Source of the DNA: Granulosicoccus antarcticus IMCC3135
Lineage (GTDB): Bacteria > Pseudomonadota > Gammaproteobacteria > Granulosicoccales > Granulosicoccaceae
DNA: 64,000 nt
Reading direction: 5' to 3'
Assembly (NCBI RefSeq): GCF_002215215.1
Contig: NZ_CP018632.1
Span: 5,452,501-5,516,500, forward strand
Numbering within the stretch: the first letter of the stretch is position 1; every line of letters begins with the position of its first letter. The translations under genes were made by a program, and so were the position numbers. Shown here in pieces: positions 1 to 64,000 of the stretch. The notes under the pieces were generated by a model, which was not told the origin of the DNA, ran no database searches, and was given only the letters and a program-made list of their open reading frames with translations.

Positions 1-1429
1 CATAGCCTCGCCCTGAATTCGACGCCAGAACATCTGCTTTCACCGCATCGGCATCGGCACCGGCATTGAATGCGATTCTTTCCAATGGCCGTGTCAGCAC
101 GGAACACAGTAGTTCTATCCCTGTACGTACATCGCCTTCATTGTCTGCACTTACCTCTTCCAGTTTATGACCAATCTGTGCCAGGGCAGTACCACCACCG
201 GCAACAACGCCATCCTCCGCAGCTGCTTGCACGGCACACAGCGAATCTTCGATCAATTGGATCTTGCGCTTCTGCTCTACTGGCGTGAACCCACCGACAC
301 TGATGACCGCCATGCCACCCGATAGTTTGGAGAGTCTCTCTCGTAATTTGTCCTGGTTGATATTGGGAGGCGAAGCATCATGCTGACGCTGGACTTGCGC
401 TTTTCTTGCCTTGATCGCAGCACTGTCGCCATTGCCACGAACAATACTGGTAAACGAGGAGCTGGCGATGACTCTTTCGGCACCACCCAGTTGCTTCAAA
501 GTAATGTTGTCGATGGTCTTGCCCAGATCACGCGCCACGACCTCTCCCCCTGTCAGGATGGCCAGATCATCCATCATGGCGGTGCGCCAATGCCCGTATT
601 CTGGTGGATGAACAATCAAGTATTTTCCGACACCATCATCGTCCATTAAAGAGACAACTACCGAGGGTGCAATTTCTTCGGCAATGATCAAGAGCGGACG
701 ACCTTCGCCCTGGGCAATCTCCCGTGCCTTGGCCAGATGGCTCGGATCAAGAATCTTGTGATCCGTCATGAGAATGAGTGGGTTCTCAAGCACCGCTTCC
801 ATCTTCTCTTCATTGGTCACCATATGGTGGGAAAGGTAGCCTCGTTCAAACGACATACCCTCGACGACATCAAGCGTGGTGTTGACAGTCACCGAGTAAT
901 CCGCACTAATGACCCCCTCCTTGCCCACTCGATGATAGGCCTCCGCCACCATGGCACCCAGCTTTGGATCTGTTGCAGCTACGGTAGCAACAGCAGTCAG
1001 ATACTCAGGGTGCTCATCGCAGCTGCGCGCGCTCTGCAAAAGCTCGTCAACGACAAGCTGTACGGCAATATCGATGCCTTTACATAGATCTACCGGCCTG
1101 ACTTTCCCGTCATTGATGTTCACGCCTTTTTGAATCAGTGCATTTGCCAATACCATGGCCGTCGTCGTGCCATCACCAGCCACCTCATTTGTCTGCATAG
1201 AGACTTCCCTGACAACTTGTGCCCCCATGTTCTCGAATCGGTCTGACAATTCAATCTCGCCAGCAATCGAGACACCGTCACGGGTCACAATGGGAGTACC
1301 TATCGGGCGGTCTACCATTGCATTGAGTCCTTTGGGCCCAAGCGTTGGTTCGACAGACGCTGCCAGTTGTGCGACCCCTTTTGCAAGAGCACGCCGTGCG
1401 TCGGAGCCGTGGAGAAGTAGCTTTGCCAT
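1..1429 (-). CDS. GroEL-like chaperonin of the monooxygenase operon (3' end outside window)
   Basis: About 476 residues are visible from the ATG at 1429 to the window edge without a stop; the C-terminus is missing. The N-terminal region (GSDARRALAKGV, LGPKGLNAMV) and the ATP-binding GDGTTTAMVL are those of group I chaperonins, as are the later GGMAVISVGG and AAAEDGVVAGGGTAL. Many positions differ from housekeeping GroEL, for example HPPEYGHWRTAMMDDLAILTG in the apical domain. It follows the coupling-protein gene by 227 bp with no groES in front. In Mycobacterium and Rhodococcus a divergent GroEL-like protein (MimG/PrmG) lies in the same position and is needed for productive folding of the hydroxylase alpha subunit. 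The same role here is inferred from position and divergence. Confidence 0.9.
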   Translation of the reverse strand, partial: MAKLLLHGSDARRALAKGVAQLAASVEPTLGPKGLNAMVDRPIGTPIVTRDGVSIAGEIELSDRFENMGAQVVREVSMQTNEVAGDGTTTAMVLANALIQKGVNINDGKVRPVDLCKGIDIAVQLVVDELLQSARSCDEHPEYLTAVATVAATDPKLGAMVAEAYHRVGKEGVISADYSVTVNTTLDVVEGMSFERGYLSHHMVTNEEKMEAVLENPLILMTDHKILDPSHLAKAREIAQGEGRPLLIIAEEIAPSVVVSLMDDDGVGKYLIVHPPEYGHWRTAMMDDLAILTGGEVVARDLGKTIDNITLKQLGGAERVIASSSFTSIVRGNGDSAAIKARKAQVQRQHDASPPNINQDKLRERLSKLSGGMAVISVGGFTPVEQKRKIQLIEDSLCAVQAAAEDGVVAGGGTALAQIGHKLEEVSADNEGDVRTGIELLCSVLTRPLERIAFNAGADADAVKADVLASNSGRGY

Positions 1430-1531
1430 AAAATTCAATTGTCCTTGAAGTAGCTGGAACGATCTGGCAGTTCCTGGATTCAGAGGCTGGCCTATTGACC
1501 GGATTCCCTGATATGAAGATAGAGTAAAACG

Positions 1532-1601
1532 CCTTCTGCAGAGCGACTCACCTTGAACACTCTTGCCGAGTTAAATAACAAGGCTGTCCCCCTACAGAAG
1601 G
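1532..1601 (-). other. Nested inverted repeats between the coupling protein and chaperonin genes
   Basis: CCTTCTGCAG (1532-1541) pairs with CTACAGAAGG (1592-1601) with one mismatch. Inside it CCTTG (1551-1555) pairs with CAAGG (1579-1583), and ACTC (1559-1562) pairs with GAGT (1568-1571). The transcript could fold into a three-helix structure. No U-run follows on the minus strand, so it is more likely an mRNA processing or stabilising element, or a weak attenuator, than a simple terminator. The rest of 1430-1656 holds nothing I recognise. Confidence 0.35.
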
Positions 1602-1656
1602 TTTGACTCGGACTGATAATCCGACGTCGTTTTTCAGACCTGAAGCTGTCAGAGAA

Positions 1657-2028
1657 TCACTCGATATACTCGAACATATCCTCCATGTTTCCATAGAGAA
1701 TGATGGTGTTCTCATCAACGCGGACCATGCGCCCATAGTGAGTGGACGTATTTACTTCAAAGATCTCCGCCGTCATTTCCCGACCCAGAAACTCACCGAT
1801 CTCATCCATCTTGAATACCAGCTTGCCTTCACCATCCACGCGTATGGTGGCCGGGTTATGAGTCACGGTTACCGCAGGGTCCTCGTCCATGAACTCGGCA
1901 ATGGCACGGGCCTCCACGGAATCATTCATTGTCACACCACATTGGTGTGAGATGGTTTGATCGAACTTGATGTCTTTCATCGACTTGAAGACATTCTGAT
2001 TTGTCGAATTACGCGCTGACTCTGACAT
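1657..2028 (-). CDS. prmD: MmoB/DmpM-type coupling (effector) protein of the di-iron monooxygenase
   Basis: This 123-residue soluble protein has no metal or flavin motif. It matches the MmoB/DmpM regulatory proteins that dock on the hydroxylase and control oxygen activation and electron transfer. The conserved core is CGVTMNDSVEARAIAEFM, then HNPATIRVDGEGKLVFKMDEI and a C-terminal EDMFEYIE. An AAGGAG sits 8 bp before the ATG. It lies 18 bp downstream of the beta-subunit gene, so the two are almost certainly cotranscribed. Family membership is clear. The symbol follows the propane monooxygenase naming; mimD would be equivalent, and the true substrate is unknown. Confidence 0.88.
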   Translation of the reverse strand: MSESARNSTNQNVFKSMKDIKFDQTISHQCGVTMNDSVEARAIAEFMDEDPAVTVTHNPATIRVDGEGKLVFKMDEIGEFLGREMTAEIFEVNTSTHYGRMVRVDENTIILYGNMEDMFEYIE

Positions 2029-2046
2029 TCGAAGTGCTCCTTGTAT

Positions 2047-3111
2047 TTAGCGGCTAAGGCCGAGTTCGCTCAGAATATGATCTACGCGTTCATGCGAGAT
2101 GGCTTTTACGTCCTGGAAAGACACAGGTTTGGAATGTGCCTGTGACCAGATCGGTTGCAAGCTGTTAGCAGCTTTCTCTGCCAAAGCACCATGCTTGTCG
2201 ACCCAGGACTGAAAGACGGATTTATTCTGCTCAGCAAACTGCTCATCATTAATCAGCACATACATCAGATCGATGGTGTTCGCCAGGTTGCGCTCGTAAT
2301 CAGCTTCGGCGGCAGAAATCACGGCGGGCGTCATGAAATCATTATTGGCAGCTGCTGCCTGCATCAGAAATCCTGAGCGAAACAACTCACCAACCAATGG
2401 CTCGAAGATGATGTTGATGGCGAAGTACTGCTCCAGATAATCTTCAGTTCCCATGATGGTTTCAATTGCTTCACGGCAACCTTGCCAAATGGGATCTTCC
2501 AACCATGCTTTCTTACCCAGCTCATCATCCCATCCCTCTATGTCCATACCGATTTCAGCAAGGAACAACGTGATGTCCTGTGACAAACGCAGCTTGTAGG
2601 ATGAATTGGTCAGTATTGCATTGTTGATCATCTGCGTATAACCATAACGCTGTGCTTGCATCAACGATGTTCCCAACCCAAACTCGACATGCTTCCAGGC
2701 ACTCATATGTGTTTTCAGGACCTTGTTCCAGGACTGATCTAAAGCCTTGTGTGCGCCCGTTTTTCGCGCATTGGAAACCACGCCCTGCACCATCGTTTCA
2801 ATTCTGGCTTGCCGCTGGTAGTGGGTTCTTTCCCATTCCTGATCGGGTGCACGGTAATCATGCCAATTGGAGCTCTTGATAGCCGTATCTTCCTTGCGAT
2901 ACGCACCAGCACCTTTGCCACCGCGAAAATCTATGATCCAGTCCTGTATCAGATAGCGCTCAGGATCCGGTTGAACGTCTACTGTGACATCCTCGTAGTG
3001 CGTTGCTCGCCTACCTCGCGGCTCAAAGTAGTTGTACTTTCTACTGTTGGAACCGACAAATGTTGCCGCGCCGGCTGCACCTGAGCCGACTGAACTGGAT
3101 GTTGCTACCAT
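2047..3111 (-). CDS. prmC: Di-iron monooxygenase hydroxylase, beta (small) subunit
   Basis: The protein has 354 residues, the usual size for the ferritin-like beta subunit of bacterial multicomponent monooxygenases. It lacks the paired ExxH iron ligands of the alpha subunit, as expected. The N-terminal SRKYNYFEPRGRRATHYEDV and the DWIIDFRGGKGAGAY segment are typical of PrmC/MimC. It packs against alpha in the (alpha-beta)2 hydroxylase. The start was set at 3111 because GGAG lies 6 bp upstream; an ATG four codons earlier has no such spacing. The gap to the reductase gene is 35 bp. Confidence 0.88.
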   Translation of the reverse strand: MVATSSSVGSGAAGAATFVGSNSRKYNYFEPRGRRATHYEDVTVDVQPDPERYLIQDWIIDFRGGKGAGAYRKEDTAIKSSNWHDYRAPDQEWERTHYQRQARIETMVQGVVSNARKTGAHKALDQSWNKVLKTHMSAWKHVEFGLGTSLMQAQRYGYTQMINNAILTNSSYKLRLSQDITLFLAEIGMDIEGWDDELGKKAWLEDPIWQGCREAIETIMGTEDYLEQYFAINIIFEPLVGELFRSGFLMQAAAANNDFMTPAVISAAEADYERNLANTIDLMYVLINDEQFAEQNKSVFQSWVDKHGALAEKAANSLQPIWSQAHSKPVSFQDVKAISHERVDHILSELGLSR

Positions 3112-3146
3112 GATAATCTCCACTGGGTATTGTTGATGATGGTTTG

Positions 3147-4208
3147 TTAGTGGACCGACGAGGAACCTGAAGTCGGTGTGAATTTGTCGAAGAAAATTCG
3201 ATCGGTTTCAAAATCATTCATGAACAGTATCGGTGCCAACGCTTCGATCATTGGCGGTGGCCCGCAAGCATAAACGTCACCTTGCCCCTGAATATCCAGT
3301 TCCTGAAGTCGACGCTCGACACTTTCGTGAACGAATCCACGCTCACCGGTCCAGTCTGAATCCTCTTCTGCATGACTGAGTACCGGTATGAATTCGACCA
3401 GAGGATATTGCTCGGTAAGACTTTTTATCTCCTCCAGCTTGATCAGATCATTCTCGGTACGTGCTCCGTAGAAGAATAGAATCTGCCTATCCTCTGCGCT
3501 CACCACCTGGTCGTTGAGAATGGACCAGACTGGCGACATACCGGAGCCAGCACCAACGAGAATAACTGGCCCTTCTCGCTCTTCACGCCTGAAGCACATT
3601 CCGAATGGGCCTGAAATACTGACGGAGGCACCTACTTTGATACCGCCATCGTCCAGTTCATTTGAAAATCGTCCATCAGGATATTTCTTGATAATGAATG
3701 ACAACTTCTGAGCTTCGCTGGGTGGGTTGGCCATGGAGAAGGAACGTGTAATCGTCTCTCCACCAGCTGTCGATACCGTGATATCCACGTACTGCCCTGC
3801 CCAGAACTTCAACGGCGCGTCTATCTCTATATCCACGCCACGAATATCATGTGAAAGAGCGCTGAAATCGACGATCTTGCCTTCGTAGGTTTTGACGGGA
3901 ATCGATCTGGACAACAACTCTTCATCAAAATTGAGCAACTCGATTTCGATATCACTATAGGCCTTGGTACAACACATCAGAATGTGGTCACTTTCTCGCT
4001 CGAAGTCATTCAATGCAAATGTTGAATGCTTGAGCAGTTCGATCTCACCTTCGAGCTTTATGCACTTACAAGCGGAGCATTGCCCCTCCTTGCACCCGTG
4101 AGGCAAGGCAATACCCTGTCGAAACGCAGCATCAAGAATTGTTTCATCTTCCTGGACTTCAAACTCCAGCCCTACCGGTTCCAACCGTACGTTATAGACT
4201 TCACTCAT
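3147..4208 (-). CDS. prmB: Monooxygenase reductase, [2Fe-2S]/FAD/NAD(P)H
   Basis: The reductase has 353 residues. The N-terminal plant-type ferredoxin domain carries Cys39, Cys44 and Cys47 (CKEGQCSACKC) with the fourth ligand at Cys79/80. It is followed by a ferredoxin-NADP reductase module: FAD-binding RSFSMANPP, nucleotide-binding GAGSGMSP, and the C-terminal YACGPPPMIEA loop. It passes electrons from NAD(P)H to the hydroxylase. The start at 4208 has AGGAG 9 bp upstream; a longer frame begins 11 codons earlier without such a site. The gene lies between alpha and beta, the order of prm and mim operons and unlike that of methane or toluene monooxygenases. Confidence 0.92.
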   Translation of the reverse strand: MSEVYNVRLEPVGLEFEVQEDETILDAAFRQGIALPHGCKEGQCSACKCIKLEGEIELLKHSTFALNDFERESDHILMCCTKAYSDIEIELLNFDEELLSRSIPVKTYEGKIVDFSALSHDIRGVDIEIDAPLKFWAGQYVDITVSTAGGETITRSFSMANPPSEAQKLSFIIKKYPDGRFSNELDDGGIKVGASVSISGPFGMCFRREEREGPVILVGAGSGMSPVWSILNDQVVSAEDRQILFFYGARTENDLIKLEEIKSLTEQYPLVEFIPVLSHAEEDSDWTGERGFVHESVERRLQELDIQGQGDVYACGPPPMIEALAPILFMNDFETDRIFFDKFTPTSGSSSVH

Positions 4209-4320
4209 ATCTAACAGCTCCTGAAATCGAATTCTCTGCAATTTTTATTGGGATGCGATGTGGTCGTGCGATGGCAGAGGCTCAACCCACCTCTGCGCAT
4301 CGCCTACTTCAAACGCAGAC

Positions 4321-5985
4321 TCAGTTGCAGGTGTTGATCGTGAATCCGGCTTGATATTCTTTGATATGAGCAACACGATCTGTGTCATTCATCGCTCGCA
4401 GCGCATTCAGCGGTGAAGTCATCGTATTACCGCGGATGTCATCCAGCTTCCACATGTCCTTATCGTCGAATCGCAGATGAGGTTGTGGTACCAGCGTCTT
4501 GCCATCTTCGCGTACAAAGTTGAGGTCCTTGACCACGTCGGCCAGATCCCAACCGTCATAAAGCGTTTCCCATTCGCGCTTGCCGGAGAACTCACCCATG
4601 GCAGGCGTAGCTCGACCCTGATACTCATCGGAGAAGGCTTCCACCGCTGTCCAGCGATCCAGTTCATGAGCGAACGTGTGCAACTTGCCGTCAATCGTAT
4701 CGACGACCATGTCCTCACGAATCAGGCACGGAACCAGGCAAGACCAGCAACGATGTGGGTATACATAACCCACCTCTTCATTGAACGCGAGCACCTTCTC
4801 ACCAGGCACACTCAGCTTTGCATACCATTTCCAATACTCACCGAACTCTGCATACCAACCTGGATACTTGTGCTCGAACCACTCAAAATCCTTATCGGTC
4901 TGAGCTTCAATACGCCAGAAATTCACGGGCCAGCCAACGGAGAAGAATTGCGCAACCTTGTGCACATAGCGTTTTTCGACAATGCGCTTCCAGGCCTCCT
5001 GAACATCATCGTGATGAACCTTGATTCCGTACTTTTCAAGCGGCAGCATATAGGTTCGATAGTAGTCTTCGAATATCCATCGATGCCACATCTCGGCATA
5101 AGACTCCTTATCCTTATCCCGATTGGTTGTGCCATATTCTATGAACGTGCCGACAGCCGCATCCACGATGGCGTGGTTCTGCCAGAATGCATAACGAAGA
5201 TCACGTTCGAGAAGCAGATGATTTTCAGGCTCTTTGAGCGCAGCCATCAACAGAGAGTGACCGTTTCCGATGTGCCGGCTTTCATCTGATTGAACCGACA
5301 GAAATACAGTCGGCAATGCATAGTCGCCATTTCGCGCCGCTTCGGAAGGCATGGCTACGAACAGTGTATTAGTGAAGGCTGTTTCTGCCACGACCGTCAA
5401 GTACATGCAGGCAGCTGTCATCGTGTCACCGGTAATGAATGCCTCACCAAACTGACGACCGATGGTAGTGGCATAACACTTGCCAAAAGCCTCTTCGGTG
5501 ATATCAAAACCTGCCGGATCGATATAGTTTTCCATATACCACTTTTTCAGATTCATCTGAATAGTGGAATGCCGGAATTCATCGACCATCTGCATGGTAA
5601 AACCTGTACGCAGCTCCTCACCCGGTGCAAGCCTGGCAACCATCGCCATCGAGCGGGCAGCGGATATTTCGGGAAACGGGATAATCGACAGAAACAGTTT
5701 CATCCATTCAATCCAACGCGGCTCTACGTTGCGGAACATATCGCCGCGCAACGCCGCATCCAGAGCGCCATAGACTCGATTGTCTTTCTCTTCTTCCATC
5801 GGAAAATAGGAGCGAAGCACCTGCTTCATCGGGTCACGTGGTGCTTTGGTGATCTTGTAGTCAGTGGGGTATGTACTGGCCTCCTGAACGTAGGTTGGAT
5901 TCCAACCCAGGTCCGCAATTTTCTTGGTCGCCTCGCCTACGGGAATGCCCCGTTGAGACGTGATCTTGTTTAGCGTAATTGCCAT
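4321..5985 (-). CDS. prmA: Di-iron monooxygenase hydroxylase, alpha (catalytic) subunit, propane/phenol type
   Basis: The catalytic subunit has 554 residues from MAITLNKI. All six carboxylate/histidine iron ligands are present: Glu106, Glu136-x-x-His139, Glu201 and Glu235-x-x-His238. Their spacing is the same as in methane monooxygenase (114/144/147/209/243/246 shifted by 8). FPMEEEKDNRVYGA, IIPFPEISAAR and EYGTTNRDKDKESYAEMW are hallmarks of the Prm/Mim group, which hydroxylates propane, acetone or phenol depending on the member. The frame continues 32 codons upstream, but AAGGAG lies 11 bp before the ATG at 5985 and family proteins start nearby. It is the first gene of the operon; 112 bp separate it from the reductase gene. 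The natural substrate cannot be read from sequence. Confidence 0.93.
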   Translation of the reverse strand: MAITLNKITSQRGIPVGEATKKIADLGWNPTYVQEASTYPTDYKITKAPRDPMKQVLRSYFPMEEEKDNRVYGALDAALRGDMFRNVEPRWIEWMKLFLSIIPFPEISAARSMAMVARLAPGEELRTGFTMQMVDEFRHSTIQMNLKKWYMENYIDPAGFDITEEAFGKCYATTIGRQFGEAFITGDTMTAACMYLTVVAETAFTNTLFVAMPSEAARNGDYALPTVFLSVQSDESRHIGNGHSLLMAALKEPENHLLLERDLRYAFWQNHAIVDAAVGTFIEYGTTNRDKDKESYAEMWHRWIFEDYYRTYMLPLEKYGIKVHHDDVQEAWKRIVEKRYVHKVAQFFSVGWPVNFWRIEAQTDKDFEWFEHKYPGWYAEFGEYWKWYAKLSVPGEKVLAFNEEVGYVYPHRCWSCLVPCLIREDMVVDTIDGKLHTFAHELDRWTAVEAFSDEYQGRATPAMGEFSGKREWETLYDGWDLADVVKDLNFVREDGKTLVPQPHLRFDDKDMWKLDDIRGNTMTSPLNALRAMNDTDRVAHIKEYQAGFTINTCN

Positions 5986-6196
5986 AAGGCATGTATCTCC
6001 TTCTGCTGAGTCCGTTAATGCAGGGTTGATGGAAGCAATCTTTGCTGCCAATTCATGCGACCTGAAGTACGCGCTTTTCATCGGTATCAGTAAGGGGCGA
6101 TGATCTTGTCGCTCAGTTCACGACACTCACAGTATTGGGGAATCAATCGTTGTGCAACGACGTATTCAAGGCCACATTCACAGCGGGAAATTCACG

Positions 6197-6336
6197 CAGT
6201 TGTGTAACTGTAAGCCTGCTGTATCAGCATTTGTAACGTATCGTTACAGCGTGAATCATTCTGAAACAGTTTTCAGATGAAGCAGATCAGTATGTAACGA
6301 CAATGCGGGGTCGGATCTGCATTATATCGATGTAAC
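6197..6336. promoter_or_regulatory. TGTAAC repeat array upstream of the monooxygenase operon
   Basis: TGTAAC occurs at 6203-6208, 6232-6237, 6293-6298 and 6331-6336, and its complement GTTACA at 6243-6248. The middle pair forms the perfect inverted repeat TGTAACG-TAT-CGTTACA (6232-6248). CAGTT/AACTG (6197-6210) and CTGAAA/TTTCAG (6261-6276) are further short inverted repeats. Chance would give about 0.07 copies of a given hexamer in this length. The array lies 210-350 bp upstream of prmA, a typical enhancer distance for AAA+ activators, so it is a candidate site for the regulator at 9219. The rest of 5986-6755 is AT-rich, with no gene I trust and no canonical -24/-12 promoter. Confidence 0.5.
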
Positions 6337-6755
6337 TAGACACTCATCTCAAACATTACAAACTATCCATATTTACACTCCACTTCATTACCCCTGTTTT
6401 CATGGCCATTCAGAGTCAACAACTCAGCTAACAACAAGCATGACGCAAGTCAGAACACCGATATTAAAAAATGATCAATCAAGAATATTTTCAGAATACA
6501 AACACATGACTACAAGGGTCATAGCTGCATTTAGACTCATTCATATCTATATAAACTGCATTTACCTCTTCACGAGCGACGATGTTTCGTATAGTCTTTG
6601 CGATGCGAGATCACGGGACTTGTTCCTTACAACATTAAATTCGGCTCTCCATAACCGATGCGCTCTCCAAAACCCGATATCGCACTCTTGCAGGCAACAG
6701 GGTCTATTGAATCGACACAAGCCCCCTGTCATGAAAAGAACCGAGGACTAAAACC

Positions 6756-7034
6756 ATGACTGGTGAATCAAACACTATAGAGAGCCTAATGCTCCAGCGA
6801 GCGGAGTTGATCGGCAAGCTATCTCAGGCAACTGCGGAACATATGCGCATACTGCGAGTGAGTAGCGGAATTGATGTTCTATTGATGAAACAGCCGCAAT
6901 CTCCCGAAGACATCAAGAGTAAGTCGGAAACAGAGGCCAGAATCACCAACAGCCAGTCTCATGTAGATATGCTTGAGGCCAGCCTTGCAGTAATAGACAA
7001 CAACATTGAAACTACTTTGAATTCGGAGGCATGA
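6756..7034 (+). CDS. Small helical protein of unknown function
   Basis: The 92-residue product is not recognised. It is rich in Glu, Leu, Ser and Ala with heptad-like spacing (LMLQRAELIGKLSQATAEHM, then EARITNSQSHVDMLEASLAVI), suggesting two helices that could form a coiled-coil hairpin. There is no signal peptide or membrane segment. GAGG lies 9 bp before the ATG. The stop is 1 bp from the start of the WD40 gene, whose ribosome-binding site GGAGG lies inside this reading frame, so translational coupling is likely. It is the first gene of a divergent set facing away from the monooxygenase operon. Confidence 0.7.
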   Translation: MTGESNTIESLMLQRAELIGKLSQATAEHMRILRVSSGIDVLLMKQPQSPEDIKSKSETEARITNSQSHVDMLEASLAVIDNNIETTLNSEA

Positions 7035-7035
7035 A

Positions 7036-8169
7036 ATGGTGGGTAACCGTTCCGCAGGAACTTCTCTTTTTGATTTATTGGCAAGAGCATGGACTCTGGA
7101 TGACGAGGTTGTGCAAACAGGTTTCAACCGAGCCGATTCAGCAGTCTACTTCCGTCTTCAGTCAGGAAAGCTTGCTCTGGCAACTACCAGGGATTCGGAA
7201 AGTCCCAAAAGCCGCACTCGTATAGAAACTGATACCGGACGTACAACTATTCGCCAGCGGGAAAATCCAATTCCAGAAGCCAGGATCATCCCTATCGCGC
7301 TGAATGCCGAACTGCCAATCGTACGTTTCGGAGAAAACGGGTTCATGGCTGTTGACGCCGATGGTGTTCCACATCAGATAACAGCGCAGGGTCAGTGCAT
7401 TGAGAAGGCCAACTCGATTGTCGGACCACAGATCACATCACTATGCAGTGATCGCAGCGGCGAGACTCTGGCAATTGCGGGACCGTTGTCGATCTGTGTT
7501 TACAAAGCAAGCAGTCTGCAGGTACTGGCTGAAATAGATATAGAACGTCATATCAGCTGTATGGCATTCTCTGCCGACGGTGAACAACTGGCTGCCTGGG
7601 GCGAAGGCTCTCTGACACTGATTGACAAGAAAAACCCTGCGAGCGCTATACACCATATAGATGGCATCAATGAGGTCAGTCAAATCAACTGGGATAGCTC
7701 AGGGAATTACCTCTCATGCACCGCCAATACTCATGCATTCTGGATCGTCGATGCCAATGCGGGGACAGCCCGGATAATTGAAGGATATCCCGGCAAGGTC
7801 AAAATTGCCACTTTCAATGAGGCCGGCAAGGCGCTCGTCACATCCGGTGCATTCCGACTCGCTGGATGGTCGACAGAGGATTTGCCCGGCAAAGACCATC
7901 CAGGCACCCCACTATCCTCTGGCAAACCGGGAATGGTCATTGTCAATACGCTCGCAGCTCACCCAAAGCGAAGCCTTGTGGCGGTAGGGTATCCCGATGG
8001 TCTGGTCACCATAAGCAGTGTCGGTACTCCCGAGGAAATGATGGTGCATAAGGAGAACGGTACTGAAGTCAATGATCTGGCCTGGTCGGACACCGGCGAA
8101 CACCTGAGCATTGCTTTCAAATCCGGTAAAGCCGCCGTCGTGACCTTCCCTGACAAACTTTTCAAATAA
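7036..8169 (+). CDS. WD40-like beta-propeller protein, unknown role
   Basis: This 377-residue protein has an N-terminal helical part (about residues 1-90) and at least six repeated blades in the rest. Each blade contains a turn such as DRSGETLAIAG, SADGEQLAAWG, DSSGNYLSCTA, NEAGKALVTSG or SDTGEHLSIAF followed by a beta strand, as in WD40 or related propellers. No signal peptide is present, so it is probably cytoplasmic. Propellers of this kind are usually protein-docking platforms; no catalytic motif is seen. GGAGG lies 6 bp before the ATG. Flanking small genes appear to belong to the same transcript. Any link with the monooxygenase is based on position alone. Confidence 0.8.
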   Translation: MVGNRSAGTSLFDLLARAWTLDDEVVQTGFNRADSAVYFRLQSGKLALATTRDSESPKSRTRIETDTGRTTIRQRENPIPEARIIPIALNAELPIVRFGENGFMAVDADGVPHQITAQGQCIEKANSIVGPQITSLCSDRSGETLAIAGPLSICVYKASSLQVLAEIDIERHISCMAFSADGEQLAAWGEGSLTLIDKKNPASAIHHIDGINEVSQINWDSSGNYLSCTANTHAFWIVDANAGTARIIEGYPGKVKIATFNEAGKALVTSGAFRLAGWSTEDLPGKDHPGTPLSSGKPGMVIVNTLAAHPKRSLVAVGYPDGLVTISSVGTPEEMMVHKENGTEVNDLAWSDTGEHLSIAFKSGKAAVVTFPDKLFK

Positions 8170-8184
8170 ACAGAGACACCCACC

Positions 8185-8382
8185 ATGCAAGAAAAGAAAA
8201 TGAACGACAAATTATCCGAAGAAGAAGTCAGCAAAGACAAGTACTTCTCTCAGGTCTCCGCCATTTCCGAGGAAATGATCAAAGACCATGGAAAGGACTT
8301 TGCGATGGGAGCGCTGGTGATGGCAGCTCAATGGATTGCTCAGAATCAGGAGCCCAAAGAGCAGCATGCGGCCCAACACTGA
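8185..8382 (+). CDS. Small hypothetical protein
   Basis: The product has 65 residues, or 60 if translation starts at the second ATG (8200). The N-terminal half is charged (KLSEEEVSKDKYF) and the C-terminal half is a likely amphipathic helix (GALVMAAQWIAQNQ). It begins 15 bp after the WD40 gene and is followed by a good terminator, so it is probably the last gene of a three-gene transcript. No family is recognised. The reading frame is short and the ribosome-binding site is weak. Confidence 0.5.
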   Translation: MQEKKMNDKLSEEEVSKDKYFSQVSAISEEMIKDHGKDFAMGALVMAAQWIAQNQEPKEQHAAQH

Positions 8383-8418
8383 AGAACCAAACACCCGCTT
8401 TCCGGATCTTCGAAGCGG

Positions 8419-8465
8419 TTCAGCGGGCAGTAACCATCTCTGCCCCGCTGAAAATCTGTTTTTCT
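8419..8465 (+). terminator. Rho-independent terminator after the WD40 cassette
   Basis: TTCAGCGGGCAG (8419-8430) pairs with CTGCCCCGCTGAA (8440-8452) with one bulged base, a 9-base loop, and then AATCTGTTTTT. It lies 36 bp after the stop of the small gene on the same strand. Confidence 0.7.
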
Positions 8466-8498
8466 CGAAGATGTTTAATCATAAGAATCTTTACAGAG

Positions 8499-8551
8499 TC
8501 CGAGCCTTCGTCGGTTGTTGAATTGACACCTGACTGACTCCAAGGCTCGGA
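8499..8551. repeat. Perfect 10-bp inverted repeat in the gap before the 8688 gene
   Basis: TCCGAGCCTT (8499-8508) and AAGGCTCGGA (8542-8551) are perfect complements 33 bp apart. No T-run follows, so a terminator is unlikely. It could be an operator or a leader hairpin for the gene at 8688. Apart from this and the terminator, 8383-8687 shows nothing else I can support. Confidence 0.35.
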
Positions 8552-8687
8552 TAACAGTGTTTACATTGCGATATAAGTAAGATAACCTGATTTTTCGTGT
8601 ATAGCGATTGGGGGATCTTCTTGTCCGCACCTCAATCCCGATACCAGCCCTCGTGATTTGAAGTGGCTGCACATTAAGGACAGTTTT

Positions 8688-9170
8688 ATGGTCGATATCA
8701 TCTCCAGAAAATCAGGACCACGACGTGAAGATGTCGATGCCAAACGGGTCATCAACAAGAACTGGCCAACAATCAGTCGCCTTGCAGATCAGATCAGTAA
8801 CGGTGGATATTCTCGATCCCGCAAAACTCTGGCCGAGGCAAAGAAAAGCCCTGCACCATTGCAATCGAACCTTCACATAGTCGGTGGATCCAGCAAGACT
8901 CTGACCCCCGAACCCATGGTGCGGGTCAGCATGAATAATCGCGTCATTGTCATGGATGTACGGTCCGGCAAACAGCTGGATTATCTAGGCGCAATTCGTT
9001 TTCAGGGAAACCAGAAATATTTTGCTCTGGCGACCAGCGCAAATGATTTCTTTGCAACCGTTGACGAAGAGACAGAACAGAAGCTTGCTGACCTGGATGG
9101 CGTGGTAATCGAATCCGATGAAATCCAGCTGAAATTCATCGAAGTTATCAAAAACAGACTCGACATATAG
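8688..9170 (+). CDS. Hypothetical protein
   Basis: The 160-residue product starts at MVDIISRK; AAGGA lies 9 bp before this ATG, while an ATG ten codons earlier lacks such a site. The N-terminal half is basic and Ser-rich. The C-terminal half (from about residue 75) looks like a compact alpha/beta domain (NRVIVMDVRSGKQLDYLGAI, then FALATSANDFFATV). There is no signal peptide, membrane segment or recognised family. It lies between the WD40 cassette and the activator gene, on the same strand as both. Confidence 0.7.
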   Translation: MVDIISRKSGPRREDVDAKRVINKNWPTISRLADQISNGGYSRSRKTLAEAKKSPAPLQSNLHIVGGSSKTLTPEPMVRVSMNNRVIVMDVRSGKQLDYLGAIRFQGNQKYFALATSANDFFATVDEETEQKLADLDGVVIESDEIQLKFIEVIKNRLDI

Positions 9171-9218
9171 ACCCGGACAAACCTTCTACCTACTTCATGA
9201 CTACCAGCCTAACTAGCG

Positions 9219-11276
9219 GTGACCACTTCTCTCGAAGAAACCAGAAAAATGCGCACAAACTACTGCAGCGCTCAAAGACGAAAGACTGCATCATCCAGCA
9301 GGGAAGCTGAGTATCACCACTATGACACCATGCGCGCATGGGAAAGTTTTGTAGATGGAAATATTGCGAGCGTAGAACTCGAAAAAACAGTTCGTCCTGA
9401 AATACTGGCAAGCTGGGCACGATGCTCCACATCCGGAGTCAGTGCTCTGGCCAGTTCGTCACCTCGACGGGTTGATGAAAACCACATCAATACATTGAGA
9501 CGAAAGAATCGCCATTTGTGTGAAGCGGCCAGTGCCGCCTTTGACCGGTTAGCCCCCCATCTTTGCGGGACCGGCGCAATTCTGATACTGACCGATCCAG
9601 AGGGCACCATCATCGATGTCATCGGTGATGCCCAGACCCTGGACCTGGGACGTGAGATTCATCTGGAAGTCGGCGGTGCCTGGGATGAGCAGGTTATCGG
9701 AACCAACGGTATCGGCACCGCCTTGCGCACCGGCAAGCCAACGTATGTACATGCATCGGAGCACTTTTGCCAGGGCATCAAATCCTGGACCTGTGTCGGC
9801 GTTCCTATCATTGATGCATTGGACCGATCAGTGATTGGGGTTATAGATCTGTCTGGCCCGTCCAGCATTCATCAACCACATAATGTCGCTTTGGTCGTCT
9901 CTACCGCGAGAGAAATCGAATTACATCTGGCTCATCGACAACGTGAAGAACACACAACCTTACTGGAAGAATTCATTGGCAATCCCAGACGTCATGACAG
10001 CAGCAGCGTCATCGTCCTGCTGAATAGCAGCGGTAAGGTGGTATTCAGCCGCAACACAGAGCAATTGGAGCTGGACGGATTCGGACGCTTTGATGCCGGC
10101 ACTCAGCTGCTCGACCTGTACCCCGATATGTCTGTTCGAGAGCTGGAAGCGGCATTGCCACCCGCCCTGCCAACCAAGGATATCGACCTCATCAAGGCAG
10201 GTGGAGAGACTCAAGGCGTTGCCTTGATATTCCATAACCAGTCAGCATCACTGCCACCGCGCTTTTCCAGCGCAGGTATTTCCATAAAACCGCGCTCAGG
10301 CGTTCAGGAGGATGAAGTCAACATCGTCGGCGAATGCCCGAAGATGCAGGAAGCCATCGAGTTTGCCTATCGCGCTGCGGAAATGAAAGTGCCTGTATTG
10401 ATACAGGGCGAAACAGGTGTCGGCAAGGAAATGTTTGCACGCTTGATACATAGCCATCTGGCGAACAGAACAACACCTTATGTCGTCGTCAACTGCGCCA
10501 CCTTATCGTCGGAGTTGATCAGAAACGAGCTGTTCGGTCACGTCGTGGAAGCCCATCCGGGATTCTCTCGTGAAGACAAACTGGGTAAATTCGAAAGAGC
10601 CAATGGAGGCGTACTCTGTCTTGATGAAGTCGGCGATATGCCCATTGAACTTCAGACGTTTCTGCTGCGCACTCTTGAACAACGTGCAATCTACCGGGTA
10701 GGCTGCGATATCCGGCGACCGATCGATGTACAGCATATCGCCATGACAAGCCGAAATATTCGCGAAGATATTATCAACGGTCGGTTCCGCCAGGATCTGT
10801 TCTACCGCATTGGAACCATCGTCATCGAGATCCCGCCGCTTCGTGAGCGTGGTCAGGATCTGGATCGGCTGATCGATTATTTCAATGAGAAATTATCCAG
10901 AAAATTCGGCCGTGAAAAACTTAGATTCGATGCAGCAACCATCAGTGCGCTTCATCAATATCGATGGCCTGGAAACGTTCGTGAACTGCGCAATATCATT
11001 GAACGGCTCTGCCTGTTGAACCATAAAAGTATTGTATCGGCATCGGATTTACCTGAAGAGATTGCCAACCCGAATTCGAACGCATTCCTGTCCGGCAATG
11101 AGCCTTCCATGTCATTGAACAATCCCATGGATCTGGACGAACTCGAGTCAATCGCCATTCAACGTACCATTGATAGAGAAAAAGGCAATTTATCCAAAGT
11201 GGCCACGGCACTCGGAATATCACGACCAACCTTGTATCGAAAAATCAAAGGCTATGGTTTGAATCGCAACAAATAG
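9219..11276 (+). CDS. AcoR/MimR-type AAA+ enhancer-binding transcriptional activator with degenerate GAFTGA loop
   Basis: The protein has 685 residues. A GAF-type sensor (about 100-240, with NGIGTALRTGKPTYV and EHFCQGIKSW) is typical of AcoR-like activators. The AAA+ domain (about 365-590) has Walker A GETGVGKE (397-404) and Walker B LCLDEVGDM (467-474), then NGRFRQDLFYRI and LRERGQDL. A Fis-type helix-turn-helix lies near 655-680 (GNLSKVATALGISRPTLYRKI). The sigma-54-contacting motif GAFTGA is replaced by EAHPGF (444-449). This class senses ketones, diols or phenols, and MimR controls mim operons in mycobacteria. It probably controls the prm operon. The start is uncertain: GTG 9219 was used, but ATG at 9249 or 9330 is possible. 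Confidence 0.88.
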   Translation: MTTSLEETRKMRTNYCSAQRRKTASSSREAEYHHYDTMRAWESFVDGNIASVELEKTVRPEILASWARCSTSGVSALASSSPRRVDENHINTLRRKNRHLCEAASAAFDRLAPHLCGTGAILILTDPEGTIIDVIGDAQTLDLGREIHLEVGGAWDEQVIGTNGIGTALRTGKPTYVHASEHFCQGIKSWTCVGVPIIDALDRSVIGVIDLSGPSSIHQPHNVALVVSTAREIELHLAHRQREEHTTLLEEFIGNPRRHDSSSVIVLLNSSGKVVFSRNTEQLELDGFGRFDAGTQLLDLYPDMSVRELEAALPPALPTKDIDLIKAGGETQGVALIFHNQSASLPPRFSSAGISIKPRSGVQEDEVNIVGECPKMQEAIEFAYRAAEMKVPVLIQGETGVGKEMFARLIHSHLANRTTPYVVVNCATLSSELIRNELFGHVVEAHPGFSREDKLGKFERANGGVLCLDEVGDMPIELQTFLLRTLEQRAIYRVGCDIRRPIDVQHIAMTSRNIREDIINGRFRQDLFYRIGTIVIEIPPLRERGQDLDRLIDYFNEKLSRKFGREKLRFDAATISALHQYRWPGNVRELRNIIERLCLLNHKSIVSASDLPEEIANPNSNAFLSGNEPSMSLNNPMDLDELESIAIQRTIDREKGNLSKVATALGISRPTLYRKIKGYGLNRNK

Positions 11277-11321
11277 ACTGATCTCACGCCCTCGCTACGA
11301 TCGCTATTCTCGGACAGCCTC

Positions 11322-12875
11322 CTAGTCGATATCCTGCAGATAGCGACTGCGTAAATGCGCTAGCAAATGCCTTGCATCACTGCCCTCGCCTGTCGCAGCA
11401 CTCATCAATTGCTGCGATTCCAGCGCGCAGCCGTGCTTCCAGATATTGTCCGACAACCACTGTCTGACAAAACCGACATCACCCTGGGCAAACTGCTGCT
11501 GCCATTCAGGATGCTGCTGCTTGAATGAGGCCCCCAGCTGCGCCGCATTCACCGCCCCCATCGTGTAGGAAGGAAAATAGCCGAATGCACCATCTGTCCA
11601 GTGAATGTCCTGCAGACAACCCAGTGCGTGATTACCGCTGACCGACAGACCCAGGTAATTCTGCAAGGAAGCCTGCCAGGCTTCTGGAATATCATCCGCC
11701 TCCATTTTCCCATTGATCAACGCACTTTCAATGTCATAGCGCAACATGACATGCAGCGGGTAACTGACCTCATCAGCTTCGACGCGGATGAAGCTGGGCT
11801 TGACTCGTGTCTGCGCCATCCAGATGGCATCGCTGTCAAAGGCAACAGTTGCCGGCAAGTGCCGATGCAAAGGTTCCAGCATGGCCTTGCCAAAGGATCG
11901 CGACAGGAAGAGATGCTTTTCGAACAGCAGACTCTGGCTTTCGTGAATACACATATTGCGGGCTCGACCCACAGGGAATGATTGCAATTCATCCGGCAGA
12001 CCTGACTCATAGGCGGCATGCCCGGTTTCGTGAGCCGTTGCCTGCAAGGCGTCTGCAAAATCAGTTTCGCGATAACGCGTGGTAATACGTTGATCCCCTT
12101 TCACACCCGTGCTGAATGGGTGCATGCTGACATCCAGCCTGCCCGACTCAAAATCAAAACCCAGCATACTCATCAGGGACTCACTCAGAGCCTGCTGCTG
12201 TGCAATGGGGTAACTGCCCTCCAGACTAGTGATGCTTTGCGATGCCTGGCGCTCCATGACTTCCTGCATCAAACCCGGCAGCTCTTGCTTGAGTTGTGCG
12301 AATACACCGCTAATCAACGCTTGACTGTCACCGGTGCAGTGCAGGTCCAACAGTGCATCGTAAGGGGTCGCGAAGCGCTCAGGAGCCAGTGCCTGGCGGC
12401 ATTGCGCCTCTTCACGTGCCAGTGCCACCACCGGTCGGAAGTTTTCCAGAAAGCCTGCCCAGTCATTATTGCCACGCTGAGTACGCCAGCCATGCTCACA
12501 ACGAGAACCGGCAATCACCTTGGCATGCACCAGCTCCGCAGGCAAGGCCATCGCTTGATGCCAGCTACGCTTCATTTCCCGGATGTGCGCCGTCGCGTTC
12601 GCCGTCGCGTGCGCGGTCGCGGTCGTCGCATCAGACTCAGTTGTTGAACTATCGGTAGCGAGCGCAAGCTCAGCCTCGCCAATCCAGTCACCGACCTCCG
12701 GAGCCGTCAGCAGCTCGTGCCTGAGACTCGCAAGCTCTGCCAATGCCGCCGAGCGTGGCTCATTACCCGCGTTGGGCATCATCACCATCTGATCCCAGCT
12801 CAGGAATGTGCTTGCATGGTCCAACTGTGCAAGACGGTGGAAACGGTTTTCCAGCTGTTTGATTGATTGACTCAT
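11322..12875 (-). CDS. Carboxypeptidase Taq (M32 family) metallopeptidase
   Basis: The enzyme has 517 residues, the normal length for M32 carboxypeptidases. The zinc motif HETGH lies at 282-286 and the third ligand Glu312 in the IHESQSLL motif. It removes C-terminal residues from peptides in the cytoplasm; there is no signal peptide. The opening (LENRFHRLAQLDHASTFLSWDQ) is typical. Residues about 76-97 are a Ser/Thr/Ala-rich insertion containing three A-T-A-x units encoded by a 12-bp tandem repeat. The gene is 5 bp downstream of the SET-domain gene, suggesting cotranscription. Confidence 0.9.
   Translation of the reverse strand: MSQSIKQLENRFHRLAQLDHASTFLSWDQMVMMPNAGNEPRSAALAELASLRHELLTAPEVGDWIGEAELALATDSSTTESDATTATAHATANATAHIREMKRSWHQAMALPAELVHAKVIAGSRCEHGWRTQRGNNDWAGFLENFRPVVALAREEAQCRQALAPERFATPYDALLDLHCTGDSQALISGVFAQLKQELPGLMQEVMERQASQSITSLEGSYPIAQQQALSESLMSMLGFDFESGRLDVSMHPFSTGVKGDQRITTRYRETDFADALQATAHETGHAAYESGLPDELQSFPVGRARNMCIHESQSLLFEKHLFLSRSFGKAMLEPLHRHLPATVAFDSDAIWMAQTRVKPSFIRVEADEVSYPLHVMLRYDIESALINGKMEADDIPEAWQASLQNYLGLSVSGNHALGCLQDIHWTDGAFGYFPSYTMGAVNAAQLGASFKQQHPEWQQQFAQGDVGFVRQWLSDNIWKHGCALESQQLMSAATGEGSDARHLLAHLRSRYLQDID
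12585..12629 (-). repeat. 12-bp in-frame tandem repeat (A-T-A-H/N) within the M32 gene
   Basis: Read on the minus strand the units are GCGACCGCGCAC, GCGACGGCGAAC and GCGACGGCGCAC, encoding ATAH-ATAN-ATAH. They lie in a linker near the protein N-terminus, away from the catalytic core. A similar unit (GCCACTGCGTGC, encoding ATAC) occurs in the unrelated gene at 41368. Confidence 0.6.
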
Positions 12876-12880
12876 GATGT

Positions 12881-13270
12881 TTACCAGCCGTAGTCGTGCA
12901 ACAACTCTTCACCGGCTTTCACATCGCGCACGATAGTGACGTCCAGATCCGAGTAGGCGGCGTTGGGGTTTTTGTCGTGATTGATGTACTTGAGATCGTT
13001 GGTCAGTTCAAGACCTATTTCGTCCGTGATCCAAAGTACGTAGATACCATCATCAAAAGTCGGCATGCCATGCAGTCGACTGAGCACGGTACCCGCCTTG
13101 AGCCGTTTGGCCGCAAACAGGCCTTTTCCATGCACGGCACTGGTGGCTACGAAAACCTTGTCCGAAACATCGCTGGGGCGAGCATCCTTGTAGTCAGCCA
13201 TGATGCTCTCAACCGAACGCCGGCCTTTTTTCTTGCCAGGCCCATCGCCCTTGCTCTTAACCGCTGTCAT
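12881..13270 (-). CDS. Small SET-domain protein (putative lysine methyltransferase)
   Basis: The product has 129 residues from the ATG at 13270. The SET signature is visible: GKGLFAAKRLKAGTVL near residue 49, the pseudoknot NDLKYINHDKNPNAAY near 91, and GEELLHDYGW at the C-terminus. SET domains use S-adenosylmethionine to methylate lysine side chains; the bacterial substrate is not known. The frame runs 73 codons further upstream to 13489, but that part overlaps pilZ and looks non-coding. The N-terminus is Lys/Gly-rich. A convincing ribosome-binding site is not seen. Confidence 0.75.
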   Translation of the reverse strand: MTAVKSKGDGPGKKKGRRSVESIMADYKDARPSDVSDKVFVATSAVHGKGLFAAKRLKAGTVLSRLHGMPTFDDGIYVLWITDEIGLELTNDLKYINHDKNPNAAYSDLDVTIVRDVKAGEELLHDYGW

Positions 13271-13358
13271 GCTCTGGATGTCACCCGAATGTTGAAAAGG
13301 GTGTAGCGTACCGGAGCGGCACCCATCACTCCAGTAATAAAGCCCCGCCCAGACGATG

Positions 13359-13706
13359 CTACATGGTTTGTGTCGGTCGATCACCCTGAAGCGTCGCCGC
13401 CAGATGTTGCTCGATATTCGACTTGTTCTTGCCGTGATCTTCCTCGGAAAACTGCACACCGATGCCAGCGACTTTGCTGCCCTGTGCACCCGGCGGCGTC
13501 AACCAGACGACCGTACCGCTAACCGGAGAGATGCTGTGGTCATCCATCAGCTTGAGCAGCATGAAGACCTTGTCACCGATCTCGTAGTTACGTGCAGTGG
13601 GAACAAAGACACCACCGTTCTGAACAAATGACATATACGACGAATACAGGGCGCCGCGGTCAGTGATGGAGAAAGAGATAATGCCTTTTCGTGTTTCTTC
13701 GGTCAT
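13359..13706 (-). CDS. pilZ: Type IV pilus protein PilZ
   Basis: This 115-residue single PilZ domain has the order and size of the pilus-assembly PilZ (GIISFSITDRGALYSSYMSF, FVPTARNYEIGDKVFMLL, GTVVWLTPPGAQG, GIGVQF). As in Xanthomonas and Pseudomonas PilZ, the N-terminal RxxxR motif for cyclic-di-GMP is absent, so it probably acts by protein contact with the pilus motor. It lies 10 bp after holB, the conserved gammaproteobacterial neighbourhood. It is the only other type IV pilus gene here besides pilW. Confidence 0.92.
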   Translation of the reverse strand: MTEETRKGIISFSITDRGALYSSYMSFVQNGGVFVPTARNYEIGDKVFMLLKLMDDHSISPVSGTVVWLTPPGAQGSKVAGIGVQFSEEDHGKNKSNIEQHLAATLQGDRPTQTM

Positions 13707-13716
13707 AGAGGAACAT

Positions 13717-14694
13717 TCAGCCGTTAGTCATGAGACGTATATCGGCAAATATTCCCTCCAGCACAGTCTGAGTCTTGAAGCTGGCGCTGTCAGAACGATG
13801 TAATTGCAATAAACGATCGTGAATCGTGAACCATGTCTCGTTTGAAAGACGGTGTCGTGTCTCAGATATGACCGATGACACATCAGGGTCAGCACCGGCA
13901 GGCAGATTTGCTTCCTGCTTCACAGCCAGCAGAGCCCAACGACTGAACGTGGCCAGACACAAGCTGGTATCCAGATTCGACAGTGAATCGCTGATACGCC
14001 CCACACTCCCCTTATGCTCGAACAGATCTTTCCAGGCTTTCAGAAGTAACTCACGGGCATCCTGAAATTCCTTGTTCTGCATGTTCAGAGCGGCATAAGG
14101 TCCTCCGCCTGCTTCCAGCAAGGCCGTCTCCGCAGCTCCTTCCATATTCTGCGACAACCATTCGATTGCTGCCGGCCTGTCATGCATTTTCAGCGTGATT
14201 TTCTGACAACGACTACGAATCGTGGCTGGCAATGCGCCCGTGCGAGTCGCACTGAGAATCAGCACCGCATGATCCCCGGGTTCTTCAAGTGTTTTCAACA
14301 GACTGTTAGCCGCATTGCGGTTCAATGTATCTGCCTGCTCCAGCAGTGCCACCCGATAACTGCCTTCACTGGCAGTCAACTGCAACCACTCCACCAGCTC
14401 ACGAACAGGATCGACCTTGATGGTCGCATTCGCACCTTCAGGCACCAGTTTGCGGAAATCAGGGTGGGAGCCTGCCAGCAACTGACGACAGGATTCACAA
14501 CTGCCACAGGCACCTGTTTCAGTGCGCTTTCGGCACAATAAGGACTCAGCCAGCCATTGGGCGAAGGCACGTTTTCCGATGCCGTCTATACCGTTCAACA
14601 ACAAGGCATGTGGCAGTCGCCCCTGACGTGAACGTTCCATCAGGGCGGCACCGTCCTCCCTTAACCAGGGCGGACAAGGTGTCAAGGCATTCAT
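13717..14694 (-). CDS. holB: DNA polymerase III delta-prime subunit
   Basis: HolB is part of the clamp-loader complex. At 325 residues it has the expected size. A degenerate P-loop (NGIDGIGKRAFAQWLA), the zinc-binding cysteine cluster CGSCESCRQLLAGSHPDF and the sensor region NAANSLLKTLEEPGDHAVLIL are visible. It follows tmk by 2 bp, a conserved tmk-holB-pilZ order. Confidence 0.94.
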   Translation of the reverse strand: MNALTPCPPWLREDGAALMERSRQGRLPHALLLNGIDGIGKRAFAQWLAESLLCRKRTETGACGSCESCRQLLAGSHPDFRKLVPEGANATIKVDPVRELVEWLQLTASEGSYRVALLEQADTLNRNAANSLLKTLEEPGDHAVLILSATRTGALPATIRSRCQKITLKMHDRPAAIEWLSQNMEGAAETALLEAGGGPYAALNMQNKEFQDARELLLKAWKDLFEHKGSVGRISDSLSNLDTSLCLATFSRWALLAVKQEANLPAGADPDVSSVISETRHRLSNETWFTIHDRLLQLHRSDSASFKTQTVLEGIFADIRLMTNG

Positions 14695-14696
14695 TA

Positions 14697-15326
14697 TCAG
14701 CCTTCACTCAGTATCGGCTGCAGCGCCTGACGAACGGACTCCTGAACCAGTTCGAGAGAGCGGCCCGCATCAATCACGACGACCCTTTCAGGCGCATCAC
14801 TGGCCCGCTGCAAATAAGCTGCACGGGCACGTTCGAAAAACGCATGGGCCTCACGCTCGATACGATCAGGCTCGCTGCGAGCTGCCATGCGCTCGAGGCC
14901 CTCTTGAACAGGCATATCCAGCAGAATGGTCAGATCGGGCTCAAGCGTGACACCCATCAAGGCATGCAGTTCCGCCACCCGCTCTACTCCCAGCTGCCGC
15001 CCAGCGCCCTGGTAGGCAATGCTGGCGTCCAGAAACCGGTCACACAGAACCCATTTGCCAGCGGTAAGCGCAGGCTCGATGACGCGAGCAATATGCTCGA
15101 CCCGGGAGGCGGTCATCAACAGTAATTCGGTAACATCATCGACCTGCCCGTCAGCGGCGAGAACCAGCTCGCGCAAGGATTCCCCCAGCGGGGTACCACC
15201 GGGCTCACGCGTACCGACAAAGGCAATATTGGCATCATCCAGCAGCGCTTCGACAAATTGACGATTGGTTGTCTTGCCAACCCCTTCCAGCCCTTCGAGC
15301 GTAATGAATTTACCGCGCATGCTCAT
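14697..15326 (-). CDS. tmk: Thymidylate kinase
   Basis: Tmk phosphorylates dTMP to dTDP. The 209-residue protein starts with FITLEGLEGVGKTT (P-loop) and has the DR(Y/F) motif LCDRFLDASIAYQGAGR. The lid region (RIEREAHAFFERARAAYL) is typical of the bacterial enzyme. Its start codon overlaps the last base of the mltG stop, indicating tight translational coupling. Confidence 0.95.
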   Translation of the reverse strand: MSMRGKFITLEGLEGVGKTTNRQFVEALLDDANIAFVGTREPGGTPLGESLRELVLAADGQVDDVTELLLMTASRVEHIARVIEPALTAGKWVLCDRFLDASIAYQGAGRQLGVERVAELHALMGVTLEPDLTILLDMPVQEGLERMAARSEPDRIEREAHAFFERARAAYLQRASDAPERVVVIDAGRSLELVQESVRQALQPILSEG

Positions 15327-16333
15327 CAGCGTTTGAGTTGATATTTACGGACCGCTGCGTTGTGCTCTGCCAGTGTGTCTGAAAACTGGTGAGAGCCATC
15401 GCCACGCGCAACGAAATACAGCGAGGTGGTTGATTCTGGATGCAACACAGCTCGAATAGCTTCACGCCCCACCATGGCAATCGGTGTTGGCGGCAGACCT
15501 GCTCGGGTATACGTATTGTACGGAGTGTCAGTGGTCAGATCCTTGCGCCGAATATTGCCATCATAGCTATCACCGATACCGTAGATCACAGTTGGGTCGG
15601 TTTGCAGTCGCATTTTCTTGTTGATACGAGACAGGAAGACACCGGCTATCAACGGACGCTCAGCAATTACTGCTGTTTCCTTTTCGACAATCGAAGCCAG
15701 AATCAGCGCTTCATACGGTGTTTCCAGAGGTATGTTTTCTGCGCGACCTGCCCATTCTTCTGCCAGTACCCGATCCAGGTTCTGCTTGGAACGCAATAGA
15801 TAATCCAGATCACTGGTGCCTTTGGGAAAGGCATAGGTATCGGCAAAGAACTGCCCCTCAGGGTGCAGTCCCGGAAAACCCAGCAGTTCCATGATGGCCT
15901 CAGGTGAGGCCAACACTTCCTCGGTAATAGTGTGGCGCAATACAGTCGAGCTTGCCACCCTTGCCAGGGTCTGCTTCCAGTTTGAGCCTTCTATGATGTT
16001 TTGCGAATACTGGGTAGTTTGCCCCTGAATAAAAGTGGCAAATAACTCCGGTACGCTCATGGGTGCAAGCAGACTGTACTCACCCGTCTTGATACCCGCG
16101 CCCTTGTCACTCAGCCGAACATACAGATCGAACCAGTAACGCTTGTCGATAATGCCTTGCTGTTCCAGCTCCACCGACAATCGCTTGGCAGACCAACCCT
16201 TCTGGATGGTGAACAAGGTGCTGTCTGAGGGCAGATTAACGGGCTCGGCGAGATAGCGATTGTAATCGCTCCAGGAATAGTAGCCAGCGGCACCACAACT
16301 CAGCGCCACAAGCAACAGAAAGAAACGCATCAC
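15326..16333 (-). CDS. mltG: Endolytic murein transglycosylase MltG
   Basis: MltG cleaves nascent glycan strands and is thought to end peptidoglycan elongation. The 335-residue protein has an N-terminal membrane anchor ([18 protein letters not shown]), a LysM-like part ([16 protein letters not shown]) and the YceG catalytic domain. The catalytic glutamate is in the motif [18 protein letters not shown] and [14 protein letters not shown] are family signatures. It overlaps the fabF stop by 4 bp, consistent with the fabF-mltG-tmk-holB order. Confidence 0.94.
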
Positions 16334-17577
16334 ACGCCGTCTTTCGCGAATATCAGTGTGCCGTTCGTGCCACCAAATCCGAAGGAATTACTCATGGTCA
16401 CATTCAGCTTTGCCGCGCGCTTTTTGTTCGCAACAAAGTCAAGATCACAACCATCACCCGGGTTATCCAGGTTGATGGTCGGTGGTGCCACCTGATCACG
16501 CATGGCCAGCACACAGAAAACAGCTTCTACACCACCGGCTGCTCCCAGCAAGTGACCCGTCATGCTCTTGGTCGAACTGACCAGAATTGATTGTGCATGT
16601 GAGCCGAAGGCGGTCTTGATCGCCTGAGTCTCGGCCACGTCGCCCGCAGGTGTTGATGTTCCATGCGCATTGACGTAGTCGATGTCCTCTGCGGTTAGTC
16701 CCGAGTTGCGCAGCGCCGCTTTCATGCAACGTGCCGCACCTTCGCCATTGGCTGATGGCGTTGTCATGTGATGGGCGTCGCCGCTCATGCCATAGCCGGC
16801 AACTTCGCAGTAGATTTTGGCACCGCGAGCTTTTGCATGCTCGTACTCCTCAAGTACCATGATGCCGGCCCCATCACCCAGTACGAATCCATCCCGATCC
16901 CGATCCCATGGGCGACTGGCTGCCGCAGGGTCGTCATTGTTAGTGGATAAGGCTCTTGCAGCCCCGAAACCAGCCAATCCCAAAGGACAAGTTGCCATCT
17001 CGGCGCCACCCGCGACCATCACGTCAGCATCACCATATTCGATCAGACGCGCTGCGTCTCCGATGTTGTGAGTGCCACTGGTACAGGCTGTTACTGTGCA
17101 CAGGTTCGGCCCTTTGTAGCCAAATTTGATGGACAGATTGCCACTGATCATGTTGATGATTGTAGACGGTACGAAGAATGGCGATACCTTGCGTGGTCCA
17201 CCGTCCAGCAACGCCTTGTGCTGAGCTTCGATATTCGGCAAACCGCCTATTCCCGAACCGATGGAGACGCCTACGCGTTCCCGATCCAGACCTTCTGCAC
17301 TTTCCAGACCCGCGTCTTCTATGGCCTGCATGCCTGCAGCAATGCCGTAGTGGACAAAAACGTCCATCTTGCGAGCATCCTTGGCGGAAAAATATTCCGT
17401 TGCATCAAAGTTCTTTACTGAGGCGCTAAAACGGGTGTTATAGGCCGACACGTCGAATTGTGTAATGGTCTCGGCACCAGACACACCCGCAAGGATGTTC
17501 TTCCAGCTTTCCTCGACTCCATTACCCACAGGGGTCACAAGACCCAATCCGGTTACCACTACTCGTCTACGCGTCAA
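16330..17577 (-). CDS. fabF: 3-oxoacyl-ACP synthase II
   Basis: FabF condenses malonyl-ACP with longer acyl-ACPs in fatty-acid elongation. The catalytic Cys ([11 protein letters not shown]) and the two histidines ([11 protein letters not shown] and [11 protein letters not shown]) are present. The frame extends to an ATG at 17655, but that region has no Shine-Dalgarno site. A TTG at 17577 gives the canonical N-terminus (L/M)[11 protein letters not shown] with GGAG 9 bp upstream, and it was chosen here. The resulting length of about 415 residues matches the family. Confidence 0.93.
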
Positions 17578-17741
17578 ACCTCTCAGCTCCGATAAATGTG
17601 CAGTTAAGTTACGCGCGTTGCGCGCTGATAACGAGAGAGCCGCAATTTGCGACATGCCCTATGGGCCGCCAACAATGAGCGGCTCCCTCACCTGATCTGT
17701 CCAAACCTGACTTTTTAAAAGCCTGTTAAAACTGAAGCAAA

Positions 17742-17768
17742 ACCGAGGGCCACGAAAAATCGTGGCCC
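17742..17768 (-). terminator. Hairpin terminator or attenuator after acpP
   Basis: GGGCCACGA (17747-17755) and TCGTGGCCC (17760-17768) form a perfect 9-bp stem with an AAAA loop. On the minus strand it is followed by TCGGTTTTGC. It lies just after the acpP stop and before fabF, so it may end many transcripts and let ACP be made in excess over FabF. Confidence 0.6.
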
Positions 17769-17775
17769 GAGGTAA

Positions 17776-18018
17776 TCAAGCTTGTTCGATATGAGCGGTG
17801 ACGTAGTCAACCGCTTGTTCGACAGTGGTGATCTTTTCAGCTTCTTCATCGGGGATCTCGCACTCGAATTCTTCTTCGAGCGCCATCACTAGCTCGACGG
17901 TATCGAGAGAATCTGCGCCTAGATCTTCGACAAATGAAGCTTTGGTCGTAACTTCTTCTTCTTTTACGCCAAGCTGCTCTACGACAATCTTTTTGACGCG
18001 TTCGTCAATACTGCTCAT
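17776..18018 (-). CDS. acpP: Acyl carrier protein
   Basis: This is an 80-residue acidic four-helix protein. The phosphopantetheine serine is in [18 protein letters not shown]. It carries growing acyl chains for FabF, FabG and FabD encoded around it. Its own promoter upstream and hairpin downstream suggest separate strong expression. Confidence 0.97.
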
Positions 18019-18066
18019 TGTGGGGTAAACCTCCGAAAAAAATTAAGCGGCCTCAGCCGTATCGCT

Positions 18067-18096
18067 ATTGTAGTGAGTTCCATCAGAACGTGCCAA
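18067..18096 (-). promoter_or_regulatory. Sigma-70-like promoter of acpP
   Basis: On the minus strand a -35 TTGGCA (18096-18091) and a -10 TACAAT (18072-18067) are 18 bp apart, about 50 bp upstream of the acpP start. The gap to fabG is 237 bp, enough for a separate promoter. It was assigned by eye. Confidence 0.5.
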
Positions 18097-18255
18097 CACT
18101 TACGCAAATTCTTCTTGTGACAATAAGGACTAGCTGAGGATAAACAACGCTGGAAGCGTCAAGCATTCCAGATACAGTGCCTGAATCCGCTGACGGACTC
18201 AACTATAAAACCAGGGGGCGGCGCGGCGTCTCTATTGATACGCTGACTCCCGGCA

Positions 18256-19008
18256 TCAGGTCATCACCATTCCACCATTCACGCTGATGGTCTGCCCAGT
18301 GATGTAGGAAGCGGCGGGAGAGGCCAGAAACAGGCAGGTTTGCGCTATATCTGACGGAGTTCCCAACCGGCCAAGAGCAATCTCGCCCTTTATTTTTTCC
18401 TTTTGATCTTCGGATAATGCATTCGTCATGTCGGACTCGATAAAACCCGGAGCAACTGCGTTGATCGTAATCGATCTGGAACCCAGTTCACGAGCCAGTG
18501 ATTTGGTCATGCCAAGCACGCCTGCTTTTGAGGCAGCATAATTAACCTGACCTGCGTTACCCGTAATACCGACAACTGAACTGATGTTGATGATACGACC
18601 GCCACGCGCCTTGACCATCGGCTTGATGACCAGTCTGCACAGTCGATAGACGCTGGTCAGATTGGTCGCGATGACCTCATCCCATTCACTGTCTTTCATG
18701 CGCATGAACAGATTATCGCGTGTGATTCCTGCATTATTCACCAGAATCGACACCGGACCATAGTTTGTGCCGATCTGACTGATCGCCTCCTCGGTCTGTG
18801 CGGCATCGGTCACATTCAGGCACAAACCCGTACCCTTGATACCAGCCTGCTCAAAGCGGGCGCTGATCGCTGCCGCGCCTTTTTCTGATGTCGCGGTGCC
18901 GATAACAGTAGCCCCGTGCGCGCCCAGAAGGTCGCTGATGGCGGCTCCGATACCCCGACTGGCGCCGGTTACCAGGGCTATCTGGTTTTCTAGAGTTGAT
19001 TCAGTCAT
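18256..19008 (-). CDS. fabG: 3-oxoacyl-ACP reductase
   Basis: FabG reduces 3-oxoacyl-ACP with NADPH. The 250-residue short-chain dehydrogenase has the cofactor motif TGASRGIG, NNAGIT and the catalytic YAASKAG. The C-terminus (YITGQTISVNGGMVM) is typical. The start at 19008 (MTESTLENQIAL) fits the family; the frame extends 27 codons upstream into fabD, which is not needed. The distance to the fabD stop is 40 bp. Confidence 0.94.
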   Translation of the reverse strand: MTESTLENQIALVTGASRGIGAAISDLLGAHGATVIGTATSEKGAAAISARFEQAGIKGTGLCLNVTDAAQTEEAISQIGTNYGPVSILVNNAGITRDNLFMRMKDSEWDEVIATNLTSVYRLCRLVIKPMVKARGGRIINISSVVGITGNAGQVNYAASKAGVLGMTKSLARELGSRSITINAVAPGFIESDMTNALSEDQKEKIKGEIALGRLGTPSDIAQTCLFLASPAASYITGQTISVNGGMVMT

Positions 19009-19048
19009 TGTCTGCTGTCTGGTTGACTTGGTTATTTTACTGCACCGC

Positions 19049-19996
19049 TCAAGCGGCAGTGACACCGACGGCTGCCAGCGCGGCCACAAGACCGGCTGTG
19101 GAGTCCACAGGCAAGGTGGTCAGGGAGCGATCAATGCGTTTGCCCAAACCTGTCAGAACTTTACCAGGACCTGCTTCGATGACTGTCGTTACACCGTGCA
19201 CATCCCTCAAAGCTTCAACTGTCCGAGTCCAATAAACGGGATTGTACACATGTGCCTTCAAATGACCGATCAGAGAATCCAGATCGTCAGCCGCACGGGC
19301 CGTGGCATTTTGCACCAATGGTGCAGACGGCTCGGAAAACGTCAGTGTATCCATGGTCTTGGCAAGCTCTTCGCCCGCATCACGCATCAGTGATGAATGA
19401 TTCGGCACGCTCACCGCCAGCATGAGAGCCTTGCGGCAACCTTGCTCACGTGCCAGTGCAACCGTTTTTTCCAATGCATCCAGATGCCCGGAAATGGCAA
19501 CCTGCCCCGGCGCGTTGAAATTGACCGCTTCACTGATACGCTCACCGCTAACCGAGGCGCACAGGTCAATGACAGCTTGATCATCCATACCGATCAATGC
19601 AGCCATGCCACCCTGACCTTCTGGTACCGCAGATGCCATCAGCTCTGCACGACGCTTGACCAGCGTCAGCCCATCAGCAAAGGACAAGATATCAGCGGCC
19701 ACCATTGCGGAAAATTCGCCCAGGCTGTGACCCGCGAAAACACTGGGGGTCGGCAGTCCTGATTCGCGCATGACACGCCAGATGGCAACCCCTGAGGTGA
19801 ACATCAGAGGTTGGGTGATACGAGTATCGCTCAAGGTCTCAGCAGGACCATTTTGCGCCAACTGCCACAAATCCTGACCGAGAACCTCCGATGCTTCTGC
19901 AAAGGTTGCCTGAATCGAACTGTATTCAGCTGCCAGCTCAGCCAGCATGCCAACACTTTGTGCACCTTGTCCCGGGAAAACAACAGCAAACGTCAC
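19049..19996 (-). CDS. fabD: Malonyl-CoA:ACP transacylase
   Basis: FabD loads malonyl groups on ACP. It carries FPGQGAQSVGML at the N-terminus and the active serine in the GHSLGEF motif. A GTG at 19996 with AAGGAG 6 bp upstream gives MTFAVVFPGQGAQ and was preferred over an ATG nine codons earlier. The length is about 315 residues. Many gammaproteobacteria have plsX and fabH upstream of fabD; here dapB lies upstream instead, 200 bp away. Confidence 0.94.
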   Translation of the reverse strand: MTFAVVFPGQGAQSVGMLAELAAEYSSIQATFAEASEVLGQDLWQLAQNGPAETLSDTRITQPLMFTSGVAIWRVMRESGLPTPSVFAGHSLGEFSAMVAADILSFADGLTLVKRRAELMASAVPEGQGGMAALIGMDDQAVIDLCASVSGERISEAVNFNAPGQVAISGHLDALEKTVALAREQGCRKALMLAVSVPNHSSLMRDAGEELAKTMDTLTFSEPSAPLVQNATARAADDLDSLIGHLKAHVYNPVYWTRTVEALRDVHGVTTVIEAGPGKVLTGLGKRIDRSLTTLPVDSTAGLVAALAAVGVTAA

Positions 19997-20196
19997 GACA
20001 CACTCCTTGAAATATATATCCACCGCTGCCCCCTCTCGGGTGCATGGATCTGCCTCTGATTACTTGCGCCGAACCCTGATAATAGCAATGCAGCAACAGG
20101 TATTGCCGGTGATTGTAATGGAATTGCGCTTCTAATCGTCAGAACATCATCGACAACCGTTTCGCAGCTGACCACCAGCTCGCCCGACAGCCTTTG

Positions 20197-21000
20197 TTAT
20201 TTTAATCCCAGCACGTCTGTCATGTCATACAGACCGGCGGGTCTGGAGTGTAGCCAGATCGCTCCACGTACGGCTCCCCGTGCAAATGTCATCCTGTCGG
20301 TCGCCTTGTGAGTGATCTCTATGCGCTCTCCATTACCGGCAAACAGAACCGTATGGTCGCCGATAATATCTCCCGCACGAATGGTCTCAAAACCGATAGT
20401 CTGGCTTTCGCGTGCACCGGTAATTCCTTCCCGACCGTAAACAGCACAACTGGCCAGATCCCGGCCCAGCGCATCGGCAACCACTTCACCCATCCGGATG
20501 GCGGTACCTGAGGGCGCATCCACCTTGTGCCGATGATGCGCTTCGATTATTTCCACATCATAGTCATCGCCAAGAGCACGTGCAGCCTGCTCCAACAATT
20601 TCAGTGTGACGGTGACACCGACGCTGTAGTTGGGAGCAAACAGGATAGCGCGCCTGCTCGCATGCTCGTGCAGCCGTTCCAGCTGTTCAGCTGAAAAGCC
20701 GGTTGTGCCTATGACAACACGAGTGGAATCATCCTCAAGTGCATCCAGCAGAGCCAGAGAAACGACCGGTGCCGTGAAATCGATGATCACATCACCGCCG
20801 CGTTCCAGCGCCTGAACATTATCGACAACACTGACACCACTGGCATCGCCACCCGACAACACACTGGTATCCAGGCCAATGCAAGCCTGTCCTGGCGCAT
20901 CGGCAGCGGCCCCGACTCTGGCACCTTCGCGTTCAGCAATAGCTGTCAGCAGTTGACGCCCCATGCGACCGGCAGCGCCGTTGACTGATAGAGAGATCAT
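20197..21000 (-). CDS. dapB: 4-hydroxy-tetrahydrodipicolinate reductase
   Basis: DapB acts in the lysine/diaminopimelate pathway. The 267-residue protein has the nucleotide-binding NGAAGRMGRQL at the N-terminus and the catalytic EAHHRHKVDAPSGTA signature. The start at 21000 gives the family N-terminus MISLSVNGAAGRMG; the frame reads 23 codons further back into ligA. It begins 7 bp after the ligA stop, so the two are probably in one transcript, an unusual neighbour for dapB. Confidence 0.94.
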   Translation of the reverse strand: MISLSVNGAAGRMGRQLLTAIAEREGARVGAAADAPGQACIGLDTSVLSGGDASGVSVVDNVQALERGGDVIIDFTAPVVSLALLDALEDDSTRVVIGTTGFSAEQLERLHEHASRRAILFAPNYSVGVTVTLKLLEQAARALGDDYDVEIIEAHHRHKVDAPSGTAIRMGEVVADALGRDLASCAVYGREGITGARESQTIGFETIRAGDIIGDHTVLFAGNGERIEITHKATDRMTFARGAVRGAIWLHSRPAGLYDMTDVLGLK

Positions 21001-21007
21001 TATTTTT

Positions 21008-23050
<2,043 letters not shown>

Positions 23051-24031
23051 TCAGGACGGAACAGTTCCGAAGTACTTTTGCCGATGCATGTACTCATAGA
23101 TGCCTTCACGCAAGTGCTGCACGGTCTGCTTTGTCAAGGTGCTGTGCTGCTCGTCCAGCACTGAACCACCCAACTCTCTGGCCATTTCATAGGCTTCACT
23201 GACGAGCACTTCAAAGGCAACATCAGCAGGAACCGGTCCTGGCAATTGCAGAATCATGGTAATTCCCGGCGTCTCGAAACTGCCCATGTCATTGATATCA
23301 AAAAAGCCTGGTTCGATCATCTTGGCAACCGAAAACACGGTGGTGCCCTCGTGCATCGAATGGAAGATATTCATATCGCCATAGTGGTAGCCACGACGTT
23401 CGAAGACATCCAGCAAATGATCACCCACCAGCAGAGATTCGGGTGGTGCGACCACATGCAGCATCACGATCTTGTTGGCATACTTCGGATCATCAACCGT
23501 CAGCTCATCCAGATCTGCAGGCTCCGATTGCGCAACCAACTTGCGTCGCTTGGGTGACAGCAGTTCGCCGAAGGCTTCAAATTTCTGGGTAAAGCTACTG
23601 AAGCCGGACAAGGCACCTTCGCCCTGACTACCCGTCGCATTCAATCCCTCGAACTCATAGTCATAATCAGGTGCCGGACCATGACTGAAGTCGTTGGGCG
23701 GCATACCGCTGGGCGGCATACCGCCCAGAGCAGCTCCGCCGGACTGCCCACCAGCGGTTGTACCCGGCCGTGCAAAATCGTCTGTCTCCTGAAAGCCCGG
23801 GTAGGCATCATCCAGTGCAGAATCGCCAAGCAAAGGATCATGATCGTCATTGCGATCCTGTTGCATGCCAGCATGCGCGCCCATGTCCATGCCCAGGTCA
23901 CTGTCGTCTGCCCGGAAGCCGCGACTGCGCGAGCCAACATTCTGGCGTTTCGGTTTGCCAGAGAAATACAGAAGCACCAATATGGCGACGCCTGCAGCTA
24001 TCAGGATCCAGCGTAGATTTTCCACAGGCAT
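23051..24031 (-). CDS. zipA: Cell division protein ZipA
   Basis: ZipA anchors FtsZ to the membrane at the septum and is found in Gammaproteobacteria. The 326-residue protein has an N-terminal membrane helix (WILIAAGVAILVLLYFSG), a basic segment, a long acidic/Gly/Pro-rich linker to about residue 180, and a C-terminal FtsZ-binding domain (IVMLHVVAPPESLLVGDHLLDVF, NIFHSMHEGTTVFSVAKMI). It lies between smc and ligA. Confidence 0.93.
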   Translation of the reverse strand: MPVENLRWILIAAGVAILVLLYFSGKPKRQNVGSRSRGFRADDSDLGMDMGAHAGMQQDRNDDHDPLLGDSALDDAYPGFQETDDFARPGTTAGGQSGGAALGGMPPSGMPPNDFSHGPAPDYDYEFEGLNATGSQGEGALSGFSSFTQKFEAFGELLSPKRRKLVAQSEPADLDELTVDDPKYANKIVMLHVVAPPESLLVGDHLLDVFERRGYHYGDMNIFHSMHEGTTVFSVAKMIEPGFFDINDMGSFETPGITMILQLPGPVPADVAFEVLVSEAYEMARELGGSVLDEQHSTLTKQTVQHLREGIYEYMHRQKYFGTVPS

Positions 24032-24101
24032 TACCTCGGTCGGAAAAGGTGTGACAACTTATAGAGATTCAGATATTCACGAAGCGCAGATGACAGTGCC
24101 A

Positions 24102-27100
24102 TCAGGCACCAACCATCTCGGCCGCTTCATGTACATCAACCGTTACCAGACGTGAGACGCCCGGCTCGTTCATGGTGACGCCCATTAATTGCTGCGCCAT
24201 CTCCATAGTTACTTTGTTATGGGTGATGAATATAAATTGTACACGCTCTGACATTTCTTTGACCAGTTCACAAAATCTACCCACGTTCGCATCATCCAGT
24301 GGTGCATCGACCTCATCCAGCATGCAAAACGGCGAAGGATTAAGCTCGAAGAAGGCAAAAACCAGGGCAACAGCTGTCAAAGCCTTCTCTCCACCAGACA
24401 GTAACTGAATGTTACTTACTCTTTTACCAGGAGGCTGTGCATTAACACTCACACCGGTACTCAGCAGGTCATCGCCGGTCATTTGTAGTGAACCATGCCC
24501 ACCTCCGAAGAGACGAGGGAAGAATTCCTCCACCTTGGCATTGACCTTGTCGAATGTATCCTTGAAGCGTGAACGGGTTTCGCGGTCGATCTTGGCGATG
24601 GCCCGCTCCAGGGTCGCCAGCGCTTCTGTGACATCCTGGTGTTGATCGTCCAGATATTGCTTGCGCTCACTCTGTTCCGCCAGTTCATCAATGGCCGCCA
24701 GATTAATGGGCCCGAGGCGCTGAATCTGCCGCTCAAGCCGTTCCAGTTCGGTTGCCCAATCCTGAATATTGGCCTCTTCTGTCAAACTCTCCAGTATGTC
24801 CATGACCTTATAGTCATGTTCGGCCAGTTGCTCATCCAGAGTTTTGAGTCGTACCAGCACTTCCTGCGCGGCCATACGCTCGCTCTGCACTTTTTCGCGC
24901 ATGCTCTGCGCCCTGGTATCGTGCCGTTGCCGAGCCTGTTCATGTTCGCGCAGTCGATGCTCGATACTGTCCAGTTGTTCACGTGCTGTACGCATCGCGT
25001 TATCGCTTGCCAGCTTACCGGCCAGATGCTGCTGCAACCCGGCTTCCAGCGCGACTAATGGATCTTCACCATCATCCTCACTGGTCAACATCGAGTTGAG
25101 CGCGCTCTGCCGCTCGCTCAGCTGACGAATCCGCTCCTGCATGCGCGTCAGATTCTTTTCAGTCGCAACCCGGGCACTGCGCATGGACTCCACGCGAATG
25201 GCCAGTTCCTGACCTGCGTCACGATCAGCATCTCGCTGTTCACGGGCCTGGCTCAAGGTGGCACGCAGCAGTTCGTGCTCTTCGCTGATTCGAGCCTTTT
25301 CCTGCTCCAGCTCTTCCAGCTGCTCAACCGCCTCCAGCTTGCGCTCCGCAGCATCTTCCAGCTGCAACACCTCTTGCTCCCGAGCCTGCTCGATCTCGGC
25401 CAACTCTTCATCCAGAGTCCGGGTGCGTCGCTCGCCTTGCTCCAGACGCTGTCGATCAGCGGCGATGGCAGAACTGACCTGTGAATGGTTTCTGACAGCA
25501 TCATTGAAAGCATGCAACTGCGTTTCACGACGGGTTTCCAGTTCATCCTGCTGCTGACTGAGCTCTGCCAGTTCGTCAGTGAGCTGTGCGGCTCGTATGT
25601 CCAGCTCTGCCAGCTCGGCCTTCAACTCGGTAATTTCAGTAGCCCGCAGCAGTACGCTGTCTTGCGCTTCGCCTCGTGCCACTCTGAGCCAGGAGGCACC
25701 CATCCAGAGCCCATCAGGTGTCACGACAGTTTCACCCGGCCCCAGGCTGGCCCGTATACGCAGCGCCTCGTTCAGATCTTGCGCCGCGTGAATGCCGGCC
25801 AGCAGATCCGATAAAGGCACAGAGCCCTGAACTTTACTTGCGAGCATGCTGCTTGCCGGTGTGCCGCCATCATTGGCGGCAGCGTTCACCAAGGTCAGCT
25901 GGGCCGCTGGCATATCCTGTAAACAACGTTCGATAATTTGATCGCCATCAACACAAACAGCCTCCAGATGAGGCCCGAGAACCAGCTCCACCGCGCGCTC
26001 CCAACCCGCGTCAGCCGTAATGGACTGGGCAAGGCGCGGCAGATCCTGTAAATCATGAGTATGCAGCCAACTGTCCTTGACGTTGCTGTCCGGCTCCAGG
26101 GCTGCCTGTTGCAACGCTTCCAATGAGGCCAGACGCCCCAGACCTGATTGCACACGAGAACGCGCCTGATCCAGTTGCTCGGAGCGCTGCCGAATCGACT
26201 CCTTTTGTATCTGTTGCTTCTCACTGGCGTGGCTCAGGGATTCCTGCAGCCGCTCCTCCTCTTCACTGGCTTCCATCTGCTGCTCGAGAGCCATCTCGAT
26301 TTTTTCGTGAAACGGTGTCAGATCCAGACTCTGGCGCTCTTCACGCAGTCGGTTCAGACGCGTGTCGGCATTGGCCAGGCTGCGCTCGAATTGTTCGATA
26401 CGAGAGCGTTCAACCTGCGCGGTCTGCGAAACATCTGAAAAACGACGGTTGAAGGTATCGTTGCGCGTCTGCCATTCCTGCAGCTCGGCTTCGGCACGCA
26501 GCAACAGCTCGGCAGAATGCTTCTGACTGTCCTTCAACAAATCGAACGCTGGCTGGTCGTTCTCAAGGGTTTCGGCGATTTCAGCAATACGAGCGGTGTC
26601 ATCACGCAGATGCGTCAGCGATTCTTCCAGTGACTTGTCAACATCGGCCAGCTCCCGGCTCTGCTGGTGACGCGTCTCGCGGGTGTGTTCGATGGTCTGC
26701 TCGATACGCGCCACCTCCCCACCAATGCGATAGAACTCGGCCTGTACCGTCGAAAAACTTTCGGACGCCTCAGTCTGCTGTGCACGAGCCAGCTCGATAG
26801 AGCTTTCCGCGGCCCTGAGCTCGGCAATAATAGCTTCCAGTTCTTTTTCCAGCTCACTCGTCTTGAGCGACTGCTGATCGCGAGATTTTTCGAAATCCAG
26901 GCGTCTGAGCACCAGCAATTCGCCGCGCTTCTGTCGCTCCTCCCCTTTCAATCGCTGATAGCGCTCTGCCGTACTGGCCTGGCGTTTCAGATGCGCCAAC
27001 TGCTTGTCGACTTCCTCGCGCAGATCATCCAATCTATCCAGGTTGTCACGGGTATGCCGGATACGTGTTTCTGTCTCCTTGCGCCGTTCCTTGTACTTGG

Positions 27101-27611
27101 ATATACCGGCAGCCTCCTCCAGATACACCCGCAACTCCTCAGGCTTCGCCTCGATCAGGCGAGAAATCATGCCCTGTTCGATAATGGCGTAACTGCGTGG
27201 CCCCAGACCCGTGCCCAGAAAAATGTCACGGATGTCGCGACGACGGCAGCGAACGTTATTCAGAGCATATTTGGACTGGCCATCACGCGAGACTTCCCGG
27301 CGGATGGATATTTCCGCATATTGCGAATATTCACCACCCAGCGAACCATCAGAGTTGTCGAATACCAGCTCAACCGAGGCATGACCCACCGGCTTTCGCG
27401 TACTCGATCCGACAAAGATGACGTCATCCATGGATTCGCCGCGCAAATGCTTGGCAGAGGACTCACCCATGACCCAGCGTACGGCATCGATGGTATTGGA
27501 CTTGCCGCAACCATTGGGACCGACAATACCAACCAGCTGACTGGGAAGTTTGATGTCGGTTGGATCAACGAAGGATTTGAATCCCGCAATCTTGATACGG
27601 CTCAGACGCAT
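24102..27611 (-). CDS. smc: Chromosome segregation protein SMC
   Basis: SMC forms the condensin core that compacts and separates chromosomes. From MRLSRIKIAGFKSF it has 1169 residues. It shows the Walker A motif GPNGCGKS (31-38), long coiled coils, a hinge around 510-650 (EAVCVDGDQIIERCLQDMP), a second coiled coil, and the C-terminal signature LLSGGEKALTAVAL with Walker B FCMLDEVDAPLDD. The frame reads a further 117 codons upstream, but these overlap the divergent cysZ gene and are not conserved. SMC rather than MukB fits a lineage outside the enterics. Confidence 0.96.
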   Translation of the reverse strand: MRLSRIKIAGFKSFVDPTDIKLPSQLVGIVGPNGCGKSNTIDAVRWVMGESSAKHLRGESMDDVIFVGSSTRKPVGHASVELVFDNSDGSLGGEYSQYAEISIRREVSRDGQSKYALNNVRCRRRDIRDIFLGTGLGPRSYAIIEQGMISRLIEAKPEELRVYLEEAAGISKYKERRKETETRIRHTRDNLDRLDDLREEVDKQLAHLKRQASTAERYQRLKGEERQKRGELLVLRRLDFEKSRDQQSLKTSELEKELEAIIAELRAAESSIELARAQQTEASESFSTVQAEFYRIGGEVARIEQTIEHTRETRHQQSRELADVDKSLEESLTHLRDDTARIAEIAETLENDQPAFDLLKDSQKHSAELLLRAEAELQEWQTRNDTFNRRFSDVSQTAQVERSRIEQFERSLANADTRLNRLREERQSLDLTPFHEKIEMALEQQMEASEEEERLQESLSHASEKQQIQKESIRQRSEQLDQARSRVQSGLGRLASLEALQQAALEPDSNVKDSWLHTHDLQDLPRLAQSITADAGWERAVELVLGPHLEAVCVDGDQIIERCLQDMPAAQLTLVNAAANDGGTPASSMLASKVQGSVPLSDLLAGIHAAQDLNEALRIRASLGPGETVVTPDGLWMGASWLRVARGEAQDSVLLRATEITELKAELAELDIRAAQLTDELAELSQQQDELETRRETQLHAFNDAVRNHSQVSSAIAADRQRLEQGERRTRTLDEELAEIEQAREQEVLQLEDAAERKLEAVEQLEELEQEKARISEEHELLRATLSQAREQRDADRDAGQELAIRVESMRSARVATEKNLTRMQERIRQLSERQSALNSMLTSEDDGEDPLVALEAGLQQHLAGKLASDNAMRTAREQLDSIEHRLREHEQARQRHDTRAQSMREKVQSERMAAQEVLVRLKTLDEQLAEHDYKVMDILESLTEEANIQDWATELERLERQIQRLGPINLAAIDELAEQSERKQYLDDQHQDVTEALATLERAIAKIDRETRSRFKDTFDKVNAKVEEFFPRLFGGGHGSLQMTGDDLLSTGVSVNAQPPGKRVSNIQLLSGGEKALTAVALVFAFFELNPSPFCMLDEVDAPLDDANVGRFCELVKEMSERVQFIFITHNKVTMEMAQQLMGVTMNEPGVSRLVTVDVHEAAEMVGA

Positions 27612-27749
27612 AGAGTTTAGAGCGTTTGTGGCATTGGGCCGTTGAGTTTGATGGTAGACACCGCAGATTCTGATGTCCGTCAGGGTAAGCAGCCATTGTA
27701 CTGTCTTTAACCCCCTCACAACAGCCTTGACAGCAGCTATGCTAAAACC

Positions 27750-28520
27750 ATGAAACCTATCGGATTTACAGAATCTCTTCGTTATCTGGCTGTCGGCTGG
27801 CGCCTCATGCGTACGCCGGGCCTGCGCCGCTTTGTATGGATGCCCCTGCTGATCAACCTGGCCGTGTTTGGTCTGCTTGGCTGGTGGCTCAATGCCTGGG
27901 CTAGTGAGTGGCTTGCTTCGTGGTCCGTATTCGCTCAGTTGAGCGATTGGTGGATTGTGCAAGCAGTGGAAACACTGTTGCGATGGCTGTTCACACTGGT
28001 ATTACTGTTCTCGATGTCTTTTCTGTTCACCTTGCTGGCGAACCTGATCGGCGCCCCATTCAACGGCTTGCTCGCTGAACGGGTGGAGGCGCATCTGACC
28101 GGTAATTACACACAGCCAGCTCCTTCGCTGGCAACACTGATCAGAAGCATCCCGCGACTCATGGGATCAGAACTATCAAAGCTGACCTACCTGATCGTGT
28201 GCATGATTCCGCTGATCATCATCCAGTTCATTCCCGTTATCAACCTGATCGCACCTCTCGTCGTATTCCTGTTCGGTGCCTGGATGTTTGCACTCGAGTA
28301 TATGGACTACCCACTGGGCAACCACGGCGCTTTGTTTCGCGATGTACGCAAGGTTCTTGGCAAGCGTCGTCGTGTGGCTTTCGGCTTCGGCTCGGGTGTT
28401 GCAGTATTGAGTACCATTCCCTTGATCAACCTGTTCATCATGCCTGTCGCTGTGGCCGGTGCAACCGCACTGTACGTGGACCACTTGCGTGATACCTACC
28501 CGGCAACCCCGACATCATGA
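27750..28520 (+). CDS. cysZ: CysZ-type sulfate transport membrane protein
   Basis: The 256-residue inner-membrane protein has four or more hydrophobic segments (about 27-50, 72-100, 145-175 and 205-235) and the family motif ANLIGAPFNGLLAERVE. The C-terminal region (FGFGSGVAVLSTIPLINLFIMPVAVAGATAL) is conserved in CysZ (EI24 superfamily). CysZ imports sulfate for cysteine synthesis. It is divergent from smc with 138 bp between them. Its stop overlaps the start of the peptidase gene by 4 bp. Confidence 0.88.
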   Translation: MKPIGFTESLRYLAVGWRLMRTPGLRRFVWMPLLINLAVFGLLGWWLNAWASEWLASWSVFAQLSDWWIVQAVETLLRWLFTLVLLFSMSFLFTLLANLIGAPFNGLLAERVEAHLTGNYTQPAPSLATLIRSIPRLMGSELSKLTYLIVCMIPLIIIQFIPVINLIAPLVVFLFGAWMFALEYMDYPLGNHGALFRDVRKVLGKRRRVAFGFGSGVAVLSTIPLINLFIMPVAVAGATALYVDHLRDTYPATPTS

Positions 28521-29410
28521 ACCACTACAGACTTTCCTCATCGTCATCCCGACCACTAACGGGCCTGACAGCCCTGTGGCTGTGCGCAAGTCTCTGGCTG
28601 GCCGGTATCACGGCAGCACAGGCCGACAACACCTTCATTGAAGCGTCTGCCGTTCCCGGAGGCATCGCCATTGTCGAACTGGGACCTGCCACCGACTCCC
28701 AACCCTCGGTTCGCTGGGGCAAGCGCACGATTGCAGTGATGGAATCGGCAGGTCAGCTTCAAGCCCTGGTCGGCATTCCCTTATCCACCGAGGCTGGTCC
28801 TCAGCAGCTGAGTATCGTCGATGCAGATGGCAGTACCCGCACTTTGACATTCACAGTCACGCCATTTCAGTATGAAGAACAACGACTGACCATCTCCAAC
28901 AAACGCCAGGTGAACCCGGCCCCTGTGGACATGGATCGCATCAATGCCGAGAACAAACGCTTGAAAGTGGTCAAGAGTTATCGCGCTGAACAACTGATTG
29001 CGGATTCATTCGACTGGCCACTGGCAGGGCCTGTCTCCAGCCCTTTCGGACTCAAGCGATTTTTCAATGACCAGCCACGTCGACCGCACGGCGGTATTGA
29101 CATTGCCGCCGCCGAAGGCACTCCTATACTGGCCCCTGCCGATGGACTGGTTATCGATACCGGCAACTACTTCTTCAATGGCAACAGCGTCTTCATTGAA
29201 CATGGCCTGGGACTGCAGACCTTTTACGCCCATATGAGCCGCATTGATGTGCAAGAGGGCGATCGTGTCAGTCGCGGCCAGCTCATTGGTGCTGTTGGCC
29301 AGACAGGACGCGTCACCGGCCCACACCTTCACTGGTCCGTCGGCTTGAATGGCACTTGGGTAAATCCATTACTGGTACTGCCAAGCGAAGCTCCGCCAGC
29401 AGTCAGGTAA
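28517..29410 (+). CDS. Secreted M23 (LytM) family metallopeptidase
   Basis: The 297-residue protein has an N-terminal signal peptide (about residues 15-36, ending near AAQADN) and a Sec-exported beta-rich domain. The C-terminal LytM domain has zinc ligands in RPHGGIDIA and HLHWSVGLNG. M23 enzymes cut peptide cross-bridges of peptidoglycan or activate amidases. All expected metal ligands appear present, so it may be active rather than a degenerate NlpD-type factor. It overlaps cysZ by ATGA. Confidence 0.88.
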   Translation: MNHYRLSSSSSRPLTGLTALWLCASLWLAGITAAQADNTFIEASAVPGGIAIVELGPATDSQPSVRWGKRTIAVMESAGQLQALVGIPLSTEAGPQQLSIVDADGSTRTLTFTVTPFQYEEQRLTISNKRQVNPAPVDMDRINAENKRLKVVKSYRAEQLIADSFDWPLAGPVSSPFGLKRFFNDQPRRPHGGIDIAAAEGTPILAPADGLVIDTGNYFFNGNSVFIEHGLGLQTFYAHMSRIDVQEGDRVSRGQLIGAVGQTGRVTGPHLHWSVGLNGTWVNPLLVLPSEAPPAVR

Positions 29411-29499
29411 CGCAGGTTAATCACTGCCTCGATAAACCGCTGGAAGTCTACGCGGCAGTCAACTTGCTGCCGCGCAGATCGTCAGGAAATCTGCCAAGC

Positions 29500-29567
29500 A
29501 ATAACCTGACATCTGAAACATGCCAGGTTATTTGCCTTAACGCCTGGCCTTAACGTTTGTCTTAACG
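29500..29567. repeat. Inverted repeat and CTTAACG triplet between convergent genes
   Basis: AATAACCTG (29500-29508) and CAGGTTATT (29524-29532) can form a 9-bp stem after the peptidase gene. Then CTTAACG occurs at 29536-29542, 29549-29555 and 29561-29567. The third copy contains the end of der on the minus strand (AAGCGTTAA, Lys-Arg-stop), so the others look like short duplications of the der terminus. The hairpin probably serves as a bidirectional terminator. Confidence 0.45.
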
Positions 29568-31214
29568 CTTGCCAGTCGCTGCATCATTGCGTGAGCTGCG
29601 TTTGACATCCCGCTTGCCACTCGTTTTTTTCTTGGCTACTTTTTTACCGACTTTCTTGGCGGCAATCTTCTTGCCACGGCCATCTCGTCCTGCAACTGGC
29701 GCTTGCTCCTTGCCATCACGCTTGTCACGACGACGTTTGGCATCGCCCTTGTCCTTGACCGGCCTTACTCGGGTGGTTTCCGTATACGGGTTGTCGTCTT
29801 GCCTGAATTCGATGCGTAACGGTGTACCGAACAGCTTCAGAGCCTTGGTAAAATGGTTCATCAGGTAACGCTGGTAACTCTGCGGCACCTTCAAAGCCTG
29901 CTTGCCATGAATGACGATAATGGGCGGGTTCTGTCCACCCTGATGCGCATAACGCAGCTTGATGCGACGACCGTTGACCATGGGCGGCTGATGCTGTGTC
30001 GTGACGATTTCCAGCATCCGCGTCAGGTGCGGTGTGGACATGTCGACAAAGGCTGATGCATAAGCCTTGTTGATGGATTTGAACAGATCCCCGACGCCAG
30101 AACCCTGCAGGGCACTGATGAAATGGATACGTGTGAATTTCAGAAATTCCACACGCCTTTCCAGCTCTTCACGCATCGCTTCACGCTGCTTCTCGTTGAG
30201 ACTGTCCCACTTGTTGACAGCCACAATCAGGGCGCGGCCCTTGTCAATGATATAACCGAGCAGAGACAGATCCTGATCGGTAATACCGTCTGTGCCATCG
30301 AGCAACATGACGCACACATTACTCTTGTCGATGGACTGCAAGGTCTTGATGATACTGAATATCTCAACCGCCTCACTGACCTTGCCGCGTCTTCTTACGC
30401 CGGCTGTGTCAATCAGGCTGTATTCCCTTCCCGCTCTTTCGAACGGTACGGATACAGAATCTCGCGTGGTGCCTGGCTGATCATAGGCAATGACCCGATC
30501 CTCTCCCAGCAGGCGATTGATCAGTGTGGACTTGCCGACATTAGGCCGGCCCACAAAAGTGATTCGTATTTCACTCTGCTCGACTGGCTCGTAACCCGGT
30601 CCGAAACCAGGTTCGCCACCTTCTACCGATGCGCCCTCACTACCAGGTTCGGCTGACTTGTCGACGACCTTGTTCTTGCGTGAACGACGCTTGCGCGAAG
30701 GCTCGATACGCTCTTCCTGAGGAATCTCGAAGTAGTCGCCAATCTCTTCAATCAACTGTTGAACACCGCGATTATGCGACGCTGCGATGGAGACCATGTT
30801 GTCAAAACCCAACTGGTGGAAATCCAGCTGCGCCTTATCCTCGCCGATGCCATCAATCTTGTTGACGCACAGCATTACGTGCCGGGCATGACGACGCAGG
30901 ATATCGGCAATTTCTTCATCAACCGAGACGATTCCGGAACGGCCATCTACCATGAAGACCACCAGATCAGCTTCACGCACGGCGCACAGCGTCTGATCAG
31001 CCATGGCCGCATCCAGAGAATCCGGAGCGCCGCTCAAACCACCGGTATCGACCAGTAGATAAGGCCAGCCACCAACCTTGCCATCGCCATACTGGCGATC
31101 GCGGGTCAATCCCGGCATATCCGCTACCAGGGCATCCTGTGTGCGGGTGAGTTTATTGAATAATGTGGACTTGCCTACGTTCGGCCGGCCCACCAGAGCG
31201 ATGGTGGGTTTCAT
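29562..31214 (-). CDS. der: Ribosome biogenesis GTPase Der (EngA)
   Basis: Der has two consecutive GTPase domains: GRPNVGKSTLFNKL near residue 9 and GRPNVGKSTLINRL near 230, each with DxPG/DTAG switch motifs and NKxD (CVNKIDG, AVNKWDS). A KH-like C-terminal domain follows. It acts in 50S subunit assembly. At 550 residues it is longer than usual: the last 75 or so form a Lys/Arg-rich tail (KKIAAKKVGKKVAKKK), and an insertion of about 45 residues separates the two G domains. The start at 31214 matches the family. Confidence 0.95.
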   Translation of the reverse strand: MKPTIALVGRPNVGKSTLFNKLTRTQDALVADMPGLTRDRQYGDGKVGGWPYLLVDTGGLSGAPDSLDAAMADQTLCAVREADLVVFMVDGRSGIVSVDEEIADILRRHARHVMLCVNKIDGIGEDKAQLDFHQLGFDNMVSIAASHNRGVQQLIEEIGDYFEIPQEERIEPSRKRRSRKNKVVDKSAEPGSEGASVEGGEPGFGPGYEPVEQSEIRITFVGRPNVGKSTLINRLLGEDRVIAYDQPGTTRDSVSVPFERAGREYSLIDTAGVRRRGKVSEAVEIFSIIKTLQSIDKSNVCVMLLDGTDGITDQDLSLLGYIIDKGRALIVAVNKWDSLNEKQREAMREELERRVEFLKFTRIHFISALQGSGVGDLFKSINKAYASAFVDMSTPHLTRMLEIVTTQHQPPMVNGRRIKLRYAHQGGQNPPIIVIHGKQALKVPQSYQRYLMNHFTKALKLFGTPLRIEFRQDDNPYTETTRVRPVKDKGDAKRRRDKRDGKEQAPVAGRDGRGKKIAAKKVGKKVAKKKTSGKRDVKRSSRNDAATGKR

Positions 31215-31224
31215 GGTAATTCTC

Positions 31225-32370
31225 TCAGCGTGCGAAGCGATAAGCGGCAACCAGGCCATCAGTGGCTTGCACGATGACAGCATCGTCGGTTGCAATGGGA
31301 CGTGCATTGATAGGTTCTTCTGTCAGACGTGTTCGCCCGATAGCCTTACCCGTTTTAAAATCCAGAACATGCACATAACCTTCGACATCTCCCAGCACGA
31401 TATCGCCAGCAGGTGTGAAAGCTGGCGGACTCAATCGTCGCGCCGGCATAGTTTCATTCGACCAGATTGTCTGGCCTGTCTGTTTGTCCAGCCTGTACAC
31501 GGTATCGTTGTCACCGACAACGATAAGGCTATCTTCATGCAGCCCGATTCCAGCTCCGGCCGACAGTGGCACTGACCAGATAACCTGACCACGAGTCGGT
31601 TCGATACGAGCAGCCTTGCCCTGGTAATTGGCCAGATAGATGCCTTCATCATCGAGCACGATATCAGCATCGATGTCCACCAGTCGCTCCACCTCAGAAC
31701 GTCCGGTCGGCACACTGATAACCGTTTCCCAGATGAGTTTGCCGTTGCTCATATTCAAAGCCAGCAGACGTCCATCGTCCAGCCCCGTCAACACACCGCC
31801 TTTGAGAAGCAGTGGACGACTGTAGCCATTAAGCGTCAAGGCCGGTGGCGTGTTGGAAACACTCCAGCGCTCACTGCCATCTTCCGGATTCAGCGCCGAT
31901 ACCCGGCCATCCGTACTGCGCACAACAGCAACCCCGAAACCTGAAGCCACCGGCACCAGAATCTCTGAAGATGCGGCAGCCTGCCAGAGCGACTCACCCG
32001 TAGCCGAATTCAGCGCATGCACCATGCCATCAATATCTGCAACATACAGCCGGTCCTCATCACCACCGACACCGCTATTCAGGCGAACATCCAGTTCCCT
32101 TGTCCAGCGTCGCATGCCTGTTTCACGGGAAAAGCTGCTGACTTTGCCTTTTCGGTTCGCCACGATGACCTGATCATCGGTAACCAGAGGCTCGAACCTG
32201 CCACGTCCCGCTTCACCCGCCCTGGATGACCAGAGTCGCAGCAGATTCACTTCTGCGGTGGTCGCTGTCAATGTGGCTGGTGGAGTCGGCTCGGGCTCTG
32301 ATGCACAGCCAGCAATGAACAACATGCCAGTCAGGCAAGTCGTCAGAGCCATCCTCCTCAAGACTGGCAT
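31225..32370 (-). CDS. bamB: Outer membrane protein assembly factor BamB
   Basis: BamB is a lipoprotein of the Bam complex that inserts beta-barrel proteins. A signal peptide with lipobox LFIAGC near the N-terminus and an eight-bladed PQQ-type propeller are visible (repeats such as GKVSSFSRETGMRRW, GMVHALNSATGESLW, GRVSALNPEDGSERW). The start at 32370 (MPVLRRMAL) is 1 bp from the yfgM stop and gives a normal signal peptide; an upstream ATG would add 19 residues inside yfgM. The length is about 381 residues. Confidence 0.94.
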   Translation of the reverse strand: MPVLRRMALTTCLTGMLFIAGCASEPEPTPPATLTATTAEVNLLRLWSSRAGEAGRGRFEPLVTDDQVIVANRKGKVSSFSRETGMRRWTRELDVRLNSGVGGDEDRLYVADIDGMVHALNSATGESLWQAAASSEILVPVASGFGVAVVRSTDGRVSALNPEDGSERWSVSNTPPALTLNGYSRPLLLKGGVLTGLDDGRLLALNMSNGKLIWETVISVPTGRSEVERLVDIDADIVLDDEGIYLANYQGKAARIEPTRGQVIWSVPLSAGAGIGLHEDSLIVVGDNDTVYRLDKQTGQTIWSNETMPARRLSPPAFTPAGDIVLGDVEGYVHVLDFKTGKAIGRTRLTEEPINARPIATDDAVIVQATDGLVAAYRFAR

Positions 32371-32371
32371 C

Positions 32372-33031
32372 TCAGCTAGTGCTCTCAGCACTGTCAGCTT
32401 CCGCATCACCCGGCACCGCCAGGTCATTGATCTTCATGCTCAGACCTTCACGGTTCGCCACGTACTGGCTGGCCTGAGCCTTGCCATAAGCTTCTCGCGC
32501 TGCATCTACATCACCGGACTGGATCAGCAAGTCGCCGCGCGCCTCTTCGACCAGACCTGCGAAGGATTCCGGAAATTTGCCTGGCAGACTTTTCAGTCCG
32601 GCAGCCGCATCACCCAGAGCTCCCTGTACTCGCGCCAGTCGAACCTTTGCAATCAGCTGCACGCCATCCTCTGGAGCATTCTTGGCAACCCAGGCCAATC
32701 GCGAAGCTGCATCGTCCAGATCGCCGCCTTCGATGGAGGCACGAGCCGCGGCCATGTTTGCGTAGGCGCTATACAACGCACCCGGCTGGTCGTCAGCCAG
32801 CTCGTCAGCCAGCGCAACCGCCTGAGCTGTGTCACTGGTGCTGACCGCTTCCATTGTCTGACTGAAAGTATCACTGGCAATAATGGCCTGATTTTCCTGG
32901 TGGCCTTTCCAGAAGGTCCAGCCGCCGATCACGCCTGCACCCAGTACGACACCAGCGATGACCGCTTTGCCGTTCTCGGTCCACCACTCTTTCAGCGCTT
33001 CGACTTGTTGCTCTTCTGTTTCGTATTCCAC
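32372..33031 (-). CDS. yfgM: YfgM-like TPR membrane protein (SecYEG ancillary subunit)
   Basis: The 219-residue protein opens with the family motif EEQQVEALKEWWTENGK, then a single membrane helix (AVIAGVVLGAGVIGGWTFW) and periplasmic TPR-like repeats. In E. coli YfgM associates with SecYEG and periplasmic chaperones. It lies between hisS and bamB, the conserved order. Confidence 0.92.
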   Translation of the reverse strand: MEYETEEQQVEALKEWWTENGKAVIAGVVLGAGVIGGWTFWKGHQENQAIIASDTFSQTMEAVSTSDTAQAVALADELADDQPGALYSAYANMAAARASIEGGDLDDAASRLAWVAKNAPEDGVQLIAKVRLARVQGALGDAAAGLKSLPGKFPESFAGLVEEARGDLLIQSGDVDAAREAYGKAQASQYVANREGLSMKINDLAVPGDAEADSAESTS

Positions 33032-33136
33032 GTCGTTTCTCCACGCCCTGAAGGCGCCTATCCAGTTCTTTGTCCGGAAATCGCTGCCCCGGAAATTTGT
33101 TTTCTGCGTTTAGCTACAGCGTTCGACAATACGAAC

Positions 33137-34423
33137 TCAGGCGTTGTTATTCAGCAGATCGTTCAATGTGAATTCAAGCTGCTGTCGTGTAACCGTTACC
33201 TGCTCAGCTGCTCCTCGCAAAGGCTTGATAGTCACCCGGCCCTGCTCCAGCTCTTCACTACCGATGATGGCTGCCAGTGAAGCACCGCTCTTGTCTGCCT
33301 TGCGAAACTGACTCTTGAGACTGCCAGCCGCTGTATTGTGCACTACAGAACATTGCGGAAGTAGCCCTCGAATCAATTCTGCCAACGCCAGAGAGTCGGC
33401 GGCACCAACCTCGTCAGTGCCCATCACGAATATATCGGGCACATCGGCAGCAGGAGTCACTCCTACTTTATCCATCAGCGCGATAACGCGCTCCATACCA
33501 AATGCCCAACCGACACCCGGCATGTCTTTCGCACCCAGCTGAGTCAGCAGACCATCGTAGCGTCCACCCGCACATACAGCTGATTGAGAACCAAGTTCGG
33601 TGGTCGTCCACTCGAATACCGTATGACTATAGTAGTCCAGTCCTCGTACCAGTCGTGGATTGATCACCACATCGATACCACTGGCTTTCAGCAATGCCTG
33701 CAATTCGTCAAAATGCGCCAACGAGGCCTCACTGAGACTGTCGCGCAACTTGGGCGCTGCATTGATCATTTCCTGCATTACCGGATTTTTGCTGTCCAGA
33801 ATGCGCAAAGGGTTACGTTCAAGCCGGCGCAGACTGTCTTCATCCAGAATTTCGCGATGCTGTTCAAACCAGGCAACCAGTTTTTCTCTGTAAAGAACTC
33901 GATCCTCAACATCACCCAGCGTATTGATTTCCAGCTGCATGGCATCGTAAATGCCCAACTCGCGCCACAAACGGGCACTCAGGAGAATCAACTCAGCTTC
34001 AATGGCGGGACCTGCCAGACCATAAACCTCAGCACCTGTCTGAAAAAACTGCCTCTGACGTCCAAGCTGCGGACGCTCATAACGAAACATCGGACCGGTG
34101 TACCAGATACGATTGACACTACCCGGCTGCAGCAGACCATTTTCGATGGCAGCACGAACACAACCGGCTGTATTCTCAGGTCGCAATGACATCGACTCGC
34201 CCTTGCGATCGGAGAATGTATACATCTCCTTCTCGACAATATCAGTGGCTTCACCAATGGAGCGGGTAAACAGGCTCGTGCGTTCAATCACCGGGGTGCG
34301 CAGCTCGCCATAACCGTAGGCTCGCATCGCGTGGCGTGCAGCCGCTTCGAGCTTCTGCCAGGGGGCTACAGCCTGCGGCACAATATCCGGCATACCGCGC
34401 AAGCGCGTGAATTGAATCTTCAT
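33137..34423 (-). CDS. hisS: Histidyl-tRNA synthetase
   Basis: HisS charges tRNA-His. The 428-residue class II enzyme has motif 2 (MSLRPENTAGCVRA), histidine-binding motifs (LVRGLDYYSHTVFEW) and motif 3 (GVGWAFGMERVI), with a C-terminal anticodon-binding domain. It is preceded closely by pilW; rodZ and ispG, which often lie between these genes, are absent. Confidence 0.96.
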   Translation of the reverse strand: MKIQFTRLRGMPDIVPQAVAPWQKLEAAARHAMRAYGYGELRTPVIERTSLFTRSIGEATDIVEKEMYTFSDRKGESMSLRPENTAGCVRAAIENGLLQPGSVNRIWYTGPMFRYERPQLGRQRQFFQTGAEVYGLAGPAIEAELILLSARLWRELGIYDAMQLEINTLGDVEDRVLYREKLVAWFEQHREILDEDSLRRLERNPLRILDSKNPVMQEMINAAPKLRDSLSEASLAHFDELQALLKASGIDVVINPRLVRGLDYYSHTVFEWTTTELGSQSAVCAGGRYDGLLTQLGAKDMPGVGWAFGMERVIALMDKVGVTPAADVPDIFVMGTDEVGAADSLALAELIRGLLPQCSVVHNTAAGSLKSQFRKADKSGASLAAIIGSEELEQGRVTIKPLRGAAEQVTVTRQQLEFTLNDLLNNNA

Positions 34424-34453
34424 TTTTCTGGCAACAATCTGTTTGAAGGCAAT

Positions 34454-35212
34454 CTACTGAATGGGACGGGACAAGTACTCGCCAGCTTCCTCTGAGGCAG
34501 GAAACTGATTGAGTAGCTGGCTGGCAAATGCCTGCGCACCAGCAAGATCACCGGCATCACGCTTGATCTGCAGGCCCAGAAGAAGACTCTCTGCAGACTC
34601 GTCGCCGTAGGCATTGAAACGCTGGAAATAAGCATCCGCAACAGTCAGGCGCTGCTTGCGATGCATCAGATCAGCCATATGCAGATAGGCATTGGCAAAC
34701 TGGGGATTAACCCGCAACGCTTCGCGCAGATAACTCTCTGCATCGCTCAGTCGCTCTGCATCCAGCATGCACAGGCCAGCGTTATCGAGTGCGAATTCTG
34801 GTGTTCGGTAATAGGGATTATCGGCAGCAGCACGAAATTGCAGCTGCGCCTGATCAAATTTTTCGTTTCCGCACAGAAAGATGCCGTAGCTGTTTCTGTA
34901 GTCTGCCTCATCCGGGTCTAGCTGCAGGGCTCGCTCGAAATGCTCTTCGGCACTGGCCACCTCACCCACTCTGGATTGCAGATTGGCATAGGAAACATGC
35001 GCCAATGCGTTCTTTTCGTCTTGCTCAAGGGCCTTGAGCAGCTTCTCCCGCGCCGAATCCAGATCGCCACGCTGCAAGTACTGAGCACCCAGCTGTGCAT
35101 TGAATTGGGCCGCGTCCTGACTTTTTTCGGGACTGAGCTCGCCACCACCGGTGCAGCCCTGCAAAACAAGCAGCATGCCCAGCAGCAGTATTGTTTTACT
35201 GGCTATCTTCAT
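34454..35212 (-). CDS. pilW: Type IV pilus biogenesis/stability lipoprotein PilW (PilF)
   Basis: PilW helps the secretin multimerise in the outer membrane. The 252-residue protein has a lipobox (LLVLQGCTGGG) and about five TPR repeats (AQYLQRGDLDSAREKL, HVSYANLQSRVGEVASAEEHFERAL). Its ATG overlaps the rlmN stop (ATGA). Together with pilZ it indicates a type IV pilus system elsewhere in the genome. Confidence 0.93.
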   Translation of the reverse strand: MKIASKTILLLGMLLVLQGCTGGGELSPEKSQDAAQFNAQLGAQYLQRGDLDSAREKLLKALEQDEKNALAHVSYANLQSRVGEVASAEEHFERALQLDPDEADYRNSYGIFLCGNEKFDQAQLQFRAAADNPYYRTPEFALDNAGLCMLDAERLSDAESYLREALRVNPQFANAYLHMADLMHRKQRLTVADAYFQRFNAYGDESAESLLLGLQIKRDAGDLAGAQAFASQLLNQFPASEEAGEYLSRPIQ

Positions 35213-36336
35213 CGACCCTGTTCTCCAAATCGTGGCTCCATGAACTTCACGTGCCGCTTGCTTCGGTCGTCAATATCACCCGCTAACTGCCCGCACGCTG
35301 CATCGATATCATCACCTCTCGTCGTACGCTTGAGAGTGAGAATTCCAGCATCGCTCAGAATTCGGGCAAAGCGTTCCACGGCATTTCTCGAGGATCGCAG
35401 ATAACCGGATTGTGGGAACGGGTTGAACGGGATCAGGTTGACCTTACACGGGAAACCACGCAACAGTTCGGCCAGTTCGTGCGCCTGCTCAACTTTGTCG
35501 TTGACTCCGGACAGCATGACGTACTCGAACAGCACATGCTTCTTGCGTTGAGAGGCTGCCTCTTCGCCTTCCACATAACGCCAACAGGCCGCCATCAGAT
35601 CCTTGATGGGGTATTTACGATTGACGGGGACCAGCTCATTACGCAAAGCATCATTGGGCGCATGCAGAGACACTGCCAGCGAGATGTCGACATCGGCTGT
35701 CAGCTTGTCCATGGCCGGAATAACGCCCGAGGTGCTGACGGTTACGCGTCTTTTGCTCAGCCCATAACCCAGATCATCCATCATCAGGTTCAATGAAGGC
35801 ACCAGGTGGCGATAGTTGAGCAGTGGCTCGCCCATACCCATCATCACTACATTGGTGATGCGTTGGTCACGGGTTGCAGGCTCCAGTGCCAGCAAATTGG
35901 TTGCCAACCACACCTGACCAATGATTTCCGACACGCTCAGGTTGCGATTGAACCCTTGTCGCCCGGTAGAGCAGAACGAACAATCCAGAGCACACCCCAC
36001 CTGCGAGGAGACGCACAGAGTGCCTCGATCGTTCTCGGGAATATAAACAGTTTCAATACAGTTGCCATCGTGCAGTTCGAACAACCACTTGGCAGTGCCG
36101 TCGCGGCTCAGTTGCGCTTCCTGAACACCGGGCAACACAGTAGTCGTGCGCTCCTTCAACATGGCCCGAGTGGCCTTGGATACATCTGTCATGGCGTCGA
36201 TATCGCGCACATTATGCTGATATAGCCACTTGAGTATCTGTTTGGCACGAAAAGGCTTCTCGCCCTGGCTCACCAGAAAATCGGTGAGCGCCTGGCGATC
36301 CAGATCAAACAAATTGACAAGGGCTGTATCGGTCAT
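35209..36336 (-). CDS. rlmN: Dual-specificity RNA methyltransferase RlmN
   Basis: RlmN is a radical-SAM enzyme that methylates C2 of A2503 in 23S rRNA and A37 in some tRNAs. The 375-residue protein has the CxxxCxxC cluster in CALDCSFCSTG, the GMGEPLLNY motif and the catalytic cysteine near the C-terminus (RGDDIDAACGQL). The operon is ndk-rlmN-pilW-hisS. Confidence 0.96.
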   Translation of the reverse strand: MTDTALVNLFDLDRQALTDFLVSQGEKPFRAKQILKWLYQHNVRDIDAMTDVSKATRAMLKERTTTVLPGVQEAQLSRDGTAKWLFELHDGNCIETVYIPENDRGTLCVSSQVGCALDCSFCSTGRQGFNRNLSVSEIIGQVWLATNLLALEPATRDQRITNVVMMGMGEPLLNYRHLVPSLNLMMDDLGYGLSKRRVTVSTSGVIPAMDKLTADVDISLAVSLHAPNDALRNELVPVNRKYPIKDLMAACWRYVEGEEAASQRKKHVLFEYVMLSGVNDKVEQAHELAELLRGFPCKVNLIPFNPFPQSGYLRSSRNAVERFARILSDAGILTLKRTTRGDDIDAACGQLAGDIDDRSKRHVKFMEPRFGEQGR

Positions 36337-36401
36337 AACAGGACCGTGAAAGTATTAGACAAGTATAAGGCCACTCGGTTTACAACGTTACTGAATCGGT
36401 C

Positions 36402-36833
36402 TTAACGAGTGCGTGGGCAAACGCCATCATCACCGAAGAAAAATGCGATTTCCTGAGCAGCAGTATCTGTTGCATCGGAACCGTGACAGGCGTTCTCATC
36501 GATGGACGATGCGAAACGCTTGCGGATAGTGCCTTCAGCAGCTTCTGCAGGGTTAGTTGCACCCATGACTTCACGATGTGCCAGTACGGCATTCTCGCCT
36601 TCCAGAGCCTGCACCATGACAGGACCGGATGTCATGAAGCTGACCAGGTCGTTGTAGAAAGGACGCTCCTTGTGGACCGCATAGAACTCGCCAGCCTGCT
36701 CTGTAGTCAGGTGCATCATGCGAGCAGCAACAACCTTCAGACCTGCCTTTTCGAAGGTGCTGTAGATTTCACCAATTACGTTCTTGGCAACGGCATCGGG
36801 CTTGATGATGGAAAGTGTACGTTCAACGGCCAT
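36402..36833 (-). CDS. ndk: Nucleoside diphosphate kinase
   Basis: Ndk balances NTP and dNTP pools. The 143-residue protein starts [14 protein letters not shown] and has the active-site histidine in NACHGSD. The length and the [15 protein letters not shown] motif fit bacterial Ndk. It is first in the conserved ndk-rlmN-pilW-hisS order. Confidence 0.97.
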
Positions 36834-36901
36834 GCGGCACTCCTGAAAAATAGTTTGAAATGGAAATCAGTCAACCCACCATTGTAGCGGATTTGACAGT
36901 A

Positions 36902-37486
36902 CTACTGGCCTCGGGAATTACTCAAACGTATGCTTTTCGAGGTCAATGGCAGTTGTGACGAGGTATCAAAGGTTGCTCCTGCCTCAGCGCCAGCGCGTGC
37001 GATGTCCTTGGCACTCTTGTAGCGATCATAAACAGCGTGCATGGCTCCCAATGCGTAACTGGCACCTGAACCCACCGCCCAGAAGCGCGTGTACTCATAA
37101 ACTTCCCGCAAGGCAAACAAACCGAAGATGCCATTCGAATTAACGAAAACCGCATCAATCTGCGTTGTCTCGTAGGGATCTTCCTCAGAATCCTTCGGAT
37201 TCAGATAATAGTGCTCCTTGAGTACCGGGTGCAGGCGAATCAGACTGTCGAACGCCGCATCGCGACTGGAGAAGTCAGCTTTCACCTCTTTGTCGTTGAA
37301 GGCACGCTCGGCAACCAGCATATGCGCAGCACTGCCGACTATGCCCATATGTGTCCGGCCAAAGGTCTGAATCTTGGAATGATTGGCATCCATGGAACTG
37401 GACAGGCGAGTGTCGCCGAAGGTCGTCAACGTATCGGCAGCTATACAGGCAGTTGAACCCTTTCGAACCACGACTATTGTAGACAA
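36902..37486 (-). CDS. HslV/proteasome-like Ntn hydrolase with Ser at the nucleophile position
   Basis: This 194-residue protein resembles HslV and the proteasome-like BPH proteins of some proteobacteria. Its N-terminus STIVVVRKGSTACIAADTLTTFGD aligns with HslV TTIVSVRRNG...GDGQATLGN. Asp17 is conserved and a lysine follows after a short insertion (SSSMDANHSK). If the initiator Met is removed, residue 1 is Ser, not Thr. TTG at 37486 is the only in-frame start after an upstream TAA. No hslU is nearby. It is probably a self-compartmentalising peptidase or an inactive relative. Confidence 0.75.
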   Translation of the reverse strand: MSTIVVVRKGSTACIAADTLTTFGDTRLSSSMDANHSKIQTFGRTHMGIVGSAAHMLVAERAFNDKEVKADFSSRDAAFDSLIRLHPVLKEHYYLNPKDSEEDPYETTQIDAVFVNSNGIFGLFALREVYEYTRFWAVGSGASYALGAMHAVYDRYKSAKDIARAGAEAGATFDTSSQLPLTSKSIRLSNSRGQ

Positions 37487-37579
37487 GGTATTGTTTTCTC
37501 TCGGTTATATGCAGTTAAGCATGGGGGCAAAGCACAGCGTTTCATCATCATCCGGCAAACGTAGTCTGCAAACGCTGAC

Positions 37580-38116
37580 TCAGTCACTTGCCCCGCCACC
37601 TTTCATGTCCTTACTATCAGGTAGCAGGGATAACTGGCTGGCCAGATCATCCGAGCTACGCTCAGGGCTTCGCTCCAGCGTATCAAGGGCTTCCCGGAAC
37701 GCGGCAGCATCGGCAAATTGTCGATAAACAGAGGCAAACCGGATATAGGCAACCTGATCCAGCTGCTTCAACTCTTCCATCACCCACTCACCAATACGCC
37801 GAGCATCGATCTCCCGCTCACCGGCGACCAGACAGCGGTGTTTTACACGCGCCACTGCCTCATCAATCAGCTCGACACTGACCGGACGCTTTTCCAGCGA
37901 CTTCTGGAAACCGGCCTGCAGCTTCTTGTCAGAAAATGGTTCTCGATTACCACGGGACTTGACGATTCGGGGAAGGTTCAGTTCCGCAGTTTCATAAGTG
38001 GTAAATCTCTCTTCACACTCCGTACATTCCCGTCGACGACGGACCTGGTCGCTATCGCCCACCAGTCTTGAATCTACAACGCGTGTATCGATAGCACCAC
38101 AGAACGGGCACCGCAT
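37580..38116 (-). CDS. nrdR: Transcriptional repressor NrdR
   Basis: NrdR represses ribonucleotide reductase genes when dATP is high. From [17 protein letters not shown] it has 178 residues, with zinc-ribbon cysteines (CPFC, CTEC) followed by an ATP-cone ([16 protein letters not shown]-like segment). The frame extends 18 codons upstream; 38116 is the family start. An nrd gene is not seen in the window. Confidence 0.95.
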
Positions 38117-38356
38117 GAGTGCACTCCTTATAAGGGTGGGCTGCGAAACGTGGGCCGCAGGGTACCACAAGCGCCTGTGTTAACATGCGCCCGCGCCTGA
38201 TAGTACTGGCTGCGCCATCAAAACTGATGGTTTGACTTCAGACAGACCCGATAGGTGCCGCCAGCACAAGACGTCAGTATTAAGATGGGCTGCTATTCGA
38301 ACACCTGTTCGCTCTGCCAGCCGAAACCATTGCGAATATTAAAGGATGTATTGACT

Positions 38357-39340
38357 ATGAGCCAGCCGAAACGCATCGCCATCACTGGTGCTGCCGGACA
38401 GATCTGCTACTCCATGTTGTTCCGCATCGCCGCCGGTGACATCTATGGACCTGATCAACCTGTCAGCCTGCACCTTCTGGAAATCACCCCTGCTCTTGGC
38501 ATGCTCGAAGCCGTCAAGATGGAACTGGATGATTGCGCCTTCCCACTATTGAACGACGTTATTGTCACTGATGATCCAAGAGTTGCTCTGGACAAGGTCG
38601 ATGCAGCCCTCTTCGTTGGTGCCAAACCACGTGGACCTGGCATGGAACGTAGTGACCTGATTACTGACAATGGCAAGATTTTCAGTTCCCTGGGCGCCAT
38701 TCTCAATGAAGTAGGTTCACCAGACTGCAAGGTCTGTGTTGTCGGCAACCCTGCCAACACCAACGCCTACATTCTCAAGGCCAATGCACCGAACATCAAC
38801 CCACGCAACATCACAGCCCTGACACGACTGGATCACAACCGTGCAATCTCACAGCTGGCCGGCAAAACCGGCTCTACAGTTGCAGACATCAACCGCATGG
38901 TTATCTGGGGCAATCATTCCACCACACAGGTGCCTGATATCTCCTACGCCACGGTCAACGGCAAAGCGGCCAGCGACATGGTTGACAAAGCCTGGGCCCA
39001 GGAAGAATTCATTCCGACTGTTGCCAAACGTGGTGCAGCCGTCATCAACGCTCGTGGTAGCTCCAGTGCGGCATCAGCTGCTAATGGCGTCATTGACCAC
39101 ATGGCCACCTGGATTCAAGGCACACCTGCCGGCGACTGGACCAGCATGGCTGTATTGAGCGATGGCAGCTATGGTATCGATGAAGGCCTGATCTACTCCT
39201 TCCCGGTCGAGTGCAAGGATGGCGAATACACCATCGTCAGCGATCTGGATGTAAGCGACTTCATTCGCGAGAAGATGCTGGCCAGCCAGCAAGAACTGCG
39301 CGAAGAGCGTGACACGGTTGCAGATCTGCTACCTGGCTGA
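38357..39340 (+). CDS. mdh: Malate dehydrogenase (NAD)
   Basis: Mdh oxidises malate to oxaloacetate in the TCA cycle. The 327-residue protein has the nucleotide motif [25 protein letters not shown] with substrate-binding arginine, and the catalytic histidine in [11 protein letters not shown]. It belongs to the 327-residue type found in many proteobacteria rather than the 312-residue E. coli type. AAAGGA lies 10 bp before the ATG; an upstream ATG at 38255 is less likely. A strong terminator follows. Confidence 0.95.
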
Positions 39341-39354
39341 TCGCAGACGTATCC

Positions 39355-39402
39355 AGGCGTCACTCTAGCCGGTGCAAACCGGCAAAGAGTGACGCCTTTT
39401 TA
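39355..39402 (+). terminator. Rho-independent terminator of mdh
   Basis: AGGCGTCACTCT (39355-39366) pairs perfectly with AGAGTGACGCCT (39386-39397), and the loop holds a smaller GCCGGT/ACCGGC stem. A T-rich tail follows. It may also end msrQ transcripts arriving from the other strand. Confidence 0.9.
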
Positions 39403-39423
39403 TATCCCGGCTTTATATCCCTG

Positions 39424-40044
39424 CTAACGCAGCAGTTTTACGAACCGATAGCCCAACAGCACAATCAGTATGGCCAGATAGACAAAAGGCTCGATCAAAT
39501 CGCCTTTCGCCAGCCAGACGTAATGCACCACGGCCGCAGCGCCCGCCACATAGACCCCGCGATGCAGACTGACCCAGCGTTTACCCAAACGCTTGACCAT
39601 CCCCCGGGTTGATGTCCCGGCCAGTGGTATCAGAATCAGCAACGCCATGGTTCCGGCCAGAATATAAGGCCGCTCTGCCAGATCCTCCCAGATGGCTGCC
39701 ACATCAAGCTGCTGGTCCAGAACCAGATAGATGGACACATGCAGAAAGACATAGAAAAACGCAAACAGACCCAGCATTCGACGTAGCTTCAAAGGCCAGG
39801 TTTTTTTCAACAAACCCCTCAATGGCGTCACACAAAGGCTGATCAGCAACATTCTGATAGCCAACGTACCAGTGGTATCTGTCAGCGCATCAATCGGGTT
39901 GGGGCCCAGGCCGCCAGTGAGAAGCGACTGCACCAGATAGACAAAGGGCGTCAAAGCCAGCACAAAGACCACAGGCTTCAGGATCGACTGCCAGCGAAGT
40001 GCCGGCAGTCCGAGCCTATTGGTAGCTGCTATTGATTCACTCAT
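39424..40044 (-). CDS. msrQ: MsrQ, heme membrane subunit of methionine sulfoxide reductase
   Basis: MsrQ (YedZ) is an inner-membrane haem b protein that feeds electrons to the periplasmic MsrP. The 206-residue protein has about six membrane segments and the family patterns TGTLAIRMLLISLCVTPLR, RRMLGLFAFFYVFLHVSIYL (haem histidines) and WVSLHRGVYVAGAAAVVHYVW. It lies 57 bp downstream of msrP on the same strand. Confidence 0.92.
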   Translation of the reverse strand: MSESIAATNRLGLPALRWQSILKPVVFVLALTPFVYLVQSLLTGGLGPNPIDALTDTTGTLAIRMLLISLCVTPLRGLLKKTWPLKLRRMLGLFAFFYVFLHVSIYLVLDQQLDVAAIWEDLAERPYILAGTMALLILIPLAGTSTRGMVKRLGKRWVSLHRGVYVAGAAAVVHYVWLAKGDLIEPFVYLAILIVLLGYRFVKLLR

Positions 40045-40100
40045 GCAGGCTTTATCGCCAGAGCACCGAAGAATCTGAAGGTTTCAACGAACACAACAGA

Positions 40101-41066
40101 TCAATGAAATTTCTGCAGATCCATGCCTTCATACAAACTGGCCACCTGCTCGGCGTAGCCATTCATGAAGCGGGTTTCCGACTTTGAAGAGAACAGAGAG
40201 GACAGACCACCGGTATCACCCGACAGGCGTCTTTCCTTGGCCTGGCTCCAGCGTGGATGACTACGATCCGGATTCACATTACTGTAAAAGCCATACTCAG
40301 AGGGCCCAGCCATGTTCCAGCTGGTCTCTGGCTGTTTTTCCACGAAACTGATCCGTACCACCGACTTGATACTCTTGTAGCCATACTTCCAGGGCACCAC
40401 CAGACGTAGCGGTGCGCCATTCTGGGCCGGTAGCTCCTCACCGTAGAGCCCCATCGCCATCAGTGTCAGCGGGTGCATGGCCTCGTCCATCCGCAAGCCC
40501 TCACGATACGGCCATTGCAGCACGTTACGCTTGACGCCAGGCAAGTCCTCCTGCACGACAGTTTCAAAGGCAACATACTTCGCCTTCGAGTTGGGCTCTG
40601 CACGCTTGATCAGATCTGCCAGTGGAAAACCGTTCCAGGGGATGACCATTGACCAGGCTTCCACACAACGCATGCGGTAGATTCGCTCTTCAATGGCATG
40701 CGGCTTGAGAATGTCTTCAAGGGTGAAGACACCCGGCTTGGCGCATTCACCGTCGATAGTGACGCTCCATGGCTCGGTCTTGAGCTGATCCGCATTGCGA
40801 GCCGGGTCGCCCTTATCGGTTCCCAACTCGTAGAAATTATTATAGGTGGTCACCGTCTCCAGGCTACTCAGCTCTTCATCGGTACTGAACGGACTTTTTA
40901 CGATAGGACCCGATAATTGAGTTCCGGCAGCACTGGCCGGTGAAGCTATCAGCCCCGTAACCCCTGCAGCAGCGGCTGCCTGCAGCAACTGCCGGCGTTG
41001 TCGGAAGAGACGTTCATCAGTGATTTCACTACTGTGAATACCTGCCACTTTCATCCAATCTCGCAT
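40101..41066 (-). CDS. msrP: MsrP, molybdopterin-dependent methionine sulfoxide reductase
   Basis: MsrP (YedY) repairs oxidised methionines in periplasmic proteins. The 321-residue precursor has a Tat-like signal ([27 protein letters not shown]), the molybdenum-ligating cysteine in [10 protein letters not shown] and the sulfite-oxidase fold motif [27 protein letters not shown]. Expression of msrPQ is controlled by reactive chlorine species in E. coli; the regulator is not in this window. Confidence 0.94.
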
Positions 41067-41140
41067 GATTACTCTCTATAAAATCCATTAATAACAAATA
41101 CATCGGAACTCCTTCACCAAAACGCAAAGGGTGTCAATTA

Positions 41141-41208
41141 TGAGTCTAGGACTCAGTTCAGCGGCATTAATTCCCTGCCGATGAACTGCATACGACATGC
41201 AAGCATGT
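41141..41208. promoter_or_regulatory. Two palindromes in the msrP/DUF4011 intergenic region
   Basis: TGAGTC-TAG-GACTCA (41141-41155) and ACATGC-AA-GCATGT (41195-41208) are perfect inverted repeats in the 301-bp gap between the divergent genes. Their size suits dimeric repressors, but no regulator is encoded beside them and no clear promoter was found. The rest of 41067-41367 shows nothing else I can support. Confidence 0.35.
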
Positions 41209-41367
41209 TACGTCACAGCTCTTTTAGTACTTGATCGCTGCGTCAGATCACGTAAATTAAAAATATATTGCCAAAAACTTTGGCCCGAATCCTGAATCGA
41301 ACTATCAGAATCAGCAGATCGCAGATGGATCTGTTCCCTTTCTCAGCCCAGGCGGACCCTATATCCC

Positions 41368-43410
41368 GTGGAAGTCTTGCAAGGAAATCAATCTGGCTCC
41401 AAACATTCCAGACGTCGTCTGGACAGAATAGCGCTGGGAGAGAACCGGGCGCTAGACTGGGGGCACCAGGAATCAGATATCGGTCTGCAGTGCGTTTCAC
41501 CGCTGGAGCTGGCTGATATTCTCGCCCAATCCAACGGCTTTCTCGATCTGATACCACTGTCTGCTTCCAACGAGGCAGCAGAGCCATCGAGTGATGGCAA
41601 CACAGCCAGCTCTACCACTGCGTGCGCCACTGCGTGCGCCACCGATCGCTGCAATCTGCACACCGTGCACGACTCGACTGATCTGCTACAGCGCTGCAAG
41701 AAAATTCTTGTTGAAAATGCCCTGATCAAAGACAAGGGCGATCGACAACTCTATCTGGCAGCAGGCTTTATCAGCTGGCCAGATGCAGCCAATGCAAACG
41801 CCAGACAGCGCGCCCCCTTGCTGCTCTACCCGGCATTGCTGGTGCGCATACCTGACGAACAGAATTATGAAATACGATTGACGGGGGATTCGCCCGAATA
41901 TAACCAGACGCTCATCATTCATGCAGAGCAACGCTTTGGCGTCAAACTTCCTGCACAGGAAGATCCGCTGGCCTTGAGCAGTTTCTTCGACGAGGTTGCT
42001 GAGGCTATCCGCGAGGTACCCACACTGCAGCTAGAGCTCGACACTTGTCTGGGTAGCGCCGCTCTGCTCGTCCCCACGCAGAGATCTGCCGACAATGTCT
42101 CCCTTCCCGATGTACCCATGAATTTCGATGTCGGACTGGCGATGAGCATAACCGGCAAGAAAAGCCTGCAACAACTGAGTGCCGTGCTCCAGCTGATTCC
42201 TGATTACAACCAGGTAGATGCACCAAGCACACCCGAACCTGCCCCTCTACCCTCATCACCCAGCATTGCCAGTTTGCGCAAGTACGCCGTTAGACTCGCC
42301 GCCGAAGGCCTGGATCATGTTGAATTCAGACAACTGACCACCCTGCCCGACGTCATCGGAAAATGGACTAGCGCTGTATCCACAGCTCTGGATTGCGAGA
42401 CAATCAAGACTGTGCTGCGAATGCCTGAACTGTCCGCACGCGAACTTATCAGACTCGCCGGCATTATCGAACTGATCGACAAGGCACCGAACAATATTGA
42501 AAGTCTGGGTCATGCCGACCTGTGCTACGCCAACAGCACCATCTTGCTGCGACGTGCGCGGCATCAGGCAAAACTGATCGAGGATGAACTCACGGGCCTG
42601 CAAGAGCACTTCGTGATGGACAAGGTACCCGGCAAATCCCAGCTTCTGAGCCTGCTCTCCGAATTGAGTGTAACGGTGGAGCGCGGACCCGAACTTGTCG
42701 ATTCCACCTATTTCAATGCACGGCGGCAGTTCATGGAATTCAGCATTCACAAGAGTGCACACCTGACTGCCGAGCACCGTCGTTTGTTATCCCAGCTGGC
42801 CAAGGTCATGCGCTTTCGGGAGTTGTTCGTCAATAACACAGAGTACCGAGCGGCACTGGGGCCAGGCTATCGGGGCTTGCGCACCGATTGGGATGTTCTG
42901 ACGCATACGTGTGAATATGCACGGGAACTGGCTGATGTTCTGCAATCAGAGACCTTAGCCAGCCAGATATTACGTAACTGGACCGCCTTTCGAGCCGCCT
43001 ACAGCGTGGAACTCGAGTTATTGCAGAATGCCGCGGAGGCCTGCAGACGTTTATTGGGTACTGTTGGTACTCGCTGGCAAACTCAGACCGCAGCGTCCCT
43101 GACCGTGCATGCCCAATTGATTGCCTCTCGCCTGACAGAATGGCGAACAACCTACGGCTCAATGGATAATCACGCTGACAAGACACCAGCCATGGTGCTA
43201 TCCAGTTTTTCCGGACGTTCGCATGACGACATTCTGGTAGAAACCCAGGTTGATGAAACTCGCACTCGCATCAATCGTCAGCTGCAGGATGGAGAAATTC
43301 GGCGCGAACAGATTACCGATACCCTGAAATGGTTATTGGCTGCCAGCCAGGCAGCAACCGATCATGATCTGGATATCGATGCCATCGTGGAGCACTTGCA
43401 GATAGCCTGA
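41368..43410 (+). CDS. DUF4011-like protein without a helicase domain
   Basis: The 680-residue protein starts at the only available in-frame GTG (41368); an upstream TGA at 41293 closes the frame. Residues about 105-200 (DRQLYLAAGFISWPDA, APLLLYPALLVRI, EYNQTL, FGVKLP) resemble the DUF4011 domain that normally leads very large superfamily 1 helicase-nuclease proteins. The rest is helical and rich in Leu, Glu and Arg, with no Walker motifs, nuclease motif or membrane segment. A 12-bp tandem repeat encoding TACATACAT interrupts residues 84-92. It could be a remnant or a regulatory partner of a missing helicase. No function is assigned. Confidence 0.7.
   Translation: MEVLQGNQSGSKHSRRRLDRIALGENRALDWGHQESDIGLQCVSPLELADILAQSNGFLDLIPLSASNEAAEPSSDGNTASSTTACATACATDRCNLHTVHDSTDLLQRCKKILVENALIKDKGDRQLYLAAGFISWPDAANANARQRAPLLLYPALLVRIPDEQNYEIRLTGDSPEYNQTLIIHAEQRFGVKLPAQEDPLALSSFFDEVAEAIREVPTLQLELDTCLGSAALLVPTQRSADNVSLPDVPMNFDVGLAMSITGKKSLQQLSAVLQLIPDYNQVDAPSTPEPAPLPSSPSIASLRKYAVRLAAEGLDHVEFRQLTTLPDVIGKWTSAVSTALDCETIKTVLRMPELSARELIRLAGIIELIDKAPNNIESLGHADLCYANSTILLRRARHQAKLIEDELTGLQEHFVMDKVPGKSQLLSLLSELSVTVERGPELVDSTYFNARRQFMEFSIHKSAHLTAEHRRLLSQLAKVMRFRELFVNNTEYRAALGPGYRGLRTDWDVLTHTCEYARELADVLQSETLASQILRNWTAFRAAYSVELELLQNAAEACRRLLGTVGTRWQTQTAASLTVHAQLIASRLTEWRTTYGSMDNHADKTPAMVLSSFSGRSHDDILVETQVDETRTRINRQLQDGEIRREQITDTLKWLLAASQAATDHDLDIDAIVEHLQIA
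41617..41643 (+). repeat. 12-bp in-frame tandem repeat (A-T-A-C) in the DUF4011-like gene
   Basis: ACTGCGTGCGCC is repeated twice, followed by ACC. The codons read Thr-Ala-Cys-Ala-Thr-Ala-Cys-Ala-Thr. This is the same A-T-A-x pattern as the repeat in the M32 peptidase gene at 12585-12629. Confidence 0.7.
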
Positions 43411-43417
43411 CGATCAC

Positions 43418-43460
43418 GGGTTCGTGAAATGAATCGGCCATTCATTCATTTCACGAACCC
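43418..43460. terminator. Perfect 17-bp hairpin between convergent genes
   Basis: GGGTTCGTGAAATGAAT (43418-43434) and ATTCATTTCACGAACCC (43444-43460) are exact complements with a 9-base loop. It lies between the convergent DUF4011-like gene and the HAD hydrolase gene. Neither strand has a T-run after it, so its role as a bidirectional terminator is likely but not certain. Confidence 0.55.
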
Positions 43461-43468
43461 CAAGTCAC

Positions 43469-44410
43469 TCAGGTAGTGGGCACGATGAAATCGGGACGAA
43501 TACCACTGCGAACAATCGCCTGCTCCAGATCCAACCCTTTCATCAAGCCATGATCGGTGACCAGTACGGTTCGCCAGCCTGCCTGTGCACCACCCAGAAT
43601 GTCGGTATGCAAGGTGTCTCCCACCATGGCTATCCGCTGTGGATCAATACCTTCCAGAGTTTCGCGAACGATAGCGAAGGCATTGTCAAACGGCTTGCCA
43701 AAGAACTCTGGCGTAGCCAGGCCACTGTCCGCAATATCGTGAGCATATAGCCCTGGTTCTCGCGACAAACCACCCGGGTGTGGGGCGACCAGATCTGGAT
43801 TACCGACCAATACCGGTCGCGGACGCCTGATCAAGGACGCCTTCAGCATATCCTGGCGCTCAACTGTCCAGCCTCCCGTTCCCAGTAGCACGAAACCATC
43901 ACATTGGTCATAGACCATGGCATCAGAGCCCAGCAGTACTGAGCGAGGTGCCAGCAGCTCCAGATCTGATTCTTCAAGCGCTGCAAATCCCCAGAATGCA
44001 TCAGCATACTGTGCCAGTGCTCTTGCCAGAGCATCACGGCTGGATACCACTTCCTGCGCATCGAAATGCATGCCCCAGTTTTCATACTTGGCACGCGTGG
44101 TGGTTACCGGAAAGCTTGCACCATTGGTCAACACGCGAACCTGTTTGCCTCGTGCCTGCAGGGCAGCGACGCGTTCAACAGCACCCGGAACAGTTCTGGC
44201 CCCGACGTTGAGTACGCCAAAACCATCGAGAACAAAGCAGTCAATTTCATCACACAGCTCTTCCAGATGAGCCCGGTGAATGGATTTTTCAGGGAATGTC
44301 GCCTTCGGCAGACGTGGTTGTATCGCTTCGTATCGCGCGACAGCCTCTGCCGCCGTAGGCGGAGTATCACCTTTGATCATGATTTGTTTTTCATTGCAGA
44401 TTACCGGCAT
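43469..44410 (-). CDS. HAD-IIA family hydrolase linked to the phosphonate transporter
   Basis: The 313-residue protein has the HAD motifs of the NagD-like IIA class: nucleophile region CFVLDGFGVLNVG, motif II VLTNGAS, a cap, and motif III/IV FFGKPFDNAF with MVGDTLHTDILGGAQAGW. These enzymes remove phosphate from small metabolites. The gene is the last of the phn set. Its first ATG lies inside the perfect palindrome CCGGCAT-T-ATGCCGG (44404-44418) and lacks a ribosome-binding site, so the ATG at 44380 may be the true start. The substrate is unknown. Confidence 0.82.
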   Translation of the reverse strand: MPVICNEKQIMIKGDTPPTAAEAVARYEAIQPRLPKATFPEKSIHRAHLEELCDEIDCFVLDGFGVLNVGARTVPGAVERVAALQARGKQVRVLTNGASFPVTTTRAKYENWGMHFDAQEVVSSRDALARALAQYADAFWGFAALEESDLELLAPRSVLLGSDAMVYDQCDGFVLLGTGGWTVERQDMLKASLIRRPRPVLVGNPDLVAPHPGGLSREPGLYAHDIADSGLATPEFFGKPFDNAFAIVRETLEGIDPQRIAMVGDTLHTDILGGAQAGWRTVLVTDHGLMKGLDLEQAIVRSGIRPDFIVPTT

Positions 44411-44464
44411 TATGCCGGAGAGAGCCGCCGCACAAATATTGTTGTAACGTGTCTGGGCACAAAC

Positions 44465-45274
44465 TCAGATTATGGCGTGTCTGACACGCGCCGACACCCA
44501 CTCACTAATCACGACAGTGCCGAGGATGACAACAAATATCATGGTCACCTGCGGCCATGCCAGTGTATTGAGCGAGGCCTGCAACTGCACACCGATGCCA
44601 CCGGCTCCCACCAATCCAAGAATCGTCGATTCGCGAATATTGATATCCCAGCGAAACACTGAAATGCCATAAAAAGCAGGCATTATCTGCGGCACGATTC
44701 CGTAGTTGAGAATCTGCGCACGCGAGGCACCTGTTGCCGTCACCGCCTCAATCTGGAGGATATCCGTCTCTTCTATGGCCTCATACAGCAGCTTGGCCAC
44801 AAAACCGATTGAGCGCAGACCAATGGCTATGATCCCCGACAACAGCCCGGGACCAATGATGGAGACCAGCAGTAGCGCCCAGATCAGCGAGTTGATGGAA
44901 CGCGAGGCAACAATGATGAACAAGGCGACCGGTCGCACGAAATACCTGCTGGGTGTTGTATTACTGGCAGCAAGAAAGGCGATGGGAATAGCGACGATAA
45001 TGCCCAGCATGGTGCCCAGAGTTGCAATATTGAGGGTATCCCACAACGGCACCCATAATTTATCGATATAGCTCCAGCGCGGTGGAAACATACGGCCGCC
45101 CAGGTCTGCCGCCTGACGTGGAGCATCGGAGACGAACGCCCAGATCGTGTCCTTGGTCATTACTTGCCAGCAAAATACGCACAAGGCGACCAGCAGCAAC
45201 CAGGCAAACCAGATTGCCAGACGCTTGCCCGTGGTGCGGTGCTGCCAGACCGGTGTCGTTTCGTTCTTGCTCAT
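44465..45274 (-). CDS. phnE: Phosphonate-type ABC transporter permease (second copy)
   Basis: This inner-membrane permease has about 269 residues and six hydrophobic segments. The EAA-like loop reads AVTATGASRAQILNYGIVPQIMPAF, and the C-terminus has RESTILGLVGAGGIGVQLQ, typical of PhnE. Its ATG overlaps the stop of the previous permease (ATGA). A pair of different PhnE subunits, as here, is common when the transporter is a heterodimer. Confidence 0.9.
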   Translation of the reverse strand: MSKNETTPVWQHRTTGKRLAIWFAWLLLVALCVFCWQVMTKDTIWAFVSDAPRQAADLGGRMFPPRWSYIDKLWVPLWDTLNIATLGTMLGIIVAIPIAFLAASNTTPSRYFVRPVALFIIVASRSINSLIWALLLVSIIGPGLLSGIIAIGLRSIGFVAKLLYEAIEETDILQIEAVTATGASRAQILNYGIVPQIMPAFYGISVFRWDINIRESTILGLVGAGGIGVQLQASLNTLAWPQVTMIFVVILGTVVISEWVSARVRHAII

Positions 45275-46110
45275 TGCACCCACTTCCTGACAAAGCCTGA
45301 GGAATACTCCGCCAGCATGACGATAAAAATAATGATCAGCAGAATGGCTCCAGCCGAGTCGAACTCGTAGCGATCAATGGCCGTGTTCAAGGTGGCGCCA
45401 ATGCCACCTGCCCCTACGATACCGATAACAGCGGATTCGCGGAAATTGATATCCAGACGATACAGGGACAAACCGATGAGGCGCGGCATGACCTGTGGCT
45501 GCACGGCGTAGTTGATCAGCTGCAGCCAGGAGGCTCCGGTCGCCTTGACGGCTTCTGTCTGACTTTCATCAATATCTTCGATATCCTCTGCCAGCAACTT
45601 GGCCATGAAGCCGATGGTGGCAAAGCTCAACGTCAGAAACCCCGCGAACGGGCCAAAACCGAACATCGCAACAAACAGGATGGCAATGATGATTTCCTGC
45701 AGTGAGCGTGACAGGGCAATGATTGAACGGCAGACATAATAGACAGCCTTGGGCGCCACATTTCGAGCACCGCCAATACCAATCGGTATGGATAGCAACA
45801 CCCCTGCAACCGTGGAGGTCAGGGTCATGGTCAGGCTCTCGACCAGACCTGCTGATATGTCTTTCCAGCGCGTGGTGAAATCGGGTGTCAGAAATCCCTT
45901 GATGAATCTCCAGCCTCGCTCCAGCCCTTCAGAAACACGAACCCAGTTGACCTCGATGCTACTGACAGCGAAATAGAACCAGATGATGGCCAGTGTCCAG
46001 AGCGTCCAGCGCAGCCAGGTGCGTTTAATCAGGACCGGTGGCCGCTTGAAGCTATCCGGATAACGGCTATAAGCCGCAGTCGGTGCCTGCTTGTCGATTG
46101 CGTCCGCCAC
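45271..46110 (-). CDS. phnE: Phosphonate-type ABC transporter permease (first copy)
   Basis: The permease has 279 residues. The EAA loop AVKATGASWLQLINYAVQPQVMPRLIGLSLYRLD and the RESAVIGIVGAGGIGATLN signature are those of PhnE. The GTG start at 46110 lies 3 bp after the phnC stop, and the C-terminus overlaps the next permease, so phnC and both permeases are translated as one unit. Confidence 0.9.
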   Translation of the reverse strand: MADAIDKQAPTAAYSRYPDSFKRPPVLIKRTWLRWTLWTLAIIWFYFAVSSIEVNWVRVSEGLERGWRFIKGFLTPDFTTRWKDISAGLVESLTMTLTSTVAGVLLSIPIGIGGARNVAPKAVYYVCRSIIALSRSLQEIIIAILFVAMFGFGPFAGFLTLSFATIGFMAKLLAEDIEDIDESQTEAVKATGASWLQLINYAVQPQVMPRLIGLSLYRLDINFRESAVIGIVGAGGIGATLNTAIDRYEFDSAGAILLIIIFIVMLAEYSSGFVRKWVQ

Positions 46111-46113
46111 GAT

Positions 46114-46887
46114 TCAGTCGGATTCCGTATCGTTGTCCAGCGTTGTCCAGTCCTCTTCCCCATAAATGCGGGTGAGCACGGTATCGGTCAGCTCGGCCGG
46201 TGTTCCATCGAACACGATAGCGCCGGCTTTCAAGCCAATCAGACGCTCGGTAAACTGTTTGGCCAGCACCACATCATGAATGTTGATGATGGCGGGCAAG
46301 TGTTGTTCATTGCAGATCTCCAGCAACAAGCGCATGATCTGGCGTGAAGTTTTAGGGTCCAGTGATGCAGTCGGTTCATCAATCAACAGCAGCTCTGGGT
46401 CCTGCTCCAGTGCCCGGGCAATCCCCACTCTTTGCCGCTGCCCACCAGACAGGGCGTCTGCCCGCTTACCCGCATGCTGCATCAGCCCCACGCGATCCAG
46501 CAAAGCAAAGGCTTTCTGGACATCCGCCTTCGGATAGCGTCGCAGAAAACTGCGCCAGAATGAAACATACCCCAGACGTCCAGACAAGACGTTTTCCATG
46601 ACACTGAGGCGTTCGACCAACGCATACTCCTGGAAGATCATGCCGATGCGCCGACGCACCGAACGCAACTCTCGGCTGGACATACCGGTAATCACCGTAC
46701 CGCCCAGACTTATACTGCCGCTAGTCGGCTCAACCAGGCGGTTGATGCATCTGATGAGGGTTGATTTACCGGCCCCTGAAGGCCCGATAAGACCCACCAC
46801 CTGGCCGGCTGGAATACTGAAACTGACATCATCGAGGGCTTTGTCGCCAGCAGCATAGATCTTGGAAACGCGAGTAACTTCGAGCAA
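46114..46887 (-). CDS. phnC: Phosphonate-type ABC transporter ATP-binding protein
   Basis: The 257-residue ATPase has Walker [10 protein letters not shown], the Q-loop region [23 protein letters not shown], signature [15 protein letters not shown] and Walker [29 protein letters not shown] is typical of PhnC. It starts with TTG (46887) with GGAG 10 bp upstream. A 24-nt palindrome separates it from phnD. Confidence 0.91.
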
Positions 46888-46911
46888 AGGTTTGATTCTC
46901 CGGAAATAAAA

Positions 46912-46935
46912 CAGGCCCGATGATCATCGGGCCTG
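46912..46935. terminator. Perfect 24-nt palindrome between phnD and phnC
   Basis: CAGGCCCGATGA (46912-46923) and TCATCGGGCCTG (46924-46935) are exact complements. Such hairpins behind a binding-protein gene usually protect its mRNA or cut readthrough, giving more binding protein than ATPase and permease. No T-run follows on the minus strand. Confidence 0.6.
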
Positions 46936-46958
46936 CTCAGACAGGCTATAGCCAATTT

Positions 46959-47909
46959 TTACTGGCAGCTGTATTCCACGCCATTGGCGTCATCAATCTT
47001 GCGAATGACTTCCCATTCCTTCTTGAAGGTAATGGGAACGAACTGAGCTTCGCCCGACTTGCTGAATTCAGCTTCCAGTGACGTGCCTGCCCATTCGAAT
47101 GAAGCGAAGGCTTCCTGGATTTTCTGTTGCAGCTCAGCGTTCAACGTGTTGGCGAGGCCATAGCTGGTGGTTGGAAAGGTTTGCGACTTGTAGATCGACT
47201 TGATCTGCTCAGGCTTCACGACGTCCCGGCTCAACATGCGCTTGAGTACCGAATTGGCAACGGCTGCAGCGGGATAATCCTTGTTGGCAACACCCAGTAT
47301 GGAATTATCATGCTTGCCGGAGAATACCGGCTCGAAGTCCTTGCCAGATTCCATGTTGTAGTCAGCCTTCAAGATCGCTGAAGGTGCCTTGAAGCCTGAA
47401 TTGGATGTCTCGGCAGTAAAGGCAATCTTGCCGCCCTTGATATCTTCGACCGTCTCGATACCAGAACCAGGGAAGGTGATGATTTCCATTTCGTAGCCGT
47501 ATGAACCATCAGCACTGGCCATCATGGTGAAGGGCCGGAAACCACCACAGGCAACGGCCAGTGGGTTTGAACCGGTGTTGAAGCCGGCAATATGCAAACG
47601 TCCGGCACGCATGGCTTCAATCTGTGCGGCGTTGGATTGAACGGGGAAAAACTGTATTTTCTTGCCAGTCACAGTGGATACGTGATCGAGGAAATCAGAC
47701 CAGACTTCAGCATAAACCGCAGGATCTTCGACTGGCGTGTAGGCAAATATCAAGGTGCCGGGGTCAGTCTGTTCGGAGGCATCTGGAATATCGGCAACCA
47801 GATCTCCGTCCATATCGGAGTAACGCGAATCCAGCTTGAACTCTGCCGATGCCGGCAAGCTGAGAGAGACTGCAAATGCAGCAGCTGCTGCAATTATGGT
47901 GCGTTTCAT
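46959..47909 (-). CDS. phnD: Phosphonate-type ABC transporter substrate-binding protein
   Basis: The 316-residue periplasmic protein has a Sec signal (MKRTIIAAAAAFAVSLSLPASA) and the PhnD/PtxB-like fold: LIFAYTPVEDPAVYAEVWSDF, FFPVQSNAAQIEAMRAGRLHIAGFNTG, KIAFTAETSNSGFKAPSAIL. The start at 47909 gives the signal peptide with GAGGA 11 bp upstream; the frame extends 46 codons earlier. Phosphonates, phosphite or aminoethylphosphonate are possible ligands. No C-P lyase or phosphonatase gene is in the window, and no Pho box was seen. Confidence 0.9.
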   Translation of the reverse strand: MKRTIIAAAAAFAVSLSLPASAEFKLDSRYSDMDGDLVADIPDASEQTDPGTLIFAYTPVEDPAVYAEVWSDFLDHVSTVTGKKIQFFPVQSNAAQIEAMRAGRLHIAGFNTGSNPLAVACGGFRPFTMMASADGSYGYEMEIITFPGSGIETVEDIKGGKIAFTAETSNSGFKAPSAILKADYNMESGKDFEPVFSGKHDNSILGVANKDYPAAAVANSVLKRMLSRDVVKPEQIKSIYKSQTFPTTSYGLANTLNAELQQKIQEAFASFEWAGTSLEAEFSKSGEAQFVPITFKKEWEVIRKIDDANGVEYSCQ

Positions 47910-48169
47910 TATCGGTACATTCCTCGAAATAGCATGAAAGATAACATCGGGAATAGCACGATCAGGCACACCCTGAACTTGTCGACGCTGAGTTCGCGCA
48001 AGCCATGGATGAACCAAAGTGCAATTCGAGCCGACAAGTGTATTCATTCAATATTGATTATTCATGAAACAGGCTGAGAACACCATGCTTCATGAGCAAT
48101 CAGGCAAATCAATGCCGCTGGTTCGACAAGCAGTCACCCACAAAGCGCTCACTGCGTCACAAGTAGTAC

Positions 48170-48191
48170 GCCGGAGCCTGATAGCTCCGGC
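48170..48191 (-). terminator. Hairpin downstream of purL
   Basis: GCCGGAGC (48170-48177) and GCTCCGGC (48184-48191) form a perfect 8-bp stem with a 6-base loop, 8 bp after the purL stop. No T-run follows, so it is at best a weak or Rho-assisted terminator. Confidence 0.4.
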
Positions 48192-48199
48192 ACTCTTGA

Positions 48200-51100
48200 T
48201 TAGCCTACCCAGACTCGAGCGTTTTCAAACATTCTCAACCAGGGACCGTTCTCGCCCCAGGCAGGTGGAGCCCAGGAATTGGTGACCGTCCGGAAGACAC
48301 GCTCGGGATGCGGCATCATGATCGTGACCCGACCATCATCGTTGCACAGGCCGGTGACGCCGAATGGGGATCCGTTCGGATTCAGCGGATAGGTCTCAGT
48401 CATTGCGCCCTGATTATCAACATAACCCAGGCAAACTGAGGCCACCTGAGCCTGCTCAATCTGATCGAAGACCACACGGCCCTCACCATGAGCCAAAGCC
48501 ACTGGCAATCTGGAACCCACCATATCTGTCAGGAATAACGAAGGAGACTCGTAGATCTCGACCGTTGCCACGCGTGCCTCGAACTGTTCGGACTCGTTTC
48601 TCTCAAAACGCGGCCAGTTATCCGTCCCCGGAATCAGACTCTTCAGACGCGACATCATCTGACAGCCGTTGCACACACCCAGCGAGAAGGTGTCATCGCG
48701 TTCGAAATAATTGCGGAACATGGCAGAGAGCTGTTCGCTGAACAATACCGAGTTCGCCCAGCCACCACCGGCACCCAACACGTCACCGAATGAGAAACCA
48801 CCACAGGCAACCAGGCCCTTGAAGCTTGCCAGATCATGACGCCCTTCAAACAGATCACTCATATGAACATCCACGGCATTGAATCCTGCTCGCTCAAACG
48901 CGGCAGCCATCTCAAAGTGCCCATTGACCCCCTGCTCACGCAGAATAGCCACCGAAGGACGCGTCAGCAGTAACTGCGGAGCGGCCTCAATCAGAGAGCT
49001 CGCCGGATCAAAACTCAATCGCGGTGAAATACCCGGATCGTCATCACGGCTGATGTGCTCCAGCTCTTCATCGGCAGAGTCGGGATTGTCGCGCAGGCGC
49101 TGCATGTGATAGCTGGTCTGCCACCACTGTATACGCAGCTCCTGGATAGTTTCGCTCATCAGAAGCACACTTCCCTGCCAGATCTGCAGTTCGTTTGAGT
49201 CGGTAGGTTCTCCCAGTGCATGAACAAGCTCACTCAGTCCATGCGCGTCGAAAATGGCCATGACCTGAGCAAATTGATCGCGCCGTACCTGCAGGACCCC
49301 TCCCAGCTCCTCATTGAACAGGCTTGCGATAGCATCACTGGGCAAGCTATTCAGATTGACCTTGATACCGCAATTACCGGCAAAGCCCATCTCAGCCAAG
49401 GTCACAAACAAGCCACCATCGGAGCGATCATGCCAGGCCAGTACCAGCTCTGCCCGAATGAGTTCCTGCAGCGCATTGAACAGACCTTTGAGCAAGAGAG
49501 GATCGTCGACATCCGGCGCCGTACTACCCACCTTGCCGTATACCTGGGCCAACGCCGATCCACCCAGACGGTTCTTGCCGGCTCCAAGATCGATGAGCAA
49601 CAGATCCGTCTCACCACAATCTTCACGAAGTTGGGGAGTCAGGGTCTTGCGCACATCATTCACAGCCGCAAACGCTGTTACAACCAATGACATGGGAGCC
49701 GTGACGCTGTGGTCACCAGCCTCATCCTGCCAGACCGTCCTCATGGACAGAGAATCCTTGCCAACCGGAATGGCAATGCCTAGCGCCGGTGCCAGTTCGA
49801 GTCCAACAGCCTGCACGGCATCGAACAAGGCGGCATCTTCGCCCGGATAACCACTGGCCGCCATCCAGTTTGCTGAAAGTTTGACATCACTGACCTGGCC
49901 GATGTCAGCGGCTACGATATTGGTCAATGATTCGGCAACCGCCATACGTGCAGAAGCGGCGGCATCCAGTACAGCTATGGGAGAACGCTCACCCATGGCC
50001 ATAGCCTCACCGGTATAGCCACGAAAATCGGCGACCGTCACGGCAACATCCGCTACCGGCATTTGCCAGGGACCAACCAGCTGATCACGCACCACCTGCC
50101 CGGTGATACTGCGATCGCCGATAGTGATCAGAAAGTTCTTGGCAGCCACTGCAGGCAACTGCAGGACTCGTCCAACCACATCCTCGATATCCATAGTTGC
50201 AGTATCAAGATCATCGGAGGCTCCTGGTCGATGAGTTGCATTTATCTCCAGCTTGGGCGGCTTGCCCAGCAGGACATCCAGTGGCATATCGACCGGAAAA
50301 TTATCAAATTCTGCATCGGATACCCGTAACACACGCTCCTCGGTTGCCTTGCCGACAACCGCGTAAAGACAGCGCTCACGCTGGCACAGCGATTCGAACA
50401 ACGGCAGGCGCTCACTGATGATGGCCAGTACATATCGCTCCTGCGACTCGTTGCTCCAGATGGCCATGGGCGACATGCCAGGCTCATCATTGAGTATTGA
50501 TCGCAATTCAAAAGCCCCACCACGCGCTGCATCATTGACAAGCTCCGGCAAGGCATTGGACAGTCCACCGGCACCGACATCGTGCACAGACAGAACCGGA
50601 CTGGCATCACCCAAGGCAATGCAGCGATCAATCACTTCCTGACAACGTCTCTGCATTTCCGGGTTACCGCGTTGCACCGATGCGAAATCCAGTTCGCTGT
50701 CGCCTGCACCACTGGCCACCGAAGAGGCCGCCCCACCACCCAGACCAATCAGCATGGAGGGCCCACCCAGTACAACGATATCGGCACCGGCTGGCACCGC
50801 CTGCTTTTCGATATTGCCGGCACGGATGCTGCCCATGCCGCCTGCGATCATGATGGGCTTGTGATAACCGCGTATTTCACTAACGGATGCTGCTGCGCCT
50901 GCAACCGGTACTGACTGGCAGTAGGTCCGGAAGTAACCGGTCAGGTTGGGCCGACCAAATTCATTGTTGAATGCCGCGGCACCGATAGGGCCCGCCTGCA
51001 TGATTTCAAAGGCACTGGCCAACCTGTCGGGTTTGTCGTTTTCAATCTCCCAGGGTTGCGACCAGTTCGGGATATTCAGGTTGGAGACGGTGAATCCACA

Positions 51101-52114
51101 TAAACCGGCCTTGGGCTTGGAACCGTTGCCCACGGCACCTTCGTCCCGAATTTCACCACCAGAGCCTGTTGCAGCTCCCGGAAACGGTGAAATAGCGGTC
51201 GGGTGATTGTGAGTCTCAACCTTGATCTGGATATGAACCGGCTCTTCATACGACTGATAGGCACCATCGGCACCGGCCAGCCAGCGATGCGCTGTATGCC
51301 CTTCGATGACAGCCGCATTATCGTGATAGGCAGACAACACGCCATCAGGTGAGCTCTTGTAGGTATGCCGAATCATGTCGAACAGCGATTGTTCCTGAAC
51401 CTTGCCGTCCAGAGTCCAGTTGGCATTGAATATCTTGTGACGACAATGCTCCGAGTTGGCCTGTGCGAACATCATGAGTTCGGCATCACTCGGATCTCTT
51501 TGCAAGCGCGAGAAATTGGCTTCCAGATAATCCAGCTCATCACTCGACAGAGCCAGCCCCATCTGTTGGTTGTGCGCTTCCAGTGCCGCCTTGCCACCTT
51601 CCAGTACCGGCACGGTAATCAGGGGCGCAGGGGGTGCGATTTCAAACAGCAGGTGCTGTTGTTCGGGTAATTCGATAAGGGATTCGGTCATGCGGTCATG
51701 TAGCAGCTGACGCGCCTGATGAATACTGGCCGCTGACAGACTGCTGGGATCAAGCCCCTCGAAGTGGTATTGCACGCCCCGTTCGACGCGCTTGACAGCA
51801 CTCATGCCGCATCGGCCAACGATATCGCTTGCTTTCGAGGACCATGCCGAGCGCGTACCGAGTCGTGGCACTGCATTGACCTGCCAGCCAGCACCAACCG
51901 CCTGATAGTGATCATCAGCCAGCAACAGCGTGCTCAGACGTTGCCGATGTACCGGATCCAGCTCGATCGGTACGCCATTAGCGACATCGAGCTGTACAAA
52001 GTAGACATATCGGGCCGAAACGGCCTGAAAAAGCGCATCCACTGAGCGCAATTGCTTGAGCAATTGTTCCTGCCGGAAACTCGACAAGGCATTGGCGCCG
52101 GATAAACAGAGCAT
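48200..52114 (-). CDS. purL: Phosphoribosylformylglycinamidine synthase
   Basis: PurL makes FGAM in purine synthesis with glutamine as nitrogen donor. From [17 protein letters not shown] it has 1304 residues, the size of the single-chain proteobacterial form. The N-terminal PurS-like part, ATP-binding synthetase domains ([46 protein letters not shown]) and C-terminal glutaminase ([12 protein letters not shown] catalytic Cys, [10 protein letters not shown]) are all present. The frame reads 14 codons further upstream; the ATG at 52114 matches the family. Confidence 0.95.
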
Positions 52115-52238
52115 GGGGAGTTCTCGCACGGTAACTTGAAAGCTGGCCGGATGCACTCAAATGCGGCAACGTGCGCTCACTATTGATCGCTGCGTTCCCG
52201 GATTTCCGGCCCGGACCACGCAATGATACTGGATGTAG

Positions 52239-52266
52239 GGAGCCGCGGCAGGACGCACGCGGCTCC
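52239..52266 (-). terminator. Hairpin downstream of the DUF481 gene
   Basis: GGAGCCGCG (52239-52247) and CGCGGCTCC (52258-52266) form a 9-bp GC-rich stem with a 10-base loop, 19 bp after the DUF481 stop. No T-run follows. Confidence 0.5.
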
Positions 52267-52285
52267 GGGTACTAACTGAGCTCGA

Positions 52286-53164
52286 TCAGATGTCGACAAC
52301 AAGGTTCAGACTGGTAACACTGTCACTGTTTGAATCCAGCGGGCTGTCGCCAGATGACAGGTCACTGTTGCTGCGTGAGAAGTGAGCAATCTTGAAGGCC
52401 AGCTTCTCGGAAACTTTGAACGCGATGCCCAGACCGACTTCCACAAAGGTATTGTCGCTGCCAAAGTCACTGCGCAAATCAGCGTTGAATGTCACTTCTT
52501 CGGTGATGTGGTTGAGGTAGTTAAGACCAATGTAGCCAATTCCACCATTCACATCATCACCCAGCACCAGGTCAGTATTCTTGTTACCCAGACCGACTTC
52601 AGCGGTCAGAAAGCCCGTGGCGTCAGAAAAGAAACGATGACCGACACCCAGAATCTGGCGAGTTGCCGAATCGATGTTGCCTGGCTCATCCTGTTCCCAG
52701 TCAAGAATACCGAAGAAGTAGGTTTTAGGCGTGTAGTAGAACTTTGGCTGGTAACCCAGCGCCAGGCGATCTGAGTTATCACCTTTGACGATGGTGCGCT
52801 GCGGGCGTCCGTCGTCACCGGTTATGGGATTGCCTTCCTGATCTCTTTCAACGATGACAATAGAAGAAGTACCTTTGAAGACAGAACCGAACACCAGGTG
52901 CTCCCAACGATTAACTGTTTTGCTCAATCGTATGGAACCATTGATGTTGCTGGCTTCAGCGTTACCGGTAGAACTGGTCGCACCCAGTGATGCTGTTCCG
53001 CGCCATCCCTGAAAGGTAGAACCAAAACCGGATTCCTGTGCCTCGGCGTCCTTGGGCTCAGCATCCTGTGCTGCGACCATGCCAGAGGTGCAAAGTGTGC
53101 CTGCAACCAGAAGACTGGCAAAAGTTTTTTTCAATGTGCGTTGTGTCATAGAGCTGATCATCAT
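52286..53164 (-). CDS. DUF481 family outer-membrane protein
   Basis: The 292-residue protein has a signal peptide ending near VAAQDAE and then a DUF481 beta-barrel. Alternating strands such as WRGTASLGATSSTGNAEASNI, RLALGYQPKFYYTPKTYFF and NADLRSDFGSDNTFVEVGLGIAFK are visible, and the C-terminus ends TSLNLVVDI. Members such as YdiY are salt- or acid-induced outer-membrane proteins of unknown substrate. The exact ATG is uncertain (53164, 53161 or 53149). Confidence 0.85.
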   Translation of the reverse strand: MMISSMTQRTLKKTFASLLVAGTLCTSGMVAAQDAEPKDAEAQESGFGSTFQGWRGTASLGATSSTGNAEASNINGSIRLSKTVNRWEHLVFGSVFKGTSSIVIVERDQEGNPITGDDGRPQRTIVKGDNSDRLALGYQPKFYYTPKTYFFGILDWEQDEPGNIDSATRQILGVGHRFFSDATGFLTAEVGLGNKNTDLVLGDDVNGGIGYIGLNYLNHITEEVTFNADLRSDFGSDNTFVEVGLGIAFKVSEKLAFKIAHFSRSNSDLSSGDSPLDSNSDSVTSLNLVVDI

Positions 53165-53350
53165 TCCTGCATTATTGTTGTGAAACGTTAGTATGGATCA
53201 GCTTAAGTCATTGATTTTATGGGACACGTTCTTTAACAATCCCTCCCCCTACATCTAACCTCTTCTAATAATTCTTGACACTTTTTTGGGTACGCGTAAA
53301 GCCGAAATATGCTAGTGAATCGCAATTAACGTAAATTTGTGCCGGGGACA

Positions 53351-53379
53351 TTGAATTACGTGGCGTACACCCGCATACT
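53351..53379 (+). promoter_or_regulatory. Candidate promoter of ssrA
   Basis: TTGAAT (53351-53356) and CATACT (53374-53379) are 17 bp apart, placing the transcript start about 20 bp before the mature 5' end of tmRNA; the leader would be removed by processing. Other hexamers upstream, such as TTGACA at 53275, lack a partner. Confidence 0.45.
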
Positions 53380-53405
53380 AGCGAGGCAGGAAAGTTACGA
53401 CCACC

Positions 53406-53779
53406 GGGGCTGACATGGTTTCGACGGGAGTTGCAAACCCTGAGGTGCATGCCGAGGCTTCAGATTACCTCGTAAATCCAGCTGAAAACTTATAGTTGCT
53501 AACGATGACAACTACGCAATGGCCGCATAACTAGACCTTAGGGTTTAGTTGTACGTACTACCCCGTTCCGGATCTGCCTGTGGGTTTGGGCGGGGGCAAT
53601 AGACACAGGATCGCGAGAAGGGTCGCCCTTACACCGGATCGCTAAACCAATAATGGGCTCGCTGCTCTTTATGGTGCCCGTCCTGCACTGTAGCGGCTAA
53701 AGCCAATGACGGAACTAAGCATGTAGTACCAATGGCAGAGTGCTTTCGGACGGGGGTTCGACTCCCCCCAGCTCCACCA
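53406..53779 (+). ncRNA. ssrA: Transfer-messenger RNA (tmRNA)
   Basis: The 5' end GGGGCUGACAUGGUUUCGACGGG and the 3' end with T-arm GGGGGUUCGACUCCCCC and AGCUCCACCA form the tRNA-Ala-like half; GGGGCUG pairs with CAGCUCC. The open frame GCT AAC GAT GAC AAC TAC GCA ATG GCC GCA TAA (53498-53530) encodes ANDDNYAMAA, a degradation tag close to E. coli ANDENYALAA. The length is 374 nt, as expected for a one-piece tmRNA. It rescues stalled ribosomes with SmpB, whose gene is not in this window. Confidence 0.97.
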
Positions 53780-53786
53780 ACGCCTA

Positions 53787-53818
53787 AAAGGCCCGAACGT
53801 TGTTCGGGCCTTTTTTTT
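53787..53818 (+). terminator. Rho-independent terminator of ssrA
   Basis: AAAAGGCCCGAAC and GTTCGGGCC form a stable stem separated by GTT, followed by a run of eight T. It begins 8 bp after the tmRNA CCA. Confidence 0.92.
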
Positions 53819-54098
53819 GCCTGACACAAACAGGCTGACGTCAATAAACGGACCACCCGGCGAACTGAAAACACCACCAACCTGTAAATTGTGTAATCAA
53901 GCCTGTTCAATGACGGCAAAGTTCTTGCAATACTTTGTCAGGCAATTAAAAAGAGTCAGAGCTGGTTAACAAACAGATTTCCAGAAATGGAATGCAGGAA
54001 CGATTGTCAGCCATCCGTGGCCAAAAGATCATGTAACCCTGCTGAATTCGGATTGGATACTGCACGCTAATGCAGTATTCCCACCGGACTTCCAACTC

Positions 54099-56108
54099 AT
54101 GCTTAAAATTCGGAGCTCCCTGCTCGCCCCCACGGCTGCTTTGCTTATGACACTAGCGCCTGTCATGGCACATGCAAACGCCCGCCCTGTCATCGCTCCC
54201 CTACCCGACATGGATGTACAAGTCGGTGAAACCGTACAGGTCAGAGTCATTCCCAGCGATGCCGATGGTCATGTACCGGCGTTAAGACTGATCAATCCGC
54301 CATCAGGATCAACTTTCTTTGATAACCGCGACGGCACGCGAACATTTGCATGGACGCCACAGACAAAAGATAAAGGTGTGGTAGAAATCACCTTCGAAGC
54401 TGCTGACGCAAAAGACTCTTCCCTCAAAACAGTCAGACAGCTGTACATCAGTGTCGTTACGAGCAAGGAAACAAACCTTGCCCCCAGCATAAAGCCACTC
54501 AGTGATCAGACAATCACGCTGGGCTCGCAATTTGATTTTCAGGTCATACCCGTCGACCCTGAAGGTCATGTGCCCTCTTTACGAGCAACTCCAATGCCAG
54601 AAGGTGCCCGTTTCGACGACAACCGTGATGGAACACGTCAATTTCAATGGACACCTCAGACAGCGCCAACAACTGTCGAAGTAACCTTCAAGGCCATCGA
54701 CGCCGATGATCGCACCCTGTTCAATACACAAACAGTGACCTTGAAAGTACTCAATGCGCCAGATACCACACCAGGCAGCACATCAGACGATAACAACTCC
54801 ACCACAACAGACCTTTCATACAACAGCCCACCTCCATCCTACAGCTCTGACGAGCAGGAACCTGCGCTGGGCCAGGGCTCCAACACCTCCACTGAAACAG
54901 ATGATCTCGTCGACCCAAAGGTCGTTGCGCTCAAAACCTTTACCTCACATACGACACTTGGCTTCACCGGTGAACTCAGTGAGGACAGTATTCATGTGAG
55001 CTGGAACGAAGATCCCGAAGCCCTTGGTTATAACGTTTACCGCCAGGGAAAATACGTCACCACTGTCTGGAGCAACAGCTATACGGAACACGAACTCTTC
55101 GATCAGGACTACTACTACGAGATCCAGGCTTTTGATCAGACCAAGACAATCTATTATTACGTCGCTACAGGTCTGACGGTATCCGTCACAACCACAGGCA
55201 GGACTGATCCATCAAAGCCAAAATCCGATCCGGATCTACTGCAGGACTACGAACTGATCTTCGCAGACGAATTCAACGGTAACAGTCTGGACACCAGCAA
55301 GTGGAATACCTCGTTTCTCTGGGGAGACGACATCATCATCAACGGCGAGCTCCAGCACTACGTAGACATCAAGAATGAGCCGGATTTCGGTTATAACCCG
55401 TTCTCGTTTGATGGTGAAAGTCTGACCATCAACTCCATAGAAACACCCAGTGAACTAGCGCATAAAGCGTCCGGACAACCCTACCTGTCTGGCTTGATTA
55501 CCAGTTACGACGCTTTGCAATTCGTCTACGGCTATGCCGAAACGCGAGCAAAAGTCACGTTCGGCAGAAGCTACTGGCCCGCATTCTGGCTACTCAATGC
55601 CTACTATGGCCAGGGTGGTGATGATCCTGAGATCGATATCATGGAATTCATCGGCCATGATCAGGACGTGGTGTATCACACCTATCACTACTACGATGAA
55701 TACGGCCAGCTGCGCTCAACCAAATCCGAGCCCACTCCAGGTATCGATTACACCTCCGACTTCCACACCTTTGCAGTGGAATGGAAGCCGGGAACCATCA
55801 TCTACTTCGTGGACGGGATTGAAGTACACCGTGTCACCAACTCTAAAGTGTCGCAACAATCGATGTACTTGATAGCCAATACGGCGATGGGTGGATGGTG
55901 GGCAGGAAATCCGGATGAGACGACTCCCTTTCCGGGCAAGTACATGATCGATTACATCCGTGTCTACCAGAGGGTTACGCCTTTTGACGATGTCATGCTC
56001 AATGACGACATGACAGAACTGCCTTATGCTGATGACATGCCAGGTAAAGTGGTGCCCAATCACCGCCCAACGCTTGAACAATGGCCTGCCGGCTACCCAT
56101 ATAAATAG
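54099..56108 (+). CDS. Secreted multidomain GH16 beta-glucanase (laminarinase-like)
   Basis: The 669-residue protein has a signal peptide (residues 1-26, ending VMAHANA), two Ig-like/cadherin-type domains (about 30-115 and 125-205, each with DNRDGTR(T/Q)FxWTPQT), a Ser/Thr/Pro-rich linker, a fibronectin-like module (about 290-370) and a C-terminal GH16 domain from about 385. The catalytic motif ExDxxE is EIDIME with Glu511, Asp513 and Glu516. GH16 enzymes cut beta-1,3 or mixed-linked glucans such as laminarin, or other polysaccharides. A 12-bp stem lies after it. No other CAZyme or TonB receptor is nearby. Confidence 0.9.
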   Translation: MLKIRSSLLAPTAALLMTLAPVMAHANARPVIAPLPDMDVQVGETVQVRVIPSDADGHVPALRLINPPSGSTFFDNRDGTRTFAWTPQTKDKGVVEITFEAADAKDSSLKTVRQLYISVVTSKETNLAPSIKPLSDQTITLGSQFDFQVIPVDPEGHVPSLRATPMPEGARFDDNRDGTRQFQWTPQTAPTTVEVTFKAIDADDRTLFNTQTVTLKVLNAPDTTPGSTSDDNNSTTTDLSYNSPPPSYSSDEQEPALGQGSNTSTETDDLVDPKVVALKTFTSHTTLGFTGELSEDSIHVSWNEDPEALGYNVYRQGKYVTTVWSNSYTEHELFDQDYYYEIQAFDQTKTIYYYVATGLTVSVTTTGRTDPSKPKSDPDLLQDYELIFADEFNGNSLDTSKWNTSFLWGDDIIINGELQHYVDIKNEPDFGYNPFSFDGESLTINSIETPSELAHKASGQPYLSGLITSYDALQFVYGYAETRAKVTFGRSYWPAFWLLNAYYGQGGDDPEIDIMEFIGHDQDVVYHTYHYYDEYGQLRSTKSEPTPGIDYTSDFHTFAVEWKPGTIIYFVDGIEVHRVTNSKVSQQSMYLIANTAMGGWWAGNPDETTPFPGKYMIDYIRVYQRVTPFDDVMLNDDMTELPYADDMPGKVVPNHRPTLEQWPAGYPYK

Positions 56109-56118
56109 GATTCGCACA

Positions 56119-56148
56119 CTCAATCCCGCCCCAACAGGCGGGATTGAG
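56119..56148 (+). terminator. Hairpin downstream of the GH16 gene
   Basis: CTCAATCCCGCC (56119-56130) and GGCGGGATTGAG (56137-56148) form a perfect 12-bp stem with a 6-base loop, 10 bp after the stop. No T-run follows. Confidence 0.6.
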
Positions 56149-56234
56149 CGAATAGCCCGATAAATCGCCCCACCGGCAAGCATCGCATCTCATGTCGTGC
56201 GAAAATTCCATATTCGCTGATGAAAGGGTGTGCT

Positions 56235-57254
56235 GTGTCTAATAATTTCCAATATCAATTCAATGACGTCGCTATCGTATCGATAGAGGCGTGCGATGCT
56301 CCTGTTGTGGTCACATCCGCCGCAATCGATGAAGCTCTCGCCCCGTTTCTGGAACGCGTAGGCGCTGAAACCGGGCTTTTGCAAAAACTCGCCGGAATAG
56401 AAGAACGTCGTCAATGGCCTGACGATATATCGTTTATCGAAGCCTCTGCTCTGGCTGGTGAAAAAGCGATAGCGGCCTCAGGAATCGATCCTAGCCGTAT
56501 AGGCATGATCAGCAACACCAGTGTTTGTCGAGACCGCCTGGAACCTTCAAGCGCGGTATCGGTGCACGATCGACTCGGTCTGTCGCCACACTGCATCAAT
56601 TTCGATTTGTCGAACGCCTGTCTGGGTTTCGTGAATGCCATGCATTTGGCAGGCACGCTCATAGAATCGGGTCAAATCGAGTACGCCCTCATCGTCGATG
56701 GCGAAGGTACCCGGGAAATTCAGCAAAACACGATAAACCGACTGCTCGACGAGCATTCGTCGATGGCCGATCTCTTTTCAAATTTCGCCAGTCTGACACT
56801 GGGCTCCGGCTCGGCTGCCATGATTCTGGGTCGCCATTCTACCAACCCGGGTAGTCACCGACTGGGCCGTGGCGAATTCAGGGCAGCCACCGAACACCAT
56901 GATTTGTGCGTCGGCTCACTCGAAAGCATGCGCACTGATACCAGGGCACTACTGGAGGCGGGGACACAACTGGGCAAAATCTGCTGGGATCAGGCCGATA
57001 GCGACGACTGGGGTGACATGGATCGCTACATCATCCACCAGGTATCACGTGTTCACACGGCAGCCATGGTAGAAATCCTCGGTATTGATCACAAGCGTGT
57101 ACCGTTGACCTTTCCGAAGTACGGCAATATCGGCCCTGCCGCAGTCCCCTTTACACTGGCAAAAGAGGCGGAAACGCTCAATGAAGGAGATCGCGTACTC
57201 CTCGTCGGAGTCGGTTCAGGGCTCAACGCCGCTTTCCTCGAAATAACCTGGTGA
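56235..57254 (+). CDS. oleA: OleA, thiolase-fold enzyme of long-chain olefin synthesis
   Basis: OleA condenses two acyl-CoA chains head to head into a beta-keto acid. The catalytic Cys (FDLSNACLGF), His (IIHQVSRVHTAA) and Asn (YGNIGPAAVP) are all present, and NTSVCRDRLEPSSA and VDGEGTREIQ are OleA hallmarks that separate it from FabH. GTG at 56235 has AAAGGG 6 bp upstream and gives the right N-terminus; an ATG at 56220 has no site. The stop overlaps the oleBC start by 4 bp (GTGA). Confidence 0.93.
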   Translation: MSNNFQYQFNDVAIVSIEACDAPVVVTSAAIDEALAPFLERVGAETGLLQKLAGIEERRQWPDDISFIEASALAGEKAIAASGIDPSRIGMISNTSVCRDRLEPSSAVSVHDRLGLSPHCINFDLSNACLGFVNAMHLAGTLIESGQIEYALIVDGEGTREIQQNTINRLLDEHSSMADLFSNFASLTLGSGSAAMILGRHSTNPGSHRLGRGEFRAATEHHDLCVGSLESMRTDTRALLEAGTQLGKICWDQADSDDWGDMDRYIIHQVSRVHTAAMVEILGIDHKRVPLTFPKYGNIGPAAVPFTLAKEAETLNEGDRVLLVGVGSGLNAAFLEITW

Positions 57255-59941
57255 GCAATCGACCTACCGCACCTGCCAGTCTTCCTCCTGCAGGCATTGT
57301 CGGGCTTGAGCCCGAGTGGTCACGCTTGGTTCATACCCCGAAGATCGATGCAGTAGGTCGAACGTGGCATATCCTGGACTCCTGGGCTGATCGGTCGGAC
57401 GATGCGACTCCGGCTCTGACACTGCTGTGTGTCCATGGCAACCCCTCCTGGTCCTTCCTGTGGAGGAGATTGCTGGCTCAGGTGATGGAGGCACACGGTG
57501 ATCGGATCCGCCTCATCGCAGTCGATCAACTGGATATGGGCTTTTCTGAACGTACCGGTGTCAAACGTCCACTTGCGCAACGTATCGACGATCTGTGCCA
57601 ACTCACAGACACTCTTCGCATTAAAGGTCCCGTTGTCACTGTTGCTCATGACTGGGGGGGACCTATCTCTTTAGGATGGGCCCTGCAGCATCTGCCCAAA
57701 GCCAACCCGGACGTATCAGAGAGCTCGGATTCAGTGCAACTGGCAGGGGTGGTGCTCACCAATACAGCGGTGCATCAACCACAAGGCTCGCCTGCGCCAG
57801 CGGTTATCCGTCTGATTCGCTCACCCCTGGTTCTCAGGAATGCCACGGTCAATACCCGTGCTTTCATTCAAGGGGCTATTGAAATGTCACGCCCGGCACT
57901 TGATGCCAGAGTGCGAGCCGGCTTTCATGCTCCGTACCTGAAACGTTCTCAACGTTCAGCGATCGCAGACTTTGTTGCTGATATTCCGCTTGATGCCAAG
58001 CATGAGAGTGCATCCACACTCGATGCGATAGCAACAGGCCTGACAGAACTCGCTCAGATTCCGGCCTTGTTGCTATGGGGGCCTCGGGACAAGGTCTTCA
58101 GCGATCTCTACCTTCACGACCTTGAACAGCGCCTACCGCATGCCGATGTCCATCGTTTCCCCGGTGCTGCACATTTTGTCTCAGAGGATGCCGATGTGGC
58201 CGGGGCTGTCATTGCCTGGATTGATCAATATCAGCTGGCCGTTAACGATCCGGCAAAAGCCTCGACCCACACAGCAGTCAGTCCTGATGTACCCGCACAG
58301 CCAGACAGACGAGCGCTGTCGGACTTTTCTGTAGCAACAGCGACAAACGATGCGATTGTCGAGATCGCCCCTGTTCATCGCAGCATCAGCTTTGGTGAGC
58401 TGACTGAGCGCGTTGATCATCTGGCTGCCGGCATGAACTCATTCGGTATCAATGCCGGTGATCGAGTTGCCGTCATGGTAACCCCGGGCATCGACCTTTG
58501 TCTGGCTGTCTATGGTTGCTGGCGACTCGGAGCGACATTGGTACTGGTCGACTCCGGACTGGGCAGGACCGGCATGCAGCGCGCCCTGCGAAGCGCCAAT
58601 CCTGCCTATCTGATTGGCATCGACAAAGCCCTGATTGCAGCAAAGCTCTTGAGGTGGCCCGGAAAACGAATCGCTGTCGGCAAGCGCTCTTCTGTCATGA
58701 ACAAGGCACTGAGCATTGCTTCAGACATGGCCACTCTGACAGAACGGGGCCGTGACCAGGCAACTCCGCCCTGGCCTGCCCCGGAGACGCTTGCAGCGCT
58801 AGCCTTCACATCAGGTTCAACCGGGCCGTCCAAAGGTGTTATTTATCGGCACCACCAGATTCAGGCGCAACGTGATGCGTTGATGTCGCTCTATCAGATT
58901 ACGCAGAACGATCGATTGGTTGCAGCATTCGCACCGTTTGCTCTCTATGGACCCACCATGGGTATCACCTCCATCGTTCCAGATATGGATGTCACCTCCC
59001 CTGGCACACTCAATGCGCAGGCCCTGGCCGATGCTGTCAAGCTTGTCAATGCAACTCTGGTATTTGCCTCCCCTGCCGCGCTGGTCAATGTCATTGCAAG
59101 CAAATCGAAATTGACAGAGCCGCAACAGGCCGCCTGCTCGGATGTACGTCTGGTTCTCTCCGCTGGTGCACCGGTTAGAGCAAAGCTACTCACACAGGCA
59201 ACCTCGATCTTTACCTGCGCTGATGTTCACACGCCCTACGGCATGACTGAAGCTTTGCCCATCGCCGATATCGCCTTGAGCGAATTGCAACAGATTGGCA
59301 AAGAAGCCGCTTCAGACAATCTGCATGCAGGTGGTGTTTGCGTTGGCCACCCACTGCCAGGCGTGCTGGTGCACATCGACCCTCTTGACCCACAGGGTGA
59401 ACCCATGGGCCAGCTGTCAGGCGAGCCTGGCAAGCTGGGCGAAATCATGGTGCAGGCAGCCCATACACGAGATAGCTACGACAGACTGTGGCTGACAAAC
59501 TACCGGGCATCACAGCCCGCCGGCTGGCATCGGACGGGCGACGTTGGTCAGCTCGATGCCACAGGCAGATTGTGGGTCGGTGGGCGACTGGGTCATATCA
59601 TCACAACACCCAAGGGCGTTCTGGCACCGGTCGCCAGCGAGCAACGCATTGAATCCTTGTATGACATAACAGCGGCTGCCGTAGTGGGAGTCGGGCCTGT
59701 CGGCACACAAGTTGTGGTGGCCGTGGTCGAGCTGCTTCTCACACTGACGCCAAGGGGCGGTGCATCCATGGAACTGACAGAAAAAGTAAGAAAAGTTGTC
59801 GGTGAAGAGGTGGATATTGCAGCGGTTCTCGTGGTCAAAAAGCTGCCTGTCGATCGGCGTCATAACTCCAAGGTCGATCGAACAGCCGTTGCCCTTTGGG
59901 CAAGCCGGACATTATCAGGAGACTCGGTGGCATCGCTTTGA
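57251..59941 (+). CDS. oleBC: OleBC fusion: beta-lactone decarboxylase plus beta-lactone synthetase
   Basis: The 896-residue protein joins two enzymes. Residues about 20-335 form an alpha/beta-hydrolase of the haloalkane dehalogenase type with HGNPSWSF (62-69), nucleophile Asp134 (AHDWGGP) and His308: this is OleB, which decarboxylates beta-lactones to cis-olefins. A linker of about 45 residues follows. Residues about 380-890 are an AMP-forming ligase with FTSGSTGPSKG near 520, YGMTEALP, RTGDVG and SKVDRTAVALW: OleC, which closes the beta-lactone. It starts with GTG. The fusion is best known from Actinobacteria such as Micrococcus; most Gammaproteobacteria have separate genes. Confidence 0.92.
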   Translation: MSNRPTAPASLPPAGIVGLEPEWSRLVHTPKIDAVGRTWHILDSWADRSDDATPALTLLCVHGNPSWSFLWRRLLAQVMEAHGDRIRLIAVDQLDMGFSERTGVKRPLAQRIDDLCQLTDTLRIKGPVVTVAHDWGGPISLGWALQHLPKANPDVSESSDSVQLAGVVLTNTAVHQPQGSPAPAVIRLIRSPLVLRNATVNTRAFIQGAIEMSRPALDARVRAGFHAPYLKRSQRSAIADFVADIPLDAKHESASTLDAIATGLTELAQIPALLLWGPRDKVFSDLYLHDLEQRLPHADVHRFPGAAHFVSEDADVAGAVIAWIDQYQLAVNDPAKASTHTAVSPDVPAQPDRRALSDFSVATATNDAIVEIAPVHRSISFGELTERVDHLAAGMNSFGINAGDRVAVMVTPGIDLCLAVYGCWRLGATLVLVDSGLGRTGMQRALRSANPAYLIGIDKALIAAKLLRWPGKRIAVGKRSSVMNKALSIASDMATLTERGRDQATPPWPAPETLAALAFTSGSTGPSKGVIYRHHQIQAQRDALMSLYQITQNDRLVAAFAPFALYGPTMGITSIVPDMDVTSPGTLNAQALADAVKLVNATLVFASPAALVNVIASKSKLTEPQQAACSDVRLVLSAGAPVRAKLLTQATSIFTCADVHTPYGMTEALPIADIALSELQQIGKEAASDNLHAGGVCVGHPLPGVLVHIDPLDPQGEPMGQLSGEPGKLGEIMVQAAHTRDSYDRLWLTNYRASQPAGWHRTGDVGQLDATGRLWVGGRLGHIITTPKGVLAPVASEQRIESLYDITAAAVVGVGPVGTQVVVAVVELLLTLTPRGGASMELTEKVRKVVGEEVDIAAVLVVKKLPVDRRHNSKVDRTAVALWASRTLSGDSVASL

Positions 59942-60025
59942 AGTGGCTGGGCCAATCTGAGTATGAGAATCTGTCTGTATAAACATAGGTGAACGCGCAG
60001 TGAATATGTCGAAGCAGGTGTTTCA

Positions 60026-61075
60026 GTGAAAGTACTTGTCACAGGTGCAACCAGCCTGATTGGTCGTCACGTCGTGTCTCGTCTTCTTGAACGAGGCGAC
60101 CAGGTCACGGTACTGCAACGCCGCCCATCTGGCATTACAGGTGTTAGTGAAGTTTGCTGCGATATCGCAAGCTCACATGACACAGCGACTCACAGTTCTG
60201 GTCCCGGAACTGAATCCGAATCTGCCAACGGCAAAACCACAGAAGATTTACTGGCTAATGCTATGGAATCCAGGGATGCGGTCATCCATCTGGCCGCAAA
60301 AGTCAGCATCTCGGGTCGCTGGGATGCCTTTGAAGCAATCAACATCAAGGGTACCGAGCGGTTGATCAACACGGCAAAACGCTGTGGTGTCGCTCGTTTC
60401 GTTCATGTATCAACGCCCTCGGTCGCCCACGCCGGTCGGTCACTGATTGGCGCTCCTGCAGGTCAGGCGAATCCCGAGCAGGTACACGGCCACTATGCCC
60501 GCTCAAAAGCGATTGGTGAAAAAATAGCATTGGCCGCCAACGGCCAGGCCATGAAGGTTGTTGCCCTGCGCCCTCATATTGTCTGGGGACCCGGCGATAC
60601 GCAGCTGATCAAACGCATTGTCGACCGCGCTCGCGCCGGACGCCTGCTGCTGGTAGGCAGTGCTCTGGCACTGATAGACACGACCTATATAGACAACGCT
60701 GCCGACGCCATTGTTGCAGGTCTTGATAACACGGATCGCGCAGCGGGCCATGCCCTGGTGATATCCAACGGGCAACCTCGAACCGTGAGTGAAATCATGC
60801 AACGCATATTAATCGCCTCTGGAATAGACATCCCATTGCGCCATGTTCCTGCAGGTGTTGCTATCACGGCAGGCACCGTGATTGAACATATCTGGCAAGC
60901 ACTTAACCGGCAGGATGACCCTCCCATGACGCGCTTTCTTGCAGAGCAGCTCGCAACAGCCCACTGGTTTGATCAACGTGAAACTCATCGTTTACTGAAC
61001 TGGCAACCCAGCATTGGTATTGAAGAAGGCTTCGAAAGACTGGCAGCTTTCGAACAGGCGGAGTCGAACAGCTAG
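60026..61075 (+). CDS. oleD: OleD, 2-alkyl-3-ketoacid reductase
   Basis: OleD reduces the beta-keto acid to the beta-hydroxy acid with NADPH. The 349-residue short-chain-type protein has TGATSLIGRHVVSRLLERGDQV at the N-terminus and the catalytic Y-x-x-x-K in HYARSKAIGEKIA. Its C-terminal part (NGQPRTVSEIM, RHVPAGVAITAG) resembles 3-beta-HSD family reductases. It starts with GTG, 84 bp after oleBC. With oleA and oleBC it completes the known pathway. Confidence 0.92.
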   Translation: MKVLVTGATSLIGRHVVSRLLERGDQVTVLQRRPSGITGVSEVCCDIASSHDTATHSSGPGTESESANGKTTEDLLANAMESRDAVIHLAAKVSISGRWDAFEAINIKGTERLINTAKRCGVARFVHVSTPSVAHAGRSLIGAPAGQANPEQVHGHYARSKAIGEKIALAANGQAMKVVALRPHIVWGPGDTQLIKRIVDRARAGRLLLVGSALALIDTTYIDNAADAIVAGLDNTDRAAGHALVISNGQPRTVSEIMQRILIASGIDIPLRHVPAGVAITAGTVIEHIWQALNRQDDPPMTRFLAEQLATAHWFDQRETHRLLNWQPSIGIEEGFERLAAFEQAESNS

Positions 61076-61158
61076 CCCATAAAAACAGCTCAAAATCGTC
61101 ACCGTAAAAATCGCAGAAAACCTTAGAATAGTCGTATTGAACAGGACTGAAATACGAC

Positions 61159-62427
61159 ATGCCAGACAGGATCACCGCAGTGGATGAGGGAACGCATCAT
61201 CTGACATGGTCACGCTCAGATACCACATGGATGCTGGGACTTTTTGGCACGGCGGTTGGAGCAGGCATTCTGTTCCTGCCCATCAATGCCGGCATCGGAG
61301 GATTCTGGCCTCTTGTGATCATGGCTGTTCTGATCTTTCCGATGACCTATCTTTCACACCGTGCTCTGGCAAGGTTTGTTTGCTCCTCATCAATTCCGGA
61401 CAGTGACATCACCCAAGTGGTTGTCGAGCATTTTGGTTCCGGTGCTGGCAAGGCCATAACGCTGCTCTACTTTATGGCGATCTTTCCCATCGTTTTAATC
61501 TACGGCGTTGGCATCACCAATACCGTCAACAGTTTCATGGTCAACCAGCTAGGCATGCTTGAAGCGCCACGCTGGATTCTGTCGGGATTATTGGTTGCAG
61601 CAATGATGTCCGTGATGATGGCCGGCGAGCGAATCATGTTGCTGGTAACCCAGTTTCTGGTTTACCCGTTGGTCGCCATACTGATTTTCATATCGCTATA
61701 CCTTGTGCCGAGTTGGAATTTTGCTGCCATCAGCGAGGTTTCTGCGCCAGTAGACATACTCCGGACTATCTGGCTAACAGTGCCCATTCTTGTTTTCTCC
61801 TTCAACCATTCCCCGGCCATCTCGCAATTCGCCGTGGCACTCAAACGCGACCATGGCGATGCATCCGCTGCGCGTGCGGGCCTGATCTTGCGCAATACTG
61901 CGATCATGCTGGTCGGCTTCGTGATGCTTTTCGTTTTCTCCTGCGTTCTCGCTCTGAGCCCCGCACAACTGGCAGAGGCGAAGGCACAGAACCTGCCAAT
62001 CCTGTCGTACCTTGCCAATGTTCAAAATAGCCCGTTCATCAGTTATTTTGCGCCGGCAGTCGCCTTTGTCGCGATTGTATCGTCGTTTTTTGGTCACTAT
62101 ATGGGAGCCAGTGAAGGCTTGCGGGGCATCATACGAGGCCAGGTTGATCCTCATGAAAAACTGATCAAACCCGCAGCCCTCGGCCCCCTCATCACAGCCT
62201 TCATGTTTTTCACGACATGGGGTGTTGCGGTGCTCAACCCCAGCATCCTGGGCCTGATAGAGACACTGGCCGGGCCTGTCATTGCTGCCATCCTCTACCT
62301 GATGCCGATGTATGCAATCCACAAAGTGCAGGCCCTGAAGCAGTATCGCGGTCGACTCAGCAATGTCTTCATCACCTTTGCAGGCCTGGTTGCAATGAGC
62401 GGTATCGTTTATGGTCTGCTAGGCTGA
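61159..62427 (+). CDS. Amino-acid/proton or sodium symporter (SdaC-like, HAAAP family)
   Basis: The 422-residue inner-membrane protein has about eleven hydrophobic segments. The opening WMLGLFGTAVGAGILFLPINAGIGGFWP, and VPILVFSFNHSPAISQFA near residue 215, are typical of the serine/threonine carriers SdaC/YhaO of the hydroxy- and aromatic amino-acid family. Serine or a related amino acid is the likely substrate. Its stop codon sits in a hairpin shared with the convergent permease gene. Confidence 0.85.
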   Translation: MPDRITAVDEGTHHLTWSRSDTTWMLGLFGTAVGAGILFLPINAGIGGFWPLVIMAVLIFPMTYLSHRALARFVCSSSIPDSDITQVVVEHFGSGAGKAITLLYFMAIFPIVLIYGVGITNTVNSFMVNQLGMLEAPRWILSGLLVAAMMSVMMAGERIMLLVTQFLVYPLVAILIFISLYLVPSWNFAAISEVSAPVDILRTIWLTVPILVFSFNHSPAISQFAVALKRDHGDASAARAGLILRNTAIMLVGFVMLFVFSCVLALSPAQLAEAKAQNLPILSYLANVQNSPFISYFAPAVAFVAIVSSFFGHYMGASEGLRGIIRGQVDPHEKLIKPAALGPLITAFMFFTTWGVAVLNPSILGLIETLAGPVIAAILYLMPMYAIHKVQALKQYRGRLSNVFITFAGLVAMSGIVYGLLG

Positions 62428-62457
62428 GTCGGGCCGGATCATGATGCACTCAGCCTA
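62420..62457. terminator. Hairpin formed by the ends of two convergent genes
   Basis: TAGGCTGAG (62420-62428) and CTCAGCCTA (62449-62457) are exact complements 20 bp apart. Each arm contains the TGA stop codon of one gene: 62425-62427 for the carrier (plus) and 62452-62450 for the permease (minus). The arrangement is compact and may serve as a bidirectional terminator. Confidence 0.5.
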
Positions 62458-63100
62458 TCCTGTCGTCGCGCTGTTCAAGTCGACGAGCGTATTGTGTTAG
62501 TGGATAGCAAAGAGCGAAGAAAACCAGGGCCACAAAGCCGTAAACGGTAAGCGGATCAAAAGTTGCGTTGTTGATGGCATTGGATGTTTTGAGTAGCTCC
62601 TCAAAACCGATAATGGATGTCAGCGCGGTGCTCTTGATCAGCTGCACCAGAAATCCCACGGTAGGGGCCCGCGTTATGGTCATGGCCTGCGGCAGTATGA
62701 CTAAACGCAGTCGCTGCACGTAATTCAATCCAAGACTACCACCGGCATCCCACTGGCCCTGGCCAATAGCATCCACTCCACTACGCCAGATCTCGCTAAG
62801 ATAGGCACTGGCAAACAGGGTCAGACAGAGTACCGCTGCCCCCCAAGGCTCAATTCTGAAACCCAGCATGGGTAGGCCGAAGAAGATCAGGAAAAGCTGC
62901 ATCAACAGCGGGGTTCCCTGAAAAAGCGCGATATAACCTTTGGCAAAGGTTCGCACACCGCGCCGCTTTGAGATACGCATCAGCATAATCAACAAGCCCA
63001 CGCTGACCCCACCGGCAAAAGCTACCAATGACAGCAGAATGGTCCAGCGGGAAGCTAACAGCAAATTGCGGGCAATATCCCACAGTGTGAATTCAATCAT
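62450..63100 (-). CDS. Polar amino-acid ABC transporter permease (HisM/GlnP type)
   Basis: The 216-residue membrane protein has about five hydrophobic segments and the EAA motif (GGSLGLNYVQRLRLVILPQAMTI) of the His/Glu/Gln permease family. FQGTPLLMQLFLIFFGLP is a family signature near residue 60. It overlaps the upstream permease gene by 4 bp. Confidence 0.9.
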   Translation of the reverse strand: MIEFTLWDIARNLLLASRWTILLSLVAFAGGVSVGLLIMLMRISKRRGVRTFAKGYIALFQGTPLLMQLFLIFFGLPMLGFRIEPWGAAVLCLTLFASAYLSEIWRSGVDAIGQGQWDAGGSLGLNYVQRLRLVILPQAMTITRAPTVGFLVQLIKSTALTSIIGFEELLKTSNAINNATFDPLTVYGFVALVFFALCYPLTQYARRLEQRDDRIG

Positions 63101-63762
63101 GAGTCGGATATCGACAGCGTTCGACGGCCTATGAGAATGAGTCCCCGACGCACCAGAATGGACAGTACAAGATAGACACCAGCAATCACGAAATACGTTT
63201 CAAACGCACGAAAAGTGCGTGCCTGCAACATATCAGCCTCGAAAGTGAGCTCTGGCACGGCAATTTGCGAGACCACGGCCGACTCGAGCATCATGATGAT
63301 GATCTGACTGGTCAATGCCGGAAAAATGACTTTCAGAGCCTGTGGCATCACAACTTTCACAAAGACCTGCAGTGGCTTCAAGCCCAATACCTGAGCCGCC
63401 TCCCGCTGACCAAGTGGTACCGCATCCAGGCCCGCACCCACAATTTCCGTCGTATAGGCCGCCATGTTCAGGGTCATGGCCAGTAAGGCCGCCTGAATGG
63501 GATCGAGTCTGAGGCCCAGCGAGGGAAGTGCAAAATAGATGAAGAACAGCTGTACCAGAAAAGGCGTATTGCGGATGATTTCCACATACGCTTTGATGAT
63601 CGTCGCAAGCCATCGATGCCGGCCACGCCGTGCGGCTGCCAGTACGATGCTGATCAAGGTGCCGGCAACGGTGGTAACCGCGATGAGAAACAAGGTCATC
63701 GCGGCACCACGAAGAATGACTTGCAAGGCGCCGTTCAGCCAACCAAAATCCAGACTTGACAT
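63097..63762 (-). CDS. Polar amino-acid ABC transporter permease (HisQ/GlnP type)
   Basis: The 221-residue permease has EIIRNTPFLVQLFFIYFALPSLGL and the EAA motif REAAQVLGLKPLQVFVKVVMPQAL. It pairs with the next permease as a heterodimer. It follows the binding-protein gene by 17 bp. The ATPase gene is not in this window. Confidence 0.9.
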   Translation of the reverse strand: MSSLDFGWLNGALQVILRGAAMTLFLIAVTTVAGTLISIVLAAARRGRHRWLATIIKAYVEIIRNTPFLVQLFFIYFALPSLGLRLDPIQAALLAMTLNMAAYTTEIVGAGLDAVPLGQREAAQVLGLKPLQVFVKVVMPQALKVIFPALTSQIIIMMLESAVVSQIAVPELTFEADMLQARTFRAFETYFVIAGVYLVLSILVRRGLILIGRRTLSISDS

Positions 63763-63779
63763 AAGGACGCCTGAGTGCC

Positions 63780-64000
63780 TCAGTCTTTCAGATTTTCAGG
63801 ATCCAACGGCGTATTCAGCCAGTTCTCGGAACTTTGATTAAGCTTGCCGTCTTCCAGCATGCTCGCAATAGCACTGTCGATGGCCTGCTTCAGCGCCGTC
63901 TCGCCTTTGTTCACGGCAATATGCGAAGGAGAGGTCAGCAGCTGGAATTTCTGCTCGGGCTTGATGTCTTCCTGTCTGGCAAGCACGCCGGCGCCAACGT
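63780..64000 (-). CDS. Amino-acid ABC transporter substrate-binding protein, C-terminal part (partial)
   Basis: Only the last 73 or so residues are in the window; the frame is open to its edge. The end (PSHIAVNKGETALKQAIDSAIASMLEDGKLNQSSENWLNTPLD) is typical of family 3 periplasmic binding proteins, where the final helix carries a W-L motif. It is the first gene of the transporter operon. Confidence 0.8.
   Translation of the reverse strand, partial: VGAGVLARQEDIKPEQKFQLLTSPSHIAVNKGETALKQAIDSAIASMLEDGKLNQSSENWLNTPLDPENLKD

Follow-up and report, generated by a model that had tools for sequence, protein, structure and literature searches.

Members of the sigma-54 activator family that do not carry a working GAFTGA motif have been described before. 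Francke et al. (2011) named TyrR, DhaR, HupR, VpsR and YplP as such cases, and listed about 110 others whose motif deviates slightly, Thr to Pro being the preferred change at position 4 (PMC3162934). The NtrC proteins of R. capsulatus and Caulobacter are AAA+ activators without GAFTGA at sigma-70 promoters, and in the R. capsulatus protein ATP binding, not hydrolysis, was needed (PMC10274813). Given the precedents of TyrR, DhaR, HupR, VpsR, YplP and NtrC, the GAFTGA-less kind is already known. To our knowledge such relatives have been on record for decades, mostly as old families that no longer reveal an ancestor using sigma-54 at the same target. What is new in the case presented here, from Granulosicoccus antarcticus IMCC3135, is a recent, graded loss linked to a transfer, for which the dyad, the target and orthologs that still have GAFTGA can all be inspected. 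It is a natural and still young case of regulatory rewiring in bacteria. A literature search, in which subscription journals were mostly not covered, found no earlier reports on prm regulation in Granulosicoccus.

The regulator and the prm operon

The window, by which we mean the whole stretch of 64,000 nucleotides that was analysed, comes from a genome of 7.78 Mb in a single contig. The regulator gene and the prm operon are located on opposite strands. The regulator has the following features:

9219..11276, plus strand: regulator gene, 685 amino acids, GTG start; GAF at residues 105-236, AAA+ at 369-536, lid at 542-621, Fis-type HTH at 639-679
10407..10430, plus strand: Walker A, GETGVGKE, intact (read from the sequence, alignment)
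10548..10565, plus strand: EAHPGF replacing GAFTGA, L1 loop, residues 444-449 (codons read directly, column alignment)
10620..10637, plus strand: Walker B, LDEVGD, intact (read from the sequence, alignment)
10743..10757, plus strand: sensor I region, MTSRN (all four Granulosicoccus have S where the relatives have N511)
10785..10808, plus strand: arginine-finger segment, FRQDLFYR, intact (read from the sequence, alignment)
11220..11243, plus strand: HTH recognition segment, SRPTLYRK (in a 25-sequence alignment S668 varies and R669-R674 are invariant)

The Pfam matches of the protein were Sigma54_activat (PF00158, 176 bits), AAA_lid_14, GAF and HTH_8, and the motif WPGNVREL is also present. FRQDLFYR, the arginine-finger segment by analogy with PspF and NtrC1, is kept in the orthologs together with Walker A, Walker B, WPGNVREL and SRPTLYRK, with single-residue variation only. 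An earlier note on this DNA had held that the remaining AAA+ domain (Walker A and B, sensor region) and the HTH are intact, and the motifs, read directly and kept in the orthologs, bear this out. The protein has the domain order GAF-AAA+-Fis, is orthologous to prm-linked regulators and lies next to prm; it is of the type of the prm/mim operon regulators, with an AcoR/DhaR-like architecture. Its AlphaFold model had a mean pLDDT of 76 (62 in the block that bears the loop) and a pTM of 0.64. The structural matches of the AAA+ part were FleQ (Z 23.7), NtrC1 (22.8), PspF (21.3) and VpsR (21.2), and the top match of the N-terminal sensor part was DhaR(N) (Z 23.7, rmsd 2.8, 199 aligned).

The operon under study comprises:

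1..1438, minus strand: GroEL-like chaperonin (by reading), extending 209 bases past the window start (L015 18293-19939)
1657..2028, minus strand: prmD-like coupling protein reading frame (by position and reading)
2047..3123, minus strand: prmC-like hydroxylase beta reading frame (by position and reading)
3147..4241, minus strand: prmB-like reductase reading frame (by position and reading)
4321..5985, minus strand: prmA, hydroxylase alpha; the reading frame extends to 6081, the start is most likely 5985

As read from the sequence, the real start of prmA is very probably at 5985, where MAITLNKI follows AAGGAG, and not at 6081, because the frame of G408 (another Granulosicoccus genome, see below) and of the loci L043 and L039 is closed by a stop ahead of the conserved Met. 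The stretch 5986-6081 makes the reading frame over-long by 32 codons (96 nt).

Several neighbouring genes can be mentioned here. A gene for a WD40-repeat protein recurs beside prm, at 7036-8169 (plus strand) in the window, at L126 10507-11607 and at L128 24431-25546 (Granulosicoccus, Caballeronia and Bradyrhizobium). Two small reading frames are found between prmA and the regulator, 6756-7034 and 8658-9170, both on the plus strand; in a Pfam search the latter had no match at 0.001 and the former a sub-threshold match only. Just downstream of the prm region of the same genome (L015 13392-15586) there are three tandem, nearly identical lipoprotein-like reading frames of 232 amino acids.

Loss of the GAFTGA motif

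The codons of the open frame at the loop read exactly as the earlier note had claimed (...NELFGHVV-EAHPGF-SREDKLGKF...). We searched for the regulator and for PrmA in 48 genomes of the Granulosicoccaceae. Both were found in four, all Granulosicoccus, with the loop EAHPGF in G000 (the genome of the window), DAFKDA in G408, DSLAGS in G410 and DAYASA in G411. All frames are open. The N-terminus of the G408 regulator is cut by a contig end, and its loop retains A, F and A of the motif at positions 2, 3 and 6, respectively. Outside the genus, G[AS][FY]TGA is kept in 44 of 44 near-complete prm-linked orthologs from alpha- and betaproteobacteria. This set combines four plasmid loci with the 40 of 79 non-Granulosicoccus loci whose flank contained a near-complete regulator free of stops; L032, which runs into a stop, was left out, and the 79 loci, which also supplied most of the promoter set described below, belong to the best 80 of 479 prm loci. 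Besides, 12 other regulator loci of the same family and class retain GAFTGA, GAYTGA or GAFNGA, indicating that there is no general loss of the motif in the genus.

In the AAA+ domain, 85 columns are at least 95% invariant in the 44 orthologs, and 19 of them are altered in at least one Granulosicoccus, including all six loop columns (hypergeometric 6e-5 for the enrichment, with columns treated as independent). Two more changes are common to all four genomes, G453 to D just past the loop and the N511 to S of the sensor I region. Among the four, loop identity was 17-50%, as compared with 75-95% for the remaining AAA+ segment, while the loops were identical in 223 of 223 outside pairs with an AAA+ identity of at least 75%. 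Between G000 and G411 the dN was 0.61 in codons 443-450 (eight codons only) and 0.021 in codons 451-536, with dS values of 1.1-1.2 in both. At 414 in the AAA+ domain there is one further stretch of six residues that varies as much as the loop. Judging from these alignments, the loop is freed from constraint while the surrounding machine remains constrained.

The four loop sequences appear random, as could be expected from a sequencing error or a decaying pseudogene. This explanation was rejected, and its probability is close to nil: the frame is open and the motif absent in all four orthologs of the genus, so that a sequencing error does not account for it, and dN/dS is far below 1 outside the loop. 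The earlier note had pointed to a sequencing error restoring GAFTGA as what would refute its claim, and this too is excluded by the four genomes. Residue 447, the T of GAFTGA, is P, A, A and K across the four. In PspF the change T86A alone abolished closed-complex engagement and left the ATPase activity unchanged (PMC4132715), and with T447 replaced the regulator should, by the same token, retain its ATPase and lose sigma-54.

The prmA promoter

In order to have a reference outside the genus we used 58 prmA upstream regions, from 54 of the 79 loci plus the four plasmid loci; 25 loci were excluded by hand, mainly close Mesorhizobium relatives and also L028, L055, L088, L089 and L091. The weights for scoring -24/-12 and -35/-10 elements are approximations. 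A -24/-12 score of at least 9 was reached in 56 of the 58 regions (shuffles 12%) and of at least 12 in 40 (shuffles 2%), and the pattern is partly retained in the two exceptions scoring below 9, L044 and L060. The four Granulosicoccus regions scored 2.8, 4.4, 7.5 and 5.6, with shuffle P values of 0.61, 0.46, 0.23 and 0.17, and none stands out. The first is the best score upstream of prmA in the window, and the 7.5 belongs to a -24/-12-like site retained in G410. When the whole 64-kb window was scanned with up to two mismatches, there was no -24/-12 match between 4933 and 25718, so that the statement of the earlier note that no canonical -24/-12 is found upstream of prmA holds. A sigma-54 site missed because of its position was considered and rejected, as none appears within 700 bp before the prmA reading frame, nor near prmA in the scan of the whole window.

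RpoN, with its RpoN box ARRTVAKYRE, is intact in all four genomes, indicating that the change is local and not a general loss of sigma-54. With the motif gone in four out of four genomes, the -24/-12 promoter gone and RpoN intact, the loss of the sigma-54 contact that the earlier note had claimed is supported, and the loss of sigma-54 control of prm strongly so. The intact RpoN would also fit a regulator that still uses sigma-54 by way of an altered loop and an atypical promoter, and the residues that G408 keeps at loop positions 2, 3 and 6 and the G410 site scoring 7.5 point the same way. However, a new contact is hard to square with four different loops, none of them keeps T447, the upstream regions are at shuffle level and one change within the motif is mostly enough to destroy activity (Francke et al., 2011; PMC3162934), all of which makes continued use of sigma-54 very improbable.

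A consensus scan for -35/-10 elements found none, with 0.9 expected. The elements upstream of prmA that deserve mention are:

6129..6157, minus strand: weak candidate -35/-10, TTGCAC-17-TACTGT (position kept in G000, G410 and G411; at another distance in G408)
6207..6216, minus strand: alternative -10-like element, CTTACAGT, weak candidate, directly downstream of the dyad
6232..6248, no strand assigned: putative binding site of the regulator, TGTAACGATACGTTACA, a perfect dyad lying 247-263 nt upstream of the start codon of prmA

Both candidate promoters are weak and ambiguous and we take them as leads only. The one at 6129-6157 is not claimed as a sigma-70 promoter since it is weak and partly overlaps leader sequence common to relatives. 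These leaders have features of their own. In alphaproteobacteria (e.g. L024) about 270 nt separate the sigma-54 promoter from the start codon of prmA, with AAGAACGAAGG in 52 of the 58 regions, an invariant CGAAGG/CCTTTG pairing at a distance of about 90-100 nt and a short hairpin preceding the ribosome site. The pairing being invariant, covariation neither supports nor refutes it, and an Rfam search with the leaders of L023, L024 and L031 gave no match. The four Granulosicoccus leaders are without the AAGAACGAAGGA word and keep the 3' part.

A conserved dyad before prmA

The word CGTTACA/TGTAACG is present in 44 of 54 outside prmA upstream regions. The dyad TGTAAC-N5-GTTACA is matched at 10 or more of its 12 positions in 35 of 58 (shuffles 0.8%), a significance that is inflated outside Granulosicoccus because the pattern was defined from words enriched in the same regions. 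Within the genus it is kept despite differing flanking sequence, with 12/12 positions in G000, G410 and G411 and 10/12 in G408. In all 35 outside regions the dyad lies upstream of the sigma-54 promoter (median 151 bp), an arrangement expected of a site for an upstream activator. Measured in seven relatives, the distance from the end of the -12 element to the start codon was 273-283 nt, so the Granulosicoccus dyad is now approximately where the promoter used to be. From these sequences, the regulator probably binds the dyad.

The only perfect dyad in the 7.8 Mb genome is the one before prmA, a figure near chance (0.5 expected). Sites within one mismatch were fewer than in the reversed control (7 vs 24 places), so that no wider regulon is seen in its own genome. 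The genome-wide -24/-12 matches were not above their reversed control either, and for this reason neither count is used as support. The promoter architecture has been rebuilt, which could mean that prm is no longer under the regulator, the operon being constitutive or otherwise regulated and the protein having other targets; with one perfect dyad in the genome, binding elsewhere would need other sites. We consider this improbable, given that the only perfect dyad precedes prmA and is kept in four genomes with differing flanks, and that the gene is still beside prm in G000, G410 and G411.

The main rival to activation is repression. The regulator could have turned into a prm repressor similar to TyrR, with binding at the dyad blocking a sigma-70 promoter and a ligand of the GAF domain releasing it. 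The sigma-54 loop would not be needed for this either, the dyad is close to the gene and the alternative -10-like element comes directly after it. However, where relatives share this dyad and the HTH helix, the dyad is upstream of a sigma-54 promoter, in an activator position, the scan gave no strong promoter that would need repressing, and the ATPase core is kept. Repression is, on this evidence, unlikely but worth keeping in mind.

Origin of the cluster

The regulators of the four Granulosicoccus genomes form one clade (100/100), nested in the roseobacters through forks with supports of 100/99, 100/97, 100/98 and 97/89, and the tree was alike when the columns around the loop were removed. 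In the PrmA tree all four are also within the roseobacter group, with G408 not united with the other three; its PrmA is 95.9% identical to an alphaproteobacterial PrmA and 91% to that of G000. The regulator and prmA of G408 are on different contigs, while the regulator adjoins prm in the other three genomes. Two PrmA pieces are found in G408 (contigs C150 and C187), 92% and 89% identical to that of the window, possibly two copies. The simplest account of these trees would be a cross-class transfer from a roseobacter-like alphaproteobacterium to Granulosicoccus followed by the loss, and one or more transfers of prmA are possible. The losses of loop and promoter are one phylogenetic event, and their association is therefore not replicated.

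A model for prm regulation

What was observed is the loss of motif and promoter, the kept dyad and core, the single clade and the transfer. Building on this, we consider it likely that the regulator activates prm independently of sigma-54, probably with a sigma-70-type polymerase, after the transfer and the loss of loop and promoter. A Granulosicoccus ancestor (Gammaproteobacteria) would have received a propane-monooxygenase-type cluster with its regulator from a roseobacter-like alphaproteobacterium. The sigma-54-engaging loop would have disappeared in the stem lineage of Granulosicoccus and then drifted freely, with sensor, ATPase core and DNA-binding helix under strong constraint, and the -24/-12 promoter of prmA would have been lost along with it. 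The dyad is now some 250 nt upstream of the start of prmA, close to the place that the sigma-54 promoter occupies in the relatives. Most likely the regulator still binds TGTAAC-N5-GTTACA and oligomerises with ATP, and it would recruit sigma-70-type RNA polymerase to prmA by direct contact from this nearby position. Such a mechanism, ATP-dependent assembly plus contact with a sigma-70-type polymerase, is likely by analogy with NtrC of R. capsulatus. Binding to the dyad, the use of sigma-70, activation rather than repression and the need for ATP are what we infer here; the suggestion of the earlier note, sigma-70 activation or repression, keeps that same standing, the -35/-10 consensus scan having found none.

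A wider proposal is more tentative. A complete sigma-54 circuit may have been transferred across classes and converted to sigma-70 control in one genus. Its ATPase would then drive an activator of the housekeeping polymerase or license it through ATP-dependent assembly, and the loops from DAFKDA to EAHPGF may represent a graded decay across the four species. The case raises the question of what a conserved ATPase does once sigma-54 is gone. With orthologs at about 60% identity, a shared DNA site, the same target and four states of decay, the order of events in a switch of sigma factor becomes testable. The automatic annotation of this regulator gene as 'sigma-54-dependent' is wrong.

Comparison with known systems

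The best NCBIfam match of the regulator is DhaR of E. coli, at 315.1 bits and below the DhaR equivalog cut-off of 551. Both proteins are without a working GAFTGA, and DhaR is sigma-70 dependent (PMC3162934); it differs in serving another operon, and it is not known to derive from a regulator with GAFTGA that acted on the same target. The NtrC proteins of R. capsulatus and Caulobacter are response regulators in which L1 is deleted (PMC10274813), whereas in Granulosicoccus the length of L1 is kept and its residues are substituted differently in each species. The change from Thr to Pro at position 4 preferred among the homologs of Francke et al. (2011; PMC3162934) is seen in EAHPGF too. VpsR of V. 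cholerae, a structural match with Z 21.2, is another AAA+ regulator without GAFTGA, named as a sigma-70 regulator in PMC10274813 (spelled VspR); it differs in being linked to c-di-GMP and in having a deletion within the motif (PMC3162934). The Granulosicoccus regulator thus has in common with TyrR, DhaR, HupR, the R. capsulatus NtrC and VpsR that GAFTGA is defective or deleted and the AAA+ fold kept.

The comparison with MimR that the earlier note had proposed was run on the plasmid regulator of Rhodococcus aetherivorans (L124 21822-23567), a MimR-like protein and the only prm-linked regulator from actinobacteria that was read over its whole length. It has a GAF-like N-terminus and HTH_8, its Sigma54_activat match of 11.9 bits is below the cut-off, and its AAA+ domain is degenerate throughout. 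It is likewise prm-linked and without sigma-54 function, but there the whole AAA+ domain has degenerated, while in Granulosicoccus the loop alone was lost. To judge from this one sequence, the actinobacterial decay is a different route to the same end.

The closest systems are the prm/mim-linked sigma-54 activators of alpha- and betaproteobacteria (e.g. L024 of Roseovarius aestuarii, 62% identity), which have the same domains, recognition helix, dyad and target operon with GroEL. They carry G[AS][FY]TGA in 44 of 44 cases, and 56 of 58 regions have a -24/-12 promoter, whereas Granulosicoccus has neither.
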